A stretch of 64,000 nucleotides of DNA from Gammaproteobacteria bacterium (GCA_015487785.1 WFPC01000018.1:1-64000), one strand, 5' to 3'; shown: positions 1 through 64,000, counted from the stretch's first letter. Notes: generated by a model not told the origin, from the letters alone. Program-made: numbers and translations.

Positions 1-535
1 CAACCTGGCCGTGCTCTACGACAGCGGTCAGGAGGTGGCGCAAAACCCCTGGGAAGCGCGAGCCTGGTATCGCAAGGCCGCCGAGCAGGGTTATGCCCCG
101 GCCCAGTTCAACCTGGCGCTGATGCTGCTCCAGGGCCAGGGTGGGCGGCGCGACCCGGAACAGGCCGCCCACTGGTACCGGCAGGCTGCCGAGCAAGGTA
201 TGGCCGATGCTCAGTTCAATCTGGCCCAACTCTACAGCGAAGGTGAACACTTACCTCGAGACTACGAGCAGGCGGTGTACTGGTATCATGCAGCAGCCCG
301 GCAAGGTCATGCGGCGGCAGCCAACAACCTGGCGGTGCGCTATGCCCTGGGTCAGGGAGTGGCGCGCAGTGACTACCAGGCCTACCTGTGGTTCAACGTG
401 GCCGCCGAACGAGGTGATGCGCGAGCGGTGCGCCATCGCGAGCGGGTGGCGCAGGAAATGAGCGCGGAGCAGATCGTGGCGGCAGGTCGTGCCTCGCGAG
501 ACGTTTTGAGGCGCCTGGAAAACGGGGGGACATAG
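1..535 (+). CDS. Sel1-repeat (TPR-like) protein, 5' truncated by window
   Basis: The reading frame is open from base 2, so the gene begins outside the window; the track's start at base 11 is an internal GTG. The visible 177 residues hold three to four Sel1-like repeats of about 36 residues, each with an A-x-x-W-Y-R-x-A-A-E-Q-G signature (for example AWYRKAAEQG, HWYRQAAEQG, YWYHAAARQG). Such repeats form helical-hairpin scaffolds for protein-protein contacts. The C-terminus is helical and charged. Whether an N-terminal signal or other domain exists cannot be seen. A small membrane-protein ORF follows after 2 bases, suggesting co-transcription. Partner and process are unknown. Confidence 0.85.
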   Translation, partial: NLAVLYDSGQEVAQNPWEARAWYRKAAEQGYAPAQFNLALMLLQGQGGRRDPEQAAHWYRQAAEQGMADAQFNLAQLYSEGEHLPRDYEQAVYWYHAAARQGHAAAANNLAVRYALGQGVARSDYQAYLWFNVAAERGDARAVRHRERVAQEMSAEQIVAAGRASRDVLRRLENGGT

Positions 536-537
536 CC

Positions 538-702
538 GTGCAGCGTTATCTCTTTCTCGCCTTGTTCCTGGCGGTGCTGTTGTTTTGGCTGGGCCGGCGA
601 AGCCGTCGGCAGCAACCGGTGCTGGCGGTGGCGGCCAATACCGCCGCGGTGATCCTGCTGTTGTTGGTCATCGGTGGTTTCTTCGGTCTCATCGGGGCTT
701 GA
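538..702 (+). CDS. Small two-helix membrane protein, 54 aa
   Basis: This ORF is too short for the track. It starts with GTG just 2 bases after the stop of the Sel1 gene and ends at TGA 700-702. The product reads QRYLFLALFLAVLLFWLGRR, a basic turn, then AAVILLLLVIGGFFGLIGA: two hydrophobic helices separated by RRSRRQQ. The tight spacing and the hydrophobic pattern support a real gene. I do not recognise the family. It may anchor or assist the upstream Sel1 protein, but that is only inference from position. Confidence 0.6.
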   Translation: MQRYLFLALFLAVLLFWLGRRSRRQQPVLAVAANTAAVILLLLVIGGFFGLIGA

Positions 703-721
703 GGCTTATCGTGTCGCCGGG

Positions 722-1483
722 TCAATAACCGGACTCGTCGGCATTCAGCAGCAACCAGGTCAGGGCGACAGCCACGGCCGGCGGGGTGATCAGTGCCGCT
801 CGCGGCGCGGCCAGGCGCAGGGGCAGCAGGGCCAGCAGCAGGAGCAGGCTGGGGCCGGCGGGCAGCTCGGCGTAGAGCCAGGCATGGACCAGCAGGATGA
901 GCAGTATCAGGCCGAGCAGGCCAGCAGGCGCCGGACCAAACCGTGCCAGGAACGGGCGGGGGCGCCACTCGGCTATGGCAAAGGGTATGCCCAGGCTGGC
1001 CAGTGCCGCGGCCAGTTGTCCCAGCAGCAGGCTGCCATCCAGGGCGGTGGCCAGGGCCAGGCCACCGGCAGTCAGGGAGAGCACGCTGGCCGGGCGTCGC
1101 TGCTTCACCGGGACGCTGGCGATGCCCGCGATGGCGGCGACGAGCAGGCCACCGAGAGTGAAGACATCGGTGCCGTGGCGGAGCACGGGCCAGGCCAGTG
1201 ACAGCAAGCCGAAGACCAGCACTGCGACATGAGCCAGGGTGCCCAGGCGGGTATGCTGCTTGCCGGCCAGGCCGGCGAGCACGGCGGCCAGGGCTATTGC
1301 CGGCAACCCGTCCAGGGCTTCGGTGGGTGGCCAATGCAGGCCCCGCAACCAAGAAAAGGATACCAGCCAGGTGATCAGCAGGCTGGGGCCCAGCCAAAGG
1401 GAATGCTTGCGGCACAGGATGCCCGCCAGCAGGCCCAGCAGCACCGGCAGGATCAGGCTGGGGAGTAACAATTCCGTTGACAT
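722..1483 (-). CDS. Polytopic inner-membrane protein of unknown function, 253 aa
   Basis: The track starts this ORF at 1537, but the ATG at 1483 is preceded by a strong AGGAGGTG Shine-Dalgarno, so the protein begins MSTELLLPS. It is almost entirely hydrophobic, with roughly eight predicted membrane segments rich in Leu, Ala and Gly and short basic loops (KQRR, EWRPRP). No catalytic or transport motif was recognised. It lies downstream of yceI on the same strand with a 50-bp gap, so co-transcription is possible. Genomic company with YceI, itself often paired with membrane cytochromes, does not settle its role; no haem-binding His pattern was evident. Confidence 0.75.
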   Translation of the reverse strand: MSTELLLPSLILPVLLGLLAGILCRKHSLWLGPSLLITWLVSFSWLRGLHWPPTEALDGLPAIALAAVLAGLAGKQHTRLGTLAHVAVLVFGLLSLAWPVLRHGTDVFTLGGLLVAAIAGIASVPVKQRRPASVLSLTAGGLALATALDGSLLLGQLAAALASLGIPFAIAEWRPRPFLARFGPAPAGLLGLILLILLVHAWLYAELPAGPSLLLLLALLPLRLAAPRAALITPPAVAVALTWLLLNADESGY

Positions 1484-1536
1484 GTATTCACCTCCTGGTT
1501 GGTGAGCGCCCACATTTGAGTGGGCGCTACAAGTCA

Positions 1537-2112
1537 CTATTGTTTGATGCCTTCCACTTCCAGGGTAATGACCACTTCGTCACCAATGCCGCCGAGCATG
1601 TAGTTCATGCCGAAATCGCTGCGCTTGATGGTGGTGGTGGCGGTATAACCGGCGCGATAACCCCCCCAGGGGTCCTTGCCCGCGCCCACGGGACTGATCT
1701 TCAGGCTGACCGGGCGTTTCTGGCCGTGCAGGCTGAGGCTGCCCTCGGCGGCCACCGGCTCCCCGTTTTGGTCGAAGCGCACCTGGTGGGAAACGAAGTG
1801 CATTTGCGGAAATTGCCGGGCATTGAAGAAGTCCGGGCTGCGCAAGTGTTTGTCGCGTTTTTTGTGGTTGGTGTCCACGCTGTCGGTGTCGATGCGGATG
1901 TCGATCCTGCCCTGGCCAGGTTGTAGCACGAATTCGCCTTCGAAGCGGTTGAAACGGCCCACCAGCCGACTGGTATTGAGATGGCCCACGGTGAACAGGA
2001 TGCTGGTGTGGGCCGGGTCGATCCGGTACCGGCCGGGCTCGGCGGCGGCTTGGGCCTGGGTGGTGGCGAGTGCCAGGATGGCAGTGGTGAGGATGCGATT
2101 CATAGGCTTCAT
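1537..2112 (-). CDS. YceI-family periplasmic lipid-binding-like protein
   Basis: After the signal peptide (MKPMNRILTTAILALATTQAQAA) the mature part shows the YceI lipocalin-like pattern: YRIDPAHTSILFTVGHLNTSRLVGRFNRFEGEF near the N-terminus, KHLRSPDFFNARQFPQMHF in the middle, and KRSDFGMNYMLGGIGDEVVITLEVEG at the end. YceI proteins bind polyisoprenoid or amide lipids in a beta-barrel and are often stress- or pH-induced. The track start at 2163 is rejected: ATG at 2112 has a GGAG Shine-Dalgarno (AAGGAGAAACAA) and directly yields the signal peptide. The upstream region carries a 20-bp sequence closely matching the MarR operator in front of the neighbouring regulator gene. Confidence 0.93.
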   Translation of the reverse strand: MKPMNRILTTAILALATTQAQAAAEPGRYRIDPAHTSILFTVGHLNTSRLVGRFNRFEGEFVLQPGQGRIDIRIDTDSVDTNHKKRDKHLRSPDFFNARQFPQMHFVSHQVRFDQNGEPVAAEGSLSLHGQKRPVSLKISPVGAGKDPWGGYRAGYTATTTIKRSDFGMNYMLGGIGDEVVITLEVEGIKQ

Positions 2113-2130
2113 TTGTTTCTCCTTCTTCGT

Positions 2131-2150
2131 ACAGTACTTGTTAGAACAAT
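2131..2150 (-). promoter_or_regulatory. Probable MarR operator in front of yceI
   Basis: Read on the minus strand this is ATTGTTCTAACAAGTACTGT. It matches the palindromic site before marR (ATAGTTCTAATACGAACTAT) at 15 of 20 positions, including the GTTCTAA core. It lies 19-38 bases upstream of the yceI start codon, where a bound regulator would block transcription. Direct binding is inference. Confidence 0.55.
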
Positions 2151-2153
2151 TAG

Positions 2154-2174
2154 GCCGGGGCAAACAACCCCGGC
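2154..2174 (-). terminator. GC-rich hairpin between marR and yceI
   Basis: GCCGGGG-caaacaa-CCCCGGC forms a perfect 7-bp stem 15 bases after the marR stop. The minus-strand sequence after the hairpin (CTAATTGTTC) is a poor T-tract, so termination may be partial, or the hairpin may act only on mRNA stability. Confidence 0.35.
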
Positions 2175-2188
2175 GGGCTGGTTTGCGC

Positions 2189-2653
2189 TCAAAAAAAATG
2201 ATTGCGCAGGCCGCGCAGAAGCCGGCGCAACTGGGTTTGTTGTTCGCTATCGAGGCGTTCGAAGCTGGTGGAGAGATAACGGATGTGCTCGGGGAATACC
2301 TTTTCGAACAGCCTTTGTCCCTGCTCGGTGAGCTGGATCAAAGTGGAACGGCGGTCCTGGCCGGAGTTGACGCGCCGCACCAGGCCCTTGGCCTCCAGCC
2401 GGTCGATGATCCCGGTGAGGGTGCCTTTGGTGATCAGGGTTTCCTGGCCCAGCATCTTGAAGTTCATGCCCTCGGTATTGCCCAGGGTGGCGATCACGTC
2501 GAATTGCGAGGGAGTCAGGCCCAGGCTCTTGATATGGCGCGCCGAGTGCCTGGAGAAGGCCTGATAGCAGCGCACCAGCTCCTGCATCAGTGGCAGCCAG
2601 GCTTCCTTGCGGGCCTGTTCCGAGGTGTATTCTTGAGCGTTTCGATGTGTCAT
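2189..2653 (-). CDS. MarR-family transcriptional regulator, 154 aa
   Basis: The length and pattern are those of a MarR winged-helix protein: an N-terminal dimerisation helix, LGLTPSQFDVIATLGNTEGMNFKMLGQETLITKGTLTGIIDRLEAKGLVRR (helix-turn-helix), then the wing motif RDRR-like QDRRSTLIQLTEQGQ and a C-terminal dimer helix. MarR proteins usually repress nearby genes until a small ligand or oxidant is sensed. No Cys of the OhrR type is found near the N-terminus. An inverted repeat sits directly upstream (2663-2682), consistent with autoregulation, and a related copy precedes yceI downstream. The gene follows the APS-reductase-like gene by 63 bases on the same strand. Confidence 0.93.
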   Translation of the reverse strand: MTHRNAQEYTSEQARKEAWLPLMQELVRCYQAFSRHSARHIKSLGLTPSQFDVIATLGNTEGMNFKMLGQETLITKGTLTGIIDRLEAKGLVRRVNSGQDRRSTLIQLTEQGQRLFEKVFPEHIRYLSTSFERLDSEQQTQLRRLLRGLRNHFF

Positions 2654-2662
2654 GGGGGTAAT

Positions 2663-2682
2663 ATAGTTCTAATACGAACTAT
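2663..2682. promoter_or_regulatory. MarR autoregulatory operator (inverted repeat)
   Basis: ATAGTTC-TAATAC-GAACTAT has perfect 7-bp arms with a 6-bp spacer, ending 10 bases before the marR start codon on the minus strand. Such AT-rich palindromes are typical MarR-dimer sites. A 15/20 match lies in front of yceI. Confidence 0.7.
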
Positions 2683-2716
2683 TGTCAATGAATTTTCCCT
2701 TCATCTCGTTGGCTGT

Positions 2717-3430
2717 TCAGGCCATGACAGCGGGTTCTTGCTGTTCCACCAGCATGCACACTGGGTGTGCGTCGTTTCCGGGGTTTGCTTGTTCCCACCA
2801 CCAGCGGCCGCCACGAATGTTGTGTCCCGTGGCCACGGGGCGGATACAGGGTTGGCAACCCACCAGCGGGTAACCCTGGTCGTGCAGGTCGTTGTAGGGC
2901 AGGTCGTGTTCGAAGATGTAGGCCCAGATGTCGCCATGGCTCCAGTGCCGCAGGGGGTGAAACTTGACCAAGGCATGCTTGTGGTCCCATTCGCTGGCGG
3001 GCAGGTGGGCCTGGCCCAGGGCGGGTTGCCGGCGCAGGGTGGTGAGCCAGGCATCCTTGCCGGCCAGGGCGCGGGCCAGGGGTTCCAGCTTGCGTACCTG
3101 GCAACAGTGTTTGCGGGCGGTGATGCTTTGGCGAAACCCTGTTTCACCCCAGCGCTGGGCGTGTTTACTCAGGGCCCGGGTCTGCGGCCGATAGCGCTGG
3201 ATGGGCTTGCCGTAGAGGTGCTCCACCTCGTCCAGCAGTTGCAGGCTGGCCCGGGGCAGCCTGCCGGTGTCGAGCACGAAGATAGTACTGGTTTCCAGAT
3301 GGCGCTGGAGGAGGTCCAGCAGCACCGAGTCTTCGGCGGCGAAACCGAAGCAATAGGCCGCTTGCCGGTGTCGCTGGCGGATTCGCTCCAGCAGGGCGCG
3401 GGTGGTTTCCAGAGCCTGTGCCAGGGACAT
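2717..3430 (-). CDS. APS/PAPS-reductase-family protein lacking the canonical C-terminal catalytic motif
   Basis: The fold is that of assimilatory adenylyl-sulfate reductases: an early PP-loop-type core (YCFGFAAEDSVLL), VLDTGRLP near residue 53, CC at 109-110 in KHCCQVRK, and CxxC at 192-195 in VGCQPCIRP. The CC...CxxC pair binds the 4Fe-4S cluster in APS reductases (CysH of the bacterial/plant type). Family members normally end with ...GRWWWE-x5-ECGLH, whose Cys attacks the substrate. Here GRWWWEQANPGNDAHPVC puts Asp at that place; the nearest Cys is 225, five residues later. The other two frames contain no ECGLH, so a simple frameshift is unlikely. It may be a specialised or altered paralogue. 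The gene is 3 bases downstream of an unknown ORF and upstream of marR. Confidence 0.8.
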   Translation of the reverse strand: MSLAQALETTRALLERIRQRHRQAAYCFGFAAEDSVLLDLLQRHLETSTIFVLDTGRLPRASLQLLDEVEHLYGKPIQRYRPQTRALSKHAQRWGETGFRQSITARKHCCQVRKLEPLARALAGKDAWLTTLRRQPALGQAHLPASEWDHKHALVKFHPLRHWSHGDIWAYIFEHDLPYNDLHDQGYPLVGCQPCIRPVATGHNIRGGRWWWEQANPGNDAHPVCMLVEQQEPAVMA

Positions 3431-3433
3431 GTA

Positions 3434-4438
3434 TCAGGCGATTCCCTGGTCGGAGGGCCTGAAGGTGCCTGACTGGCGTCCGGGGTTGCGCACGCTGATG
3501 CGCAGGGTCTGGCCCTCGTCGTGTTCGGCGATGATCTCGAATCCCACCGTTCGCAGGTTGTCCTGCAAGGCCTTGCCGTTGCGGTCGGCGCGAATGCGGA
3601 AGTGGCGCACGTCGCCCTCGCGGGTGCTGCTCAGGGCCAGGCGGGCGCGCATGTAGTCCAGCGGAGGGCTTTCACGGGAGATGTCCAGCACGGTGTTATG
3701 CGGCATGTGGTAGTGGGCGGCACCGATCAGGCGCTGGCCGATGTTGTCGTGCCATTGGTCGATCTGCTCGCCGAGCCGGCGCAAGCTGTCGGCGGTGGCC
3801 ACTCTCTGTGCTCGCTTGAGCGCCGCCAGCAGCTCGTGGAACTGGCCCAGCAGCCGGGCCTGTCCGCTTACGTGCAGGGCCAGCAGGTTGGCGGCCTGCT
3901 CCAGGGTGGCGGCGGATTCGATGGCATACTTGCCCAGCAGTTCGTTGGCGCCGGCCAGCAGCTTGGCACGGTAGTCCTGCAGCAGCTCGGCGAACTGGTG
4001 CTCGCGCAGGCGCCGTTCCCGGGGGTCGGCCGGGCCGAGTGTGCGGTTGGCATCCAGGCGCCAGAGGCCGGAGTCGATCTTGTTGTCGTGCTCTTCCAGC
4101 AGCAGGGCCAGTTCGCCAGGGCCCACGGTTGTGTAGTCTTCCAGCAATTCGGTGAAAAAGGCCTGGCCCTTGCGTGCAGCCCAGGCGGCAAAATCCTCGC
4201 CGTTTAGTGCATCGCTGGCGTAGCTGTTCTGGATCCGCTGCAGGGCGGCGCGAATGCGTCCGCCGGGGATATCCGGTCCACGCACGTCCTGGCCCAGTTC
4301 CAGTCGGTAATAGGGGATCAGGGTGCCAAAGCGGTTCTTGGTGATACTGGTGAGCTGGATGTCGCCGTTGCGGGGTGCCCCGGCGGGATCATCGACCACC
4401 TGGATTCGCAGGTGGAGGGTGTCGTCGGATTGTTGCAT
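3434..4438 (-). CDS. Conserved-looking hypothetical protein, 334 aa
   Basis: I do not recognise this protein. It has no signal peptide or membrane segment. The first 60 residues look beta-rich (LHLRIQVVDDPAGAPRNGDIQLTSITKNRFGTLIPYYRLELGQDV); the middle is long and helical with many Leu, Ala, Glu and Arg residues (about 100-250); the last 80 residues again look alpha/beta (REGDVRHFRIRADRNGKALQDNLRTVGFEIIAEHDEGQTLRISV). The reading frame is long, codon use matches neighbours, and the gene is 3 bases upstream of the APS-reductase-like gene, so the two are probably co-transcribed. No function is proposed. Confidence 0.75.
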   Translation of the reverse strand: MQQSDDTLHLRIQVVDDPAGAPRNGDIQLTSITKNRFGTLIPYYRLELGQDVRGPDIPGGRIRAALQRIQNSYASDALNGEDFAAWAARKGQAFFTELLEDYTTVGPGELALLLEEHDNKIDSGLWRLDANRTLGPADPRERRLREHQFAELLQDYRAKLLAGANELLGKYAIESAATLEQAANLLALHVSGQARLLGQFHELLAALKRAQRVATADSLRRLGEQIDQWHDNIGQRLIGAAHYHMPHNTVLDISRESPPLDYMRARLALSSTREGDVRHFRIRADRNGKALQDNLRTVGFEIIAEHDEGQTLRISVRNPGRQSGTFRPSDQGIA

Positions 4439-4539
4439 GAGCCTTCTCCTGTATCGCTGGCGGGAGGCCGCCGTACAGGAAAGACTATAATCTGCGCTCT
4501 TTATATTTTGAAATAATGTTTTTTCACTTCTATATGTCT

Positions 4540-5238
4540 TTAAGGAATATATGTATCGTGTAAGCGATGCTGGCTGCTATCCAGCAGATCGTGAAAGCTG
4601 TGCAATAGCGGAAATTCACCCCGTGGACGAGGCGGTTTGCGGCTGGATGGGCGGGCGATGCTCAACAGATGGGCGATGCCATGGGTGCGGGCCGCGGCCA
4701 GCACGGCTTGGTTGTCGTCGATGAACAGGGTGCGGGTGGGATCGAAGCTTTGTTGTTGCTGCAGGCGTTGCCAGAAAGCGGGTTCTTCCTTGGGCAGGCC
4801 GAGTTCGTGGGCACAGACGATATGATGGAACTGCCGGCCCAGGCCGGTATGCGCCAGCTTGAGCTGCAAGGCCTTGCCATGGGCATTGGTGACCAGCCAG
4901 AGTGATTTTTTCGCCCGCCCGGCGGCGCGCAGGAAATCCAGCACACCGTCATGAATGGCGATGAGCTGGCGCACTTCCTGTTTCAACGCCGGAATGTCCA
5001 GCGCCAGCTCGCGGCTCCAGTAATCCAGGCAGTACCAGTCCAGTGAACCCTGTTTAGCCGCGAAACGGGGCATGAGTAGTTGCTTGGCGTCCTGCAGGTC
5101 GAGCCCGTGTCGCTCGGCATAGCGCTGGGGCAGGTGCTCCTGCCAGAAGTAGTCGTCGAAATGCAGATCCAGCAGGGTGCCGTCCATGTCGAGCAGCACC
5201 GTGTCGATAGTGTGCCAGCGCAGGTGGATTCCACTCAC
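4540..5238 (-). CDS. yrfG: GMP/IMP 5'-nucleotidase, HAD superfamily (YrfG-like)
   Basis: The N-terminus reads IDTVLLDMDGTLLDLHFDDYFWQEHLPQRYAERHGL, very close to the E. coli YrfG pattern, with the HAD nucleophile/acid pair DMDGT. Motif II is WLVTNAHGKAL, motif III the Lys in LGLPKEEPAFW, and motif IV FIDDNQAVL. YrfG dephosphorylates purine mononucleotides. The track start (5514) runs antisense through thiD and is rejected. GTG at 5238 has a GGAG Shine-Dalgarno 8 bases ahead and gives a 232-aa product of the family length; a second in-frame GTG lies two codons upstream. The gene diverges from thiD with a 139-bp gap. Confidence 0.9.
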   Translation of the reverse strand: MSGIHLRWHTIDTVLLDMDGTLLDLHFDDYFWQEHLPQRYAERHGLDLQDAKQLLMPRFAAKQGSLDWYCLDYWSRELALDIPALKQEVRQLIAIHDGVLDFLRAAGRAKKSLWLVTNAHGKALQLKLAHTGLGRQFHHIVCAHELGLPKEEPAFWQRLQQQQSFDPTRTLFIDDNQAVLAAARTHGIAHLLSIARPSSRKPPRPRGEFPLLHSFHDLLDSSQHRLHDTYIP

Positions 5239-5318
5239 GTTCACAGCTCCGTCGGGGGATGGCTTATTGTGCCAGCGGGGGGCGGGTTTGTCCCGGCGGG
5301 ATGTCCAATATATTAAGG

Positions 5319-5324
5319 TATAAT
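5319..5324 (+). promoter_or_regulatory. Possible -10 element of the thiD-thiE-hemL promoter
   Basis: A perfect TATAAT lies 54 bases before the thiD start. No convincing -35 sits at 16-18 bp spacing (the closest, TTGTCC, is 25 bp away), so this call is weak. No TPP riboswitch signature was seen in the leader. Confidence 0.35.
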
Positions 5325-5377
5325 CGGGACGGTATCCATGGCCGGGCCGCGCGTGGCGCCGGGAAAGAGAGGACGCA

Positions 5378-6193
5378 ATGAACGAACAAGCCGAGATTCC
5401 CATCGTGATGTGTTTTTCCGGCACCGATCCCACCGGAGGCGCGGGTATCCAGGCGGATATCGAGGCCTTGGCCAGCATGGGCTGCCAGGCCGCGCCGGTG
5501 GTGACAGCGGTCACCGCCCAGGACAGCCAGGACGTGATCAGCTATTCCCCCTGTGATCTCACCATGGTGACCGAGCAGGCCCGGGCGGTGCTGGAGGATA
5601 TGCCGGTGGTGGGGTTCAAGATCGGGCTGCTGGGTAGTGTTGAAGTGGCCGAGGCGGTACACACCATTGTGCGCGACTATCCCGGTCTGCCGGTGGTGAC
5701 CGATCCGGTGCTCACTTCCGGAGCGGGTACCGAGCTCGGTGATGCCGAATTGCAGCAGGCTATCTGCGAGCTGCTGATTCCGCAGACCACCGTGCTCACC
5801 CCGAACAGTCGCGAGGCACGCATGCTGGCCCACGAGGCCGATACGCTGGATGCCTGTGCCCATGAACTGCTGGACATGGGTTGCGAATACGTGTTGATTA
5901 CCGGCAGCCACGAACATACCCCCCAGGTGGTCAATACCCTCTATACCCACCAACGCCAATTGGACAGCTTTGCCTGGGAACGCCTGCCGCACAGCTATCA
6001 TGGTTCGGGTTGTACCCTGGCTGCGGCTCTTGCCGGGTTGTTGGCGCAAGGGGTGGATCCCCTGGCGGCGGCCTATGAGGCCCAGCAATACACTTGGCAG
6101 GCTCTGAGGCACGGCCGGCGCCCGGGCATGGGGCAATATCTACCCGATCGCCTGTTTTGGGCCCATGGTGACGAGGAACCCGGTGGAACCTGA
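5378..6193 (+). CDS. thiD: Hydroxymethylpyrimidine/phosphomethylpyrimidine kinase
   Basis: ThiD makes HMP-PP, the pyrimidine half of thiamine phosphate, by two phosphorylations. The sequence shows the ribokinase-like signature: CFSGTDPTGGAGIQADIEALASMG at the N-terminus (substrate loop), KIGLLGSVEVAEAV, VVTDPVLTSGAGTEL, LTPNSREARML, and the anion-hole segment HSYHGSGCTLAAALAGLLAQG near residue 205. The 271-aa length is normal. A GAGAGGA Shine-Dalgarno precedes the ATG. The 3' end overlaps thiE by 29 bases, indicating translational coupling; the next gene hemL is also on this strand. No fusion to other thi enzymes is present. Confidence 0.95.
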   Translation: MNEQAEIPIVMCFSGTDPTGGAGIQADIEALASMGCQAAPVVTAVTAQDSQDVISYSPCDLTMVTEQARAVLEDMPVVGFKIGLLGSVEVAEAVHTIVRDYPGLPVVTDPVLTSGAGTELGDAELQQAICELLIPQTTVLTPNSREARMLAHEADTLDACAHELLDMGCEYVLITGSHEHTPQVVNTLYTHQRQLDSFAWERLPHSYHGSGCTLAAALAGLLAQGVDPLAAAYEAQQYTWQALRHGRRPGMGQYLPDRLFWAHGDEEPGGT

Positions 6194-6833
6194 GCTGCGC
6201 GGGCTCTATGCCATCACACCCTGGCCGCTTGCCGAGCAGCAAGTGCTGCAACTGGCCGAGCAGGCCCTACGCGGGGGCGCCGCGGTGCTGCAGTTGCGTG
6301 ACAAGAGCGACGATGCGCCACGGCGTTTGCGTTTGGCCCGGGCCTTGCGAGAGGCCTGCCAGCGTCACCGGGCTTTGTTCATTGTCAACGACGACCTGGC
6401 CCTGGCCCAGGCGGTGGGCGCCGACGGGGTGCACCTGGGGCGTGATGATACGGATCTGGCGCAGGCCCGCGCGCAGGCCCCGGAGTTGATCATCGGTGTG
6501 TCCTGCTATGCCAGCCTGGAGCGGGCCGAGCGCGCCCAGGCCCTGGGCGCGGACTACGTGGCCTTCGGGCGTTTCTTTGCCTCGCGCAGCAAGCCCGAGG
6601 CCAGCCCCGCGCCGCTGGAGGTGTTGCGCCAAGCACGGGAAAGGCTGTTCCTACCGGTGGTGGCCATTGGTGGCATCACCCTGGACAATGCGCCGCGCCT
6701 GCTGGCGGCTGGAGCCCAGGCACTGGCGGTGATCGACGGCCTGTTCGGACAGGTGGACGTGGAGGCCAGCGCGCGTCGGTTTGCCGGCCTGTTTGCCCGA
6801 GGTGATATACTGGCACCGTTTCAGATTGATTGA
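6165..6833 (+). CDS. thiE: Thiamine-phosphate synthase
   Basis: ThiE joins HMP-PP and thiazole phosphate into thiamine phosphate. Motifs of this TIM-barrel enzyme are clear: GLYAITP at the start, [10 protein letters not shown] (pyrophosphate/thiazole contact), [60 protein letters not shown], and [30 protein letters not shown]. Length, 222 aa, is usual. The ATG at 6165 lies inside the end of thiD; an in-frame GTG at 6183, at the start of [10 protein letters not shown], is an alternative start. It precedes hemL by only 13 bases, so thiamine and haem precursor genes are probably one transcript. Confidence 0.94.
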
Positions 6834-6846
6834 GAAAGGAGATTTC

Positions 6847-8127
6847 ATGTCGCGTTCACACGACCTTTTCGTCGAGGCCCAAAAGTACATTCCCGGCGGT
6901 GTCAATTCGCCGGTACGTGCTTTCCGTGGGGTTGGCGGTGACCCGGTGTTCTTCCAGCGGGGCGAAGGGGCCTATCTGTTCGACGAGGATGGCCGGCGTT
7001 ATATCGATTACGTGGCGTCCTGGGGACCGATGATCGCCGGGCATGCCCATCCCAAGGTGATCGCGGCGGTGAAGCAGACCCTGGATCGGGGGCTGGGCTT
7101 TGGCGCGCCCACCGAGATCGAGACCGAAATGGCGCGCAAGGTGTGCGAATTGGTGCCCTCTATAGAAATGGTGCGCATGGTCAGTTCTGGCACCGAGGCT
7201 ACCATGAGTGCTATTCGTCTGGCGCGTGGGTATACCGGGCGTGACAAGATCGTCAAATTCGAGGGCTGTTACCATGGCCATTCCGATTCCCTGCTGGTCA
7301 AGGCCGGCTCGGGAGCACTCACCCTGGGCGTGCCCACCTCACCGGGGGTGCCGGCCGCCCTGGCCGAACATACCATGACCCTGGACTACAACGACCTGGA
7401 GCAGGTCGAGGCGGCCTTCAACGTCGCCGGTGACCAGATCGCCTGCGTCATCGTGGAGCCGGTGGCTGGCAACATGAACTGCGTGCCGCCCGAGCCGGGT
7501 TTTCTCGAGGGTTTGCGCCGGCTCTGTGACACTCATGGCAGTGTGCTCATCTTCGACGAAGTGATGACCGGTTTCCGCGTGGCCCTGGGTGGTGCCCAGG
7601 CCCATTACGGAGTGACGCCGGATCTCACCACTCTGGGCAAGGTCATCGGTGGCGGCCTGCCGGTGGGTGCCTTCGGGGGCAGGCGGGCCATCATGGAATA
7701 CATTGCACCGCTGGGACCGGTGTACCAGGCCGGCACCCTGTCGGGTAACCCGGTTTCCATGGCGGCGGGCCTGGCTACCCTGGAACTGGCTTGTGAGCCG
7801 GGTTTCCATGCCGGACTGGAGGCCCGGGCCGCGGCGCTGTGCCAGGGGCTGCGCGAGCGTGCCACGGCGGCGGGTATCGCGTTGACCACCAACCAGGTGG
7901 GTGGCATGTTCGGGGTGTTCTTCACCGATGAGCCCAAGGTGAGCCGCTACAGCCAGGTCACCGCCTGTGACGGCGAACGCTTCAAAAGATTCTTCCATGG
8001 CATGCTGGAACAGGGTGTCTACCTGGCGCCCTCGGCCTTCGAGGCCGGTTTCGTCTCCAGCGCCCATGGCGATGACGACATCGAGGCCACCCTGGCGGCG
8101 GCCGAGGCGGTGTTCGCCACGCTGTAA
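6847..8127 (+). CDS. hemL: Glutamate-1-semialdehyde 2,1-aminomutase
   Basis: HemL converts glutamate-1-semialdehyde to 5-aminolevulinate, the tetrapyrrole precursor, with PLP. The sequence has the family hallmarks: [38 protein letters not shown]-type [22 protein letters not shown], the [15 protein letters not shown] loop, [11 protein letters not shown], and the PLP-lysine segment [17 protein letters not shown]. It is 426 aa, the usual size. ATG at 6847 is chosen over the track start (6781) because AAAGGA precedes it and the protein then begins like known HemL. Haem supply is relevant to the cytochrome-rich island about 6 kb downstream. Confidence 0.97.
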
Positions 8128-8180
8128 ATTTCCGGGGCTCCGCTGCTCGGGCGGGGTCCCTGTTTCCATCGCGAGGCGGT

Positions 8181-10187
8181 ATGGACCTGCAGACCCTGCA
8201 ACCGCTGTTCCACTGGCTGGCGGCCCATCCGGGCTGGGCCGGAATTTTCGTTTTTCTCATCGCGTTGACCGAATCCCTGCTGGTAGTGGGCCTGATCGTG
8301 CCCGGCACGGTATTGATGTTCGGTGTCGGTGCCCTGCTGGGAGTGGGCGTGTTGGGCTTGTGGGAGACCCTGGCCTGGGCTTTTGCCGGGGCGGTGGCCG
8401 GCGATGGCATCAGTTTCTGGCTGGGATATCACTTTCGTGAGCGCATCGCGACTTGGTGGCCGTTTCGCAAGCGGCCTGAATTATTGAGCAAGGGGCAGGC
8501 CTTTTTCCGCCGCCACGGTGGCAAGAGTGTGCTGTTCGGACGCTTTGTGGGCCCGGTGCGACCGGTGATTCCTGCCGTGGCCGGGATGATGCAGATGCCC
8601 CCTTGGCGTTTCGTGGCGGTCAATGTGGCCTCTGCCCTGCTTTGGGCGCCGGCCTATCTGTTGCCGGGCATTGCTTTCGGTGCGTCCATGGAGCTGGCTG
8701 CCGAGGTGGCAGGTCGCTTGGCGGTGCTGATGCTGGGCATCCTGGTCTTGGTGGTGCTGGTGATCTGGCTGGTGCGGCGCCTGGTACGCTGGCTCACGCC
8801 CTGGGCCAGTTATTTGACCGATCGTCTGCTGGCCTGGGGTTGGAGTCATCCCTATCTGGGCCGGATCACGGCCTGGATAATGGATCCGGCCCAGCCCGAG
8901 GCCAAGGGCCTGGTATTGTGGGCGGGGCTGTTGCTGGTATTGGCGAGCGTGTTGCTGGGCCTGATCGCACTGGCTGGCGAGGCCGCTCTGCCGCTGGATG
9001 TGTCGGTCTACAATTTTCTGCACGATTTGCATACGCCCTGGGCCAACACCTGGCTCAGCGCTGTCCTGTTGTGGGCCGACCCCCTGCCCTTGCTGGGTCT
9101 GGCAGGCGTCCTGCTGTTGATGTTGCTGGCGCGGCGCCAATGGAGCACGGCCTGGCATCTGGGGGTCACCGTGTTGTTCGCGGTACTGGTGATCGCGTTG
9201 CTGGGCGAGCTGCGCCCGGCCAGGCCACCGCTGGTACATCCGGCGGCTCTGGGTGGAGGTTTTCCCGCCTGGCATGTACTGGGGCCGCTGACGCTGTTTG
9301 GTTTCGTGGCCATCGTCGCCGGCGGTATGCTGAACAAGACCTGGCGTTGGTTACCCTATGCCCTGGCCGCTGCCGGGGTAACGGTGTTTTCCTTGGCGGC
9401 CCTGTATTTGGGGGTCAATTGGCTGAGCGATGTGGTGGCGGCCTGGGTGCTGGGTCTGGCCTGGGTGGCGGTGGTGGGGGTGGCCTACCGGCGCCGGCCC
9501 CACCGCCCCACCCGTCTGGCGGTGGTGTTGCCGGCGGGCTTGCTGGCCTACGTCGGGTTCGGGTTCACCCACCTTGCCGAGCAGCCGCGCCTGTTGCAAC
9601 AGATGACACGGGAGATGCCGCCGGCCCACTGGAGCAGAGCGGCCTGGCGGCAAGGCGGCTGGGCCGAGTTGGAACCCTATCGGCGCGACCTGCGGGGCAT
9701 GCGCAAACAACCCCTGAATCTGCAGTGGCGCGCCGAGTTGACACAGATCCGCGCGGACTTGGAACGCCTCGGCTGGCATGCACCACCGCCGCTGAATTGG
9801 GCCAATGCCCTGCGCTGGTTCTCGGCCCGTCCCAGCCTGGCCGAGTTGCCCCTGTTGCCCAATGTGCACCAGGGGCGCCACGAGGCCCTGGTGCTGGTCA
9901 AGCCGACGGGAGAGAACCACCAGTGGTTGTTGCGCCTGTGGCCGGTGCCGGTGCGGGTGGACGACAAGCCCCTGTGGCAGGGTTATGTGGCCAGGCAGGG
10001 ATTGCAACAACAATTCGAGTATTTCTGGCTGCCGCAGTTGAGCAACGATTTCCAGTCTCCTCTGGAAATGCTGGCCGATGAACTGGCAGGCTGGTCGAGG
10101 CAGCGGGTTCGTTGGCACCTCACGGGGGAGGACGCGCTGCGCTGGCACGGTGAGGTGTTGCTCATTGGAGGAGGGGGAGAGGAATGA
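8181..10187 (+). CDS. DedA-PAP2-LssY three-domain membrane protein with degenerate PAP2 motifs
   Basis: Three parts can be read in order. Residues about 10-200 are a DedA/SNARE-associated domain: TESLLVVGLIVPGTVLMFGVGALLG and LFGRFVGPVRPVIPAVAGMMQMP. DedA proteins act as undecaprenyl-phosphate/phospholipid translocases. Residues about 240-440 resemble a PAP2 phosphatase with several helices, but PSGH reads FPAWH and the SRxxLGxHxxxD motif reads ALYLGVNWLSDV, so the catalytic Arg and His are missing. Residues about 485-650 match the soluble LssY C-terminal domain (LRGMRKQPLNLQW ... GRHEALVLVKPT ... VPVRVDDKPLWQGYVAR). The stop overlaps the dgkA start by 4 bases, pointing to coupled lipid-carrier or phosphatidic-acid handling. 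Confidence 0.85.
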   Translation: MDLQTLQPLFHWLAAHPGWAGIFVFLIALTESLLVVGLIVPGTVLMFGVGALLGVGVLGLWETLAWAFAGAVAGDGISFWLGYHFRERIATWWPFRKRPELLSKGQAFFRRHGGKSVLFGRFVGPVRPVIPAVAGMMQMPPWRFVAVNVASALLWAPAYLLPGIAFGASMELAAEVAGRLAVLMLGILVLVVLVIWLVRRLVRWLTPWASYLTDRLLAWGWSHPYLGRITAWIMDPAQPEAKGLVLWAGLLLVLASVLLGLIALAGEAALPLDVSVYNFLHDLHTPWANTWLSAVLLWADPLPLLGLAGVLLLMLLARRQWSTAWHLGVTVLFAVLVIALLGELRPARPPLVHPAALGGGFPAWHVLGPLTLFGFVAIVAGGMLNKTWRWLPYALAAAGVTVFSLAALYLGVNWLSDVVAAWVLGLAWVAVVGVAYRRRPHRPTRLAVVLPAGLLAYVGFGFTHLAEQPRLLQQMTREMPPAHWSRAAWRQGGWAELEPYRRDLRGMRKQPLNLQWRAELTQIRADLERLGWHAPPPLNWANALRWFSARPSLAELPLLPNVHQGRHEALVLVKPTGENHQWLLRLWPVPVRVDDKPLWQGYVARQGLQQQFEYFWLPQLSNDFQSPLEMLADELAGWSRQRVRWHLTGEDALRWHGEVLLIGGGGEE

Positions 10188-10537
10188 AAAACCAGGTGTT
10201 CCGGCGCCGCCTGGGTTATGCCCGGGCGGGTATCGCGCAGGCGTTGAAGCGGGAAAACAGCGTCAAGACCCAGGCCGTGCTGGCCGTTGTGGCCATACTG
10301 GCCTTGTTGATATTGCGTCCGGCCCTGGTATGGTGGGCCCTGGTGGGGGTGATGATCGTGCTGGTGCTGGCGGCGGAGTTGTTCAATACCTCTATCGAGG
10401 AGGTATGTGACCTGGTGCAGCCCCGGCCCGATCCCCGCGTCAAGCTGATCAAGGACGTGGCCGCGGGGGCGGTCTTGCTGTTGAGCGTGGGCGCCTTGTG
10501 GGTGGCGGTCTTGATGGTGCTCAGTGTGATGGGCTGA
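10184..10537 (+). CDS. dgkA: Diacylglycerol kinase, prokaryotic type
   Basis: DgkA recycles diacylglycerol to phosphatidic acid in the inner membrane. The 117-aa sequence has the expected architecture: an amphipathic start (RRRLGYARAGIAQALKRENSVKTQ) with the E-N-x-K/R-x-Q region, then three membrane helices, and the catalytic AELFNTSIEEVCDLVQP segment with the conserved Glu residues. A GGAGGAGGG-rich Shine-Dalgarno lies within the end of the preceding gene; the two genes overlap by 4 bases (ATGA). The following gene is convergent. Confidence 0.93.
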   Translation: MKNQVFRRRLGYARAGIAQALKRENSVKTQAVLAVVAILALLILRPALVWWALVGVMIVLVLAAELFNTSIEEVCDLVQPRPDPRVKLIKDVAAGAVLLLSVGALWVAVLMVLSVMG

Positions 10538-10601
10538 AACGGGCCACGATGGTCATGCGTTTCGCCGCTTCTCGGAATGCGGGCGAGATGCCCGGCTGGC
10601 T

Positions 10602-11372
10602 TCAGTGGAAATCCAGGTGCAGCATTCTGCCGCCGGTCTTCTCGGCGATGGTTTGGTATTCCCGCGTGGTCTCGGGGTCGGAACGCCCCAATGGCAGGGT
10701 GAACACCGGGCTGGGAATGTCGCTGTAGTAGATCTTGTCGTCACTGGGTTCATCGCCCACCAGAAGATAGGCCCCCGGGGGCGGGGCGTTGCGGGCGGCT
10801 ACGCGGAATGCCTTGCCAATGGTCTCCATGTTGCCGCCGAAAGGCGCGCCGGACATCAGCGCATCGAACATTTCACCCATGGTGCCGGTATAGGTCTCGG
10901 CCTCGTAGTCGGTGAACCAGGTGATGGCGCTGAGCCGTTTGCCCGAGCGCACCACGATGGTACGCAGCACAGGTATCAGAAAGGAACTCAGGCCGTGCAT
11001 GGAGCCGGAGGCGTCCACGACCAGATGCAGATCCTTTCCGGGCAGGGCCTTGAGCCCCTTGACGAACAGATCGAAATCCTTGCGTCCGAAGGTGGCGCTC
11101 TCGACGATCCGGTCCATGGCACTGCCCTCGCCAGAGAGAACCAGTTGTTCCATGTTGCTGGCGAAGCGCTGTCTGTCCAGTTCGGCCACGGCCAGCTTGT
11201 TCTTCAGTTCCTGAATTTCCTTTTTCAGTCGCGGAACTTCGTATTCCTGGGCCAGCCGCGAGGTCAGCAGGATGGTCACCATGAGGAAGATGAAGGTCGC
11301 CAGCATCAACAGCGACACATCCGAGAAGCTCTCGTAAATGTTGGTATAGGTGAATCGGCGCCGGATGCTCAT
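10602..11372 (-). CDS. MotB-like protein with a von Willebrand factor A domain
   Basis: The 256-aa protein starts with a single membrane helix (residues about 17-38) preceded by SFSDVSLLML, which aligns with the MotB YADFMT segment; Asp18 sits where MotB keeps its proton-binding Asp. A coiled-coil stretch follows (PRLKKEIQELKNKLAVAELDRQRF, 48-71). Residues about 110-256 form a VWA fold: DLHLVVDASGSM carries the MIDAS DxSxS, and YLLVGDEPSDD the later Asp; the usual MIDAS Thr position reads GGNMET. In flagellar or Tol/Exb stators this place holds a peptidoglycan-binding domain. It is the last gene of a minus-strand set after a MotA-like gene (23-bp gap). Target and function are unknown. Confidence 0.75.
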   Translation of the reverse strand: MSIRRRFTYTNIYESFSDVSLLMLATFIFLMVTILLTSRLAQEYEVPRLKKEIQELKNKLAVAELDRQRFASNMEQLVLSGEGSAMDRIVESATFGRKDFDLFVKGLKALPGKDLHLVVDASGSMHGLSSFLIPVLRTIVVRSGKRLSAITWFTDYEAETYTGTMGEMFDALMSGAPFGGNMETIGKAFRVAARNAPPPGAYLLVGDEPSDDKIYYSDIPSPVFTLPLGRSDPETTREYQTIAEKTGGRMLHLDFH

Positions 11373-11395
11373 GGTCTATGTCGGAATCGATGCGT

Positions 11396-12400
11396 TCATG
11401 CCTGCCGCTTGCTCAGAATGAAATCCTTGAACCGCGACCACCAGGAACGGTTGAGAGTCTGCATCAACTGCAATTCCTGGCGTAGCAGGGCCCGATAATA
11501 TTTCTGCATGTGCAAGGTCTCGCGCAAGGTATAGGTACCTTTTTCGTCACCGGAAAGTTCATAGAGTTCCTTGATGGCCTGGTGAAACTCATTGATGGCA
11601 CCCTTGGATTCCCGGAAGACCTCCTGCAGGGCCTTGACCCGCTCGCCCAGGGCCTCGATCTCCACGTTGAGAAAACGCACGTCACGTTCCATGGAAGGCT
11701 TGAAGTCGGGGGCCAGATAGACCATGCAGGTTTTGGTGATATGGTCGTGCAGGCCGCCGATGCCGTTTTCCGTGATCAAGGCGAAGATCCGCAGCAATAC
11801 ACCACCCAGAACCGCACCCAGCAGGGTAGTGTAGAAAGCCGTGCCCATGCCGCTCATGGCCTTGCGCAGACCCGAGAGCAACAGGTCCTGGTCGGTTCCC
11901 AGGGCGTCCAGCGAAGTGGTCAGGCCGGTCAGGGTGAAGGTGAGGCCAATCACCGTGCCGATCAGGCCCAGGGTGATCAGCAGATTGCCCAAGACCTCCA
12001 CCGCATGACTGATGCGCAGATAAAACGAGTACTCCATGTTGAGCAGCGATTCGATATTGGGTGCTTCGTTGTTGGCGGAAACGATCTTGAGCGCTTCGTA
12101 GAAGCGGTTCACCGCCTTGCGCTTGCGTGGGTGGGTGGGTTCCAGGCCCATCAGGCCATTCTCCTGGGCCAGTTTGTCCTGGGCGCTGGCTTCCACTGCT
12201 TCGCGCGTGATCAATACGGTGAGGATGAAGCTGGTGGCCACGCCGATGAGAAACAGCGTAATAATGATCCAGGTGATCTTGCTCTTGTCCTCGCGCAAGA
12301 ACTCGAGAATGTCGGTATCGAGATAGAGGCCCAGGTAGATGGTAGTGGCGGCGGAGCCCCAGATCAGCCAGAGAATGAAAGTTCGATACGCCCAGTTCAT
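11396..12400 (-). CDS. MotA/TolQ/ExbB-type proton-channel protein, 334 aa
   Basis: Four membrane segments are visible: about residues 7-27, 42-65, 135-160 and 180-212. The last two contain the family signature: NLLITLGLIGTVIGLTFTLTGL and GMGTAFYTTLLGAVLGGVLLR, as in MotA, TolQ and ExbB channels, which form pentamers around two MotB/TolR/ExbD subunits. A cytoplasmic loop of about 70 residues (ALKIVSANNEAPNIESLL) separates helix pairs, and a helical C-terminal tail of 120 residues follows. ATG has an AAGGAAAA ribosome site. The partner is almost certainly the MotB-like VWA protein immediately downstream. No flagellar, Tol or TonB genes are near, so this is a stand-alone stator-like unit. Confidence 0.82.
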   Translation of the reverse strand: MNWAYRTFILWLIWGSAATTIYLGLYLDTDILEFLREDKSKITWIIITLFLIGVATSFILTVLITREAVEASAQDKLAQENGLMGLEPTHPRKRKAVNRFYEALKIVSANNEAPNIESLLNMEYSFYLRISHAVEVLGNLLITLGLIGTVIGLTFTLTGLTTSLDALGTDQDLLLSGLRKAMSGMGTAFYTTLLGAVLGGVLLRIFALITENGIGGLHDHITKTCMVYLAPDFKPSMERDVRFLNVEIEALGERVKALQEVFRESKGAINEFHQAIKELYELSGDEKGTYTLRETLHMQKYYRALLRQELQLMQTLNRSWWSRFKDFILSKRQA

Positions 12401-12483
12401 GGTTTTCCTTTGCTTAGCATGGGTTGGTCACAGGGTCGTTCCGGCCCTCCTCGTTATTGCCAGTGCAGCGAAGAGACAGGTGC

Positions 12484-13983
12484 CTAGCGGGCATTTTTCG
12501 TCTCATCAGCGGGTGTCGCCTCGTTGGTCTGGGGCTGTTCCTCGTTTTGCTCGGGGTTGACCGGCGGACGGTAATGCTTGAGCTGCACGGTATGATCGCG
12601 TACCGCCAGGATGACGCCGCCCTTCATCAGGGCCAGGGTTTCGGTGACGCCGGTCAGGCTGGCGATACCGTCGGCCAACAGCTTGTTCTCCTCGGCATAG
12701 GGATCGAAGGCCAGGTGGGTCAGTCCCTTGAGGTTCTTCTCCAGTTGTTCCAGATTGTCGTAATAACGCGGCAATGGCAACACATCCCGTCGGGTGGCCA
12801 GCATGGTGCGGCCGGGCCACTGGCTGGCAACCCGGAAAGGCCGGCTCTGATCGGCGGCGATATTGGCCAGGCGCATGATGAGTTCGTCCTCGGGTGTATA
12901 GGCCTCGATCTTGTGCATCAGGGCATGGGCCTTGTCTTGCCACATGAAAGTGGTGGCCACCATCAGGGTCAAAACGGCCACCAGGCCGCGCTGGCCGAGG
13001 AAGCTCTGCTTGTGCCAGCTTTGGTTCCAGCGGATCAGCAGGGGCACTCCGCGGTAGAGCGTGGCGGTGATGGCCAGCAGGGCCCAGGCCTCGTTGGCCA
13101 TCACCAGGCCGAAGACAATGGCGAGAAACAGCATGCGCCCGAGCAAATCCCTGAGGAAAAACTCTCGCTCGATGGCGATCACCAGCGCGAGCAGCACGGT
13201 GGCAATGATGCCCGGCGCCCACACGATATCGGCCCGGCTCCAGGCCACGCTGCCCTGCAAGGCCAGGGCCAGGGCTTCCACGGGGTTGCCGAACCAGGCG
13301 ATATTGTCCCAGCCACCGCTGATGAGCACCGCGACCACCGTGCTGATGCCCAGGCCAATGAAAACGTGTCGGCTCTTTTTGTGCTCGTCGGGATTCTTCT
13401 GCCAATGCCAGGCCAGGGCCAGGGGATAGGCGATGGCCATGGGGCTCAGGCTGATCAGGATGGCCACCCAGATCATCTGGCCGAAATACCAGCCGCCGAA
13501 ATAGCGTGGCTTGCGGCGGTAGGCGCGATCCATCCAGGCGCCCAATGCAAAGCCGAGCAACAGGTAGGGCCCGATATCCATGGCATCGATCTGCGACAAC
13601 AAGGCCGGGGAAATCAACAGCAAGGCCGAGGCGATCAGGGCGGCTTCCTTGCCCTCGCTGTCGCGCGCCCAGCGATAGAGCATGCTGACGGCGGCAAAGG
13701 CGATCAGCAGGGTCAACACCTTGGCCGCGAGAATGCTGCCTGGCCAGTAGGCGCCGATAGGCATGAACAAGAGCGCCCGAAAATCGGGCACGCCGAGAAT
13801 GAGAACGGGATTGATGACGTTGTCGGCCACGCTCCAGTTCAACAACAGACCGCGCGCGGCATTCTCCTCGATGCCATAGGGTTCCGTGCTGATCAGCCCG
13901 AACAACAGCATGGCCGACAGCCAAAGGGCGAGAACGACGAAACCCCAATATTTTTCCATTAGATTCACAGTGCCTGAATTCAT
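12484..13983 (-). CDS. Polytopic membrane protein, possibly glycosyltransferase-39-like
   Basis: The protein has about ten to twelve hydrophobic segments in residues 1-370 followed by a soluble tail of about 130 residues ending in a Pro/Glu/Asn/Thr-rich stretch. GVPDFRALLFMPIGAYWPGSILAAKVLTLL and ALLLISPALLSQIDAMDIGPYLLLGFALGAW are reminiscent of lipid-linked sugar transferases of the GT39 (ArnT/PMT) type, but the N-terminal double-Asp motif of that family is not clear (only EPYGIEENAARG). Two starts are possible: 13983 (used) and 13959 (MEKYWGF); neither has a strong Shine-Dalgarno. It lies 83 bp upstream of the MotA-like gene and may be co-transcribed with that pair. Function is uncertain. 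Confidence 0.6.
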   Translation of the reverse strand: MNSGTVNLMEKYWGFVVLALWLSAMLLFGLISTEPYGIEENAARGLLLNWSVADNVINPVLILGVPDFRALLFMPIGAYWPGSILAAKVLTLLIAFAAVSMLYRWARDSEGKEAALIASALLLISPALLSQIDAMDIGPYLLLGFALGAWMDRAYRRKPRYFGGWYFGQMIWVAILISLSPMAIAYPLALAWHWQKNPDEHKKSRHVFIGLGISTVVAVLISGGWDNIAWFGNPVEALALALQGSVAWSRADIVWAPGIIATVLLALVIAIEREFFLRDLLGRMLFLAIVFGLVMANEAWALLAITATLYRGVPLLIRWNQSWHKQSFLGQRGLVAVLTLMVATTFMWQDKAHALMHKIEAYTPEDELIMRLANIAADQSRPFRVASQWPGRTMLATRRDVLPLPRYYDNLEQLEKNLKGLTHLAFDPYAEENKLLADGIASLTGVTETLALMKGGVILAVRDHTVQLKHYRPPVNPEQNEEQPQTNEATPADETKNAR

Positions 13984-14282
13984 AGTTCGATCGCAGTTTG
14001 CGCTAGCGCCCGGCAGCCTCTCTCAGGTTGGGAAACTGGCAAGGATAACCAAAATTGGATATAGCGTCATCATAGACTTGAGCGGGAGGACGACATAAAA
14101 AGTCCTGATGGATATCCTTCTATAATACTCAGAAATTACTTGTAAAATATGTGCGTCTATGTGCGTCTGTATCTGTTGACAGCAAACGGCAATAGTGGTT
14201 GAATGCCCTGCCAGGTAGTGATATATATCACTTGGATCGCTTTTACACTTGTCGGCTTATAACAATACGAGGGAGGTGGGCC
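13984..14282. other. Divergent intergenic region, 299 bp, with regulatory signals
   Basis: AT-richer than the flanks. It holds a short tandem repeat (TATGTGCGTC twice, about 14149-14168), a good -35 TTGACA at 14176, the palindrome GTGATATATATCAC, and TATAAC at 14258 before the 30-aa ORF. No coding sequence was seen in it. Confidence 0.5.
14218..14231. promoter_or_regulatory. FNR/ANR- or CRP-type binding site before the cytochrome cluster
   Basis: GTGATATATATCAC is a perfect 14-bp palindrome. It fits the FNR/ANR core (TGAT-N4-ATCA of TTGAT-N4-ATCAA) and also the CRP pattern (GTGA-N6-TCAC). Its centre is about 45 bp upstream of the start expected from TATAAC at 14258, close to a class II activator position. 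Microaerobic FNR/ANR control would suit the oxidase genes that follow; which regulator binds is inference. Confidence 0.5.
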
Positions 14283-14375
14283 GTGTTACAGACTGACGCA
14301 ATTGCATTGATCTATCTGTTGTGGTTTGTCGGAGCCTTTTTTCTGGCTTGGATCATGCTCAAGGTCAATTCATAA
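14283..14375 (+). CDS. Tiny single-helix membrane protein, 30 aa
   Basis: This GTG-start ORF is too short for the track. It has an excellent ribosome site (GGGAGGTGGGCC before GTG). The product, MLQTDAIALIYLLWFVGAFF then LAWIMLKVNS, is one membrane helix, the size of small oxidase subunits such as CydX or CcoM, though no homology to either is claimed. It is the first ORF after the FNR/CRP-like site and lies 92 bp before a dihaem cytochrome c gene. A similar 30-aa ORF lies just before the ccoN-like gene. Confidence 0.6.
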   Translation: MLQTDAIALIYLLWFVGAFFLAWIMLKVNS

Positions 14376-14467
14376 TCAACGTTTAGAAAAATCAGGTTCA
14401 ACCCCTGCTCGCGCGCGGTGGTTGGAAAATTGTCTCTGGGAGGCTAGAACTGGGAGGGCTTCTGAAT

Positions 14468-15220
14468 ATGCGACGTTTTATTACTGCTGTGTCTGCCGCA
14501 GCATTTTTGCTTGGGGCGGTGGCGCCGTCTGTCGTGAACGCTTCCGCGCAGTATCCGCGGGGTAACGGAAACATCAGCAACGGCAAGGACATCTACTTCA
14601 ACGGCAAGGGCGATGTGCCCGCCTGTGCCTCTTGTCATGGTCAGGATGGCCTGGGTGACGACAACCTGGGCACTCCGCGGCTGGCGGGCCAGTTCGCTAT
14701 TTTTCTGCGCAAGCAACTGGAAGATTATGCCACCGACAAGCGCCAGGACACCACCATGTTCGTGATGAACGCCAATGCCAAGGGCCTGTCGCCGGCTGAC
14801 CGCAACGATGTGGCCACCTATCTGGAATCCATCAAGGTCAAGAACGACGGCAGTGCGGGGTCCAATCTCAAGGAGCTGGCGGCCAACGGCGTCGAGGTCG
14901 GTTTGACCCACAAGGGCAAGTCGCTGGTGGAGTTCGGTCAGGGCAACCGCGCCAAGCCGGTTCCGGCCTGTCGTTCCTGCCATGGCTACAACGGTCGAGG
15001 TGCACCGCCTGTGTATCCTCGCATCGGCGGTCAGAAGTACGTCTACTTGGTCAATCAGTTGAAGAAGTGGCGTGATGGCTCCCGTACCAACGATCCTCGC
15101 GGGCAGATGCAGGCCGTTGCGCGCAACATGACCGATGAAGACATCAAGAATGCCGCTGCCTACCTGACCGTGGCCAGTGACTACAGTAGCGGTAACTTCT
15201 TTACCCCGTACGATCACTGA
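14468..15220 (+). CDS. Dihaem cytochrome c (c4-like), periplasmic
   Basis: A signal peptide (MRRFITAVSAAAFLLGAVAPSVVNASA) is followed by two class I cytochrome c domains of about 100 residues. Haem motifs are CASCH at 53-57 and CRSCH at 168-172, each followed by a distal Met region (TTMFVMNANAKGLS and RGQMQAVARNMT). The halves share ...GQFAIFLRKQLEDY / GQKYVYLVNQLKKW. This is the cytochrome c4 plan, an electron donor to cbb3-type oxidases in several proteobacteria. ATG at 14468 lies within the first good window after GGGAGG. A strong terminator follows, so the gene is the distal part of a short transcript beginning at the 14.2-kb regulatory region. Confidence 0.9.
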   Translation: MRRFITAVSAAAFLLGAVAPSVVNASAQYPRGNGNISNGKDIYFNGKGDVPACASCHGQDGLGDDNLGTPRLAGQFAIFLRKQLEDYATDKRQDTTMFVMNANAKGLSPADRNDVATYLESIKVKNDGSAGSNLKELAANGVEVGLTHKGKSLVEFGQGNRAKPVPACRSCHGYNGRGAPPVYPRIGGQKYVYLVNQLKKWRDGSRTNDPRGQMQAVARNMTDEDIKNAAAYLTVASDYSSGNFFTPYDH

Positions 15221-15236
15221 GAGTTCGGTTGTCTGG

Positions 15237-15267
15237 AAAGGCGGGCTCTAAGCCCGCCTTTTTTTTG
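15237..15267 (+). terminator. Intrinsic terminator after the dihaem cytochrome gene
   Basis: AAAGGCGGGCT-cta-AGCCCGCCTTT forms an 11-bp stem followed by eight T residues in total, 17 bases after the cytochrome stop codon. Confidence 0.93.
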
Positions 15268-15328
15268 TCTGGCGATCGCTTTTGGTTTATGCTTTCGTTT
15301 CTCGTTTTAGTTTGCCTTGTGGGGTTCT

Positions 15329-15940
15329 ATGAGCAGCAAGAAGAAACAGCCATTGAAGGCGGGTGAAAAAATACTCTTGATCATATTCGGGGTATTTTTC
15401 GTTTTGGCCATGATCGCCTATGCGGCACTCGAGACGGTGCGGCTCAACAAGGAAGAACCCATGTTCGAGCAAACCACCTTTTTCGATTTCTCCGCAGTGG
15501 GCAAGGAGGGCTCCGAGCTCTATCGCAAGGCCCGGTGTAATTCCTGTCATCGCGCGCTGCGAACGGGGACCAGCATGGGCTTGATACTCGACGGCATTGG
15601 TTCCCGACGCTCGCTCGAATGGATAGAAAACTTCCTCGTCAACCCCGAGGCCACCTATGGGGCCCCAACCCTGGATCACGGTTTGCCGCCCAAGGAGGCG
15701 GCCTATGTGGCCCAGATGCCGCGGGAAGATTTGCACAAGATCGCCGTATTCCTGTCCGAGCTGCGGGCCAAGGCCGGTTCGGCCGTGGCCAAGGTGCCGC
15801 CGCCGGAGCGTTCCGAATTCATCGACAACATGGTGAAGGCCTGGGCGCCAGAGAGCTGGAAAGAAAAGTATGAAGACGTGCGTGAGCGGGGCTTGCCGGA
15901 AGAAGGCGCCGGCGGCGCGATGAATAAAACCAACGATTAA
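15329..15940 (+). CDS. Membrane-anchored monohaem cytochrome c, 203 aa
   Basis: An uncleaved N-terminal anchor (residues about 14-36, EKILLIIFGVFFVLAMIAYAAL) is followed by a periplasmic domain with one haem motif, CNSCH, at 65-69 and a likely Met ligand in YVAQMPREDL. The C-terminal 50 residues are charged and do not look like cytochrome. The overall order (anchor, CxxCH, WIENFLVNPEATYGAP..., Met) resembles the single-haem CcoO/NorC-type membrane cytochromes and the product of 22449 further downstream. ATG at 15329 is preferred to the track start at 15317. It is followed after 17 bases by a CcoN-like gene, implying a complex. Confidence 0.88.
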   Translation: MSSKKKQPLKAGEKILLIIFGVFFVLAMIAYAALETVRLNKEEPMFEQTTFFDFSAVGKEGSELYRKARCNSCHRALRTGTSMGLILDGIGSRRSLEWIENFLVNPEATYGAPTLDHGLPPKEAAYVAQMPREDLHKIAVFLSELRAKAGSAVAKVPPPERSEFIDNMVKAWAPESWKEKYEDVRERGLPEEGAGGAMNKTND

Positions 15941-15957
15941 TCTGGGTAGTGAAATCA

Positions 15958-16494
15958 ATGAGTGAAGCTTGGCATCACCCGCAGGAAACCGTCTACCGTC
16001 GTTATATCCTGTGGTTTTTCTACGCCTGTATCATCTATAGTTTGATCGGCTTCTCGTGGGGGGCCATCATGGGTGGGATATCGGAATTCAGGCATTTCGT
16101 TGACCACCGTCTGCACGGCAACCTCATCGTGCGGGGGCATACACACATCAACTTGCTGGGCTGGGTGGAAATGGCCATTTTCGGCGCGGTTTATTATATT
16201 ATTCCCCGCTTGGTCAAGCGGCCGATCTACAGTCTGAAACTGGTGAAAGTGCATTTCTGGGTGCACAACATCGGATTGTTGGGCATGGTCATCTTTTTCG
16301 TCATGGCCGGTATCATGGGCGGCATGGCCAGTGTCACGGCATCACCGGCGGAGGTGGAGCTCATCGTCAAACCCTTGCTGGCCACCATGGGAATATTTGG
16401 TACCTTGGTTCTTCTTGCCAATGGCATCTGGGCCTATAATCTTTTCCGGACCTGCGCCGGATGGGAGAAGTCGTATGAAAAGGAAGCTAACTAG
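15958..16494 (+). CDS. Four-helix CcoN/NorB-like membrane protein, 178 aa
   Basis: The protein has four membrane segments after a short N-terminus (YRRYILWFFYACIIYSLIGFSWGAIMGG). The segment LIVRGHTHINLLGWVEMAIFGAVYYIIPRLVKRPIYSLKLVKVHFWVHNIGLLGM resembles part of haem-copper oxidase subunit I: a His-rich helix, LLGWV, and YY.IP.L..RPIYS.KL...HFW. It is too short to hold a full catalytic core (no HH pair or cross-linking Tyr), so at most it could bind one haem b. ATG at 15958 is used; GTG at 15949 is an alternative. It overlaps the thioredoxin-like gene by 20 bases. It may be an accessory haem-b subunit paired with the preceding cytochrome c; this is inference. Confidence 0.72.
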   Translation: MSEAWHHPQETVYRRYILWFFYACIIYSLIGFSWGAIMGGISEFRHFVDHRLHGNLIVRGHTHINLLGWVEMAIFGAVYYIIPRLVKRPIYSLKLVKVHFWVHNIGLLGMVIFFVMAGIMGGMASVTASPAEVELIVKPLLATMGIFGTLVLLANGIWAYNLFRTCAGWEKSYEKEAN

Positions 16495-16990
16495 CGGTTT
16501 TCTGTCTGTTCTGTTGCTGGTAAACCTTGCGGCCTGTGGCACGTTCACGCCCGAAGGGGCCTTGTCGGTGGGGGCTGTTGCGCCTTCCATACGTACCAAG
16601 AAGCTCGAGGATGTGGGTGGGGACATGTCCAAGCTCACCACCTACCGTTACCCCGATGAGCGCATGTACCAGTACTCCATCGATGAAGCCCTGGCCCTGG
16701 GCAAGCCTATTCTGGTGGAGTTTGCTACTCCGGGACATTGCACCGTGTGCGACAAGCAATTGCAAATGCTCAAGGCCATGATTTCCAAATACGGCTCGGA
16801 TGTCTTGTTCCTGCACATGGACCAATACAAGAATCCCGAGGCCTTCACGGCGTTCCAGGTCAAGGGTGACCCCTGGACATTTGTCATTGATGCCAATGGC
16901 AAGGTGGTGTTTCGCCAAGCGGGTCGCATGCTCTATGGCGAGCTGGACAATGTGATTAGCCAGGTGGTAGGCAAGAACGGTAATGGCTGA
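16475..16990 (+). CDS. Thioredoxin-fold lipoprotein with CTVC motif
   Basis: A lipoprotein signal peptide (LLLVNLAAC, Cys21 as lipidated residue) leads to a thioredoxin-like domain: ALALGKPILVEFATPGHCTVCDKQLQML with the redox pair C89/C92, LFLHMDQYKN, and the cis-Pro region VKGDPWTFVIDANGKVVFRQAGRM. Such proteins reduce apocytochrome or metal-site thiols, or deliver copper in oxidase assembly. Its location inside a cytochrome/oxidase cluster supports a maturation role. The true ATG is 16475; the track's longer ORF extends antisense-like into the previous gene. It overlaps the upstream gene by 20 bases and the downstream gene by 8, so all three are translationally coupled. Confidence 0.88.
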   Translation: MKRKLTSGFLSVLLLVNLAACGTFTPEGALSVGAVAPSIRTKKLEDVGGDMSKLTTYRYPDERMYQYSIDEALALGKPILVEFATPGHCTVCDKQLQMLKAMISKYGSDVLFLHMDQYKNPEAFTAFQVKGDPWTFVIDANGKVVFRQAGRMLYGELDNVISQVVGKNGNG

Positions 16991-17438
16991 AGGACGCAGC
17001 TATACCCTCGTGCAAGACAGGCGGGGGATGTATTGGGATCTGCTTCTCTATATACCGACCTTGATCGCGTTGACGTCGGTGGCGATCCAGTTGTGGTACA
17101 GTGGCAACCAGAATCTGACTTATCTGCTGGTTTTTTTGACCACTTTCATTTTCTTGATCGCGTTCAATCGAATCGCAAAAACACGCCTGATGCTCCTGCC
17201 CAGCGCGGCTGTTGCTTTTTCCGTGAGCAGGCAAGGGGTTAGTTTGCGCCTGCGCAATGGTGACGAGATCACCCTGGCCAAGGATGTGCGTTTTTTCTCC
17301 GATATGGCCGGCAAGAGTTTTGGGTTGTCTGGCGTGGATCTGTCGGGCAAGCGCCAGCAATTCGTCTTTCACAAGGGGCAATTCGAGAGCGAGGCGCTCT
17401 TCAACGATGCAAAATCGGCCCTGCGCATTTTCAAGTAA
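16983..17438 (+). CDS. Membrane protein with two helices and a C-terminal PH-like domain, 151 aa
   Basis: Two adjacent membrane segments (about residues 18-40, WDLLLYIPTLIALTSVAIQLWY, and 46-64, LTYLLVFLTTFIFLIAF) are followed by an approximately 85-residue cytoplasmic part that looks beta-rich (AFSVSRQGVSLRLRNGDEITLAKDVRFFSD ... QFVFHKGQFES) with a terminal helix. This resembles membrane proteins with small PH-like beta domains, but no family is claimed. It overlaps the thioredoxin-like gene by 8 bases and closes the 15.3-17.4-kb set. The next gene is convergent, 5 bases away. Confidence 0.7.
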   Translation: MAEGRSYTLVQDRRGMYWDLLLYIPTLIALTSVAIQLWYSGNQNLTYLLVFLTTFIFLIAFNRIAKTRLMLLPSAAVAFSVSRQGVSLRLRNGDEITLAKDVRFFSDMAGKSFGLSGVDLSGKRQQFVFHKGQFESEALFNDAKSALRIFK

Positions 17439-17443
17439 CCGAC

Positions 17444-17659
17444 CTATTGGCGGCGACGGCGAACAATATCCCAGCCCAAAAAAGCCAGTCCAATGGCCCA
17501 GACCGCGGTCACGCCAATCTGAATCTTGGTTTCCGTTTCTTCTTCTACCAGGCCGCCAATGAACATGTGTGGCAAATAAGAGATCAACAGCAGGGAGCCT
17601 GCGGCGATCAACAGGTAAACCAGGCCTTCCCGAAGGGTGAGCGGGTCTCGCGGTTTCAT
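17444..17659 (-). CDS. Small two-helix membrane protein, 71 aa
   Basis: ATG is preceded by GGAGG at 7-base spacing, which supports a real gene. The protein has a basic start (MKPRDPLTLREG), a helix VYLLIAAGSLLLISYLPHMFIGGL, an acidic turn EEETETK, a second helix IQIGVTAVWAIGLAFLGWDI, and a basic end RRRRQ. It is the only minus-strand gene within the respiratory island between 14.2 and 27.9 kb and diverges from the 96-aa ORF upstream of ccoN. The family is not recognised. Confidence 0.65.
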   Translation of the reverse strand: MKPRDPLTLREGLVYLLIAAGSLLLISYLPHMFIGGLVEEETETKIQIGVTAVWAIGLAFLGWDIVRRRRQ

Positions 17660-17978
17660 TTGGATGCCTCCATTGTCGAGTGTTGTCGGAAGTGATTATG
17701 CCGGCTCTTGTGGCGCGGCTCAAATACGCGGCTTGGTATTTCCCACGGTAGCGCTATCTTTATATAAACGCTTGGTTATTGGTGTATTTTCGGTATTTTT
17801 TGAGGGCTATTTGGCGAGTGGCTAGCCAATCGAGCGATTCGAAGAAAGATTTGTGAGTTTGTTCTTGACGATGGGTTTTGCCTGTGTCAGGATTTCCTAG
17901 TTTCTTTATATAAGTAGAAACTTTTCCGCATGCCGGTTGTCCCGGCTGCCGGAAATCAACTCGCTTCGGAGGGTGGAA
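17660..17978. other. Divergent intergenic region, 319 bp, upstream of the oxidase operon
   Basis: AT-richer than surroundings. It contains a 10-bp palindrome TGGCTAGCCA within TTGGC-N9-GCCAA (17811-17829), a -35-like TTGACG at 17865, and TATATAAG near 17907. No clear promoter pair at 17-bp spacing and no FNR box were found. No ORF with a ribosome site was seen. Confidence 0.45.
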
Positions 17979-18269
17979 ATGCAAAATAAACTAACGATAG
18001 GGAAAACCTGGGCTGTTTTGCTGGTTGCGGCATTCACCACAGGAATGGGTAACGGCAGTGTGTTTGGCGCGGCCGTGATGTGTGCTGTGGGGCGTGGTCC
18101 CTATGAGAGCTGGGGCGGCTGGGGCGCTGAAGCCTTCAGTCCTTCCACATTCTCTGGATTTATCGACGTCATGATGATCGTGTTTGGTATTGCCTTCGCC
18201 ATCATCGTCGGTGCGGCCATGTCCAAGCACGGTGAAATTGAAGCGCAGCGGGACAACACTGGCTGGTAA
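17979..18269 (+). CDS. Small two-helix membrane protein at head of oxidase operon, 96 aa
   Basis: ATG at 17979 has a GGAGGGTGG ribosome site; the track's earlier start is not supported. Helix one is about residues 9-35 (TWAVLLVAAFTTGMGNGSVFGAAVMCAV), then a Gly/Trp/Ser-rich loop (GRGPYESWGGWGAEAFSPSTFSG), then helix two about 61-80 (FIDVMMIVFGIAFAIIVGAAM), then a charged tail. No haem motif. It sits 41 bases upstream of a 30-aa ORF and 182 bases upstream of ccoN, all on one strand. The family is not recognised; position suggests an oxidase accessory. Confidence 0.65.
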   Translation: MQNKLTIGKTWAVLLVAAFTTGMGNGSVFGAAVMCAVGRGPYESWGGWGAEAFSPSTFSGFIDVMMIVFGIAFAIIVGAAMSKHGEIEAQRDNTGW

Positions 18270-18310
18270 GTCGGTACGGCTGTTGAGAAGACACACTAAA
18301 GGGGGTTCAT

Positions 18311-18403
18311 ATGTTAGCGACTTTCGCGGGAGCGTGTGGGATTCTGCTAGCTTTTTCAAGCATGTGGTTTTCTTGGTATCTGCTGAATAAAATGGAAGAA
18401 TGA
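18311..18403 (+). CDS. Tiny single-helix membrane protein, 30 aa
   Basis: Not in the track. ATG follows AAAGGGGG at 5-base spacing. The product is MLATFAGACGILLAFSSMWF then SWYLLNKMEE, a single membrane helix with a short charged end. Its size and place 48 bases before ccoN recall the small single-helix subunits of terminal oxidases. It resembles in form, though not clearly in sequence, the 30-aa ORF at 14283. Confidence 0.6.
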   Translation: MLATFAGACGILLAFSSMWFSWYLLNKMEE

Positions 18404-18451
18404 TTCTTTACTGAATCTGGGGATTTGTAATTAATTGGGAGGTGAGATTTC

Positions 18452-19861
18452 ATGCTGCTGAAATATCTCTTTGCCAAAAATGATGAGATTCCGCCGGGAT
18501 CGGCAACGATCTTTTTCGGTTTTTCATCCATTTTTTGGTTTGTTGTTGGTACGGGTTTGGGTTCTTTCAATGCCGCCAAGCTGGCGTTTCCCGACTGGGT
18601 AACCGGTACGGAAATGTTCGCTTTCGGTCACATGCGTCAGGTGCACGTTCTGGCCGTAATCCTGGGCTGGATCTCCATGGCCTTCGGTATGACCATGATG
18701 TACATGACGCCGGCGCTGGGTAACACCAAGCTGTGGTCGGAGAAGCTGGGTCTGTGGACGGTGTTCCTGTGGAATATCGGTCTGAGCCTGGGTCTGCTGC
18801 TGCTGTGGTTGGGTTTTACTTCCGGTCGTGAGTACAACGATCTGATCTGGCCCATCGACCTGGTGGTGATCTGTGGTGTGTTGCTGCCGTTGGGCATCAA
18901 CGTATGGATGACTATTGCGCATCGTAAGACACAAGGTATCTATATCACCAACTGGTTCTTCGGTGCCTGTATTTTCATGGTGATCGTGGTGTTTGTCGTG
19001 GGTCAGTCGCCCGAGCTGTTCGGTCTGACCGGGTTGACCGAGGCATACCTCACCTTCTGGTTCGCGCACAACGTGTTGGGCTTGTGGATCACTCCGGTTG
19101 CCGCGGCCATCGCCTACTACACCATTCCGAAGCTGACCGGTAATCCGCTGTATTCACACCGGATTGCACACCTGCACTTCTGGGCCATCATCGCTTTCTA
19201 CTCGACGCCGGCTTCTCACCACCTGATGTCAGCTCCGCTGCCCGAGTGGTTGAAGTCCTTTGCCTCTGTGGAAGGTGTGTTGATCCTCATTCCGGCAATT
19301 GCCTTCGTGGCCAACATCCTGCTGACCATGAAGGGCAAGTGGAGCATGTTCGTCGAGAACGTGGAAACCAAGTTCTCCATCACTGGCGTGTTGCTGGCCA
19401 TTCCCCTGAATATGCAGGGTGGCTTCCAGCAGACTCGCGCGATCAACTGGTATGTGCATGGCACGGGCTGGATCGTGGCTCACGCTCACCTGGCTCTGCT
19501 GGGGATGTCGAGCTTCCTGGAGGCGGCAGCTGTATATTTCGGTCTGCAGCAAATGCTGCGCCGCAAGCTGTACTCCCTGACGCTGGCCAACCTGCACTAC
19601 TGGTTCTTCCTCGTTGGTTTCTGCATCTACTGGATCTCCATGACCATCGCCGGCCTGATCCAGGGCGCTGGCAAGATCTACGAGGTTCCGTACATCGACG
19701 TGGTCGTTGCCGAGCACCCCTACATGATCGCCCGCTGGGTGGGTGGTACCATGGTGTTCACCGGTAACGTCGTATGGCTCTACAACATGTGGATGACTGC
19801 CCGCGAAGGTACCCTGGTACCGGCTGGCAAGTACGCCCACGAGTTGGCTTACGAGCGGTAA
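18452..19861 (+). CDS. ccoN: Divergent cbb3-type (C-family) cytochrome c oxidase subunit I
   Basis: This 469-aa, twelve-helix protein has the C-family haem-copper pattern. By eye-alignment to cbb3 CcoN: His65 (MRQVHV) as a haem b ligand; His206 (FAHNVLG) and His256-His257 (STPASHHLM) as CuB ligands; Tyr250, five residues before the HH pair, at the place of the cross-linked Tyr of cbb3 oxidases; His344 and His346 (IVAHAHLALLG) as haem b3 and haem b ligands. Retention of Tyr argues for O2 reduction rather than NO reduction. The FEGPMM segment of CcoN reads MQGGFQQ here, apparently replacing a conserved Glu by Gln. GGGAGGTGAG precedes ATG. It is followed by an enlarged CcoO-like gene; no ccoP follows. 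Confidence 0.88.
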   Translation: MLLKYLFAKNDEIPPGSATIFFGFSSIFWFVVGTGLGSFNAAKLAFPDWVTGTEMFAFGHMRQVHVLAVILGWISMAFGMTMMYMTPALGNTKLWSEKLGLWTVFLWNIGLSLGLLLLWLGFTSGREYNDLIWPIDLVVICGVLLPLGINVWMTIAHRKTQGIYITNWFFGACIFMVIVVFVVGQSPELFGLTGLTEAYLTFWFAHNVLGLWITPVAAAIAYYTIPKLTGNPLYSHRIAHLHFWAIIAFYSTPASHHLMSAPLPEWLKSFASVEGVLILIPAIAFVANILLTMKGKWSMFVENVETKFSITGVLLAIPLNMQGGFQQTRAINWYVHGTGWIVAHAHLALLGMSSFLEAAAVYFGLQQMLRRKLYSLTLANLHYWFFLVGFCIYWISMTIAGLIQGAGKIYEVPYIDVVVAEHPYMIARWVGGTMVFTGNVVWLYNMWMTAREGTLVPAGKYAHELAYER

Positions 19862-19951
19862 GAGTCGACGGAATAAAGCAAATAACGTTGTAAATGCCTG
19901 GGCCTCCGCTGGGGGCCCAGGTGCTCCAAAAATTAGGGAGGAGGAATCACA

Positions 19952-20908
19952 GTGGGCTTCAGACAATACAAATTTGGTGCGGCCGGTGTCGGTCTGATGC
20001 TTGGCTTTTCCATGTGCATCACGCTGTTTGGTCCGAGTAACGATTTCCGCTCAGGGGTTTCCACCTGGGTGGGGCTGGACAAGCAGTTGTCACTGGGCCG
20101 AGTCATCGGATTCAGCTACGAAGATCCGACCGTTTCGGGTGATGGCAAGCCGGTCACCGTTATCCTGGACAAGGATCCCAAGACGGGTGAGGCCATCGAT
20201 CCGCCTCAGCGCTTCTATGTCTACAAGGCAGGAACCAAGTTCTCTCCGGGTGTGAATCACCCCGAGTTGCTGGGTCCTGGTGTCGAAGACCTGAGCCTGA
20301 GCATTGGCAAGATCAAGGCTGCCGACGTGTCGTCCGGTGCCGTGTTCACCGTTTCCAAGGGTGAGTTCAACGGCGAGGAAATCGACTACATCGAGAACGT
20401 GACCGCCACTCGTGGCTGGTCACCCGAGGAAACGCTGCGAGCTGCCGGTGACGAAAACAGCCGTTATGTGGGCAAGGGCAAGACCATCTACATCTCGGAA
20501 GGTTGCTGGTGGTGTCATACCCTGCTGCCCGAGCAGACACAAGACTGGCAGGTGTTCGGTGCGCCGCCTTTCTTGGGCGACTTCAATGGGGAGATGCCCA
20601 CCGCGTTTGGGTCCGACCGCAAGGCACCCGACCTGCTTCACGTAGCGGCGCGCAACTCTTCGCGTGAGTGGATGGAGATGCACTTTTTCAATCCGCGTCT
20701 GGTACAGCCTAACTCCATCATGCCTCGCTTCGACTATCTGTGGGGCAAGACGGATGCGGATGGCAACACCATCGACTACGCGAAGTGGCGTGCAGAGTAC
20801 ATGGCCTATCTGAATGGTGAGTCTATCTATCCGCCGGAAGTACCGAAGCCTGCGCCCGATTCAGAGGTCAGGGCTTTGATCGACTGGATTCTCACGAGCT
20901 TGAAATAA
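19952..20908 (+). CDS. ccoO: CcoO-like monohaem cytochrome c subunit with large insertion
   Basis: An N-terminal helix (residues 7-27) anchors the protein. The C-terminal half matches CcoO: GKTIYISEGCWWCHTLLPEQTQDW with CxxCH at 185-189, FGSDRKAPDLLHVAARNSSREWMEMHFFNPRLVQPNSIMPRFDYLW with the Met ligand at 257. Typical CcoO is about 200 aa; this is 318 aa because some 130 residues of beta-rich, haem-free sequence lie between anchor and haem domain (DPTVSGDGKPVTVILDKDPKTGEAIDPP...). GTG start has GGGAGGAGG. It is 90 bases downstream of ccoN. It should pass electrons from soluble cytochromes to the CcoN haems. Confidence 0.87.
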   Translation: MGFRQYKFGAAGVGLMLGFSMCITLFGPSNDFRSGVSTWVGLDKQLSLGRVIGFSYEDPTVSGDGKPVTVILDKDPKTGEAIDPPQRFYVYKAGTKFSPGVNHPELLGPGVEDLSLSIGKIKAADVSSGAVFTVSKGEFNGEEIDYIENVTATRGWSPEETLRAAGDENSRYVGKGKTIYISEGCWWCHTLLPEQTQDWQVFGAPPFLGDFNGEMPTAFGSDRKAPDLLHVAARNSSREWMEMHFFNPRLVQPNSIMPRFDYLWGKTDADGNTIDYAKWRAEYMAYLNGESIYPPEVPKPAPDSEVRALIDWILTSLK

Positions 20909-20923
20909 GAGGGGGTATAAGAA

Positions 20924-21562
20924 ATGGGATTCAAATTTGATCAGCCTCTTTACTCGCTCTCCGACGAGCAAGAGCAGAAGGAAATTCTGGCTTTGTGGGA
21001 ATCGGAGAAGCACGGTGGTCTGTGGGAAGGCAACAATCGTCTGCCTTTCCCGCTGACCTTCCTGATCGCATTGGTTATCCTGACGGCATTCATGATTACC
21101 ATGCCGATCTGGGGTCAGCGTCCAACGGCTCAGGATTTCGCCAATCACGTCAAGCTGATGGATTCGCCTGAAGTCCAGCGTTTGGCCACCCCGGAAGAGA
21201 AGATGAAGTATGTGGCCAATGCGGCTTACCAGATGGCGGACAATCGCACCAAGGGCAACCTTGAGCGTCACCCCATCACCTGGGACGATCTGCTGAATAT
21301 CGCTCCACAGATCAAGGAAATCCAGGCGGGCAAGGGTAAGTATCCGCTGGACAACTATACTGTGCTGGGTGATCGCATCGTATTGGCCAATTTCGAGGGT
21401 AACATGCGTCCCGATGGTCTGCGCGAGCGTAAACAGCCGTGGTGGGATATCGGGTTTACCATCGACGTGTTCTACGTGAGTTACTTCATTCTCACTGTGT
21501 TTCTGATCGTCAAGCGCCTGCCGCACTTCTCGCGCAAGCCTGATATGTCGAAAGCAAGTTAA
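20924..21562 (+). CDS. Haem-free two-helix membrane protein in the CcoP position, 212 aa
   Basis: It follows ccoO by 15 bases with ribosome site AGAGGGGG. Residues about 43-63 (PFPLTFLIALVILTAFMITMP) and 184-203 (FYVSYFILTVFLIVKRL) are membrane helices; the 120 residues between are soluble and probably periplasmic. There is no CxxCH, so it cannot replace the dihaem CcoP as an electron carrier. The N-terminal cytoplasmic part is charged (SLSDEQEQKEILALWESEKHGG). I do not recognise the family. Its place directly after the two catalytic subunits makes a structural subunit or assembly role likely, but that is inference. Confidence 0.8.
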   Translation: MGFKFDQPLYSLSDEQEQKEILALWESEKHGGLWEGNNRLPFPLTFLIALVILTAFMITMPIWGQRPTAQDFANHVKLMDSPEVQRLATPEEKMKYVANAAYQMADNRTKGNLERHPITWDDLLNIAPQIKEIQAGKGKYPLDNYTVLGDRIVLANFEGNMRPDGLRERKQPWWDIGFTIDVFYVSYFILTVFLIVKRLPHFSRKPDMSKAS

Positions 21563-21574
21563 GGGAGATGTGAA

Positions 21575-21721
21575 ATGATCGATATCGACAATGGCCCATT
21601 GGTATTTGCAGTCATCATCTTTTTCGTCTTCCTGCTGCCGGCGCTCTATGGAATGCTGTTCGTGGATGCGTTCTGGAAGAAGCATCAGCAAGAGTCGACC
21701 GATGACGACGTATTCAACTAA
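21575..21721 (+). CDS. Small single-helix membrane protein (CcoQ-like position), 48 aa
   Basis: Not in the track. ATG has GGGAGATG upstream at good spacing. The product starts MIDIDNGPLVFAVIIFFVFLLPALYGML and ends in a charged tail FWKKHQQESTDDDVFN. One helix plus a short cytoplasmic tail is the CcoQ plan; sequence identity with CcoQ is not obvious. It lies 12 bases after the 212-aa gene and is the last gene before a strong terminator. Confidence 0.68.
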   Translation: MIDIDNGPLVFAVIIFFVFLLPALYGMLFVDAFWKKHQQESTDDDVFN

Positions 21722-21741
21722 AACAAAGCTGTATTGACTCG

Positions 21742-21770
21742 AAAGCCGCTCTCAGGAGCGGCTTTTTTTT
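21742..21770 (+). terminator. Intrinsic terminator closing the oxidase operon
   Basis: AAAGCCGCT-ctcagg-AGCGGCTTT with a run of eight T residues, 20 bases after the stop of the 48-aa gene. Confidence 0.93.
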
Positions 21771-21831
21771 AGGCAAGAAAAGCCCAAATCAATTAAAATG
21801 CTGATCCTGCTTCGAGATTTCCGAGGGATGG

Positions 21832-22176
21832 ATGGTGACTCTTCAACTTTATGATGTGTTCGTGCATTTGTTCGACTTAATGGATGGCATAACTTTTTTT
21901 CATGGTCTTGTTGCCGAGGCGGAGGATTCCGGCAAATATGTTTTTGGAATTGATATGAGTATTGAGGGTCTAAGATCCAAACAATACAGTTACTATATTT
22001 TCGGGTTCCTGATTCTTTCAATAATACTTTTCTCCTACATTATTTATTTGTATTTGCCCAAGGGAGGAAAGTCACTCAAAAAAGGTGAAAAAGTCATGTT
22101 TGGAGCCCTGGTTTTGGGGGTGATCGCGGCCATTATCATTGGCTGGATCCAGTTGATCGAAGGATATCTACTTTAA
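21832..22176 (+). CDS. Membrane protein of unknown function, AT-rich gene, 114 aa
   Basis: Two C-terminal helices are seen (about residues 53-75, YYIFGFLILSIILFSYIIYLYL, and 88-110, MFGALVLGVIAAIIIGWIQLI), with a basic loop between (PKGGKSLKKGEK). The N-terminal 50 residues are partly hydrophobic with acidic patches. Base composition is clearly more AT-rich than neighbours (for example TTATGATGTGTTCG), which could mean recent gain or relaxed selection. Start is uncertain: ATG 21832, GTG 21835 or ATG 21828 lie close together near GAGGG. It is the first gene after the terminator and 10 bases before the CcoS-like gene. Not recognised. Confidence 0.6.
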   Translation: MVTLQLYDVFVHLFDLMDGITFFHGLVAEAEDSGKYVFGIDMSIEGLRSKQYSYYIFGFLILSIILFSYIIYLYLPKGGKSLKKGEKVMFGALVLGVIAAIIIGWIQLIEGYLL

Positions 22177-22186
22177 AGGTGTGACA

Positions 22187-22462
22187 ATGGCGGAATTTTT
22201 TCAAAATCTACCGGATGGCTGGACCATCTATCTTTGGCTGATTGTTGCGGCCATGATCTTGATCGCGGCAGGTTTCATGCTGCGCTGGGCGGCCAAGAAC
22301 AACCAATTCGATGAAGACATCAAATATGTGGTGTTCGATGAGACGGACAAGGACAAGATGACCGAGGAAGAATTCAAGAAATACCAGGAAGTGATCGAGG
22401 AGCAGAAAAAGGCGCGTGAGGCAGCCCTGCGGGAGAAAGCGAAGCGACATGCGGAGAGGTGA
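22187..22462 (+). CDS. CcoS/FixS-like cbb3 oxidase assembly protein with extended tail
   Basis: One membrane helix (residues about 12-33, WTIYLWLIVAAMILIAAGFML) is followed by RWAAKNNQFDEDIKYVVFDETDKDK. This matches the CcoS pattern (helix, WAxxxxQFDD..., then a hydrophobic-Phe-Asp segment), a protein needed for cofactor insertion in cbb3 oxidases. The extra 35 residues (MTEEEFKKYQEVIEEQKKAREAALREKAKRHAER) form a charged coiled coil that usual CcoS proteins lack. ATG 22187 follows AAAGGTG; the track's GTG lies two codons upstream. It overlaps the next cytochrome gene by 14 bases. It ties this second operon functionally to the CcoN-CcoO oxidase. Confidence 0.65.
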   Translation: MAEFFQNLPDGWTIYLWLIVAAMILIAAGFMLRWAAKNNQFDEDIKYVVFDETDKDKMTEEEFKKYQEVIEEQKKAREAALREKAKRHAER

Positions 22463-22946
22463 GAAAGGCATCGTCGTGGCGATGGTGATCTCAGTCGCCG
22501 TATTGGGTGGTTATCGCTGGTATAAGAATGCACAGGATACCGAAGAAGACCCCGGGATTCCCTTCTATTCAACCGCAAGTCCGGAGTTGACATCGAAGGC
22601 GGCGAAAATCATGCACCGGGAGAACTGCAAGGATTGCCACAGCTTATGGGGTACCAAGGACTTCACCCAGGCGGTGCCGGCGCCGTCCCTGGACGGCATC
22701 GGCCGATTTCGCAGCGAGGAGTGGTTGTACAAATATTTCTCGGCCGAAGTGCCACAAGATATTTTGCCAACGCGGCTGAAGCCGCAATACCGCATGCCTT
22801 CCATGGCGCACCTGTCCGAGGAAGAGCGGCGGGTGTTGGCCAAATATATGGCCAGTCTCCAGGTGGAGGACTGGTATTTCGAAGAAACCAAAAAAGCACG
22901 CTACGAGAAGTTGACAGGGAAGCCTTATCCTGGCGATGAACAATAA
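22449..22946 (+). CDS. Membrane-anchored monohaem cytochrome c, 165 aa
   Basis: A short N-terminal anchor (residues about 7-24, GIVVAMVISVAVLGGYRW) is followed by one class I haem domain: AKIMHRENCKDCHSLWG with CxxCH at 60-64, APSLDGIGRFRSEEWLYKYF, and the Met ligand in PQYRMPSMAHLSEEERRVLAKYM. This is the same layout as the 15329 product, and the gene order cytochrome c then membrane protein is repeated. ATG at 22449 overlaps the CcoS-like gene; the track start at 22416 is upstream read-through. The stop overlaps the following gene by 11 bases. Confidence 0.88.
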   Translation: MRRGEKGIVVAMVISVAVLGGYRWYKNAQDTEEDPGIPFYSTASPELTSKAAKIMHRENCKDCHSLWGTKDFTQAVPAPSLDGIGRFRSEEWLYKYFSAEVPQDILPTRLKPQYRMPSMAHLSEEERRVLAKYMASLQVEDWYFEETKKARYEKLTGKPYPGDEQ

Positions 22947-23436
22947 TCCATTGAAATTCAAATTAATCGAGCTGAGCTGGGCTACCATGGCGCTCGCCGC
23001 GGCGTCGGTGGTGATTTTTGTGGGCAATCAGGTGCTGGATGTGTCCATGGATATTTTCTATGGTGTGAGTACCTTCAATCCGCGCTGGATTACCAACTTG
23101 TTTCTCGTGCCCTTCATTGCGGGAATCGTGGTTTCCCTGATCTATGGTCTGGGCGGAAAAATCATCGCCCATTTGGCGCCCCTGCCCGTGATGTTGTTCA
23201 ATTATCTCTCCCTGGACAAGGCCCTGTTGCCGGAAGGCGTGGTGCAACTGCCGATCTATTATTGGCTGCTGGTCGTCATCGTGGCCATGGAGTTTGCGGG
23301 TATTGGAGGTGTGGTCGGTGAGATTTTGATCAAGAAAACCTATGGGCGGCGGCCCAAGGAAGCCATTCATGTGCGTTACCAGCGTGGCATCAAGGAGCGC
23401 CTGGGTGGTCCTGCCGGGCAGTCAGACACGGAATAG
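22936..23436 (+). CDS. Four-helix membrane protein, 166 aa, unknown
   Basis: Hydrophobic segments lie at about residues 14-36, 50-72, 76-95 and 104-131 (LPIYYWLLVVIVAMEFAGIGGVVGEILI). The C-terminus is basic (KKTYGRRPKEAIHVRYQRGIKERLGG). His and Met are few within the helices, so a haem-b role is not evident; H80 (IIAHLAPLP) is the only His in a helix. The gene overlaps the cytochrome c gene by 11 bases and is followed after 15 bases by the SUMF1-domain gene, so they are one operon. Not recognised. Confidence 0.7.
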   Translation: MNNNPLKFKLIELSWATMALAAASVVIFVGNQVLDVSMDIFYGVSTFNPRWITNLFLVPFIAGIVVSLIYGLGGKIIAHLAPLPVMLFNYLSLDKALLPEGVVQLPIYYWLLVVIVAMEFAGIGGVVGEILIKKTYGRRPKEAIHVRYQRGIKERLGGPAGQSDTE

Positions 23437-23451
23437 ACGAGCAGTAGGGGA

Positions 23452-24561
23452 ATGAAGCTGAAAGAACGAGCGACGGCGGCGCCTTCGGCAGAGCAGCGAG
23501 AGATACGCAAGCGCTATCTTGGGGCCACATTCGTGACCTGTGTGGTGTTAGCCCTAATCGGTGGCACCATCCATGTGCTGCAGCTTGGCGCCAATCGCAT
23601 GAATGAAATGCGCGATCTGGCGGGCATAGATCTGGAAAATGAAAAGGAACACATTCGCGCCGCAGGTGAAGATCTCTACCGTAATATGGCGCACGAAAAA
23701 CGACTCACTCATACCTTGACCTATACCATGGAAGAGGCTGCCGGCCTGTTGGGCGTGAATGAATGGAAGAGCCTGGCCGAAATGGTGGAGGTGCCTGCCG
23801 GCGAGTTTTTGATGGGCACCGATTATCTTAAAGCCGATGCCCAGAACAAGCCGCAACACAAGGTCTACCTCGATGCGTTCAAAATCGACAAGCATGAGGT
23901 GACCAATGCCGAATATGCCCGCTTCGTTGCCGAAACCAATCATCGTCCGCCCTTGAACTGGAGCAAGGGCAAATTCGATCCAGGCTATGAGATGCATCCG
24001 GTGACCATGGTGACCTGGTTCGATGCGCGTGATTATTGCGCTTGGGAGGGGAAGCGCCTGCCCACCGAAGCCGAGTGGGAAAAGGCGGCCAGAGGTACCG
24101 ATGGCCGGCGCTGGCCATGGGGTGACCGCATGGATGTAAAACGCCTCAATACCTATTACAGTGTGGGCTCGACAACCCCGGTGGGCAGTTATCCCCTGGG
24201 CGCCAGCCCCTATGGTGCCTTGGACATGGCGGGGAACGTGGCTGAATGGGTGGACAGTGAATTGGTGCCGTACAAGGGTTCGACGGCACCGGAAGAGGTG
24301 TTCAAGGCCAAGATTCCCGTGATTCCCAAGGATGAAAAGGAAAAACAGATGAGTGTGGTCGATTTCGTCGAGACCGATCTCAGATACAAGGTCATGCGGG
24401 GTGGATCCTGGAAGAGCGACCCCTTTTCGACCTCTACCTACCACCGTAATTCCCAGTGGCCGCAGTTGACCACGGACTTCTATGGGTTTCGTTGTGCCCA
24501 GGATATTGAGCCTGAAACGACGAAATCCGAAAAAACTCAGGATGGTGCCTCCAATGGTTAG
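23452..24561 (+). CDS. Membrane-anchored SUMF1-domain protein lacking formylglycine-enzyme cysteines
   Basis: An N-terminal anchor (residues about 23-45) and a linker helix lead to a SUMF1/FGE-type domain from about 110: EVPAGEFLMGTDYLKADAQNKPQHKVYLDAFKIDKHEVTNAEYARFV, HPVTMVTWFDARDYCAWEGKRLPTEAEWEKAARGTDGRRWPWGD, GALDMAGNVAEWVDS, and the ending VMRGGSWKSDPFSTSTYHRNSQ...YGFRCA. True formylglycine-generating enzymes have a Cys pair in the segment after GGSW; it is missing here. Related non-FGE members include NirV-like proteins of denitrification loci. Position in a cytochrome operon suggests a maturation or structural role outside sulfatase activation. It overlaps the next ORF by 8 bases. Confidence 0.88.
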   Translation: MKLKERATAAPSAEQREIRKRYLGATFVTCVVLALIGGTIHVLQLGANRMNEMRDLAGIDLENEKEHIRAAGEDLYRNMAHEKRLTHTLTYTMEEAAGLLGVNEWKSLAEMVEVPAGEFLMGTDYLKADAQNKPQHKVYLDAFKIDKHEVTNAEYARFVAETNHRPPLNWSKGKFDPGYEMHPVTMVTWFDARDYCAWEGKRLPTEAEWEKAARGTDGRRWPWGDRMDVKRLNTYYSVGSTTPVGSYPLGASPYGALDMAGNVAEWVDSELVPYKGSTAPEEVFKAKIPVIPKDEKEKQMSVVDFVETDLRYKVMRGGSWKSDPFSTSTYHRNSQWPQLTTDFYGFRCAQDIEPETTKSEKTQDGASNG

Positions 24562-24799
24562 ATTGTCGCTGTTTGCCTTTTTGGCGTTTTTTTCTTCACA
24601 GGTTCCGGCAGCCACAGACAGTTATCGCTGGTTGCACGTGACCATCGAAACGCCTTGGGCCATATTCATTTTTCTTCTGCCCATGGTGTTGTTGCCAGCG
24701 GTGTTGATGGCGCTTTTGTATTGGAAGTATGCGGGCAAGAAAAAACCGGCAAAGGATGAAGAAAGCTCGGTTGTGTCCAAAGACGTGTCGGCGGATTGA
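24554..24799 (+). CDS. Small exported/membrane protein, 81 aa
   Basis: A signal-peptide-like start (MVRLSLFAFLAFFSSQVPAA), a short periplasmic stretch (TDSYRWLHVTIETPW), then one helix (AIFIFLLPMVLLPAVLMALLYWKYA) and a cytoplasmic charged tail (GKKKPAKDEESSVVSKDVSAD). ATG 24554 has AGGATGG eight bases upstream and is chosen over the ATG at 24542. It overlaps the SUMF1 gene by 8 bases and precedes the next gene by 11. Not recognised. Confidence 0.62.
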   Translation: MVRLSLFAFLAFFSSQVPAATDSYRWLHVTIETPWAIFIFLLPMVLLPAVLMALLYWKYAGKKKPAKDEESSVVSKDVSAD

Positions 24800-24810
24800 G
24801 GCTGGGTGCA

Positions 24811-25173
24811 ATGACCATGACTGTACGCAATATTCTAGTAGTGCTCGTTGTTGTTCTTGCCTCGGCGGTTTTTTTCAGCCCGGGGATTTCCCTGGCCAAT
24901 GAGTCGGCCTCGGTGCTGAAGCCCTTTACGGAGAATGTGGCGGCGGGCGATTTGGGCGAGTCGTTCGACCAGACGCGTGAACGTCGCAAAATCCTGTTTT
25001 TGATGGGTGTGGCCTTGCTCATTCTTATTTTCGCCACTGCTTCGCTGGGTATTGCCATGGCGATCAAAGGCAAGCAGGTTTTCGTGGCCCACATGGTGAC
25101 CGCGGGGTTCACCGTGTTTCTGGCCGTGGCCCATGCGGTGGCTTCCATCGTGTGGTTCTTTCCCTATCGCTGA
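24811..25173 (+). CDS. Small membrane protein with signal peptide, 120 aa
   Basis: An N-terminal hydrophobic export signal (RNILVVLVVVLASAVFFSPGISLA) is followed by a polar region of about 40 residues and two helices (KILFLMGVALLILIFATASLGIAMAI and VFVAHMVTAGFTVFLAVAHAVASIVWFFPYR). His residues in the last helices (VAHMV, AVAHAV) could bind haem, but there is no direct evidence. ATG 24811 is used; ATG 24817 two codons later is an alternative. Member of the 21.8-27.9-kb operon. Not recognised. Confidence 0.62.
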   Translation: MTMTVRNILVVLVVVLASAVFFSPGISLANESASVLKPFTENVAAGDLGESFDQTRERRKILFLMGVALLILIFATASLGIAMAIKGKQVFVAHMVTAGFTVFLAVAHAVASIVWFFPYR

Positions 25174-25285
25174 TTCGCGATCATCGAGAGCGTGTTTTTT
25201 GGTGGTCAGCTATTGAGGTCTTCCACCAGCGGTCGATTGTCGAGCGGTCCTGCCTGTGACCAAGACGGTGGGAGGGCAGTCGCCA

Positions 25286-27883
25286 ATGCCTGCTAGTGGG
25301 CGATATGCCCCTTTGTTGATCGTTTTCGTCTATTTTCTCTCAGGTATGGCGGCACTGGCCTACGAGGTTCTGTGGGCCAAGATGCTGGGCCTGATATTTG
25401 GTGCCAGTATTTTCGGCGTGGTCATTACCATCGCCGCCTTCATGGCTGGTCTGGGTTGTGGCAGCAGTGCAGGGTTTTATTTGCAACGGCGCATCCGCAG
25501 GCCCTTGATGGTATTCGCCTTCATTGAAATAGGCATTGGTTTTTTCGCCTTCAATCTGCCTGCCTTGCTGGCTCTGGCCGATAGCGAATTGCTTGCCCTG
25601 GGCGAGAACTTTGTCTTTGCCGGCTGGTTTGGTCTGCAAGCGCTGATATTTTTCTCGGTACTGTTTCTGCCAGCCTTTGCCATGGGGTTTGGTTTCCCGA
25701 TGATTCTGCGAGCGTTGCAGAACTCATCCATTGGCTTGTCCACCATATACGCCATAAATACCTTGGGCGGTGTGCTCGGTGCCTTGCTGCCCCTGCTGTT
25801 GTTGCCGGTGTTTGGCTGGACCGTGGCCGATCGTCTGGTAGCGCTCGGTTCTTTTTTGATCGGGGGGCTGGCCTTGGTTCTGGCCTGGAGAGGCAAGGTG
25901 TCCCAAGGGTGGCTCGGACATCCGGCGGCGAGCCGCATTCACTGGCCCTCGGCATTGGCCTATGCGGTAATCGGGGCGGCGGCGCTGATGCTGCAAGTGG
26001 CCTGGACGCGCATCTATGGCATGTTGTTGTTGCGCACCGAATATGTCATGGCGATCATTCTGGCCAGTTTTTTAGTGGGTATCGGCCTGGGCAGTTATCT
26101 GGCAAGGTGGATGCGGCAGGGTTTTTGGTTGCTGGTGTTGCCGTTGTTGGCGGCATTTTTCAGTGTGCTTACCCTGTGGGCCTTGCCGTGGCTGGCACAA
26201 TGGGCGGAAACGGCGCACTTCGAGTCCTTGTTGGGTGCGATGTTGGCGCAGTCGGCCATGATCGTGCTGATGACCTTGCCGGTAACCCTGGCCTTCGGTG
26301 CCTGGTTGCCCGTGCTCACGCGTGAGTATGGCGATGATCACAGCCATGGGGCGGTGTATTACGCCACCAATTCCTTGGGGGCGGCAGTGGGCGCCTTGCT
26401 GGCCGGGTTGCTCATAACACCCTGGCTGGGCAGCGCGGCCGTGGTATGGGTGGCGGTGGCAATGATTTTGCTGGCCAGCCTGGTTTGGGTACGCAGGCCG
26501 ACCTATCTGGCTTTGGCGGCAACCGTGATGGTGCTGGCCGTGCCGGTGGCCAGCCTGCCGCCAGTCAATCGTCTGTTGCCGGTATCCCAGGCTGGCAGCC
26601 GCGACCTGGCGGTCTACGAGGATGCGCTTGGTATCACCCATGTGGTGGAACAGGCCGATGGCACACGCCTGTTGCTGGCGGATCTGCACCGTATGGATGC
26701 CTCCACCGAGCCCACCGCGGTGGCGGTACAGAAGAATCAGGCCCGTTTGCCCCTGCTGCTGGCCGCGCGGGCGCAAAAAGTGCTTTTTCTTGGTTTGGGT
26801 ACCGGTATCACGGCGGCGGGCTCTTTGCCCTGGAATGTGGCCGAGCGCACGGCGGTGGAGTTGTCTGCCGGTGCCATCGCGGCGGCTGGCGAGGCCTTTC
26901 GCCCGGTTAATGAGGCCGTGGTGGAACGCCTGCAGGTGGTGCGCGACGATGCCAGGCGGTTTTTAAAGCTCGATGACGGGCATTACGATGTCATCGTCGG
27001 TGACCTGTTTCATCCCGATCTGATCGGGCGTAGCGCGCTCTTGTCATTACAGCAGTTCCAGCGGGCACGGGCGCACTTGAGTGAAAGTGGCCTGTTCGTG
27101 CAATGGTTGGCATTGAACCAGTTCGATCTGTATTCATTGCGGGTGGTTTTGCAGACCTTTCGCCAGGTTTTTCCCTCGGCGGTGATGTTCATGGACGGTT
27201 TCCGCCTGGCGCTGGTGGGTAGCAGGAGCGGAGATATTACCTTTGCTCCCGCGGTGTGGCGGCACCTCGCCGGTGGAGAGGTCGGCGCCATGAGCGGTGG
27301 CGAGGGCGGCTGGACCTGGTTGGGGCGTTATTTTGGCCGCATCGCTGATCAACGGGTGCCGGTACAGGACGAATGGGCGCCGGTGATCGAGTTCAGTCTG
27401 CCGGCGGCGCGCTATGGGCAACGGGTCAGGCTGGAGGAGGTCTCCTGGTTCTTGCTGCGCCAGCGCCCGGATCCGCAGCAGGCGGCGCGTGAGCTGGGGG
27501 TGAGGCAAGCGGATTATCAGGCCTTCGAACAGGCCTATATGGCGACCAATTTCATCTTCAGCAGTTGGCTAGCAGGGTTTGCCGGCGATGCCTCCCGCTC
27601 TGAACAGTTCCTGCGCATGGCCTACCAGGCCAATGCCCGTGATCGCTGGGTGGGTTTCAGTCTGGCCGATCGGCTTTTCGATAATCTCGACCGCTTGGTG
27701 GCCGAGGGACAGGATCGGCGTGAGCTTTTACAACGGGTTTTGCAGATTCGGCCCGACCACTTGGCCAGCCTGAAGGCCTTGTGGCGCCTGGAGCAGGCCG
27801 CGGGCAACGCGGTGGCGGCAGCAGATTACCTGCAGCGCATCCGCCATCTGAATCCTCTGGACAAGATGGTGAGGCAGAACTAG
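25286..27883 (+). CDS. Membrane-fused spermidine-synthase-like protein, 865 aa
   Basis: The N-terminal half has about twelve to fourteen helices with MFS-like GxG patterns (FVYFLSGMAALAYEVLWAKMLGLIFGASIFGVVITIAAFMAGLGCGS ... MGFGFPMILRALQNSSIGLSTIYAINTLGGVLGALL). After about residue 480 comes a polyamine aminopropyltransferase-like Rossmann domain: KVLFLGLGTGITAAGSLPWNVAERTAVELSAGAIAAAGEAF and DDARRFLKLDDGHYDVIVGDLFHPDLIGRSALLSLQQF; the last 120 residues look like TPR-type helices. Such fused proteins are widespread and their substrates mostly unknown. ATG 25286 has GGGAGGGC upstream and is preferred over GTG 25256. It ends the cytochrome operon before a terminator. Confidence 0.8.
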   Translation: MPASGRYAPLLIVFVYFLSGMAALAYEVLWAKMLGLIFGASIFGVVITIAAFMAGLGCGSSAGFYLQRRIRRPLMVFAFIEIGIGFFAFNLPALLALADSELLALGENFVFAGWFGLQALIFFSVLFLPAFAMGFGFPMILRALQNSSIGLSTIYAINTLGGVLGALLPLLLLPVFGWTVADRLVALGSFLIGGLALVLAWRGKVSQGWLGHPAASRIHWPSALAYAVIGAAALMLQVAWTRIYGMLLLRTEYVMAIILASFLVGIGLGSYLARWMRQGFWLLVLPLLAAFFSVLTLWALPWLAQWAETAHFESLLGAMLAQSAMIVLMTLPVTLAFGAWLPVLTREYGDDHSHGAVYYATNSLGAAVGALLAGLLITPWLGSAAVVWVAVAMILLASLVWVRRPTYLALAATVMVLAVPVASLPPVNRLLPVSQAGSRDLAVYEDALGITHVVEQADGTRLLLADLHRMDASTEPTAVAVQKNQARLPLLLAARAQKVLFLGLGTGITAAGSLPWNVAERTAVELSAGAIAAAGEAFRPVNEAVVERLQVVRDDARRFLKLDDGHYDVIVGDLFHPDLIGRSALLSLQQFQRARAHLSESGLFVQWLALNQFDLYSLRVVLQTFRQVFPSAVMFMDGFRLALVGSRSGDITFAPAVWRHLAGGEVGAMSGGEGGWTWLGRYFGRIADQRVPVQDEWAPVIEFSLPAARYGQRVRLEEVSWFLLRQRPDPQQAARELGVRQADYQAFEQAYMATNFIFSSWLAGFAGDASRSEQFLRMAYQANARDRWVGFSLADRLFDNLDRLVAEGQDRRELLQRVLQIRPDHLASLKALWRLEQAAGNAVAAADYLQRIRHLNPLDKMVRQN

Positions 27884-27890
27884 GAGCGTA

Positions 27891-27915
27891 AAAAAACCCG
27901 GCCTGGCCGGGTTTT
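27891..27915. terminator. Bidirectional intrinsic terminator
   Basis: AAAACCCGGCCTGGCCGGGTTTT palindrome, eight bases after the spermidine-synthase-like stop. T-rich flanks lie on both sides (TTTT on plus, seven Ts on minus), so it can serve this operon and the small minus-strand gene at 27945. Confidence 0.85.
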
Positions 27916-27944
27916 CAAACGGTGATGCTTTATAGGTATTTTTA

Positions 27945-28073
27945 TTATTCTCCGTTTTGACGGCGCTTCAGCACATCCTGGAAGGCCCAGTTTGACATCA
28001 TGTAGGCGCCAACAATGATGAAGCCGAAGACGATGATGGGTACCAGGATGTTGATTCCGATTTCTGTGACCAT
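27945..28073 (-). CDS. Small single-helix membrane protein, 42 aa
   Basis: Not in the track. ATG is preceded by AGAGGGG. The product starts MVTEIGINILVPIIVFGFIIVGAYMM and continues SNWAFQDVLKRRQNGE: one helix with a basic amphipathic tail. It is a lone minus-strand gene between the terminator and rsmJ. The short size and membrane nature resemble the other tiny ORFs of the respiratory island, but its family is unknown. Confidence 0.6.
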   Translation of the reverse strand: MVTEIGINILVPIIVFGFIIVGAYMMSNWAFQDVLKRRQNGE

Positions 28074-28218
28074 TATTTTTCCCCTCTTCTGTGAGTCTAT
28101 CGCTCTTTGCAGCGCATAGTATGCCGAAATATATCGGATGGTTTGCCAAAAAACAAGGGCTTTTGTGTTTTCTTATACGCGCTTTCCTTAGGCGGGACAT
28201 CATGGCGCGTTTTGACGT

Positions 28219-29007
28219 TCAGATCAAGTAGACATCGAAGCGCGTGGTCTTTCCCGGCAGCGAATGGCTGGGGCGGGGGCCGGCAATGGAAGGGGCGCGC
28301 CGCGGGCGTTTGACCACGACCCGGCGGCTGGCCCGCGCCAGGGCCGCTGCCAGCAATGCGGGGGCATTGTCGTCGTCACCCACCACGGCCCGGAGCACAC
28401 GCATTTCCTTTTTCACCAGAGCCGTCTTGTCGCGCTCCGGGTACATGGGGTCGAGGTAGATCACCTCGGGGGCTGGGCTGTTGGTGTCTTGCAGGATTTC
28501 GAGGGCGTCAGCTTGATATAGCTCCAGGCGCTGCACTACAGGTGCCAGTTCTGCCACGGTCGAGGCGCGATGCAGACCATCGGCCAGCAGGGTGCCCACG
28601 ATGGCCGAGCGTTCCATCATGGTTACCCGGCATCCCAGCAAGGCCAGAACGAAGGCATCACGGCCCAGGCCGGCGGTGAGATCCCAGATTCGGGGGCGGT
28701 GGTCGCTTTTCATCCCCACTGCCCGGGCCAGGGGTTGGCGCCGGCCCACGCCCATGCGTCGGCGATGACCCATGGCCCCGCCAACGAAGTCCACCCGTAT
28801 GGGACCAGGGGCATCGGGCCCCGTCTGTTGCAGAAACCAGCCGTGCTCATCCAGGCCCAGGACGAGGCTGCCGGGGGGAGGGTCAATGCTCAGTGCCAGA
28901 CCCAGCCGCTTGGCCTGGGCGCGGGCTTCGTCGAGACGCTGTGCCAGATGGCAGGTGACGACCAGCCGGTTTTCTCCAAGAACGGTTTGATTATTGCTGG
29001 GCATCAT
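28219..29007 (-). CDS. rsmJ: 16S rRNA (guanine1516-N2)-methyltransferase
   Basis: RsmJ methylates G1516 of 16S rRNA. The C-terminal 262 residues of a longer track ORF show its motifs: GPIRVDFVGGAMGHRRRMGVGRRQPLARAVG, the SAM-binding DLTAGLGRDAFVLALLGCRVTMMERS, and EVIYLDPMYPERDKTALVKKEMRVLRAVVG with the DPMYP catalytic loop. The upstream extension to 30063 is antisense to the YqgE-like and NUDIX genes and is rejected. Two adjacent ATGs (29007, 29004) are candidate starts; neither has a strong Shine-Dalgarno. It diverges from the YqgE-like gene by 51 bp. Confidence 0.92.
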   Translation of the reverse strand: MMPSNNQTVLGENRLVVTCHLAQRLDEARAQAKRLGLALSIDPPPGSLVLGLDEHGWFLQQTGPDAPGPIRVDFVGGAMGHRRRMGVGRRQPLARAVGMKSDHRPRIWDLTAGLGRDAFVLALLGCRVTMMERSAIVGTLLADGLHRASTVAELAPVVQRLELYQADALEILQDTNSPAPEVIYLDPMYPERDKTALVKKEMRVLRAVVGDDDNAPALLAAALARASRRVVVKRPRRAPSIAGPRPSHSLPGKTTRFDVYLI

Positions 29008-29058
29008 GGGTAATGGTCCCGGCGACCGTTGTTTCGTATCCGATAGACGAGGCTTGTC

Positions 29059-29652
29059 ATGATGGTTCCCGTAGAATCGTTTTTTCACCGTTTTCTGCCA
29101 CTGGTGCTGTTGCTGGTGTCCATGAGCGCCCTGGCCCAGGACGGTATTCGCCAAGGTTATTTTCTCATCGCCACGCCCAAACAGGATAATACGCCCTTTG
29201 CCCATACGGTGATCTATCTCACCCAGGCCGGTGAGGATGGCAGTTATGGCCTGATCGTCAACCGCCCCACCGGTATCACCATGGAGGAAGTGATTCCCGA
29301 GGCGGCGGCCACACGCCATGCCAAGGATGAATTGTTCATTGGCGGTCCCATGCACGGGCGTTTTCTGTTTCTGCTCACCCGTGGCGGGCCCGCTGCCGAC
29401 CTGCACCAGGTCAGCCCGGAAGTCTTCTTTGCCGCCGGCCGTGAAACCATCATGCGCCTGGCCGAGGAGCAGCCCAATACCGTGATGCGCATGTATGCCG
29501 GTTTCACCAGTTGGGGGCCGGGGCAATTGGAGCAGGAAATCACTTCCGGTTATTGGGTGATCGCGCCGGCCGAGACCCGGCAGGTGTTCGGTGACCAGCC
29601 GGGCCAGTTGTGGCGCAGTTTGTACACCTTGTGGAAGGGGAGTTGGATTTAG
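29059..29652 (+). CDS. YqgE/AlgH-family protein with an N-terminal signal peptide
   Basis: The mature domain fits YqgE/AlgH (UPF0301): QGYFLIATPKQDNTPFAHTVIYLTQAGEDGSYGLIVNRPTG, DELFIGGPMHGRFLFLL, and MYAGFTSWGPGQLEQEITSGYWVIAPA. Usual YqgE proteins are cytoplasmic and begin almost at LIA.P. Here 25 extra residues form a signal peptide (FFHRFLPLVLLLVSMSALAQD), predicting an exported variant. Two consecutive ATGs (29059, 29062) are possible starts. The biochemical role of the family is unsettled. The gene is followed by a NUDIX gene after 27 bases. Confidence 0.86.
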   Translation: MMVPVESFFHRFLPLVLLLVSMSALAQDGIRQGYFLIATPKQDNTPFAHTVIYLTQAGEDGSYGLIVNRPTGITMEEVIPEAAATRHAKDELFIGGPMHGRFLFLLTRGGPAADLHQVSPEVFFAAGRETIMRLAEEQPNTVMRMYAGFTSWGPGQLEQEITSGYWVIAPAETRQVFGDQPGQLWRSLYTLWKGSWI

Positions 29653-29679
29653 TTGGGGCGTTTCTGCTAGCATCGGCCG

Positions 29680-30216
29680 ATGCACCGGAAACCCCTTCTC
29701 GCCCTGCTCGATGCCTATCGGGGCCATGATGCCCACGAGGAAGCCATGCGTCGGCGCATGCGTCAGTTCGTCGAGAACCACCCCGATTGTTTCCAGCGTG
29801 AGTTGTCCGTGGGACATGTCACCGGCTCGGCCTGGATCGTCAACCCATCGCGCGACAAGGCCTTGATGTTGCACCATCGCAAGCTCGATCGCTGGTTGCA
29901 GCCGGGCGGGCATGCCGATGGCGAGGCCGATGTATTGGCGGTGGCGTTGCGCGAAGCCCGTGAGGAAACCGGTCTGCGGGGGATTCGGCCCCTTTCCCGG
30001 GCCATTTTCGATGTGGATATCCACACCATTCCCGCCCGTGGCCATGAACCCGAGCACGAGCATTTCGATGTGCGTTTCCTGTTACTCGCCGATGAGGAGG
30101 AGCCCCTGTGCCTCAGCCGGGAGTCCAGGCAACTGGCCTGGGTGGCAATGGCGGAGTTGGAGTGCCTGGCCAATGAGCGTTCCATCCTGCGCATGCGGGA
30201 GAAGAGCCGGGCCTGA
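29680..30216 (+). CDS. NUDIX hydrolase, 178 aa
   Basis: The Nudix box GX5EX7REUXEEXGU is present as GHADGEADVLAVALREAREETGL (residues about 77-99), which binds the metal ions for cleavage of nucleoside-diphosphate-linked substrates. An N-terminal helical extension (HEEAMRRRMRQFVENHPDCFQREL) precedes VGHVTGSAWIVNPSRDKALMLHHRKLDRWLQPGG. The substrate cannot be told. The stop shares bases with the start of the next gene (ATGA-type overlap), indicating coupling with the YgjP-like peptidase. Confidence 0.92.
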   Translation: MHRKPLLALLDAYRGHDAHEEAMRRRMRQFVENHPDCFQRELSVGHVTGSAWIVNPSRDKALMLHHRKLDRWLQPGGHADGEADVLAVALREAREETGLRGIRPLSRAIFDVDIHTIPARGHEPEHEHFDVRFLLLADEEEPLCLSRESRQLAWVAMAELECLANERSILRMREKSRA

Positions 30217-30899
30217 TGGAGTGCCGACTGCGTCATAGCCGGCGCGCCAGGCGTCTGCGCTTGCAGTTTTCGCCCCGGGGTGAGCTGGAGGTGGTGGTGC
30301 CGGCGGCCTGTTCCGAAGCCGAGGCGCTGGCCTTCGTGGCCCGCAACCGGGCCTGGGTGGAGCGGGTGCGGGCGCGCCGGCAAGCGCAGCGTACCTTGCC
30401 CGCCGCGCGCGACAGCCTGCGGCCACAAGAGGTGGTCTTGCCCGCCATAGACGAACACTGGCAGGTGGTCTACCGGCGTGGGCGGGGCGTCAGGCAGCTC
30501 GGTGAGATTCTGCAGGTGGCCGAGGGTGACGATGAGGCGGTTGCCGGGTGTTTGCAGGCATGGCTGCAGGGCAAGGCGCGGGAACATCTGCTGCCTTGGC
30601 TGCGAAGCACCAGCGAGCGCTTGCACCTGCCCTTTGCCGCTGTCGGCCTGCGTAACCAGAAGACCCGCTGGGGCAGTTGCTCCAGCCGGGGTACGATCAG
30701 CCTCAACCGCAATCTCCTGTTTCTGCCGCCGGAGCTGGTCGACTACCTGTTCGTGCACGAACTCTGCCATACCCGCCAGCTCGATCATTCCCCACGTTTC
30801 TGGGCGCTGGTGGCAGGTTTCGAGCCGGATTACCGGCGCCTGGAGCGCGAACTGGGACGGGCCATGTGTCATGTGCCCCTGTGGGCCCTGCCGCGTTGA
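30216..30899 (+). CDS. YgjP-like (M48/SprT-related) metallopeptidase
   Basis: The 227-aa protein ends with a zinc-peptidase core: KTRWGSCSSRGTISLNRNLLFLPPELVDYLFVHELCHTRQLDHSPRFWALV, containing HELCH (HExxH) and the third ligand region HSPRFW. This is the YgjP/WLM-type domain (formerly DUF45), often called UTP pyrophosphatase-like or M48-like. The N-terminus (MECRLRHSRRARRLRLQFSPRGELEVVVP) follows the family's basic beta-hairpin start. The start codon overlaps the NUDIX stop. It converges on the Rieske gene with only 6 bases between. Confidence 0.88.
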   Translation: MECRLRHSRRARRLRLQFSPRGELEVVVPAACSEAEALAFVARNRAWVERVRARRQAQRTLPAARDSLRPQEVVLPAIDEHWQVVYRRGRGVRQLGEILQVAEGDDEAVAGCLQAWLQGKAREHLLPWLRSTSERLHLPFAAVGLRNQKTRWGSCSSRGTISLNRNLLFLPPELVDYLFVHELCHTRQLDHSPRFWALVAGFEPDYRRLERELGRAMCHVPLWALPR

Positions 30900-30905
30900 G
30901 CCGAT

Positions 30906-31253
30906 TCACATCTCCACGTAGACCCGGCCGTCTTCCACCTTGGTGGGATAGGTGCGCAGGTCTTTTTCGGCACGGAACAGGTTCAAGGCCTGGATGCCGG
31001 GCGGGAAATTCGCCCACTGGCAGACCTTGCCGGTCTTGACGTCGAATTCGGCGCGGTGGAATTTGCAGCGCAGTTTGCCACCGTCTACCAGCTTGCCTTT
31101 TTCCAGCGGCATGAACAGGTGGGGGCACTTGGCCTGGGTGGCGAAAAAACCCTCCTCCAGATGAATGAGCAGGATGGCCTCGCCGTCGATGTCGAAGGCC
31201 TTCATGCTGCCCACCGGCAGCGCGGCCTCCTCGCTGAGAAATTTCAACCCCAT
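30906..31253 (-). CDS. Rieske [2Fe-2S] ferredoxin-like protein, 115 aa
   Basis: Both Rieske ligand motifs are seen: CPHLFMPLEKGKL (C-x-H) and CKFHRAEFDVKTGKV (C-x2-H), 20 residues apart, in a protein the size of stand-alone Rieske ferredoxins such as NirD- or dioxygenase-type. The C-terminus LRTYPTKVEDGRVYVEM is typical. No membrane anchor. ATG follows an AAAGGAGC site. Redox partner is unknown; none of its neighbours is an obvious oxygenase. Confidence 0.9.
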   Translation of the reverse strand: MGLKFLSEEAALPVGSMKAFDIDGEAILLIHLEEGFFATQAKCPHLFMPLEKGKLVDGGKLRCKFHRAEFDVKTGKVCQWANFPPGIQALNLFRAEKDLRTYPTKVEDGRVYVEM

Positions 31254-31455
31254 GATTGCTCCTTTATTGTTAGTTATTGCTCCCTCTCGTGGAGCTGGGA
31301 TTCTACCGGATATCAGGCGAATTTTTAATCAAATCCATCAGAGTTTTTTGATATATCCCCAAATCCTCCGTCGGGGAGGGCTGCTGTTGGTATCTCGCGA
31401 CAGGTAAGTGCGGCATAATGGGGCACATGCCGCGAGGCATAAGTTTTGGAAAATC

Positions 31456-33441
31456 ATGGACTACAGTTACCTCAACGATACCCTGGCCCTGCTTGCTGCC
31501 GCCGTGGCGGTGGTGGCGTTGTTTCAGCGTCTGCATTTGCCGCCCATTCTCGGTTACCTGGTGGTGGGGGTGGTACTGGGTCCCCATGGTCTGGCCCTGA
31601 TCGCCGACACCGAACATACCCGGGGTTTCGCCGAGTTCGGCGTGGTGTTTCTGTTGTTCACCATCGGCCTGGAGTTTTCCCTCCCGTTGTTGATCCGCAT
31701 GAAGGGCGCCGTGTTCGGTCTGGGCGGCGCCCAGGTGTTACTGACGACCTTGGTGACCACCCTGGTGGCGCTGTATTTCGGGCTCGAACTGGAGAGCGCC
31801 CTGGTGCTGGGGGGGATCGTGTCCATGTCGTCCACGGCGCTGGTGATCAAGCAGCTCACAGACCAGGTGGAGCTGCATTCCCGGCATGGCCGCAATGCTG
31901 TGGGTGTGTTGTTGTTCCAGGACATCATGGTGATTCCGTTTCTCATTCTGGTGTCCAGTTTCGCGGCTCCCACGGACGAGCCGGTGTTGATGTCTCTGGC
32001 CACGGCGTTGGGCGGTGGCATTCTCGCTCTGTTGCTGATCCTGGCCCTGGGGCACTGGGCGGTGCAGCCCCTGTTCACCGTGGTGGCGCGTTTCCAGTCC
32101 ATGGAATTGTTCACCCTGGCGGTATTGCTGGTGACCCTGGGGGCGGCCTGGATCACCCATCACATGGGTCTATCGCTGGCCCTGGGTGCTTTTTTCGCCG
32201 GCATGATGCTGGGGGAGACGGAGTTTCGTCATCAGGTAGAGGCGGAGATCCGGCCCTTTCGCGACATTCTGCTGGGATTGTTTTTCGTTACCATCGGCAT
32301 GCTGCTGGATGTGGGGCTGTTGCCGCAGATCTGGCTCCAGGTCGTGTTGTTGCTGGTGTGTTTGATAGCGTTCAAGCTGTTGCTCATCATCGGCCTGTGC
32401 CGCTTGGCCGGCTGGGACAAGGCAGTGGCCTTGCGCACCGGTTTGGTGCTGGCTCACGGCGGGGAGTTCGGTTTTGCCATTCTGGCCATGGCAATGAATT
32501 CCAGCATGCTGGATGCCGAGCTGGGCCAGGTGGTGCTGGCGGCGCTGTTGTTGAGCATGGCCCTGGCACCCATCCTGATCCGCTACAACGGGCGCCTGGG
32601 TGCCTTGCTGTTGCCCGGCGAGGTGGCCCAGAGTCGCGCGCTGATGCGCGAGCGTATCGAGCAGGCCGCAGAGGGCTTGCGCAATCACGTCATTATCTGC
32701 GGCTATGGGCGGGTGGGCCAGAACGTGGCTCATTTTCTCGACGAGGAAGGCATCGAGTATCTGGCGCTGGATCTCGACCCGGTGCTGGTACAGAATGCCA
32801 TCAAGGCCCAGCAGCCGGTCAGTTACGGTGATGCCGCCAATATCGAGCTGTTGCGGGCGGCTGGCCTGGAGCAGGCCGCGGCGGTGGTGATCAGTCTGTG
32901 TGACGTGGATACGGCGCTGAAGATCCTGCACAAGCTGCGCCTGGTATCGAAGGACATTCCCGTATTGGTGCGCACCGACGACGATTCCGAGCTGGAGCGC
33001 CTGCAGGCCGCCGGTGCCACCGAGGTGATTCCGGAGACCATGGAGGCCAGCCTGATGTTGTCCTCGCATCTGTTGCTGATGCTCAACGTGCCGGTCTCGC
33101 GGGTCTTCCAGCGTATCCGCAAGGCGCGGCAGAACCGCTATGCCCTGTTGCGCCGGCTCTTTCCAGGCGAGGAGGCCACGCTCAACACCACCGCCGTGGT
33201 CAAGCAGCTTCGTGCCATCGAATTACCGGCGCAGTTGGTGGCACCGATCCGGCTGGGCGATCTCGGACTGCCCGACAAGGGGATTTTGGTCACCGCCGTG
33301 GTGCAGAACCATGAACGCATCCAGTATCCTGACGAGAACCTGGAACTGCGAGGGGGGGAAACCCTGGTACTCTATGGTACGCCGGCGGCGCTGGATCAGG
33401 CGGAGCTTTCCATGTTGCACGAGGCGCTGGACATCGTCTGA
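31456..33441 (+). CDS. KefB/KefC-type monovalent cation:proton antiporter (CPA2)
   Basis: Residues 1-380 form a twelve-to-thirteen-helix CPA2 exchanger (LPPILGYLVVGVVLGPHGLALIAD, FLLFTIGLEFSL, MSSTALVIKQLTDQ, GLSLALGAFFAGMMLGETEFRHQVEAEI). A RCK/TrkA-N domain follows at about 410-530 (HVIICGYGRVGQNVAHFLDEEGIEYLALDLD), then a TrkA-C domain at the end (GETLVLYGTPAALDQ). This is the glutathione-gated or nucleotide-gated K+ efflux family. ATG 31456 is chosen because the protein then begins like KefC; the track start adds 16 unsupported residues. It stands alone between the Rieske gene and the phosphate regulon. Confidence 0.9.
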   Translation: MDYSYLNDTLALLAAAVAVVALFQRLHLPPILGYLVVGVVLGPHGLALIADTEHTRGFAEFGVVFLLFTIGLEFSLPLLIRMKGAVFGLGGAQVLLTTLVTTLVALYFGLELESALVLGGIVSMSSTALVIKQLTDQVELHSRHGRNAVGVLLFQDIMVIPFLILVSSFAAPTDEPVLMSLATALGGGILALLLILALGHWAVQPLFTVVARFQSMELFTLAVLLVTLGAAWITHHMGLSLALGAFFAGMMLGETEFRHQVEAEIRPFRDILLGLFFVTIGMLLDVGLLPQIWLQVVLLLVCLIAFKLLLIIGLCRLAGWDKAVALRTGLVLAHGGEFGFAILAMAMNSSMLDAELGQVVLAALLLSMALAPILIRYNGRLGALLLPGEVAQSRALMRERIEQAAEGLRNHVIICGYGRVGQNVAHFLDEEGIEYLALDLDPVLVQNAIKAQQPVSYGDAANIELLRAAGLEQAAAVVISLCDVDTALKILHKLRLVSKDIPVLVRTDDDSELERLQAAGATEVIPETMEASLMLSSHLLLMLNVPVSRVFQRIRKARQNRYALLRRLFPGEEATLNTTAVVKQLRAIELPAQLVAPIRLGDLGLPDKGILVTAVVQNHERIQYPDENLELRGGETLVLYGTPAALDQAELSMLHEALDIV

Positions 33442-33464
33442 CGAGGAGAGCCGCGAAAATTGCA

Positions 33465-33482
33465 ATGTCATGAAAATGTAAC
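33465..33482 (+). promoter_or_regulatory. Pho box upstream of phoB
   Basis: ATGTCATGAAAATGTAAC resembles the 18-bp PhoB site (CTGTCATANANCTGTCAT-type, two 7-bp repeats spaced 4). It ends 46 bases before the phoB start, implying autoregulation. Confidence 0.7.
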
Positions 33483-33528
33483 AAAATGCCGATTCAATAA
33501 GTGGGCGGGTCAACGATGAGACAATGCC

Positions 33529-34215
33529 ATGGGTGCAACGATATTACTGGTGGAAGACGAGGAGGCCATCCGCGAAATGACGGCTTTCAGCCTGGCGCAG
33601 GCCGGTTTCGACATCGAGGAGGCCGCCGATGCCCAGCAGGCGGTGACTTGCCTGGCCGAGCGGCGGCCGGATCTGATCCTGCTGGACTGGATGTTGCCTG
33701 ACATCAGCGGTATCGAGCTGGCCCGGCGTTTCAAGCGCGAGGATTTGACGCGCGATATTCCGCTCATTATGCTCACCGCACGGGGGGAAGAAGACGAAAA
33801 GCTGCGCGGATTCGATGCCGGCGCCGACGATTACATCACCAAACCCTTTTCCCCCAAGGAACTGATCGCACGAATCAAGGCCGTGCTGCGTCGCAGCAGC
33901 GGCCTCAACGGCGAGGTGGTGAGCCTTGGTGGCCTGGAATTGGACGAGGGCGCACACCGTATTTTCGCTAACGGGCGGCCGGTGGACATGGGGCCGACGG
34001 AATACCGTCTGCTGAGTTTCTTCATGCGGCATCCCGAGCGGGTCTACAGCCGGGGACAATTGCTGGACCGGGTATGGGGCAGTAATGTCTATGTGGAAGA
34101 ACGCACCGTCGATGTACACATTCGCCGCTTGCGCAAGGCGCTGGAGGCCCATGGCCTGGCCCGTGTCATCCAGACAGTGCGGGGCGCGGGCTATCGTTTT
34201 TCCGCCCAGGAGTGA
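33529..34215 (+). CDS. phoB: Phosphate regulon response regulator
   Basis: An OmpR-family regulator: receiver domain with [13 protein letters not shown] (acidic pocket), [13 protein letters not shown] (phospho-Asp), [35 protein letters not shown], and a winged-helix DNA-binding domain ending [35 protein letters not shown]. The 228-aa length and the phoR gene 2 bases downstream identify it as PhoB. It activates pst and other genes under phosphate limitation. A Pho box precedes it. Confidence 0.96.
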
Positions 34216-34217
34216 AA

Positions 34218-35537
34218 ATGGCTGGCCGGCACGGCACTGAGTATTGGCGCCTGGCTGGTATCGCCTTGCCGGCGCTGTTGCTGGGTGCCCTGCTGGGGAT
34301 GCCGGGCTGGGGCCTGGCATTGGGTCTGCTGGCCTACCTGATCTACCATTTGCGCAACTTGGCCCGCCTGCGGGACTGGCTGGACAATCATCACCAGGCC
34401 GAGCCTCCCGAGGCCGGGGGCTTGTGGGGCGAGGTGTTCAACCATATCCATCATCTGCAGCAGCGCAACAAGAAGCAGAAGCGCAAGCTGGCCAATGCCC
34501 TGAGCCGGTTCCAGCAAGTGGCCACCGCCTTGCCCGATGCCACCATCATTCTGCGCGAGACCGGCGAAATCGAATGGTGTAACGAGGCGGCCAAGCGCCT
34601 GCTGGGGCTGCGCACCCCGCAGGATATCGGCAATCACATCACCAACCTGATTCGTACCCCGGCTTTTTTCCACTATCTCAATCACGAGGACTTCAGCGAA
34701 CCACTGGAGATGCCCTCGCCGGTCAACAGCGACATCAACCTGGCCATACGCGTGATTCCCTATGGCCGTTCCCTGCGCCTGATGCTGGCCCGCGACATGA
34801 CCCGGGTACAGCGCCTGGAGCAGACCCGCCGGGTATTCGTGGCCAATGTGTCCCATGAGTTGCGTACCCCCCTGACGGTGATCAATGGGTATCTGGAGAG
34901 TCTCGCCGATAGTGAGGAGGCGGTTCTCAGGCCCTGGCGCAAGCCTCTGCAGCAGATGCAGCAACAGGCCAAGCGCATGGCCCGTATCGTGGACGAATTG
35001 CTGAGCCTGTCGCGACTGGAGACCAAGCCGCCGCCGTTGCTGGAAAAGGCCGTGGCGATACCGGCCCTGCTGGCCAATCTGAAGGAAGAAGCGCGCATTC
35101 TTTCCGGTGAGCGAAAACACGATATCCGTTTCGAGGTGGACGAGAGCCTCTGGCTCAAGGGTGCCGCCGACGAGCTGGAAAGCGCTTTTTCCAACCTGTT
35201 GTCCAATGCCATTCGTTATACCCCGGCCGGGGGGCGTATCGAGGTGCGCTGGTACCAGGACGACACGGGGGCCCACTTCGAGGTACAGGACAGCGGAGTG
35301 GGCATTGCCAGCGAGGATATTCCCAAACTCACCGAGCGTTTCTACCGGGTCGATATCGCCCGCTCCCGGGCCACCGGTGGCACCGGACTGGGGCTGGCCA
35401 TCGTCAAGCACGTGGTCAACCGTCATGGTGCCAGCCTGCGTATCGAGAGCACGGTGGGAGAGGGCAGCCTGTTCGCCTGTGATTTCCCTTCCCGGCTGGT
35501 CAGCCGGGCCGTGACAAAAGCCGCCGCGCTGTCATAA
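34218..35537 (+). CDS. phoR: Phosphate regulon sensor histidine kinase
   Basis: Two N-terminal membrane segments (about residues 10-45), a DUF3329-like linker, then a PAS domain (VATALPDATIILRETGEIEWCNEAAKRLLGL), HisKA with the phospho-His in FVANVSHELRTPLTVINGYLE, and HATPase (NAIRYTPAGG, VQDSGVGIASEDIPKLTERFYRVD, GTGLGLAIVKHVVNRH). ATG 34218 is used; GTG 34212, which overlaps the phoB stop, is an alternative. The 3' end carries the first Pho box of pstS. Confidence 0.95.
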   Translation: MAGRHGTEYWRLAGIALPALLLGALLGMPGWGLALGLLAYLIYHLRNLARLRDWLDNHHQAEPPEAGGLWGEVFNHIHHLQQRNKKQKRKLANALSRFQQVATALPDATIILRETGEIEWCNEAAKRLLGLRTPQDIGNHITNLIRTPAFFHYLNHEDFSEPLEMPSPVNSDINLAIRVIPYGRSLRLMLARDMTRVQRLEQTRRVFVANVSHELRTPLTVINGYLESLADSEEAVLRPWRKPLQQMQQQAKRMARIVDELLSLSRLETKPPPLLEKAVAIPALLANLKEEARILSGERKHDIRFEVDESLWLKGAADELESAFSNLLSNAIRYTPAGGRIEVRWYQDDTGAHFEVQDSGVGIASEDIPKLTERFYRVDIARSRATGGTGLGLAIVKHVVNRHGASLRIESTVGEGSLFACDFPSRLVSRAVTKAAALS

Positions 35538-35568
35538 AACGGTCATCTTTGTGTAATAAAACAGTCAT
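35529..35568 (+). promoter_or_regulatory. Tandem Pho boxes before pstS
   Basis: CTGTCATAAAACGGTCAT (35529-35546) is a near-perfect PhoB site overlapping the phoR stop, followed exactly 22 bp downstream by GTGTAATAAAACAGTCAT (35551-35568). The two-turn spacing allows side-by-side PhoB dimers. Confidence 0.9.
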
Positions 35569-35622
35569 CGTTGTTGCCCATACTCGGTGCACACATTTAC
35601 ACTAGAGACTAGGAGAGAGTTC

Positions 35623-36600
35623 ATGAAACCTGCACGCATGCTCGCCGCCCTCGGCCTGACATTGGGTCTGGGGCTTGCCGGCCAGGCCGGTGCCGTCACC
35701 CAGCTCGACCCCAAGCTGCCCGAATACCATCGCGCCAGCGGTGTTTCCGGCAATCTTTCCAGCGTCGGCTCGGATACCCTGGCCAACCTGATGACCCTGT
35801 GGGCGGAAGAATTCAAGCGGGTCTATCCCAACGTCAACATTCAGATCCAGGCTGCCGGTTCATCCACGGCGCCGCCCGCGCTCACCGAAGGCACCGCTAA
35901 TCTGGGGCCCATGAGTCGCAAGATGAAGAGCAAGGAAATCGAGGCCTTCGAACGGCGCCATGGCTACAAGCCCACCGCCATTCCAGTGGCCATCGATGCC
36001 CTGGCGGTCTATGTGCACAAGGACAATCCCATAGAAGGCCTGACCATTCCCCAGGTCGACGCCATTTTTTCCTCCACCCGCAAGTGTGGCTACCGTGAGG
36101 ACATCACCAAATGGGGCCAACTGGGCCTGGGCGGTAGCTGGAAAAATCGTCGCATCCAGTTGTTCGGACGCAATTCGGTTTCCGGAACCTATGGTTACTT
36201 CAAGAAAAAAGCCCTGTGCAAGGGGGATTACAAGAACACGGTCAACGAGCAACCCGGTTCGGCCTCGGTGGTGCAGTCGGTATCGGCCTCGCTCAATGGT
36301 ATCGGCTATTCCGGCATCGGTTACAAGACCTCGGGTGTGCGCGCGGTACCCCTGGCCAAGAAACCCGGCAAGCCCTTTGTCGCCGCCACCCCCGAGAATG
36401 CCGTCAAGGGCCGTTATCCCCTGTCGCGTTCTCTCTATGTCTATGTGAACAAACATCCCAACAGGCCCTTGCCGCCGCTGGAGCGGGAATTCATCAAGCT
36501 GGTGTTGTCCAAGACCGGCCAGCAGGTGGTGATCAAGGACGGTTATATCCCCTTGCCGGCCAAGGAGGTCAACAAGGTGCTGAAAAAACTGGAACGCTGA
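35623..36600 (+). CDS. pstS: Periplasmic phosphate-binding protein
   Basis: A signal peptide ([24 protein letters not shown]) is followed by a PBP fold with [86 protein letters not shown], and [23 protein letters not shown] with Ser/Arg/Thr phosphate contacts. It hands phosphate to PstCA. ATG 35623 has AGGAGAGAG; the track start is longer without support. Two Cys (in RKCGY and ALCKG) may form a disulfide. Followed by a strong terminator, so pstS may be expressed above the genes downstream. Confidence 0.95.
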
Positions 36601-36605
36601 GTTCG

Positions 36606-36629
36606 AAAGGCCCCGTAATGGGGCCTTTT
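36606..36629 (+). terminator. Intrinsic terminator after pstS
   Basis: AAAGGCCCC-gtaat-GGGGCCTTTT plus GTTT, 6 bases after the pstS stop. It separates highly expressed pstS from the transporter genes. Confidence 0.88.
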
Positions 36630-36645
36630 GTTTGACGGCTTGCTC

Positions 36646-37038
36646 ATGTATAAGCGCAGAGTACGGGTTTTGTTCCATGCCGCTTCGCCGGGCCGTGCCG
36701 TGCTCGCCTGTGCCCTGGCCCGGCGCCAGGCACCGCAATGGCTGGAGTGCCGGGCCTGTGGCGTGGATGCGATGGCGCTCGCTTGGTGGCGTGATAGCCT
36801 GGTTTTCCTGCAGCGGCCCGAGCGCCTGGGGATGTTGGACGAAGACGCGCTGCACTGGGCCGACCTGCTGGTGAGCCTGGACGAGCAAGTGGTTCCGCCG
36901 AATCTTCCGGCCTCCCTGCGCCACAAGCACTGGCCGCTGGATGACGCCTCGCTCGCCGTCCAGCTGGAGCGGCGTATTCGCGGCATGGTGGGCGGGTTGA
37001 GCATGATGAGCCGGCAGTCGCCTGTCACAATACTGTAA
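36646..37038 (+). CDS. LMW-phosphatase-like protein without the P-loop cysteine, 130 aa
   Basis: The start RRVRVLFHAASPGRAVLACALARRQAPQWLECRACGVDAM resembles the beginning of low-molecular-weight Tyr phosphatases and arsenate reductases (VLFxCxGNxxRSxMAE), but His-Ala-Ala-Ser-Pro replaces the C-x5-R loop, so phosphatase chemistry is unlikely. The later part, LHWADLLVSLDEQVVPPNLPASLRHKHWPLDD, matches the family's WxLxDP-like end. It lies between pstS and pstC; the last bases are part of the Pho boxes for pstC. No good ribosome site was seen before ATG 36646. Possibly a phosphate or arsenate-sensing adaptor; this is inference. Confidence 0.6.
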   Translation: MYKRRVRVLFHAASPGRAVLACALARRQAPQWLECRACGVDAMALAWWRDSLVFLQRPERLGMLDEDALHWADLLVSLDEQVVPPNLPASLRHKHWPLDDASLAVQLERRIRGMVGGLSMMSRQSPVTIL

Positions 37039-37060
37039 TATTTCTGTCATAAACTGGCAT
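37022..37060 (+). promoter_or_regulatory. Tandem Pho boxes before pstC
   Basis: CTGTCACAATACTGTAAT (37022-37039) and CTGTCATAAACTGGCAT (37044-37060) again sit 22 bp apart. The second ends 1 base before the pstC ATG, so the transcript start must lie very near or the boxes serve repression/upstream genes too. Confidence 0.8.
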
Positions 37061-37061
37061 C

Positions 37062-39326
37062 ATGGCCAAAACAAGCACCGATAGCCGCGTTTTGCCCGAT
37101 GCCGATCGACTGATTCGTCGTCGGCACCGGCGTATGTTGCTCGATCACCTGGCGCGCTACGGCGTCGGTGTGGGCGGGGTGGGAGTGATCATTGCCATCA
37201 CCCTGATTTTCTTCTACCTCACCCTGGTGGTCCTGCCTTTGTTCAAGCCCGCCGACATGGCCGAGGTGGCGCAATATCCTCGTCCGGGCGATGCCACCAG
37301 TGAAACCCTGTTGCTCAGCATGGAGGAGCAGGCCGAGATTGCCCTGCGGCTGGATCGCTCGGGCAAGGTGGTGTTTTTCGACGTGCATGATGGCCGGGTC
37401 TTGCAGCGGCATGCGCTGGATGTGCCTCCGGATGTGCAGATTACCGCCTTTGCCCAGATGGAGCCCGGGGCCAAGGTGCTTGCCCTGGGGCTTTCCGACG
37501 GCGCGGTGCTGGTGGTCAAGCCCGAGTACGAGGTGAGTTATCCCGACGATCGGCGCCTGATCAGCCCCAAGCTGACTTATCCTCTGGGTGAGGAACCCAT
37601 CGCACTCGATCCCGCGGGCGAGCCCATTCGTGTTCTGGCGGTGCAGCACAGTGAAGAAGGCATCACCCTGGTTGCCGCCACTGACGCGCAGTTGCTGGTT
37701 TCGACCTTCGAGAGCGAGGAATCCCTGTTCGATGACGAAGTGAGTTACGAGCAGAGTGGCGCGAGCCTGGACTTGCCGCCCCATGATGTGCGCCAATTGC
37801 TGCTCGATGGCGAGCAGCGCCTGCTCTACGCGGTGACCGCCGATGGCAAGGTACATGCCTATGATGTGAGTGACAAGGAAGATCCGCGCTGGCTGGAATC
37901 GGTACAGTTGGCGCGCGGCGAGAAACTGGGACAGGTCCGCTTTCAGACCGGCACGATTTCCCTGCTGGTGCCCACCACCGATGGAGTGGTGACCCAGTGG
38001 TTTCCGGTGCGTGATGCCAACAACGACATCCATCTGCGCAAGATCCGCCGCTTTGAACTGGGCAATGCGCCCATGATCCTGGCGCCGGAGCATGCTCGCA
38101 AGGCCTTCGTGGCCGCCGACGCCCAGGGTCGGGTCACTCTGGTGCACACCACCGCCGAGCGTATCGTGCTGCAGCAGCAGGTGGGCCAGCAAGGTTTCGT
38201 GCAGGCGGCCATTTCGCCACGGGCCGATAAGCTGTTGCTGGAAACCGGCGACGGCAGCATCCATGTGCTGGACGTGGAGAACAAGCACCCGGAGATTTCC
38301 TGGAGTTCCCTGTGGGGCAAGGTGTGGTACGAGAACTATCCCGAGCCGGCCTATATCTGGCAGTCGTCCTCGGCCAGCAATGATTTCGAGCCCAAGTTCA
38401 GCCTCACGCCCCTGTCCTTCGGTACCCTCAAGGCGGCCTTCTACGCCATGTTGCTGGCCATGCCCCTGGCCATACTCGGGGCCATTTTCACCGCCTATTT
38501 CATGGCGCCCAAGTTGCGCCAGACGGTCAAGCCCACCATCGAGATCATGGAGGCCCTGCCCACGGTCATTCTGGGTTTTCTGGCCGGTCTCTGGCTGGCG
38601 CCCTTTCTCGAGGCGCATCTGCCGGGGGTGTTTTCCCTGCTGGTGATCCTGCCGCTGGGCATTCTGCTGTTCGCTTTTATGTGGACCCGCCTGCCGGGCA
38701 GCCTGCGCCATCGCATTCCCGAGGGCTGGCAACCCCTGTTGCTGGTGCCGGCGGTGTTGCTGCTGAGCTGGTTTGCCATCGCCGTGAGCCCGTTGCTGGA
38801 AACCACTCTGTTCGATGGCAACATGCCCCTGTGGTTGCACGAGCGCCTGGGGATAGATTTCGATCAGCGCAATTCCATCGTGGTGGGCCTGGCCATGGGT
38901 TTTGCGGTGATTCCCACTATTTTCTCCATTGCCGAAGATGCCATCTTCAACGTGCCGCGCCATCTTACCACCGGTTCGCTGGCACTGGGAGCCACGCCCT
39001 GGCAGACCTTTACCCGGGTGGTGCTGCTCACCGCCAGCCCGGGTATCTTCTCGGCGGTGATGATCGGTCTCGGGCGGGCCGTGGGCGAGACCATGATCGT
39101 GCTCATGGCCACCGGCAACACCCCGGTGATGGATTTCAGCATCTTCCAGGGCATGCGCACCCTGTCGGCCAATATCGCGGTGGAGATGCCGGAGTCCGAG
39201 GTGGGTAGCACCCATTACCGGGTATTGTTCCTGGCGGCCCTGGTGCTGTTCGCCTTCACCTTCGTGTTCAACACCCTGGCCGAGCTGGTGCGCCAGCGGT
39301 TGCGCCGCAAGTACAGTTCCCTGTAG
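37062..39326 (+). CDS. pstC: Phosphate ABC transporter permease, large PstC type
   Basis: A first membrane helix (about residues 37-60) is followed by a periplasmic domain of about 370 residues with beta-propeller-like repeats (VLALGLSDGAVLVVKPEYEV, ITLVAATDAQLLVSTFE, LLYAVTADGKVHAYDVSDKEDPRWLESV), then five or six permease helices with the EAA-type loop ([53 protein letters not shown]). Enteric PstC is about 320 aa; this 754-aa form is the enlarged version known from pseudomonads and relatives. ATG follows directly after the Pho boxes. Confidence 0.93.
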   Translation: MAKTSTDSRVLPDADRLIRRRHRRMLLDHLARYGVGVGGVGVIIAITLIFFYLTLVVLPLFKPADMAEVAQYPRPGDATSETLLLSMEEQAEIALRLDRSGKVVFFDVHDGRVLQRHALDVPPDVQITAFAQMEPGAKVLALGLSDGAVLVVKPEYEVSYPDDRRLISPKLTYPLGEEPIALDPAGEPIRVLAVQHSEEGITLVAATDAQLLVSTFESEESLFDDEVSYEQSGASLDLPPHDVRQLLLDGEQRLLYAVTADGKVHAYDVSDKEDPRWLESVQLARGEKLGQVRFQTGTISLLVPTTDGVVTQWFPVRDANNDIHLRKIRRFELGNAPMILAPEHARKAFVAADAQGRVTLVHTTAERIVLQQQVGQQGFVQAAISPRADKLLLETGDGSIHVLDVENKHPEISWSSLWGKVWYENYPEPAYIWQSSSASNDFEPKFSLTPLSFGTLKAAFYAMLLAMPLAILGAIFTAYFMAPKLRQTVKPTIEIMEALPTVILGFLAGLWLAPFLEAHLPGVFSLLVILPLGILLFAFMWTRLPGSLRHRIPEGWQPLLLVPAVLLLSWFAIAVSPLLETTLFDGNMPLWLHERLGIDFDQRNSIVVGLAMGFAVIPTIFSIAEDAIFNVPRHLTTGSLALGATPWQTFTRVVLLTASPGIFSAVMIGLGRAVGETMIVLMATGNTPVMDFSIFQGMRTLSANIAVEMPESEVGSTHYRVLFLAALVLFAFTFVFNTLAELVRQRLRRKYSSL

Positions 39327-39344
39327 GCGGGCGAGGAGAGTACG

Positions 39345-41006
39345 GTGAGTCGACGAACGATCAAGACCTGGTTCAACAGTGGCGACCCCTGGGTGTGGAT
39401 GACCGCCGCCGCGGTGAGCATCAGCGTGATCATGGTGGCGGGCCTGTTGTTGCTCATCGGCGTGCGCGGGCTGAGTTATTTCTGGCCGGCGGACATCCAC
39501 CAGATCGAATACCGTGACGATCAGGGCCGTATCGCCACCGTGATCGGTGAAATCTACGACGAAGAACAAGTACCCGCCGCACGTCTGCGCGATGCCGGAA
39601 TCAGCCTGCCGCCGGACCAGGAACTGGCTACCCGTTACCTCATCAAGATCGGGAATCGCGAGTTGCACGGGCTGGATTTCCGCTGGTTGTTGGCCGATCA
39701 CATGGTCTCCGATACCCTGCCGGCCGAGGTGTTCGTGGCCGAGCGACGGGAGTGGGGCAATTTCTACGGCTACCTGGTGGGAGTCAAGCAAGGCGGTCGC
39801 CTAGTGGACGGTGATGCCTGGCAGGCCTTGGCCCCGCGCCTGGAGCGGGCCCGTGCCCTGCAAGATGAGATCAGCCGGCTGGAAAAGAAGGAAATCGGCG
39901 CCATCAACTACCAGTTGGAGCGCCTGCGCCTGCAGCGACGCAAGCTGGAACTCGCCGGCGAGGACACGCCGGACAAGCTGGCCGAGATCGAGGTCGAGCG
40001 CCAGCAATTGCAGCAGCACTATCAGGATCTGCAGGCCAGGCTGAACCAGCTCTACGGGGATATCAAGCGCGACAGCCTGGTGGCTCGGGTGGCCGATGGC
40101 AGCGAACACGAACTGCCGCTGGCCAGCATCGTGGCCGTACACCGGCCCAATGCGCTGTCGTGGTGGCAGAAGAGCGGCCTGTACCTGGACAATCTGTGGC
40201 AGTTCGTCTCCGGCGAGCCTCGCGAGGCCAATACCGAGGGCGGTATCTTCCCGGCCATTTTCGGCACCGTGATGATGGTCATCATCATGTCGATATTCGT
40301 GACGCCCTTTGGCGTGGTGGCAGCGGTCTATCTGCGTGAATATGCCAGGCAGGGCGTGCTCACCCGCCTGATCCGCATTGCGGTGAACAACCTGGCCGGG
40401 GTGCCGTCCATCGTCTATGGTGTGTTCGGGCTGGGTTTCTTCGTGTATTTTCTCGGCGGCAATATCGATCGGCTGTTCTTTCCCGAGGCCATGCCGGCAC
40501 CCACTTTTGGCACCCCCGGTATCCTGTGGGCTTCATTGACCCTGGCCATTCTCACCCTGCCGGTGGTGATCGTGGCCACCGAGGAAGGCCTGGCACGGAT
40601 TCCCCGCAACATCCGCGAGGGCAGCCTGGCCCTGGGCGCCACCAAGTGGGAGACCCTGTGGCGCACCGTGATTCCCATGGCCAGCCCCTCCATCATGACG
40701 GGCCTGATCCTGGCGGTGGCCCGGGCTGCCGGCGAGGTGGCGCCGTTGATGCTGGTGGGAGTGGTCAAGCTGGCACCCTCGTTGCCGCTGGACGGCAATT
40801 TCCCCTACCTGCATCTGGACCGCAAGTTCATGCACCTGGGCTTTCACATCTACGATGTGGGCTTCCAGAGCCCCAACGTGGAGGCAGCACGGCCGCTGGT
40901 CTATGCCACCGCCCTGTTGCTGGTGGTGGTGATCATCCTGCTCAACGTGACCGCCATCATGATCCGCAACCGACTGCGGGAAAAATACAAGTCCCTGGAT
41001 CAATGA
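39345..41006 (+). CDS. pstA: Phosphate ABC transporter permease, large PstA type
   Basis: As with PstC, a long periplasmic insert (about residues 60-290, including coiled coil [55 protein letters not shown]) follows the first helix. The permease part has [75 protein letters not shown] with the EAA loop. GTG start at 39345 follows GGCGAGGAGAG. The product is 553 aa versus about 300 for the short form. Confidence 0.93.
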
Positions 41007-41016
41007 GGTAGACAGT

Positions 41017-41850
41017 ATGAGCCAGACGTCTCTCACCCACGGAATCGATCTCGACGCCTTGCAGCGTTCTCGCGAGACCCCCTCGCTGGATAAGGAGGAA
41101 ATCTGCCTGCGGGTGGAGGGTCTCAACCTGTTCTATGGTGAAAAGCAGGCCTTGCACGACATCGACATGCAGATTCCACGCAACAAGGTCACCGCTTTCA
41201 TCGGCCCCAGTGGTTGCGGCAAGTCCACCCTGCTGCGCTGTTTCAACCGCATGAACGATCTGGTGGACGGGGTGCGCATCGAAGGCGCCATCAAGCTCGA
41301 CGGCGAGGATATCTATCACAAGTCGGTCAACGTGGCCGATCTGCGCCGACGGGTGGGCATGGTGTTCCAGAAACCCAACCCCTTCCCCAAGTCCATCTAC
41401 GAAAACGTGGCCTATGGCTTGCGCATCCAGGGTGTCAAGAGCCGCCGCCGGCTGGACGAGACGGTAGAGCGGGCCCTGCGCGGTGCCGCTCTGTGGGACG
41501 AGGTGAAGGACCGCCTGCACGAGAGTGCCATGGGCATGTCCGGTGGCCAGCAACAGCGCTTGGTGATCGCCCGCGCCATCGCCATCGAGCCGGAAGTCCT
41601 GCTGCTGGACGAACCGGCCTCGGCGCTGGATCCCATCTCCACGCTCAAGATCGAGGAATTGATCTACGAGCTGAAGGACAACTACACCATCGTCATCGTA
41701 ACCCACAACATGCAACAGGCCGCCCGGGTATCCGACTACACCGCCTTCATGTACATGGGTGAGCTGGTGGAAATCTCCGATACCAACAGCCTGTTCACCA
41801 ACCCGGGCAAGAAGCAGACCGAAGACTACATCACCGGACGCTACGGTTAG
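41017..41850 (+). CDS. pstB: Phosphate ABC transporter ATPase
   Basis: A canonical ABC ATPase: Walker [11 protein letters not shown]-loop [21 protein letters not shown], signature MSGGQQQRL, Walker [15 protein letters not shown]-loop [55 protein letters not shown] is the PstB-specific end. An N-terminal extension of about 25 residues precedes the ATPase. 10 bases after pstA. Confidence 0.97.
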
Positions 41851-41864
41851 GGAGGAGTCGCGCC

Positions 41865-42596
41865 ATGCAAAGAGAAACCCTCGGACATCACATCTCGCGC
41901 CAGTTCAACGAGGAGCTGGAAGATATCCGCAACCGCGTGCTGGCCATGGGAGGGCTGGTGGAGCAGCAGCTCAGGAACGCCATCGACTCCCTGGTGCAGG
42001 ACAACAGCGAACTGGCCGACGACGTCATGACCACCGACTACAAGGTCAATGCACTGGAAGTGTCCATCGACGAGGAATGCGTGCAAATCCTGGCACGACG
42101 CCAGCCGGCCGCTTCCGACCTGCGCCTGATCATCGCCGTGATCAAGACCATCACCGACCTCGAACGCATTGGCGACGAGGCCGAGCGCGTGGCGCAAAAA
42201 GCCCTGCAACTGTCCAAGGTCAGCGGTATCAAGATGCCCAAGTCCTCCCTGCAACATCTGGGCGAGCACGTGCTGCAGATGATGCACGATGCGTTGGATG
42301 CCTTCGCGCGCATGGACGTAGAGACGGCCTACAAGGTCTGGCGCGAGGATCGCAAGGTGGACGACGAATACGAAAGTATCATGCGCCAGTTGATGACCTA
42401 CATGATGGAAGACGCCCGCGCCATTCCCCACATCCTGGAAATCATCTGGGCGGTGCGGGCTCTGGAGCGCATCGGCGACCGCGCCGGCAACATCTGCGAA
42501 TACGTGATCTACCTGGTCAAGGGCAAGGATGTGCGCCATACCACCGCCGAGCAGATGGAACGCGAGGTGATGGGGCATCTGCGCCGCGATGACTGA
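41865..42596 (+). CDS. phoU: Phosphate signalling protein
   Basis: PhoU is a two-repeat three-helix-bundle protein that couples the Pst transporter to PhoR and prevents activation when phosphate is plentiful. The protein shows both E-x3-D-x3-R metal-binding patterns: IAVIKTITDLERIGDEAERVAQKA and LEIIWAVRALERIGDRAGNICEYVIYLVKG. Length 243 aa is normal. Ribosome site GGAGGAG. Last gene of the phosphate regulon; a GC-rich inverted repeat (GGCCGGG-cca-CCCGGCC, 42627-42643) follows but lacks a T-tract. Confidence 0.96.
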   Translation: MQRETLGHHISRQFNEELEDIRNRVLAMGGLVEQQLRNAIDSLVQDNSELADDVMTTDYKVNALEVSIDEECVQILARRQPAASDLRLIIAVIKTITDLERIGDEAERVAQKALQLSKVSGIKMPKSSLQHLGEHVLQMMHDALDAFARMDVETAYKVWREDRKVDDEYESIMRQLMTYMMEDARAIPHILEIIWAVRALERIGDRAGNICEYVIYLVKGKDVRHTTAEQMEREVMGHLRRDD

Positions 42597-42829
42597 TCCG
42601 CCCTCGTCAGCCGTGGCGATGTTCCGGGCCGGGCCACCCGGCCGAATATTTCGCCGGAAGCCGCAAATGCGCTTCCCAGCCTCCTCCATGCCCTGCACGT
42701 AAACTGCCGACAGGCGCTCGGATGTTTCCGGCTGTTCCCGTTTCTGTCCTCTCCCTTCAAGTATTTTCTTCCCGGCCGCTACAGAAAGAGGCCCGTTTTG
42801 GGTCCTTCGGATATACGAGAAATGGTGTG

Positions 42830-45625
42830 ATGAGGCGTGCGGTGATCAGACAGAGGGTGAAGGTCTTTTTGTTAATGGCCTCCTTGGCCGTGCCGGGTAC
42901 CGGTGGGGCGGAAGATATCGCCTCGCTGTATGAAAAGGCCCTGATGGCGGCCAACGAGGGTGAGACGCGCGCGGCCATCATCCATCTTAAGAATGCCCTA
43001 CAGAGCGATGACGGCTATCTTGCCGCACATATTCTGCTGGGACGACTCTATTTGAAGGAAAACCAGCCCGAGCTGGCGGAGCGGGCCTTACAGAAGGCCA
43101 ATCGCCTGGGAGCCGACCGCGCCTTGACGGCGCTACCCCTGGCCCGGGCCTATCTGCAGCAGCGCAAGTACCAGCGCCTGCTGGAGGATTTCAGTGCGCC
43201 CGATTTTCCCGCTACCACGGCGGCGCAATTGCTCATCCTGCAGGGCAAGGCTTTTGTCGAGTTGGACCAGACGCAGAATGCCGTCGAGGCGCTGGAGGAG
43301 GCCACACGGCTGGATCCGCAAGCCGTCGAGGCCTATCTGGGGCTGGCGGAGATCGCCCTGCGTGCGGGCGACTTGCGACAGGCCGCCCGGCAGCTCGCCC
43401 TGGCCAAGGACCTGGCGCCCGCGGATGCCGGCGTGTATTTCGTCGAAGCTTCGTTGCGCCATGCCCAGGGGCAATTGCAAAAGGCCCTGCAGGCCTATAC
43501 CGAAGTGCTCCGGCTGTTGCCCACACATCCCGCGGCGCGACTGGCCCGGGCCGGGCTCTATCTCGACCTGGGTCGACCGCGTCAGGCCCTGGAAGACGTG
43601 CAGGCCCTGCTGGCCGACTATCCCGACGACCCCCGTGCCGCCTATCTGAAAGCGGTGTTGCTGAACCGTCTGGGCGATGCCCGGGCCGCCGCTGCCGCCT
43701 TGCGCGAGGCTGGCGCCGTGATCGACCGCCTGCCCCCCGAGATGTTGCGGCAACACGCGCCCAGCCTGATGCTGGCCGGCCTGGTGAGTTTCAACCTGGG
43801 GGAATATGAAAAGGCTCGCGATCACCTGGGCCGTTATGTAAAGCGATTTCCCCGCAACCCGGCCGCGCGCAAGTTGCTGGGAGCCACCCTGTTGCGTCAG
43901 GGCGATGCGGCTGCCGCCGTGCGCGTGCTGGAGCCCGCCGCACAGAACCTGCCCGATGATGCCCGCCTGCTTGCCCTGCTGGGCGATGCCTACATGGCCC
44001 AGGGGCGTCATGATCTGGCGGCGATGATGTTCGAGCGGGCCTTGCAGCAGCGCGACGATGTGGCCCTGCGGCGCCGGCAGGCGCTCAACGATCTGGCCAG
44101 AAACCGGCCGCAACAGGCCCTGGATCAGTTGATGGATGTATTCCGGCGCAGCGGTCACACCTCCACCGGACTGATGGCTGCCTTGCTGCAGGCCCGGAAC
44201 GGGAATTTCGAGCATGCCCTGAGCCTGGCCCGGCAGTTGGTGCAGGCCTCGCCAGGAGATCCGGTGCTGCAGAATTTCCTGGCTTCCATGCAAATGGCCA
44301 CCGGTCGTGCGCAAGAAGCACGACAGACCCTGCAGGAGCTCGTTGCGCGCCGCCCGTCCTTGCTCGCCGCCCAGATCAATCTCGCCCGCCTCGACAGCGC
44401 CGCCGGTGAGCATGAGGCTGCCCGCATGCGTCTGCGCGAGCTGCTGCGTCGCCAGCCCGGCGCCGTGGTGCTGATGTTGGAGCTGAGTCGTCTGGCCCAG
44501 CGCATGGGAGATGAAGTGCAGGCGCTGCGTTGGGCGGAAAAGGCCCTGGCCGCCGACAGCCGTTCCATTGCCGCCACGCTGCGCCTGGTGGAACTGCACC
44601 TGGCCCGTGAAGCGCTGGATGAAGCCCTGGCTGTGCTCGATACCGCCCAGCAGCGCGCCCCCGACGATGTGCGATTGCGCGATGCGCTTGCCCGGGTGCA
44701 TTTGGTCCGGGGGGAAACGCGCCAGGCCCGCATGATCTTGCGGCGCCTGTCCACCGATGTGGGATACAACGGCAAGTTGCTCTATCGTATCGCGCGCCTG
44801 CAATTGCAGGCGCGCGATCCCCGGCAGGCGATCTGGTCGCTGCAAAAAGCCATCGACGGTGCCCCGGATCTTCTTCCCGCGCATGTGCTGCTTGCCGAAG
44901 TGTTGCTGCAGCGCGGCAACCTGGAACTGGCCGGGGATATTGTCGCAACCTTGGGGCAACGATTTCCGCGCAGTGCCGAGGGGCTCCGTTTGGCAGGCGA
45001 CCTGGCACTGCGCAGGGGAGATGTCGCTGCGGCCATCGAGACCTATGAACAGGCCTTGCAGATACAAGAAAGCAACCTGATCACGGTGCGCCTGGCCGAG
45101 GCCCATCGCTTGGCGGGGCATGGGCCGAAGGCACGCAAGGTGTTGCAGCGATGGCTCGAACGCCATCCCGATGACCTGGTGGCGCGGGAAGCCCTGGCCG
45201 AGCAATATCTGCTCGCTCGTCGTTGGCAAGAAGCGGCCGGCCAGTACGAGGCCGTACTCGAGCTTCAGCCGCGCCATGCCCTGGCGCTGAACAATCTGGC
45301 GGTGATCTATGCTGACAGTGATACCGTGCGGGCGCTGGACTATGCCCGCAAGGCCCATCGATTACTGCCCAAGGCTCCCTTTACCAACGATACCCTGGGC
45401 TGGCTGCTGACACGCAGCGGCAGAGCACAGGAGGGGATTGGTTATCTGCGTGCGGCCAATGCCCGTCAGGCTTCCAATGCCGAGTTCCAATATCATCTGG
45501 CCGTTGCCCTGCATCAACTGGGGCGTATCGAAGAAGCGCGCCAGGAGCTGGACAGGGCGCTGGCGTATGGGCAGGCCTTCGAGGGCCTGGCGCACGCCCG
45601 GGCCTTGCGGGAAAGCCTGCTGTGA
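42830..45625 (+). CDS. prsT: PEP-CTERM system TPR protein (PrsT-like), about 931 aa
   Basis: After a signal peptide (VKVFLLMASLAVPGTGGA) comes ASLYEKALMAANEGETRAAIIHLKNALQSDDGYLAAHILLGRLYLKENQPELAERALQKA, then some twenty tetratricopeptide-type repeats to the end. This start and size match the PrsT TPR proteins of exosortase/PEP-CTERM systems, thought to act in surface protein or exopolysaccharide export. The track start (42722) adds 36 residues with no signal character and is rejected; a GTG lies one codon before ATG 42830. A PEP-CTERM target gene follows 144 bases downstream, supporting the call. No exosortase gene lies within the window. Confidence 0.83.
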   Translation: MRRAVIRQRVKVFLLMASLAVPGTGGAEDIASLYEKALMAANEGETRAAIIHLKNALQSDDGYLAAHILLGRLYLKENQPELAERALQKANRLGADRALTALPLARAYLQQRKYQRLLEDFSAPDFPATTAAQLLILQGKAFVELDQTQNAVEALEEATRLDPQAVEAYLGLAEIALRAGDLRQAARQLALAKDLAPADAGVYFVEASLRHAQGQLQKALQAYTEVLRLLPTHPAARLARAGLYLDLGRPRQALEDVQALLADYPDDPRAAYLKAVLLNRLGDARAAAAALREAGAVIDRLPPEMLRQHAPSLMLAGLVSFNLGEYEKARDHLGRYVKRFPRNPAARKLLGATLLRQGDAAAAVRVLEPAAQNLPDDARLLALLGDAYMAQGRHDLAAMMFERALQQRDDVALRRRQALNDLARNRPQQALDQLMDVFRRSGHTSTGLMAALLQARNGNFEHALSLARQLVQASPGDPVLQNFLASMQMATGRAQEARQTLQELVARRPSLLAAQINLARLDSAAGEHEAARMRLRELLRRQPGAVVLMLELSRLAQRMGDEVQALRWAEKALAADSRSIAATLRLVELHLAREALDEALAVLDTAQQRAPDDVRLRDALARVHLVRGETRQARMILRRLSTDVGYNGKLLYRIARLQLQARDPRQAIWSLQKAIDGAPDLLPAHVLLAEVLLQRGNLELAGDIVATLGQRFPRSAEGLRLAGDLALRRGDVAAAIETYEQALQIQESNLITVRLAEAHRLAGHGPKARKVLQRWLERHPDDLVAREALAEQYLLARRWQEAAGQYEAVLELQPRHALALNNLAVIYADSDTVRALDYARKAHRLLPKAPFTNDTLGWLLTRSGRAQEGIGYLRAANARQASNAEFQYHLAVALHQLGRIEEARQELDRALAYGQAFEGLAHARALRESLL

Positions 45626-45714
45626 GGTGTGAATGTGTCGAAACCGTTTACATGTTCGCCGGGCAGGTTTTGGCAAGGATTGATAACTCACTGAGTTGAA
45701 AGAAGAAAATATTT

Positions 45715-45729
45715 TGGCCCCTTATTTGC
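45715..45729 (+). promoter_or_regulatory. Sigma54 (-24/-12) promoter of the PEP-CTERM gene
   Basis: TGGCCCCTTATTTGC keeps the invariant GG-N10-GC and most of TGGCAC-N5-TTGC. It predicts transcription from about 45741, 29 bases before the ATG. PEP-CTERM genes in several proteobacteria are under a sigma54 activator (PrsR), which agrees. Confidence 0.65.
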
Positions 45730-45769
45730 CTTATTATTTTAAGGTATTGAAAAGCACCGAGGACGTCCC

Positions 45770-46618
45770 ATGAAATATTTTGCCCCTTTCCTATTGGTTC
45801 TTGGCCTGCTCGTTTCGTTGCCACAGGCCCAGGCTTCCCTGGCCACCAGTTGGACCCTGACCAATGGGAGTTGCAGCGGTTGTGGCAGCTACGGCAATGT
45901 GCGCAGCTTTGGCGCATCCACGGTAGACGGGGGTGATGTGGCCGCCAGCGCATGGGCCGACACCGGCACCGGCAATACCCTGGAGACCGCTGAGCTCAAG
46001 AGCTGGAGCGGTGGTCTGGGCATTACCAATCGTTCGGGCGCGGACGGCGGCTATCCCAACCATGCCATAGACAACCGCGACAATTACGATGCCGTGTTGT
46101 TCAGCTTTGACAAGACCGTGAGCCTGGACGAGATCGTGATCGGCTGGTGGAAGGACGCCGATCTCAGTGTGCTGGCCTATACCGGTAGTGGAACGCCCGA
46201 TCTGGCCGGACAGACCTATGCCGCTCTCGACGATGCCCAGAACGGCAGCATGGGTGGTTGGGAGTTGGTGGGCAATTACTTCGATCCCCAGGACAGCAGC
46301 GAGCCCGGTGATGGCAAGTTGCACTACAACATCAACAGTGGCGGGATCAGTTCCAGTTATTGGCTGGTGAGCGCGCTCAACCCGGCCTTCAACACACCGG
46401 GCTGCAGCAGCCGCGCCATCGACTGCGCACCCGGCAATTACCTGGGCAACGACTATTTCAAGCTCTATGCCCTGGCGGGGACGGTCACCACATCGTCCGG
46501 CGGCGGTGGCAACAACACGGTGCCGGCGCCCGCGTCGTTGTTGTTGCTGGCCTTGGGCCTGCCCTTGCTGCGCCTGTCGTGGCGGGGTATTGCGCGGCAT
46601 GCAGGGGTGCCGGCCTGA
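45770..46618 (+). CDS. PEP-CTERM sorting-domain surface protein, 282 aa
   Basis: A signal peptide (MKYFAPFLLVLGLLVSLPQAQA), a secreted domain rich in Gly, Ser, Asp and Trp (GVGNVRSFGASTVDGG-like start, WWKDADLSVLAYTGSG, YLGNDYFKLYALAG), and a C-terminal sorting signal: NTVPAPASLLLLALGLPLLRLSWRGIARH, i.e. the Pro-Ala-Pro variant of VPEP motif, a helix, and basic residues. Exosortase should cut near the motif. A possible metal or lectin role is not evident; the N-terminal Cys pair CSGCG could form a disulfide. It follows prsT and has its own sigma54-type promoter. Confidence 0.85.
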   Translation: MKYFAPFLLVLGLLVSLPQAQASLATSWTLTNGSCSGCGSYGNVRSFGASTVDGGDVAASAWADTGTGNTLETAELKSWSGGLGITNRSGADGGYPNHAIDNRDNYDAVLFSFDKTVSLDEIVIGWWKDADLSVLAYTGSGTPDLAGQTYAALDDAQNGSMGGWELVGNYFDPQDSSEPGDGKLHYNINSGGISSSYWLVSALNPAFNTPGCSSRAIDCAPGNYLGNDYFKLYALAGTVTTSSGGGGNNTVPAPASLLLLALGLPLLRLSWRGIARHAGVPA

Positions 46619-46640
46619 GCCAGAGGTTCCTGAAGGCTTT

Positions 46641-47918
46641 TCAGTCTAGCGCGCGAAGCACGCGGCAGCGGGCTATGCGGCGTTCGATCTCCGTTTCCAC
46701 CAGGCGATAACTCGCGCTGTCGAGGTCACGGTAGCGCCGCTTGAACTCCAGTTCCATGATACCTTCGGGCAAGTGATCGATGGGCGGCATGATGTCCGCC
46801 TCGCTGTCTGCCCGCAACATGCGGCGTTGCAATTCGCGGGCGGAACGCGGCGAGCCCACTGCCAGTTCCGCCAAGCGCACGCCGGCGCGATCAGCCAGCA
46901 GGTCGGCAAAACTGAAACCGCTGCCCCCGCGGGAATCATCCAGCTCCTTGAACAGGCCCATGGCATCGGCCAGCCCGCCGCCGGCGGAAACCGTGATTGC
47001 CGCCGAAACCATGAAGTGTTGCATCAAGTCGTAACGTTCGCGCAGGGTTACCCGTAGCCAGCGCGGGCGCTTGAGTGCGCTGCGCATTTCCTGCGGCAGC
47101 AGCCGGCGAATGTCGCTACCCGAGAGATAGATGGCGAAGGCCAGCAACAGGGCGCGGTTTTCCGACTGCGCATCGTTGCCCTGATGACTGCGTTCGGCGG
47201 CCAGTTGGAACAAGGGTTGCAGCAAGCGGAACAGACTCACCGGCCGGCGGGGATCCATGGGATAGGTGACGGCGGCCAGGCGGTTGGTGTAGGCGATCAG
47301 GCGATCCTTGTCGCGCTGGCTGAAAAGCCACTTGCCGCTCTCGGCGCGCAGTTCGCCCAGCAGGCCGGGCTGCCAGCGATAGGCCAGGGAGATCCGGTCG
47401 GCCTCGAAGTGGTAGTCTTCCACCGCCTTGACCAGTTCACCATAGGGCTTGAGCTGGCGCTGCAAGATCCCATGGGCCAGCTCCATCAGCCACTGGGCCA
47501 GGCCGCTGGGCAGTTGCAGGCGGCCCATAGCCAGGCGGCGCAGGGACAACTGGCGGCCTTCCTGGCTCAGCAACAGCGTCATGTTGAGATAACGGGGCAG
47601 CCCGGCCAGGGGAAGTTCCAGCGACATTTCCAGGGTCAGTGTCTGCGCGCCCAGACGGGCATGGGCGGCGAGCGCGGGATAGCGGTCGAACAGATAGTTC
47701 AGCAGCAGATTGACGTCGCGCTCGGTCAGCGTCATCCGTTGCTGTTGTCCCTGTTGCAGGCGGCGTGGATTGTTCTGCTGGATCAGGGACTTGATGCGGT
47801 CCACGTCCTGTAGCGACAAACGGTGCTCGGCGCGGACGCGGGGTTCGTTTTCCAGCGCCAGAAAAAGCGCTGCCGCGGCGAGCAGCAACAGGCCGGTCAG
47901 TAACAGGAATAATCTCAT
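46641..47918 (-). CDS. Membrane-anchored protein of unknown function, 425 aa
   Basis: A signal anchor (MRLFLLLTGLLLLAAAALFLAL) precedes about 400 soluble, helical residues, presumably periplasmic. Recognisable stretches are MTLTERDVNLLLNYLFDRYPALAAHARLGAQTLTLEMSLELPL (like LEA/Tic-type lipid-binding beta start), and later SAAITVSAGGGLADAMGLFKELDDSRGGSGFSFADLLADRAGVRLAELAVGS, which resembles a conserved hypothetical family of gammaproteobacteria with His/Asp residues absent from a peptidase role. I cannot name the family. It converges with the PEP-CTERM gene (22-bp gap) and diverges from the TraB/GumN gene (86 bp). Confidence 0.7.
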   Translation of the reverse strand: MRLFLLLTGLLLLAAAALFLALENEPRVRAEHRLSLQDVDRIKSLIQQNNPRRLQQGQQQRMTLTERDVNLLLNYLFDRYPALAAHARLGAQTLTLEMSLELPLAGLPRYLNMTLLLSQEGRQLSLRRLAMGRLQLPSGLAQWLMELAHGILQRQLKPYGELVKAVEDYHFEADRISLAYRWQPGLLGELRAESGKWLFSQRDKDRLIAYTNRLAAVTYPMDPRRPVSLFRLLQPLFQLAAERSHQGNDAQSENRALLLAFAIYLSGSDIRRLLPQEMRSALKRPRWLRVTLRERYDLMQHFMVSAAITVSAGGGLADAMGLFKELDDSRGGSGFSFADLLADRAGVRLAELAVGSPRSARELQRRMLRADSEADIMPPIDHLPEGIMELEFKRRYRDLDSASYRLVETEIERRIARCRVLRALD

Positions 47919-48004
47919 GGCGGCCCGTTCCCCTTGTGGTACTGTACCCGCGCCGCACCCTCGCCTACCATAGTCGCTGACCCATCAGCCGAGAAAACAC
48001 ACCC

Positions 48005-48919
48005 ATGAGTGTTCCGCGTCTTTTCCTGTATCTCGTTGTCATTGCCTGCCTGGTCACCACTGGAGCCTGCGCGCTGCAACCTGTCGAAGGGGCACGCGCC
48101 CTCGCGCCCCAGCGGGGGCTGTTGTGGAAGATCGAGAAAGCAGGAATCGCGCCCGCTTATCTGCTTGCCACCATACATCTGGAAGATCCGCGTGTCACCC
48201 GCTTGCCGGAGTCGGTGGCGCGGGCGCTGGGACACAGCGATGCCCTGGTGCTGGAAGTGGATCTGGGCCCGGACTCACGCCAGCTCGCCAGTCGCGCGAT
48301 GTTTTTCAACGATGGCCGCAGCCTGCCCCAAGTGGTGGGCGAAAGCCTGTTTCGACAGTCGCTGGCGGCCCTGCGGGCACGGGGTTTCCAGCCCGACCAT
48401 GTACGTCTTATGAAACCCTGGGCGGTATTCTCCATCCTGAGCATGCCCCAGGCCGAGACCGGCCAGTTCCTCGATGCCGTGCTCTACCAGCGTGCCACCC
48501 AGCGTGGCCTGCCGGTGTATGCGCTGGAACGGATGAGTGAACAGATCGCGGTTTTCGAGGGCTTGAGCGTGCAGGACCAAATCGTGTTGCTGCGCGACAC
48601 CCTGGCCAACAAGGACGCAGTGCCGCGCTTCATCGACGAAACCCTGCAGGTGTATCTGCGCGGCGATTTGTCGGCGCTGCTGGCATTGAACGAACGCTAC
48701 ATGGAATTCACCGAACCGGCGGTGGCGACGCGGGTGAGCCGGCGTCTGCTCGACGATCGCAACCGGCGCATGCTGGTGCGCCTGGAGTCGCTGCTGCAAC
48801 GCGGACAGCGCCTGTTCATTGCCGTGGGCGCGCTGCATCTGCCGGGGGAGACAGGGCTGTTGCAGGGCCTGCGGCAGCGGGGTTACCGGCTCAGCGCCGT
48901 CTATCCGGCAGCCTCGTGA
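48005..48919 (+). CDS. TraB/GumN (TIKI-type) family protein, 304 aa
   Basis: A signal peptide with a possible lipobox (CLVTTGAC, Cys22) is followed by the two family GxxH-like motifs: LLWKIEKAGIAPAYLLATIHLEDPRVTRLPESV near the start and LFIAVGALHLPGETGLLQGLRQRGYRLSAVYP at the end. The middle is helical with FLDAVLYQRATQRGLPVYALERMSEQIAVFEGL, the family's ExxxEQ segment. TIKI relatives are divalent-metal-dependent proteases; bacterial functions are little known. ATG 48005 gives a full-length family member. It converges end to end with the 74-aa gene. Confidence 0.85.
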   Translation: MSVPRLFLYLVVIACLVTTGACALQPVEGARALAPQRGLLWKIEKAGIAPAYLLATIHLEDPRVTRLPESVARALGHSDALVLEVDLGPDSRQLASRAMFFNDGRSLPQVVGESLFRQSLAALRARGFQPDHVRLMKPWAVFSILSMPQAETGQFLDAVLYQRATQRGLPVYALERMSEQIAVFEGLSVQDQIVLLRDTLANKDAVPRFIDETLQVYLRGDLSALLALNERYMEFTEPAVATRVSRRLLDDRNRRMLVRLESLLQRGQRLFIAVGALHLPGETGLLQGLRQRGYRLSAVYPAAS

Positions 48920-49144
48920 TCAGGCCAGCACATCGACGATGCGGCCCTTGCCATCGGTGCTCTGGGCCTTGGTTTCCATGGCATTGTTCATCACCCGCAT
49001 GGTGGCATCGCTGGATTTCTGGTTCACCGTCTGGATCACTTGCAGAGTCTTGTCGGCATTGCTTTGCTGGATTTTACCAATACGGGTCACCATCTGGTTG
49101 ATTTGCTGGGCATTGCTGAAGCCTGCTGAAATACCGATGTCCAT
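48920..49144 (-). CDS. Small helical soluble protein, 74 aa
   Basis: The sequence starts MDIGISAGFSNAQQINQMVTRIGKIQQ and is amphipathic with many Asn, Gln and Thr and no Cys or membrane helix. GAGGTGGAAG precedes the ATG. It recalls small putative motility-associated proteins (YjfB-like, starting MDI and with helical Q/N/K-rich bodies), but the similarity is weak. It lies 103 bp downstream of a GGDEF-domain gene on the same strand. Its stop abuts the TraB/GumN stop. Confidence 0.6.
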   Translation of the reverse strand: MDIGISAGFSNAQQINQMVTRIGKIQQSNADKTLQVIQTVNQKSSDATMRVMNNAMETKAQSTDGKGRIVDVLA

Positions 49145-49247
49145 CTTCCACCTCGATGTCGTTGGCGCTCGTGTATGTCAGCGGCCGCGCCGGCCGTATT
49201 TGTACGCTGAAAACGCCGGAATGCCAACCAGCTCACGGAAATGACCG

Positions 49248-50546
49248 TCAACCGGCCTGGTGTTGGTCGTCGCCGAGCGGGCCTTGCTTGGCCAGTTCCA
49301 GAGCGTACTCGGTTTGGGCGAACAGGGCGGTTTCGGTGTCGCCATCGTCGGGGTAGGTGGCGACACCCACGCACACGCTGATGTGCAGGGTCTTGCCGTC
49401 ACCGATGTTGAGGGGATTGTTGGCAATGTGTTCCTGCAGGCGCCGGGCCGCTCGTGTGGCGCCCTCGTGACCGGTTTCCGACAGGATCACGGCAAAGGAA
49501 TCGCCATCGTAGCGCGCCGCGGTGTCGGTGGGACGGATGTTGTTCTTGATCTGCATGGCCACCGAGCACAGCACCGAGTCGCCCACCAGCCGGCCATAGG
49601 TTTCGTTGACCGAGCGGAAGTCGTCGATATCGAGGAACAACAGCGAGAACGGGCGTTGGTAGCGCTTGGAACGCTTGACTTCCAGCCCCACCATGTCGTG
49701 GAACTGGGGACGGTCGTAGAGGCCGGTGAGACTGTCGTAGATGGACATGTAGTCCAGTTCGGTCTGAATGTTCTGGAAGCGTTCGGCCATGGCATTGAAG
49801 GCCGAGGCCAGGTGGCCTAGTTCGTCGTTGGTGTCCAGGGTGATACGTGAACTCAGGTCGCCCTGGCCGAAGCGCTCCACGCTGCGTTCCAGGCGTTGAA
49901 TGGGCGAGACCACCGAACGGAACAGCAAGAGTGCGCCCAAGAAGGCGAACGCCAGTCCCATCACGATGACCAGCAGGGCCATGATGAGTGCTTGCCACTT
50001 GACACCCTGGATTTCCAGCCGCTGGCGCTGTACATTGTTCAGCGCCAGCGATTCCAGCTCTTCCAGGATATAGATGGTACGATCCAGCTCACGGCCCACC
50101 TGCAACATGAAGCGTTCGCGACCGCTCTTGCCCAGGGACTTGCCCTGTTCGAACAGCCGGCCCACCAGTACCTGCAGATTGATCCAGCCGTGCTTGGCGG
50201 TGGTCAGTAATTCCTGCTCCCGTTCCGATAGCTGATCGCTGGCAAAACCCGCGTCGAAGGCCAGGCCGATCTCGATGTTGAGGCTTTCGATACGACTGCG
50301 GGTGGATTCCTCCATGCGCACCGCGTATTGTTGCAAGGGGGTTTTCATCTTGTGGAACAGCTTCTGGATGTCGGTGATGAACAACAGACGATCCAGTGGC
50401 TCGGATACCGCTTCTTCCAGGGTGCCCACGGCACCACGAATGGTGATGAACGAGCCGGCCACCAGCAGGCTCAGCGGCAGCAACATCACCAGGATGCCGA
50501 GAATCAGGCGTGATTTGAGGCTGGAAGCTTTATCTAAAAAAAACAA
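49248..50546 (-). CDS. HAMP-GGDEF membrane protein with degenerate active site
   Basis: Two helices (about residues 13-37 and 186-210) border a periplasmic sensor region of about 145 helical residues (TDIQKLFHKMKTPLQQYAVRMEESTRSR). A HAMP domain follows (RSVVSPIQRLERSVERFGQGDLSSRITLDTNDELGHLASAFNAM), then a GGDEF domain (IYDSLTGLYDRPQFHDMV ... FLDIDDFRSVNETYGRLVGDSVL). The GGDEF signature reads ARYDGDSFAVIL, i.e. DGDSF, so the catalytic Glu and first Gly are lost. It may act as a GTP or c-di-GMP sensor rather than a cyclase. The downstream 74-aa gene may be co-transcribed. Confidence 0.88.
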   Translation of the reverse strand: MFFLDKASSLKSRLILGILVMLLPLSLLVAGSFITIRGAVGTLEEAVSEPLDRLLFITDIQKLFHKMKTPLQQYAVRMEESTRSRIESLNIEIGLAFDAGFASDQLSEREQELLTTAKHGWINLQVLVGRLFEQGKSLGKSGRERFMLQVGRELDRTIYILEELESLALNNVQRQRLEIQGVKWQALIMALLVIVMGLAFAFLGALLLFRSVVSPIQRLERSVERFGQGDLSSRITLDTNDELGHLASAFNAMAERFQNIQTELDYMSIYDSLTGLYDRPQFHDMVGLEVKRSKRYQRPFSLLFLDIDDFRSVNETYGRLVGDSVLCSVAMQIKNNIRPTDTAARYDGDSFAVILSETGHEGATRAARRLQEHIANNPLNIGDGKTLHISVCVGVATYPDDGDTETALFAQTEYALELAKQGPLGDDQHQAG

Positions 50547-50981
50547 TCGGCTATCTCCTGCCGGACAAGGTTTCTCAGCGGCTGACCCTGTTCCATGGCC
50601 AATGACCCGCGCATCCTCACAGGCGGCGGCGCGATTGCCGTCCGGCCTATCCGGTATATCGGACCCCGCGGCAGGCTCTTTATTTTTTGCCTTTTCTCAA
50701 AGAGCTGGATAGCGCGTGCGGGATCCCTCCCTGGTGGAACGCGGACACCCGCATAAAAGCTCCATCTATTTTACATCTTGTGACCGCCTACTATCTCATG
50801 AAAACCCTACTTGGGTAAATAAAACCCATGGGAAAACGGGCGCAGAGAGGGCTTCTTAAGAAAATCGCATTTATTTCAATGTGATGTGATGGTCTTTTGT
50901 TGGTGGACAGATTCGGGAGGCATTTGGCCATCGCACCAATAGGGGATACCATAGGCCGTGATTCACTCCTGGGGGTCGTCG
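50547..50981. other. 435-bp intergenic region without recognised gene
   Basis: It separates the GGDEF gene from the divergent protease gene. I see an inverted repeat GCTCTTT...AAAGAGC (50675-50705) and AT-rich stretches near 50800-50880 that could hold promoters. No ORF with a ribosome site, and no match to a c-di-GMP riboswitch core, was found. Confidence 0.4.
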
Positions 50982-52439
50982 ATGTCCAAGCGTTCGAGCC
51001 GAATGTGCTTTCTCTTGTTGCTGTGCGGGTGGTGTTTTGTCCCCGTGCTCCAGGCCGCCGATCTGGCCTGGGCCAGCAAGGCCGTGGTCAAATTGTTCGT
51101 GACCCAGCAGAGCTGGGATGTCGGCCAGCCATGGTCCAAGGCACGCTCCCGCCAGGGTACCTGCAGCGGTTTCGTCATCGAGCAGGGTATTTTGACCAAT
51201 GCCCATTGTGTCACCGATGCCACCTATATCGAGGTGGAGGTGCCGGGGCTGATGGACAGGCTGGAGGCGCGCGCGGTGGCCATCAACCATCAGATAGACC
51301 TGGCCTTGCTGCAGCCTTTGCAGGCAGAGGGGCTGGCTGGTATCGATCCGGTGGGTTTCGGTGAATTGCCGGCCCTGCGCGAAAAGGTGGTAACGGTGGG
51401 TTATCCCCGAGGAGGTCGGCAGATTTCCTATACCGAGGGAGTGGTCTCGCGCATCGACGTCATGCAGTACACCCACAGTAACATCCCCGCGCCCCTGGTG
51501 CAGACAGATGCCTCCATCAACCCTGGCAATTCCGGTGGACCGGTATTCTCCGACCGCACCGGAGCCTGTCTCGGCGTGGCTACACAAAAGGCCAGCAATG
51601 GCGAGGGTTTGGGTTATTTCATCCCCACCCCCATCATTCGCCAGTTTCTGCGCGATCTGGCTGATGGCCGGGTCGACGGCATACCGGCCCTGGGTGCTTT
51701 TTTCCAGACCCTGGAGAACCCTGCGGCGCGAGCACAACTGGGGCTCGAGCCTGGACACAGCGGTATTCGGGTGCGTGATATCGTCAAGGGGGGCAGTGCT
51801 GATGGTGTGCTGCAGGTGGACGATGTGTTGCTGGAACTCGATGGCCACAGGATCCTCAACGACGGCCGGGTGGTATTCCAGCGTACCGGGCGCATCTGGC
51901 TGGGCTATCATGTGGCACGGCACCAGGTGGGTGAGCGTGTGCGGGTAAAGATTTCCCGCGCCGGGCGTGAGCAAGAGCTGGAGATCGTGTTGCGCCCCTA
52001 CCGGCTCACCTTGATTCCGCGCCTGCCGCGCTACGGTCGGCAAATGCCCTATTATGTGCGCGGCGGTCTGCTATTCGTGGCGGTGGAGCAGCGTTATCTG
52101 TGGAACTGGGGACGTAACTGGCGGATCAAGATTCCGGTATCCCTGGAACGTTATTTGGGAACCATCTACGGTTACGACGATCTGGAGGAGCTGGTGATCA
52201 TCAGCGAGGTGTTCGACGCCTCGGTCAACAAGGGTTATAGCGGTGATATCGAAAACATCCGTGTGTTACGGGTCAACGGGATGAAGATCGCCCGCCTGGA
52301 CGACGTGGCCGCGGCGATGGAAAGCAACCGCGATCCCTACCATGTGATTGAGCTGGAGGGTGATGTGCGCATCGTGCTCGATCGTGAACAGGTGGCGCAG
52401 CAGGAGCAGCAGATTCGCGTCCGTTATGGGATCAAGTGA
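50982..52439 (+). CDS. Secreted trypsin-like (DegP-type) serine protease with C-terminal PDZ-like regions
   Basis: A signal peptide ([19 protein letters not shown]) leads to a chymotrypsin-fold domain: His75 in LTNAHCV, Asp106 in NHQIDLALL, Ser184 in NPGNSGGPV complete the triad. Residues about 240-330 look like a PDZ domain ([37 protein letters not shown]). The last 130 residues ([22 protein letters not shown] ... [22 protein letters not shown]) look like a second PDZ-like domain as in plant-type Deg9/DegP-related proteases. ATG 50982 follows GGGGG; the track start is 24 bases upstream. It is 7 bases upstream of selD, so the three genes may be one operon. Confidence 0.9.
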
Positions 52440-52446
52440 GGCAAAC

Positions 52447-53496
52447 ATGACAGAGACTTCCGCCCGGGTCGCCCTGACCCGCTACAGCCATGGCGCCGGT
52501 TGTGGATGCAAGATCGCGCCGGCCCTGCTGGCGCAGATCCTGCGCAGCGATGGCGCGGCCGAGGCCTTTCCCCGCCTGTTGGTGGGCTATGGCAGCCGCG
52601 ACGATGCCGCGGTGTTCGATTTGGGTGACGGACGCTCGGTGATCAGCACCACCGATTTCTTCATGCCCATCGTCGACGACCCTTTCACCTTCGGTCGCAT
52701 TGCCGCCACCAATGCCATCAGCGATGTCTATGCCATGGGTGGCACGCCCCTGATGGCCATTTCCATTTTCGGTTGGCCCATCGACAAGCTGGCGGCCGAG
52801 GTGGCCAGCGCGGTGATCGAGGGTGGCCGTGCCGCGTGCCGCGAGGCCGGTATTCCCCTGGCCGGGGGACATTCCATCGATGCGCCCGAACCCATCTTCG
52901 GCCTGGCGGTGACCGGTGAGGTGCGCAATGAACACCTGAAGCGCAACGACCGGGCCCGTGCCGGCTGCCGGCTCTATCTCACCAAGCCCTTGGGCATAGG
53001 CATACTCACCACGGCGGAAAAGCAGCGGCGCCTGCGTCCCGAGCATCAGCGTCTGGCGGTGGAAGTGATGTGCCGGCTCAACCGTGTTGGCAGTGCCTTT
53101 GCCGGTCTGGAGGCGGTGACGGCCATGACCGATGTCACCGGTTTTGGCCTGCTGGGGCATCTGCTGGAGATCTGTGAGGGTAGTGGCCTGAGTGCGTGTA
53201 TCGACTATGCCGCGGTGCCACGGTTGGAAGGCGTGGACGAGTATCTTGCCCAGGGTTGCTCGCCGGGGGGAACCCAGCGCAACTTCGACAGCTATGGCCA
53301 CAAGCTCGCGCCCATGGACGATACCCAGCGGCGCTTGTTGTGTGATCCGCAGACCTCCGGTGGCCTTTTGGTGGCGGTGGCGCCGGAAGGCGAGGCGGCG
53401 TTTCTGCGTCTCGCCCGCGAGCAAGGGCTGGAGCTGGCGCCCATCGGCCGGCTGCAGCCGGCCCGCGACGATGGCATCGTGATCGAGGTGGTGTGA
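52447..53496 (+). CDS. selD: Selenide, water dikinase
   Basis: SelD makes selenophosphate from selenide and ATP, for selenocysteine or 2-selenouridine. The N-terminus [17 protein letters not shown] equals the E. coli pattern, with catalytic Cys19 and Lys22 (Cys form, not selenocysteine). Other motifs: [48 protein letters not shown] and [24 protein letters not shown]. The 349-aa length is normal. ATG 52447 is chosen; the track extension lacks support. Immediately upstream of mnmH, its natural partner. Confidence 0.97.
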
Positions 53497-53499
53497 GGC

Positions 53500-54603
53500 G
53501 TGAGCCTGCCCCTGCGCGACGATTATCGCGAACTGTTTCTAAGTGGCGTGCCCCTGCTGGATGTGCGCGCGCCGGTGGAGTTCGCTCAGGGCGCCTTCCC
53601 CGGTGCGGTCAACCTGCCCCTGCTGGACGACGAGCAGCGCCGTCAGGTGGGTATTCGCTACAAGGAACGGGGCCAGCGCAGCGCCATCGAACTGGGTCAT
53701 GAATTGGTTTCGGGATCGGTGAAGGAACAACGCCTAGCCCGTTGGGCAGCGTTTGTGAGCGCTCACCCCGAGGGTGCCCTGTATTGTTTTCGTGGTGGCT
53801 TGCGCTCGCGCATCAGCCAAGAATGGATCCGCCATCACACGGGCGTGAGCTATCCCCGCATCAAGGGTGGCTACAAGGCCATGCGGCGCTTTCTGCTGGT
53901 CGAGCTGGAACGCGTCATGAGCGAGATACGACCCGTGGTGTTGAGCGGGCGTACCGGCACCGGCAAGACCTTGTTGCTCCGGCACTTGCGTCAGCAGGTG
54001 GACCTGGAAGGCCTGTTTCGGCATCGTGGTTCGGCCTTTGGTCGCCGGGTGCAGGCCCAGCCCAGCCAGATCGACATCGAGAACAGCCTGGCCATCGTGT
54101 TGTTGCGGCATCAGGCCGCCGGCCGGCGCAAGCTGGTGTTCGAGGACGAATCCGGCAATATCGGCTCGCGCCGGGTGCCCGATGCGGTGCTGCGGGCGCT
54201 GGCTGCGGCGCCGGTGGTGGTGTTGCGACGCGATTTTCAGGCGCGGGTGAGCGTGGTGTTCGAGGAATACGTCGACCAGGCTCTGGCGGAGTATCAGCGG
54301 GCGTTGGGGCCCGAGCGTGGTTTCCAGGTCTGGTCGGACAGACTGCTCGATGCCCTGGAGCGTATCCAGCGCCGCCTGGGTGGCGTGCGCTATCGCCAGA
54401 TCCTGGGGGCCATGACCCTGGCGCTGGAGGAACATCGCCAGCATGGGGAACGGACGGGCCACCGCCACTGGATCGCGGCCTTGCTGCGGGAGTACTACGA
54501 CCCCATGTACGACTATCAGCTGAGCAAGAAGGCCGAGCGGGTGGTGTTCGAGGGTGAGCCGGAGGCGGTGCTGGCCTTTTTGCGCAGCCAGGGCCTGGGT
54601 TGA
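53500..54603 (+). CDS. mnmH: tRNA 2-selenouridine synthase
   Basis: MnmH (SelU/YbbB) converts 2-thiouridine at the wobble base of Lys, Glu and Gln tRNAs to 2-selenouridine using selenophosphate. An N-terminal rhodanese domain carries the catalytic Cys96 in GALYCFRGGLRSRI; a P-loop domain follows with Walker A SGRTGTGKT (149-157) and VFEDESGNIGSRRVP. GTG start, 3 bases after selD. No selA or selB is in the window, so use of selenium for proteins cannot be judged here. Confidence 0.96.
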   Translation: MSLPLRDDYRELFLSGVPLLDVRAPVEFAQGAFPGAVNLPLLDDEQRRQVGIRYKERGQRSAIELGHELVSGSVKEQRLARWAAFVSAHPEGALYCFRGGLRSRISQEWIRHHTGVSYPRIKGGYKAMRRFLLVELERVMSEIRPVVLSGRTGTGKTLLLRHLRQQVDLEGLFRHRGSAFGRRVQAQPSQIDIENSLAIVLLRHQAAGRRKLVFEDESGNIGSRRVPDAVLRALAAAPVVVLRRDFQARVSVVFEEYVDQALAEYQRALGPERGFQVWSDRLLDALERIQRRLGGVRYRQILGAMTLALEEHRQHGERTGHRHWIAALLREYYDPMYDYQLSKKAERVVFEGEPEAVLAFLRSQGLG

Positions 54604-54666
54604 CGATTTCACCAATGTAGCGAACCGTCGCGCCTGGTGTTAGGTACGTCTGGCGCAATGGTCGGA

Positions 54667-56050
<1,384 letters not shown>

Positions 56051-56064
<14 letters not shown>

Positions 56065-57163
56065 GCTGCGGGTTTCCTCCTTCGTAATGGTCGCGCAATG
56101 GCAGCAGCAGGGTGAACTGGGTGCGGCCGGGCTCGCTCTTGCATTCCACCAGGCCGCCGTGCTGGCCCACCAGGGTCTGGGCAATGGACAGGCCCAGGCC
56201 GGTGCCCTCGGCCCGGCCGGTGACCATGGGATAGAACACCTGGGCCTGCATCTCCTTGGGAATGCCGGGGCCGTTGTCGATGATGTCGATGCGTAGTACC
56301 AGCCGGTGGCGGGTCTGGCCGATGGTGAACTGGCGCTGGGCGCGGGTCTTGAGCACGATGGTACCGTCGTCCTGCAGGGCCTGCCTGGCGTTCTGCACGA
56401 TGTTGAGCACGGCCTGGATGAGCTGGTCCTTGACGCCCAGCAACTCGGGAATGCTGGGGTCGTAGTCGCGCTGGATGCGCAGGCTGGGGGGACTGTCGGC
56501 CAGCACCAGCCGGCGCACGTGTTCCAGTACCTCGTGGATGTTGAGCTTTTGTTGTTCGCTGCGCCGGCTGGGGCCCAGCATGTGGTCCACCAGTTTCTGC
56601 AGGCGGTCGGCCTCGCCGATGATGATGCCGGTATATTCCTTGAGTTCCTCGTTGGGCAGTTCACGCTCCAGCAATTGTGCCGCACCGCGCAGTCCCCCGA
56701 GGGGATTTTTCACCTCGTGCGCCAGGCCGCGCACCAATACCTTCATGGCATGTTGCTGGGCCAGCAGGCTTTCCTCGCGGGCGATGCGCAGCATGCGGTC
56801 GAGTTGTTGCAGTTCCACCAGCAGGGCGTAATCCTCGTTGACATGGGCCAGTGGCGTGAGGGTGCAGTCCACGGTGATCTGCTTGCCCGTCGTGGGCAGG
56901 GGCAGTTCCATTTCCCGCTTGGTGAATTGCTGAGGCTGGGTGAGGCCGCGTTCCAGCGCCTGATGCAGAACCTCGGCACGGGGCAGCAGGTCGGGCAGGC
57001 GTTGACCACCGATACGCTTGGCGCTGACGCCCAGCAGGGTTTCCGCCGCATTGTTGAGATAGCGCACGCGTAGCTCCCGGTCCAGCAACACCACGGCGGT
57101 GGCCAGGTTGTCCAGGATGCTTTGGCAACTGTCGATGCCTTGGTAGTCGGTGGTTGGTTTCAT
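56051..57163 (-). CDS. ntrB: Nitrogen regulation sensor kinase
   Basis: NtrB phosphorylates or dephosphorylates NtrC in response to PII. The soluble 370-aa protein has a PAS domain (ILDNLATAVVLLDRELRVRYLNNAAETLLGVSAKRIGG), the phospho-His in VRGLAHEVKNPLGGLRGAAQLLERELP, and HATPase (IVQNARQALQ, IDNGPGIPKEMQAQVFYPMVTGRAEGTGLGLSIAQTLVGQHGG). The lack of membrane helices fits. An NtrC-type palindrome lies 156 bp upstream. Confidence 0.95.
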
Positions 57164-57318
57164 GCGAGGGGATCAGCAAGATTCAATCCAGCCCGGCAGG
57201 CTCGTTTCCGGCCTCAAGGGCCGCCTAAAAAAATCTTTTGAAAACAGCTGATTACATGTGGTCTGCGGGAGCGAAAGGTGATTGTTGCCGATCTCGGCCG
57301 TTGTCTTGGCGGGTATTA

Positions 57319-57335
57319 TGCACCTTTTTGGTGCA
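57319..57335. promoter_or_regulatory. NtrC binding site between glnA and ntrB
   Basis: TGCACC-TTTTT-GGTGCA is a perfect NtrC consensus palindrome (17 bp) 156 bases upstream of ntrB. It likely adjusts ntrBC expression, as the enteric glnL promoter does. Confidence 0.85.
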
Positions 57336-57354
57336 GGAGGGAAATTGCTGGCTG

Positions 57355-57387
57355 GAAAAGACGACGCCCCGGTGGCCGGGGCGTCGT
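57355..57387 (-). terminator. Intrinsic terminator after glnA
   Basis: On the minus strand ACGACGCCCCGG-CCA-CCGGGGCGTCGT has a 12-bp stem followed by CTTTTCC. It lies 23 bases beyond the glnA stop and should part-separate glnA from ntrBC. Confidence 0.85.
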
Positions 57388-57409
57388 GTTGCGTGGGACC
57401 GAGGAAGGG

Positions 57410-58810
57410 TCAGACGCTGTAGTACATGTCGAACTCCACCGGATGGGTGGTCATGCGCAGGCGCGTGACTTCTTCCATCTTGAGGTCGATATAGGCGTCG
57501 ATCATGTCGTCGGTGAACACGCCACCTGCGGTGAGGAAGGCGCGGTCGGCATCCAGGGCTTCCAGTGCCTGGTCGAAGGAATGGCACACGGTGGGGATGT
57601 CCTTGGCTTCCTCCGGCGGCAGGTCGTAGAGATCCTTGTCCATGGCGTCACCCGGATGGATCTTGTTCTGGATGCCGTCGAGACCGGCCATGAGCATGGC
57701 CGAGAAGGCCAGGTAGGGGTTGGCGGTGGGATCCGGGAAGCGCACCTCGATCCGGCGGGCCTTCGGGCTGGTGAAGGGGATACGGATGGAGGCCGAGCGG
57801 TTGCGGGCGGAATAGGCCAGCATGACCGGGGCTTCGAAGCCGGGCACCAGACGCTTGTAGCTGTTGGTGGAGGCATTGGTGAAGGCGTTGATGGCGCGGG
57901 CATGCTTGATGATGCCGCCGATGTAGTACAGCGCAGTCTCGGACAGGCCGCCGTAGCCGTCGCCGGTGAACAGATTGTTGCCACCCTTGGCGATGGATTG
58001 GTGTACGTGCATGCCGGAGCCGTTGTCACCCACCAGCGGCTTGGGCATGAAGGTGGCGCTCTTGCCATAGAGGTTGGCCACGTTGTGCACGCAGTACTTC
58101 AGGATCTGGACCTCGTCGGCCTTTCTGACCAGGGTGTTGAACTGGGTGCCGATCTCGCACTGGCCGGCGGTGGCCACTTCGTGGTGATGCACCTCGACCT
58201 TGAGGCCCATTTCTTCCATGGCCATGCACATGGCGCCGCGCATGTCGTGCAGGGAGTCTACCGGGGGCACGGGGAAATAACCGCCCTTGACGCTGGGGCG
58301 GTGGCCCATGTTGCCGTCGGGGAAGACCTTCTCGGAATTCCACTCGGCTTCCTGGGAATCCACCAGGTAGAAGGCACCGCTCATGTTGGCGCCCCAGCGC
58401 ACGTCGTCGAGCACGAAGAATTCGGGTTCGGGGCCGAAGAAGGCGGCATCGCCCAGGCCGGTGGACTTCAGGTAGGCCTCGGCGCGCTTGGCCACGGAGC
58501 GGGGATCGCGCTCATAGCCTTCCATGGTGCTGGGCTCGACGATGTCGCAGCGCAGGATGAGGGTGGTTTCCTCGGCGAAGGGGTCCAGCACCGGGGTATC
58601 GTCGTCGGGCATCAGGATCATGTCGGATTCGTTGATGCCTTTCCAGCCGGCGATGGAGGAGCCATCGAACATCTTGCCTTCGTTCATGACATCCTCGTCG
58701 ACCACGCTGGCCGGGACGGTGACATGTTGTTCCTTGCCGCGGGTGTCGGTAAAGCGAAAATCGACAAATTTAACCTCATGCTCTTTGAGCATCTCTAATG
58801 TTTTGGACAT
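57410..58810 (-). CDS. glnA: Glutamine synthetase, type I
   Basis: GlnA makes glutamine from glutamate and ammonia. Family segments are clear: [39 protein letters not shown], the catalytic [13 protein letters not shown] and [51 protein letters not shown], and NRSASIRIP. The adenylylation site Tyr lies in [14 protein letters not shown], and the end [11 protein letters not shown] is intact. The 466-aa length is normal. ATG follows GGAGGAGAC. A sigma54 promoter and NtrC sites lie upstream. Confidence 0.98.
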
Positions 58811-58889
58811 TGAGTCTCCTCCATCGTGGGGTTTGTGTTGATGCCCGCCGCTGAAACGGGCACATATCGTTATTTAGGTTGTTGTCTCA

Positions 58890-58904
58890 GCATGTTCTGT
58901 GCCA
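58890..58904 (-). promoter_or_regulatory. Sigma54 promoter of glnA
   Basis: Minus strand TGGCACAGAACATGC matches TGGCAC-N5-TTGC with one mismatch and is nearly the glnAp2 element. It predicts a start near 58878, leaving a leader of about 67 bases. Confidence 0.88.
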
Positions 58905-58966
58905 CACGTCAAAGCCGTTGTGATTCATGGGTTTGGCTCTCGGAGCAGGTGGTGCCTCGCTCGTTA

Positions 58967-59003
58967 TGCACCAATCTGGCGCAATATGCACTATTTTGGC
59001 TCA
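58967..59003. promoter_or_regulatory. NtrC enhancer sites of glnA
   Basis: TGCACC-AATCT-GGCGCA (one mismatch) is followed 20 bp away by TGCACTATTTTGGCTC, a weaker site with one good arm. They lie about 90-125 bp upstream of the predicted glnA start and overlap the end of the next gene by 3 bases. Confidence 0.72.
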
Positions 59004-60146
59004 CTCGAAGCTCAGGGCGATACGGCCGATGTCTGCTTCCTGCTCGATAATGTGTGCGAGCACGTTTTCGATTTGTTGTTTTTGTGGCAGCCAGGCCAGT
59101 GGCAGGGTGATCTCCATTTCGATCTTGCCAGCCAGGTAATGAAGGGTAATACGTTTGATGTGTTCATGGAAGGCTTGATCGCGCCAATAGGGCTGTAGCC
59201 GTTCGAGCAGGCGCGCGCGCAGGGGCAGGTGACTGCTGGGGGTGGTGGTTTCGTCGTCTTCCTGGTCGATGTGCACCACCACGTCGGTGACGCCGTCGAG
59301 GCCGAGCAGCTTGTGGCGCACGGCTTCGCCGATCTGATGACCCTCGGAGACGCTGATGCGGGGGTCCTGCACCAGGATGTGCACGTCCACCAGGGCATGG
59401 CCGCCCATGCTGCGGGTGCGCAGGGAATGGGCGGCCTGTACCCCGTCCACCGACAGGATGGCGGCGCGGATGCGGGCCACCTGGGTTTCGTCCAGGGCGG
59501 TGTCCACCAGTTCCCGCAGGCTGCTCCAGGTGATGTCCCAGCCCACCTTGGCGATCATCAGGCTGACGCCGATGGCGGCCAGGGCGTCGAACATGGGCGC
59601 GCCCAGCATGGCGCCGGCAATGCCCACCAGGGCGATGATCGAGGAGATGGCATCGGTGCGGTGATGCCAGGCATTGGCGATCAGCAGGTTGGCGTTGAGC
59701 CGGCGGCCGCTGCGCAGGGTGTAGTGATACAGCCATTCCTTGATGCCGATGGAGAACAGGGCGGCCGCCAGGGCCCACGCGGTGGGCTCGGTGAGTCGTT
59801 CAGGCTCCAGGATGCGCACCACCGCATCATGACCGATGACGGTGGCCACGGCGATCAGGAAAATACCCAGGCCCACGGTGACCAGGGTCTCGATGCGGCC
59901 ATGGCCATAGGGATGGTCTTCGTCGGCGGCACGCGAGCCATGTTTGGCGGCGAACAACACCACCGCGTCGCTTACCAGGTCGGCCAGGGAGTGTACGCCG
60001 TCGGCCACCAGGGCCTCGGAGTGGCCGATCACCCCCAGTACGATCTTGCCCAGCGCCAGCAGCAGGTTGATCAGTGCCCCCACCACGGTGACCCGGCGCA
60101 TCTCACGATAACGCCGGTCGGCGCTGGCGTGGGGGGATTCAGTCAC
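59001..60146 (-). CDS. Cation diffusion facilitator (FieF/MMT1-like) metal transporter
   Basis: Six helices and a long cytoplasmic domain fit the CDF family: ALVADGVHSLADLVSDAVVLFAA (HxxxD metal site), KHGSRAADEDHPYGHGRIETL, and NAWHHRTDAISSIIALVGI (second site), then DGVQAAHSLRTRSMGGHALVDVHILV. The pattern is that of Zn2+/Fe2+ efflux proteins. The C-terminal extension (about 70 residues, HLPLRARLLERLQPYWRDQAFHEHIKRITLHYLAGKIEMEITL) is longer than in FieF. GTG 60146 is the chosen start; the track's earlier start reads through tusA. It overlaps tusA by 8 bases. Confidence 0.88.
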   Translation of the reverse strand: MTESPHASADRRYREMRRVTVVGALINLLLALGKIVLGVIGHSEALVADGVHSLADLVSDAVVLFAAKHGSRAADEDHPYGHGRIETLVTVGLGIFLIAVATVIGHDAVVRILEPERLTEPTAWALAAALFSIGIKEWLYHYTLRSGRRLNANLLIANAWHHRTDAISSIIALVGIAGAMLGAPMFDALAAIGVSLMIAKVGWDITWSSLRELVDTALDETQVARIRAAILSVDGVQAAHSLRTRSMGGHALVDVHILVQDPRISVSEGHQIGEAVRHKLLGLDGVTDVVVHIDQEDDETTTPSSHLPLRARLLERLQPYWRDQAFHEHIKRITLHYLAGKIEMEITLPLAWLPQKQQIENVLAHIIEQEADIGRIALSFE

Positions 60147-60369
60147 CACCCACCTCGATGCGCAGCACGATCTCGCCGTCGCGCTCGTGACAGCTGAGCA
60201 GGCTATGGCCGTTGATCCGGCACCAGGCGGGGATGTCGTTGCTGGCACCCGGATCGGTGCAGATCACTTCCAGGATGTCCCCCGGCGCCAGATCCTTGAT
60301 CCGGTCCTGGGTGCGGATGACGGGCATGGGGCAGAGCAGGCGGCGGGCATCCAGCCGGTGTTCGCTCAT
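60139..60369 (-). CDS. tusA: TusA-family sulfur carrier protein
   Basis: A 76-aa TusA: SEHRLDARRLLCPMPVIRTQDRIKDLAPGDILEVICTDPGASNDIPAWCRINGHSLLSCHERDGEIVLRIEV. Cys13 in LCPMPV is the persulfide-carrying residue. TusA moves sulfur in tRNA thiolation and in oxidative sulfur metabolism of sulfur bacteria. Two further Cys are not conserved in the family. ATG 60369; the start overlaps the stop of the PP-loop gene by 4 bases, so it and the ATPase are coupled. Confidence 0.93.
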   Translation of the reverse strand: MSEHRLDARRLLCPMPVIRTQDRIKDLAPGDILEVICTDPGASNDIPAWCRINGHSLLSCHERDGEIVLRIEVGGD

Positions 60370-61406
60370 ATGTGCCACTCCGGGGCGATGTCCTGTGGTG
60401 GCAGAGGTGCGACTTCCAGCTCGCGTGAGACGCCGTTGCGATCGGTCACCGCCACTCGTACCCGCGCCTGGTCGCGGCCCTGGCTGAAGCGGGCGGTGAT
60501 GCGTGCGGCCAGTTCCAGCTCTTGCTCGTCGGGCCGGCCATCGATGAGGACCAGCGGTCCGGGGCAACTGGTAGTGTGCATGTGCATGAATTGTCTGCGA
60601 TAACCTTCCATGAATTTGTTTTCTCCCTGTTCCCGGCCGATGATCATCTTGAAGCCCGGGCGCGGCCGCAGGTGGCGGCCCACCTTGAGCAGCATGATGT
60701 CGTCGAGTTCGTAGTCGCGCCGGTCACGGGCCTGCCACAGATCCACCAGGCGGTCGGAATAGCTCTTGTCGGTGAGAAAACAGCAGCCACCGGCGGGCTG
60801 AGCGTAGTCCTTCAGGCCGAAGCGGGCGGCCAGGCGCATCTGCGGCTTGCGGCTGCGACCGCTGAAATCGTGCAGGCGTTCACGGTCTACCCAACCTTCG
60901 CGCTCGGGTAGTGTGGGCGGCAGCAGCTTGGCGCACAAGGGGCGCAGCAGGCGGTCGTTGGCGCCGGATTCACGGGCGATCACCGGCAGGGTGTCGCGCC
61001 GCTGGGACATGGGACGCTGGCCGATCACTTCACCGGTGATGATGAAGTCGAAGCCGTTTTCTTCCATCCATTCCAGGGCCTTGCGCACCATGAAGCCCTT
61101 GCAGTCCAGACAAGGGTTCATGTTGGCGCCATAGCCGTGACGGGGATTGAGCAGAACCGATTTGTATTCCTCCACCACGTCGATGATGTGGAGTTTGATT
61201 CCGAGCTGCTCGGCCACCCACAGGGCATTGTTGCGCTTGGGTTTTTTCTGGTCACGCTTGCGAATGGCATGGGTGTGGCCCTCGACGCAGAAGCCGGTGA
61301 AGAAGTTGATCCCCTCCACGTGGATACCCTGCTCGAGAATGGTCTTGGTGGCCAGCATGGAATCCAGGCCGCCGGAAATCAGCGAAACCGCTTTGCGTTT
61401 GCTCAT
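60366..61406 (-). CDS. PP-loop ATPase, ThiI/MnmA-like tRNA-thiolation type
   Basis: The PP-loop SGGLDSMLATKTI (11-23) marks an ATP-pyrophosphatase that activates a substrate by adenylation. GKFMVRK-type PCLDCKGFMVRKALEWMEENGFDFIITGEVIGQRPMSQRRDTL carries a CxxC pair (about 99-102) expected in thiouridylases. The C-terminal 100 residues (GRHLRPRPGFKMIIGREQGENKF ... SCPGPLVLIDG) are a distinct beta-rich domain. It is annotated in relatives as a tRNA-thiouridine-like or adenine-nucleotide alpha-hydrolase. Coupling to tusA suggests that TusA supplies its sulfur. Which base it modifies is not known. Confidence 0.83.
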   Translation of the reverse strand: MSKRKAVSLISGGLDSMLATKTILEQGIHVEGINFFTGFCVEGHTHAIRKRDQKKPKRNNALWVAEQLGIKLHIIDVVEEYKSVLLNPRHGYGANMNPCLDCKGFMVRKALEWMEENGFDFIITGEVIGQRPMSQRRDTLPVIARESGANDRLLRPLCAKLLPPTLPEREGWVDRERLHDFSGRSRKPQMRLAARFGLKDYAQPAGGCCFLTDKSYSDRLVDLWQARDRRDYELDDIMLLKVGRHLRPRPGFKMIIGREQGENKFMEGYRRQFMHMHTTSCPGPLVLIDGRPDEQELELAARITARFSQGRDQARVRVAVTDRNGVSRELEVAPLPPQDIAPEWHI

Positions 61407-61482
61407 GAAGTCGTCGGGATGATAAATCGTCGTGTGCCGGCGGCTATTCTACCAGCAAAGCGGCATCTGGCCACGGCGGTTT

Positions 61483-62055
61483 TCAGTGGCCGCGTCGAGG
61501 CGGACCCTGCTGGGGCGTGGCGCCGGTGACCGCCTGCAGGCTGCGCCGGGCCAGGCGGCTGCCGGTGTCTTGCCACAACTCCATGGCCTCCAGCGGTTCC
61601 AGCCAGGGCGAGGCGCGGTCGAGACGGCGAATGGCATGCAATACATCCATCAGGTCCACAAAACCCTCGGCCAGGCCCTGGTAGAGACTGCCCATGCCGT
61701 TGAGAGCCGATTCGGACAATTGATTATAGGCGCTGCGCCCCAGTTGCACGAAATAGCTGGTTTTCACCCGGCGGCGCTCGGCGCGCCTGGGAAACAGTCC
61801 CGACAACAACAGGCACTGGTCGCCCACGTCGCGCAGGCGTTCACTGCGCATCTGGCCGCTGAGGGTTTGGCTGGTGAGATAGTCCAGTGCCACAGGTTGC
61901 CCGCCCAGGCTGGCGTGCTTGAGGAAACGGATCAGCAGGAAGACCAGGTAGCTCTCCTGCTCCTCGTTGAGGCGGCACTGGCTGCGTTCCTCGGCTTCGC
62001 TCACCAGGGCCTGCCACAGTGCGGTAGCGGTGGGTCGCAACATGAAATCTCGCAT
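61483..62055 (-). CDS. Conserved-looking helical protein of unknown function, 190 aa
   Basis: A mostly helical cytoplasmic protein with no signal peptide: residues 1-60 (LWQALVSEAEERSQCRLNEEQESYLVFLLIRFL) and 95-165 (RRRVKTSYFVQLGRSAYNQLSESALNGMGSLYQGLAEGFVDLMDVLHAIRRLD) look well ordered. I recognise the pattern as a family of gammaproteobacterial hypothetical proteins but cannot name a function. ATG follows GAGGAG. It diverges from glyQ with a 184-bp gap. Confidence 0.7.
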   Translation of the reverse strand: MRDFMLRPTATALWQALVSEAEERSQCRLNEEQESYLVFLLIRFLKHASLGGQPVALDYLTSQTLSGQMRSERLRDVGDQCLLLSGLFPRRAERRRVKTSYFVQLGRSAYNQLSESALNGMGSLYQGLAEGFVDLMDVLHAIRRLDRASPWLEPLEAMELWQDTGSRLARRSLQAVTGATPQQGPPRRGH

Positions 62056-62239
62056 GTCGACTCCTCGTGTTTCAGGCCTGTATCATTCCATCGACGGGCC
62101 GGCTGCAGGGCTTTAGCCGGCCAGCCGCTGTGTCTTTTCCAACATTGTTCCAGGCATGTCTTAACCGGCTGTGAAGAAAGCCATACAACCGGTATACTTA
62201 CGCGTCCTTGTCCGTAACCAGCAGAGTACGATGCCGGCC

Positions 62240-63163
62240 ATGAGTTCCGCCGCCAAGACCTTCGATCTATCGACTTTTCAGGGCCTGATCATGGCCTTGC
62301 AGCATTACTGGGCCGAACAGGGCTGTGTGTTGTTGCAGCCCTTCGACATGGAAATGGGCGCAGGCACCTTCCATCCGGCGACCTTCCTGCGTGCCATCGG
62401 GCCGGAGCCCTGGAGCGCGGCCTATGTGCAGCCCTCGCGCCGGCCCACCGACGGACGCTATGGAGACAACCCCAATCGCTTGCAACATTATTATCAATTT
62501 CAAGTGGTTATCAAGCCCTCCCCGCTGCATATTCAGGATCTCTACCTGGGTTCGCTGCAGGCCCTGGGTTTCGACCCCCTGGAGCACGACATCCGCTTCG
62601 TGGAGGACGACTGGGAGTCGCCCACCCTGGGGGCCTGGGGCCTGGGCTGGGAGGTCTGGCTCAATGGCATGGAGGTGACCCAGTTCACTTATTTCCAGCA
62701 GGTGGGCGCGCTGGACTGCAAGCCGGTCACCGGCGAGATCACCTATGGTCTGGAGCGTCTGGCTATGTATCTGCAAGGGGTGGAGAGCGTCTACGACCTG
62801 GTGTGGACCGATGGTCCCCTGGGCAAGGTGAGTTATGGCGACGTGTTCCACCAGAACGAGGTGGAGATGTCGGCCTACAATTTCGAGCAGGCCGACGTGA
62901 AGGCCCTGTTCGCCTGGTTCGAGACCTGCGAGGCGGAGAGCCGGCGCCTGATCGAACAGGGTCTGGCCCTGCCGGCCTATGAAATGGTGCTCAAGGCCTC
63001 CCATACCTTCAACCTGCTGGATGCCCGTCATGCCATTTCGGTGACCGAGCGGGCCCGTTACATCGGCCGGGTGCGTAACTTGTCCAGGGCGGTGGCCCAG
63101 GCCTATTACGACAATCGCGAGGCGCTGGGTTTTCCCCTGCTGCGCCGGGAGGGTGGAGCATGA
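62240..63163 (+). CDS. glyQ: Glycyl-tRNA synthetase alpha subunit
   Basis: The sequence is that of the bacterial alpha subunit: [84 protein letters not shown]. Class II motif 2/3 segments ([47 protein letters not shown]) are present. Candidate starts are ATG 62240 (used) and ATG 62231; the track start at 62171 is unsupported. A possible -10 TATACT is at 62193. It ends with an ATGA overlap with glyS. Confidence 0.96.
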
Positions 63164-64000
63164 CGGCGCGGGCGGATTTTCTGGTGGAGCTGGGTACCGA
63201 GGAGTTGCCGCCCAAGGCCTTGGCGCGCTTGTCACGGGCTTTTGCAGAGGGTATCCGGGCCGGCCTGGAGAAGCAGGACCTGGACCATGGCGAGCTGCGC
63301 GCCTTCGCCACCCCACGGCGGCTGGCGGTGCAGGTGGCGGGGCTGGCCTGTCGCCAGCCCGACAAACAGATGGAACGTCGTGGTCCGGCGCTGGCCGCGG
63401 CCTTCGACGAGGAAGGCTGTCCCACCCCGGCGGCACAGGGTTTCGCCCGCTCTTGCGGCGTGGCGGTGGAAGAGCTGGCGACGCTGGAGACCGACAAGGG
63501 CAGTTGGCTGGTCTATCGCAGCGAACAGCCGGGTCGGGAGGCCCGCGAGCTGCTGCCGGATATCGTGGCGCAGGCCCTGGCTGGCCTGCCCATCCCCAAG
63601 CGCATGCGCTGGGGGAGTATCGAGCATCAGTTCGTGCGCCCGGTGCACTGGCTGGTGATGCTGCTGGGCGAGTCCGTGGTGGAGTGCGAGTTGTTGGGTC
63701 AGCGTGCGGGGCGGGAGACCCGGGGTCATCGCTTCCATCATCCCGCCAGCCTGAGCCTGCCCGAGCCCGGGGCCTACGAGGCCCTGCTGGAGAGCGAGGG
63801 GTATGTGATCACCGATTTCCAGCGTCGCCGTGAGGCCATCGTGGCCCAGGTGGAAGAGGCAGCCCTGCAACTGGGTGGCCGGGCGGTGATCGATCCGGCC
63901 CTGCTGGAGGAGGTAACCGGTCTGGTGGAATGGCCCCGGGCCATCGCCGGCAGTTTCGATGCGGCCTTTCTGGAGATTCCCGCCGAGGCCCTGATCTCGG
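63160..64000 (+). CDS. glyS: Glycyl-tRNA synthetase beta subunit, 3' truncated by window
   Basis: Starts [28 protein letters not shown] and continues [72 protein letters not shown], and [31 protein letters not shown], all typical of GlyS. ATG 63160 overlaps the glyQ stop. The frame is open to the last base; the full protein should be near 690 aa. The track lists only fragments in other frames plus none for this open end. Confidence 0.95.

Follow-up and report, generated by a model that had tools for sequence, protein, structure and literature searches.

The cbb3-type oxidase of Ferrovum JA12 has been described as consisting of subunits I and II only (FERRO_02570/02560), and co-localised cytochromes were proposed to replace subunit III (PMC4725956). 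Two cbb3 forms, proximal and distal after Ducluzeau 2008, are described in Zetaproteobacteria and Sideroxydans; in Sideroxydans the proximal form is up on Fe(II) and a Cyc1 homolog lies beside a cbb3 cluster, and in Sideroxydans ES-1 one type goes with Fe(II) and the other with thiosulfate (PMC7029218, PMC8788666). In 'Candidatus Tenderia electrophaga', a cbb3-like variant of complex IV encoded outside the full ccoNOPQ operon is very highly expressed, and the Cyc1 region is syntenic with that of Mariprofundus (PMC5371394).

We analyzed a 64,000-nucleotide stretch of DNA from a Gammaproteobacteria bacterium (GCA_015487785.1 WFPC01000018.1:1-64000; the window). Its sequence makes it quite probable that the oxidase encoded there is a C (cbb3) family haem-copper O2 reductase, a cytochrome c oxidase of Fe(II)-oxidising Proteobacteria. 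With the cbb3 oxidase of P. stutzeri (3mk7, CcoNO(Q)P) it shares the CcoN fold, all metal ligands, the Tyr, an equivalent of Glu122 (E127), the FixO domain and a FixS-like gene nearby; it differs in the catalytic subunit (about 30% identity, Glu323 replaced by Gln, Ser240 by Gly/Ala), in an insert of about 120 residues in CcoO, in having neither a dihaem CcoP nor a clear CcoQ, and in extra small membrane proteins. Like Ferrovum JA12, it lacks subunit III and has co-localised cytochromes, and F. myxofaciens P3G (L096) carries a block of the window type, whereas the text on JA12, which we compared by description, contains neither the 212-aa protein nor the CcoO insert nor the wider block (PMC4725956). 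The complex IV variants of Tenderia were likewise compared by description, and the block itself is present in a gammaproteobacterial biocathode MAG (L055). The proximal and distal forms differ in subunit composition, as do the two cbb3 forms, window clade and ordinary CcoNOP, found in one further class of carriers (that of family f73); the proximal cbb3 of the literature may correspond to the window clade.

The enzyme is partly known, being called cbb3, with two subtypes, in the literature on iron oxidisers, where the missing subunit III was noted in Ferrovum. New here are the third protein (p212), which is probably a haem-less counterpart of CcoP, and the Gln in place of Glu323 in all clade members. 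In a search of the main texts of open-licence papers, neither p212 nor the insert in CcoO was found described, nor were the substitution at Glu323 and the block as a whole.

A conserved block around the oxidase genes

A search of the species-genome collection with p212 yielded 98 relatives, and 80 loci were kept for block counts. The genes of the block, with the number of these loci in which each was found where counted, are as follows.

14468..15220, + strand: c4-type cytochrome with two haems, 250 aa, a candidate for a Cyc1-like donor (Cytochrom_C twice, E=3e-19; in order in 38/80 loci)
15329..15940, + strand: membrane-anchored monohaem cytochrome c (Cytochrom_C, E=7e-6; 39/80)
15949..16494, + strand: short membrane protein resembling the C-terminal half of CcoN, 181 aa, invariant H56, H64, H66, H102 (PF00115 positions 311-428, E=1.7e-17)
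16475..16990, + strand: thioredoxin-fold protein with CxxC (Thioredoxin, E=3e-6; invariant C93 and C96, conservation-alignment numbering)
16983..17438, + strand: 151-aa membrane protein, no Pfam match (39/80)
17444..17659, - strand: conserved 71-aa two-helix protein, inverted wherever the upstream module is present
17979..18269, + strand: membrane protein of 96 aa, with which the core block starts (71/80)
18311..18403, + strand: 30-aa single-helix protein, 55-93% identity (70/80)
18452..19861, + strand: CcoN-like catalytic subunit, 469 aa (PF00115, E=1e-73; ligand table; tree)
19952..20908, + strand: CcoO-like monohaem subunit, 318 aa, with the insert (FixO, E=1.7e-16; predicted model; fold match 3mk7_B)
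20924..21562, + strand: p212, 212 aa, probable haem-less CcoP counterpart with a CcoP-like N-terminal anchor motif, a helical periplasmic domain and a second TM helix
21575..21721, + strand: 48-aa single-helix protein (65/80)
21832..22176, + strand: membrane protein of 114 aa with a very weak resemblance to FixQ at E=0.027 (77/80)
22187..22462, + strand: FixS/CcoS-like maturation protein (PF03597, 23.6 bits, cut-off 23.1; 79/80)
22449..22946, + strand: membrane-anchored monohaem cytochrome c, 165 aa, candidate electron-entry subunit (Cytochrom_C, E=4e-7; 79/80)
22936..23436, + strand: 166-aa membrane protein of no known family (78/80)
23452..24561, + strand: membrane-anchored FGE/SUMF1-like protein (PF03781, E=1e-56; 77/80)
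24542..24799, + strand: 86-aa single-helix protein (74/80)
24796..25173, + strand: 125-aa membrane protein, invariant H99 and H113 (70/80)
25256..27883, + strand: membrane protein of 875 aa that closes the block and has a spermidine-synthase-like domain (PF01564, E=1.5e-6; 68/80)

The conserved block spans positions 14468 to 27883 and comprises about 14-20 genes in an almost fixed set. As far as the contigs reach, and apart from a few small genes that escaped detection, the 80 loci share the order 96-30-ccoN-ccoO-p212-48-114-93-cytochrome-166-FGE-86-125-875, and the same order is found in another proteobacterial class. In about half of the loci the core is preceded by an upstream module, which consists of the c4 cytochrome, the anchored cytochrome, the short CcoN-like protein, the thioredoxin-fold protein and the 151-aa protein; the c4 cytochrome was not found beside the block in the other class.

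A previous sequence-only reading had described the genes between 17979 and 21721 as one unit. Its coordinates and proteins are right, and the three tiny or small flanking ORFs that it noted (96, 30 and 48 aa) are conserved as listed above; the core genes are real, but the block of about 20 genes and the context of iron oxidation had been missed. That reading also ended the unit at a strong terminator. A stem-loop with a T-run is indeed visible near 21745-21772, a site that the terminator consensus scan does not include, but it does not end the functional neighbourhood, because the conserved block runs on to 27883.

The genome of the window encodes two short proteins resembling the C-terminal half of CcoN, one in the window (15949-16494) and one elsewhere (G000:C29:325-570), and a relative is encoded downstream, on the opposite strand, in Ferrovum and at several loci of Gallionella. 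The window protein, which has the four invariant histidines and accompanies the oxidase block, is possibly a small haem b protein. Two membrane proteins, the FGE/SUMF1-like (23452-24561) and the spermidine-synthase-like one (25256-27883), are kept within the oxidase block.

The catalytic subunit and its distribution

The COX1 profile covers the full length of the CcoN-like protein, and a PDB sequence search matches it to P. stutzeri CcoN (E=1e-62); its score for the ccoN equivalog is far below the cut-off (220.7 vs 583.15 bits). Alignment of 32 clade members with 27 other CcoN and three NORs places H65, H206, H256, H257, H344 and H346 opposite H60, H207, H257, H258, H345 and H347 of P. stutzeri, and Y250 opposite Y251. 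These six ligands of haem b, haem b3 and CuB and the tyrosine, which occupies the C-family position in 32/32 members, are invariant in the clade, ambiguous X letters aside, and the earlier assignment of the ligands and the cross-link Tyr by eye was correct; E127, T214, Y222 and H242 are likewise fixed among the 32 clade sequences. The reading of the FEGPMM region as MQGGFQQ (residues 321-327) also holds, and the motif is nearly invariant across the 32 clade sequences. The canonical cbb3 mark of the FEGPM motif, Glu323, is absent from the window CcoN: it is replaced by Gln in all 32 clade sequences and retained in 25 of the 27 other CcoN, the two exceptions, which likewise have Gln, probably being the divergent L165 and L180. 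Substitution of Ser240 by Gly or Ala is also specific to the clade. In cbb3 oxidases, Glu323 forms a hydrogen bond to the proximal His of haem b3 and helps to keep its potential low; hypothetically, Gln at this position might therefore raise the haem b3 potential, as would be fitting for a donor of high potential.

In a tree with NOR as outgroup, the window CcoN clade is separated from ordinary CcoN (support 94/96 on the clade's side, 99/95 on the ordinary side) and is sister to all ordinary CcoN sampled, in a deep position near the NOR root, the exact placement of which is made less sure by long branches (NOR, L165, L180). Identity is 65-96% within the clade and about 30% to ordinary CcoN; among the matches listed in 299 genomes of the phylum, full-length clade members have at least 65% identity and all others at most 33%. 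In this phylum sample, 42 genomes harbor the clade CcoN, 42 harbor p212 and 40 harbor both, the discordant ones being fragmented MAGs, and neither was found in the remaining 255 genomes.

The distinct C-family clade supposed from the window alone is borne out by the tree, and the proposed co-occurrence of the 212-aa protein with it (40/42 genomes each way, 0 of the other 255) was confirmed. The subclass is not unseen: cbb3 without subunit III has been reported in Ferrovum JA12 (PMC4725956), and two cbb3 forms in Zetaproteobacteria and Sideroxydans (PMC7029218, PMC8788666).

Ferrovum myxofaciens P3G, 'Ca. Gallionella acididurans' and further Gallionella are among the carriers in the 80 loci, together with the biocathode gammaproteobacterium and many other Gammaproteobacteria MAGs. 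The further class carrying the clade (families f73, f93 and f106) is probably Zetaproteobacteria, as its second cbb3, of the ordinary type, and published descriptions suggest.

The MAG of the window is 94.9% complete. In it we found no FixP_N domain, one FixO and one full CcoN, which is the only full haem-copper oxidase; no CydA of a bd oxidase and no FixH were found, though the FixS/CcoS-like protein passes the Pfam cut-off. A dihaem CcoP hidden elsewhere on the chromosome, which would have weakened the earlier reading, was looked for and not found in this genome. The locus falls outside the canonical CcoNOQP oxidases on account of CcoP and Glu323, and its catalytic subunit, with six His, the Tyr and its grouping with CcoN apart from NOR, belongs to the C-family O2 reductases.

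The CcoO-like protein and p212

The FixO domain of the CcoO-like protein is confined to residues 175-273; the same stretch starts at residue 55 in 3mk7_B, and the window protein therefore has about 120 extra residues, slightly fewer than the 130 estimated before. The insert itself and the single CWWCH, both noted in that estimate, were confirmed: the motif is single in 86/86 CcoO-like members, as in a monohaem CcoO, and the insert is fixed in the clade. The score for the ccoO equivalog is below the cut-off (62.9 vs 200.65 bits), and the closest fold match of the predicted model is 3mk7_B (probability 0.99, but E=5.5e-3). The insert (residues ~50-165) is confidently predicted to form a beta-rich domain between the anchor and the haem domain; a fold search with it gave only insignificant OB-fold-like matches and no cupredoxin.

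In p212, TM helices span residues 42-62 and 176-197 and CxxCH is absent from 92/92 members, in agreement with the earlier description of a haem-free two-helix protein; the two cytochrome domains of CcoP are lacking. Profile searches gave no family at cut-off, and its profile retrieved nothing credible from the PDB sequences. A degenerate cytochrome c fold is unsupported, since a structure search gave no cytochrome match, nor any fold match for the periplasmic domain. Comparison of 25 CcoP N-termini with 91 p212 sequences by hhalign gave a score of 32.6 (E=5e-5 for this one comparison), whereas 100 block-shuffled controls did not exceed 24.2. With the same CcoP profile, other block proteins scored at most 18.3. 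The match is short (about 40 residues) and of moderate support; its core is ungapped across GIxE-x-NN-P/R-LP, with E35 conserved in 78/91, N37 in 91/91, N38 in 89/91 and P41 in 91/91 sequences. Beyond this motif, p212 is unlike CcoP, with its helical periplasmic domain, second TM helix, no CxxCH and no PDB relative. A glutamate of the CcoP N-terminus is located at the K-channel entry in cbb3. The view that the 212-aa subunit is unrelated to CcoP probably has to be corrected: because the GIxE-NN-LP anchor motif and the gene position of CcoP are kept, p212 is better read, from its sequence, as probably a haem-less CcoP counterpart. If so, the conserved role of CcoP would be separable from its haems.

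It is rather unlikely that the window enzyme is simply a cbb3-type oxidase that lost CcoP, i.e. a CcoNO core with cytochromes in place of subunit III, p212 being an unrelated protein with an accessory or assembly role. The Ferrovum authors proposed such a replacement (PMC4725956), the FixS-like gene shows that assembly factors occur inside the block, and the periplasmic domain of p212 has no fold match; but the CcoN clade stands apart from the ordinary proteins, the CcoO insert is fixed in it, and p212 has retained the anchor motif of CcoP and accompanies the clade as closely as a subunit would.

Electron donor and substrate

RuBisCO is present in the genome of the window, and so is a homolog of the fused cytochrome-porin Cyc2 (463 aa; match at G000:C58:57562-57678). 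This protein carries AVPAFARQVGQPCTACHYQHFPTL, which is near the published Cyc2 signature, AXPXFAR[QK][TY] with CXXCH and PXL (PMC8406198), with Val at the T/Y position. Using as query a hand-written 39-aa stretch of the signature region, with a threshold of E<1e-4, we detected Cyc2 in 10/17 p212 carriers vs 3/39 non-carriers of the class sample (Fisher p=1e-4, a value that ignores kinship, many of these genomes sharing one family) and in 4/4 genomes from the other class. The source bacterium is a probable iron oxidiser, and the enzyme is most likely its cytochrome c oxidase dedicated to Fe(II) respiration.

There is a small chance that the oxidase receives its electrons from sulfur or another lithotrophic donor instead of Fe(II) and that iron oxidisers share it by transfer. 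The labels of several carriers are Chromatiaceae, Thiotrichaceae or vent Gammaproteobacteria, and Cyc2 was not detected in 7/17 carriers; however, the named carriers with known physiology are iron oxidisers, the genome of the window itself has Cyc2, and the cbb3 types of ES-1 divide between Fe(II) and thiosulfate.

For an Fe(II)-linked oxidase, a tentative proposal is a subclass for high-potential (Fe(II)/cathode) electrons, in which the haem-less CcoP relative docks, electrons go straight into CcoO, the Glu323 to Gln change raises the b3 potential, and about 14 co-inherited genes, including the FGE-like and spermidine-synthase-like ones, build or join the complex. In the favoured, less far-reaching reading, electrons would pass from outer-membrane Cyc2 to the c4-type cytochrome and the anchored monohaem cytochromes of the block, from these to the haem bound at CWWCH in the enlarged CcoO, and further to haem b (H65/H346) and to haem b3 (H344) and CuB (H206/H256/H257) with Tyr250; p212 would fill the structural place of CcoP without a haem, docking by the retained N-terminal motif. 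Since p212 is haem-less, we propose that electrons enter CcoO directly or through the 165-aa cytochrome, and an electron-entry route of its own is plausible. We infer both the composition of the complex and the order of donors, and the oxidase presumably pumps protons. For the path from Fe(II) to O2 after Cyc2 in iron oxidisers, the block would name the likely terminal enzyme, entry cytochromes and subunits; it is common to gamma-, beta- and probably zetaproteobacterial iron oxidisers and may offer a further marker in genomes, in addition to cyc2.

That the enzyme is a cNOR-related nitric oxide reductase is highly improbable, and this reading was rejected on residues: cNOR (3o0r) and qNOR (3ayf) belong to the same superfamily and share the His ligands, a few letters near the haem ligands (e.g. 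HGT, AHAH) are NOR-like and the clade lies deep near the NOR root, but the NOR glutamates, of which the one in helix VI near FeB marks that family, are replaced by G210 and T214 in the clade, Tyr250 is present where NOR has Gly, the partner is CcoO and not NorC, and no other full haem-copper oxidase was detected in this genome, which also encodes RuBisCO and Cyc2. Because the NOR glutamates are absent and the ligands and the Tyr are kept, the clade should reduce O2.

L165 (4309-5622) and L180 are very divergent relatives of CcoN that stand apart from other ordinary CcoN and have atypical cytochrome partners: one adjoins a monohaem protein with a CcoP-like anchor, and the other is found with a CcoO frame containing three haem motifs.
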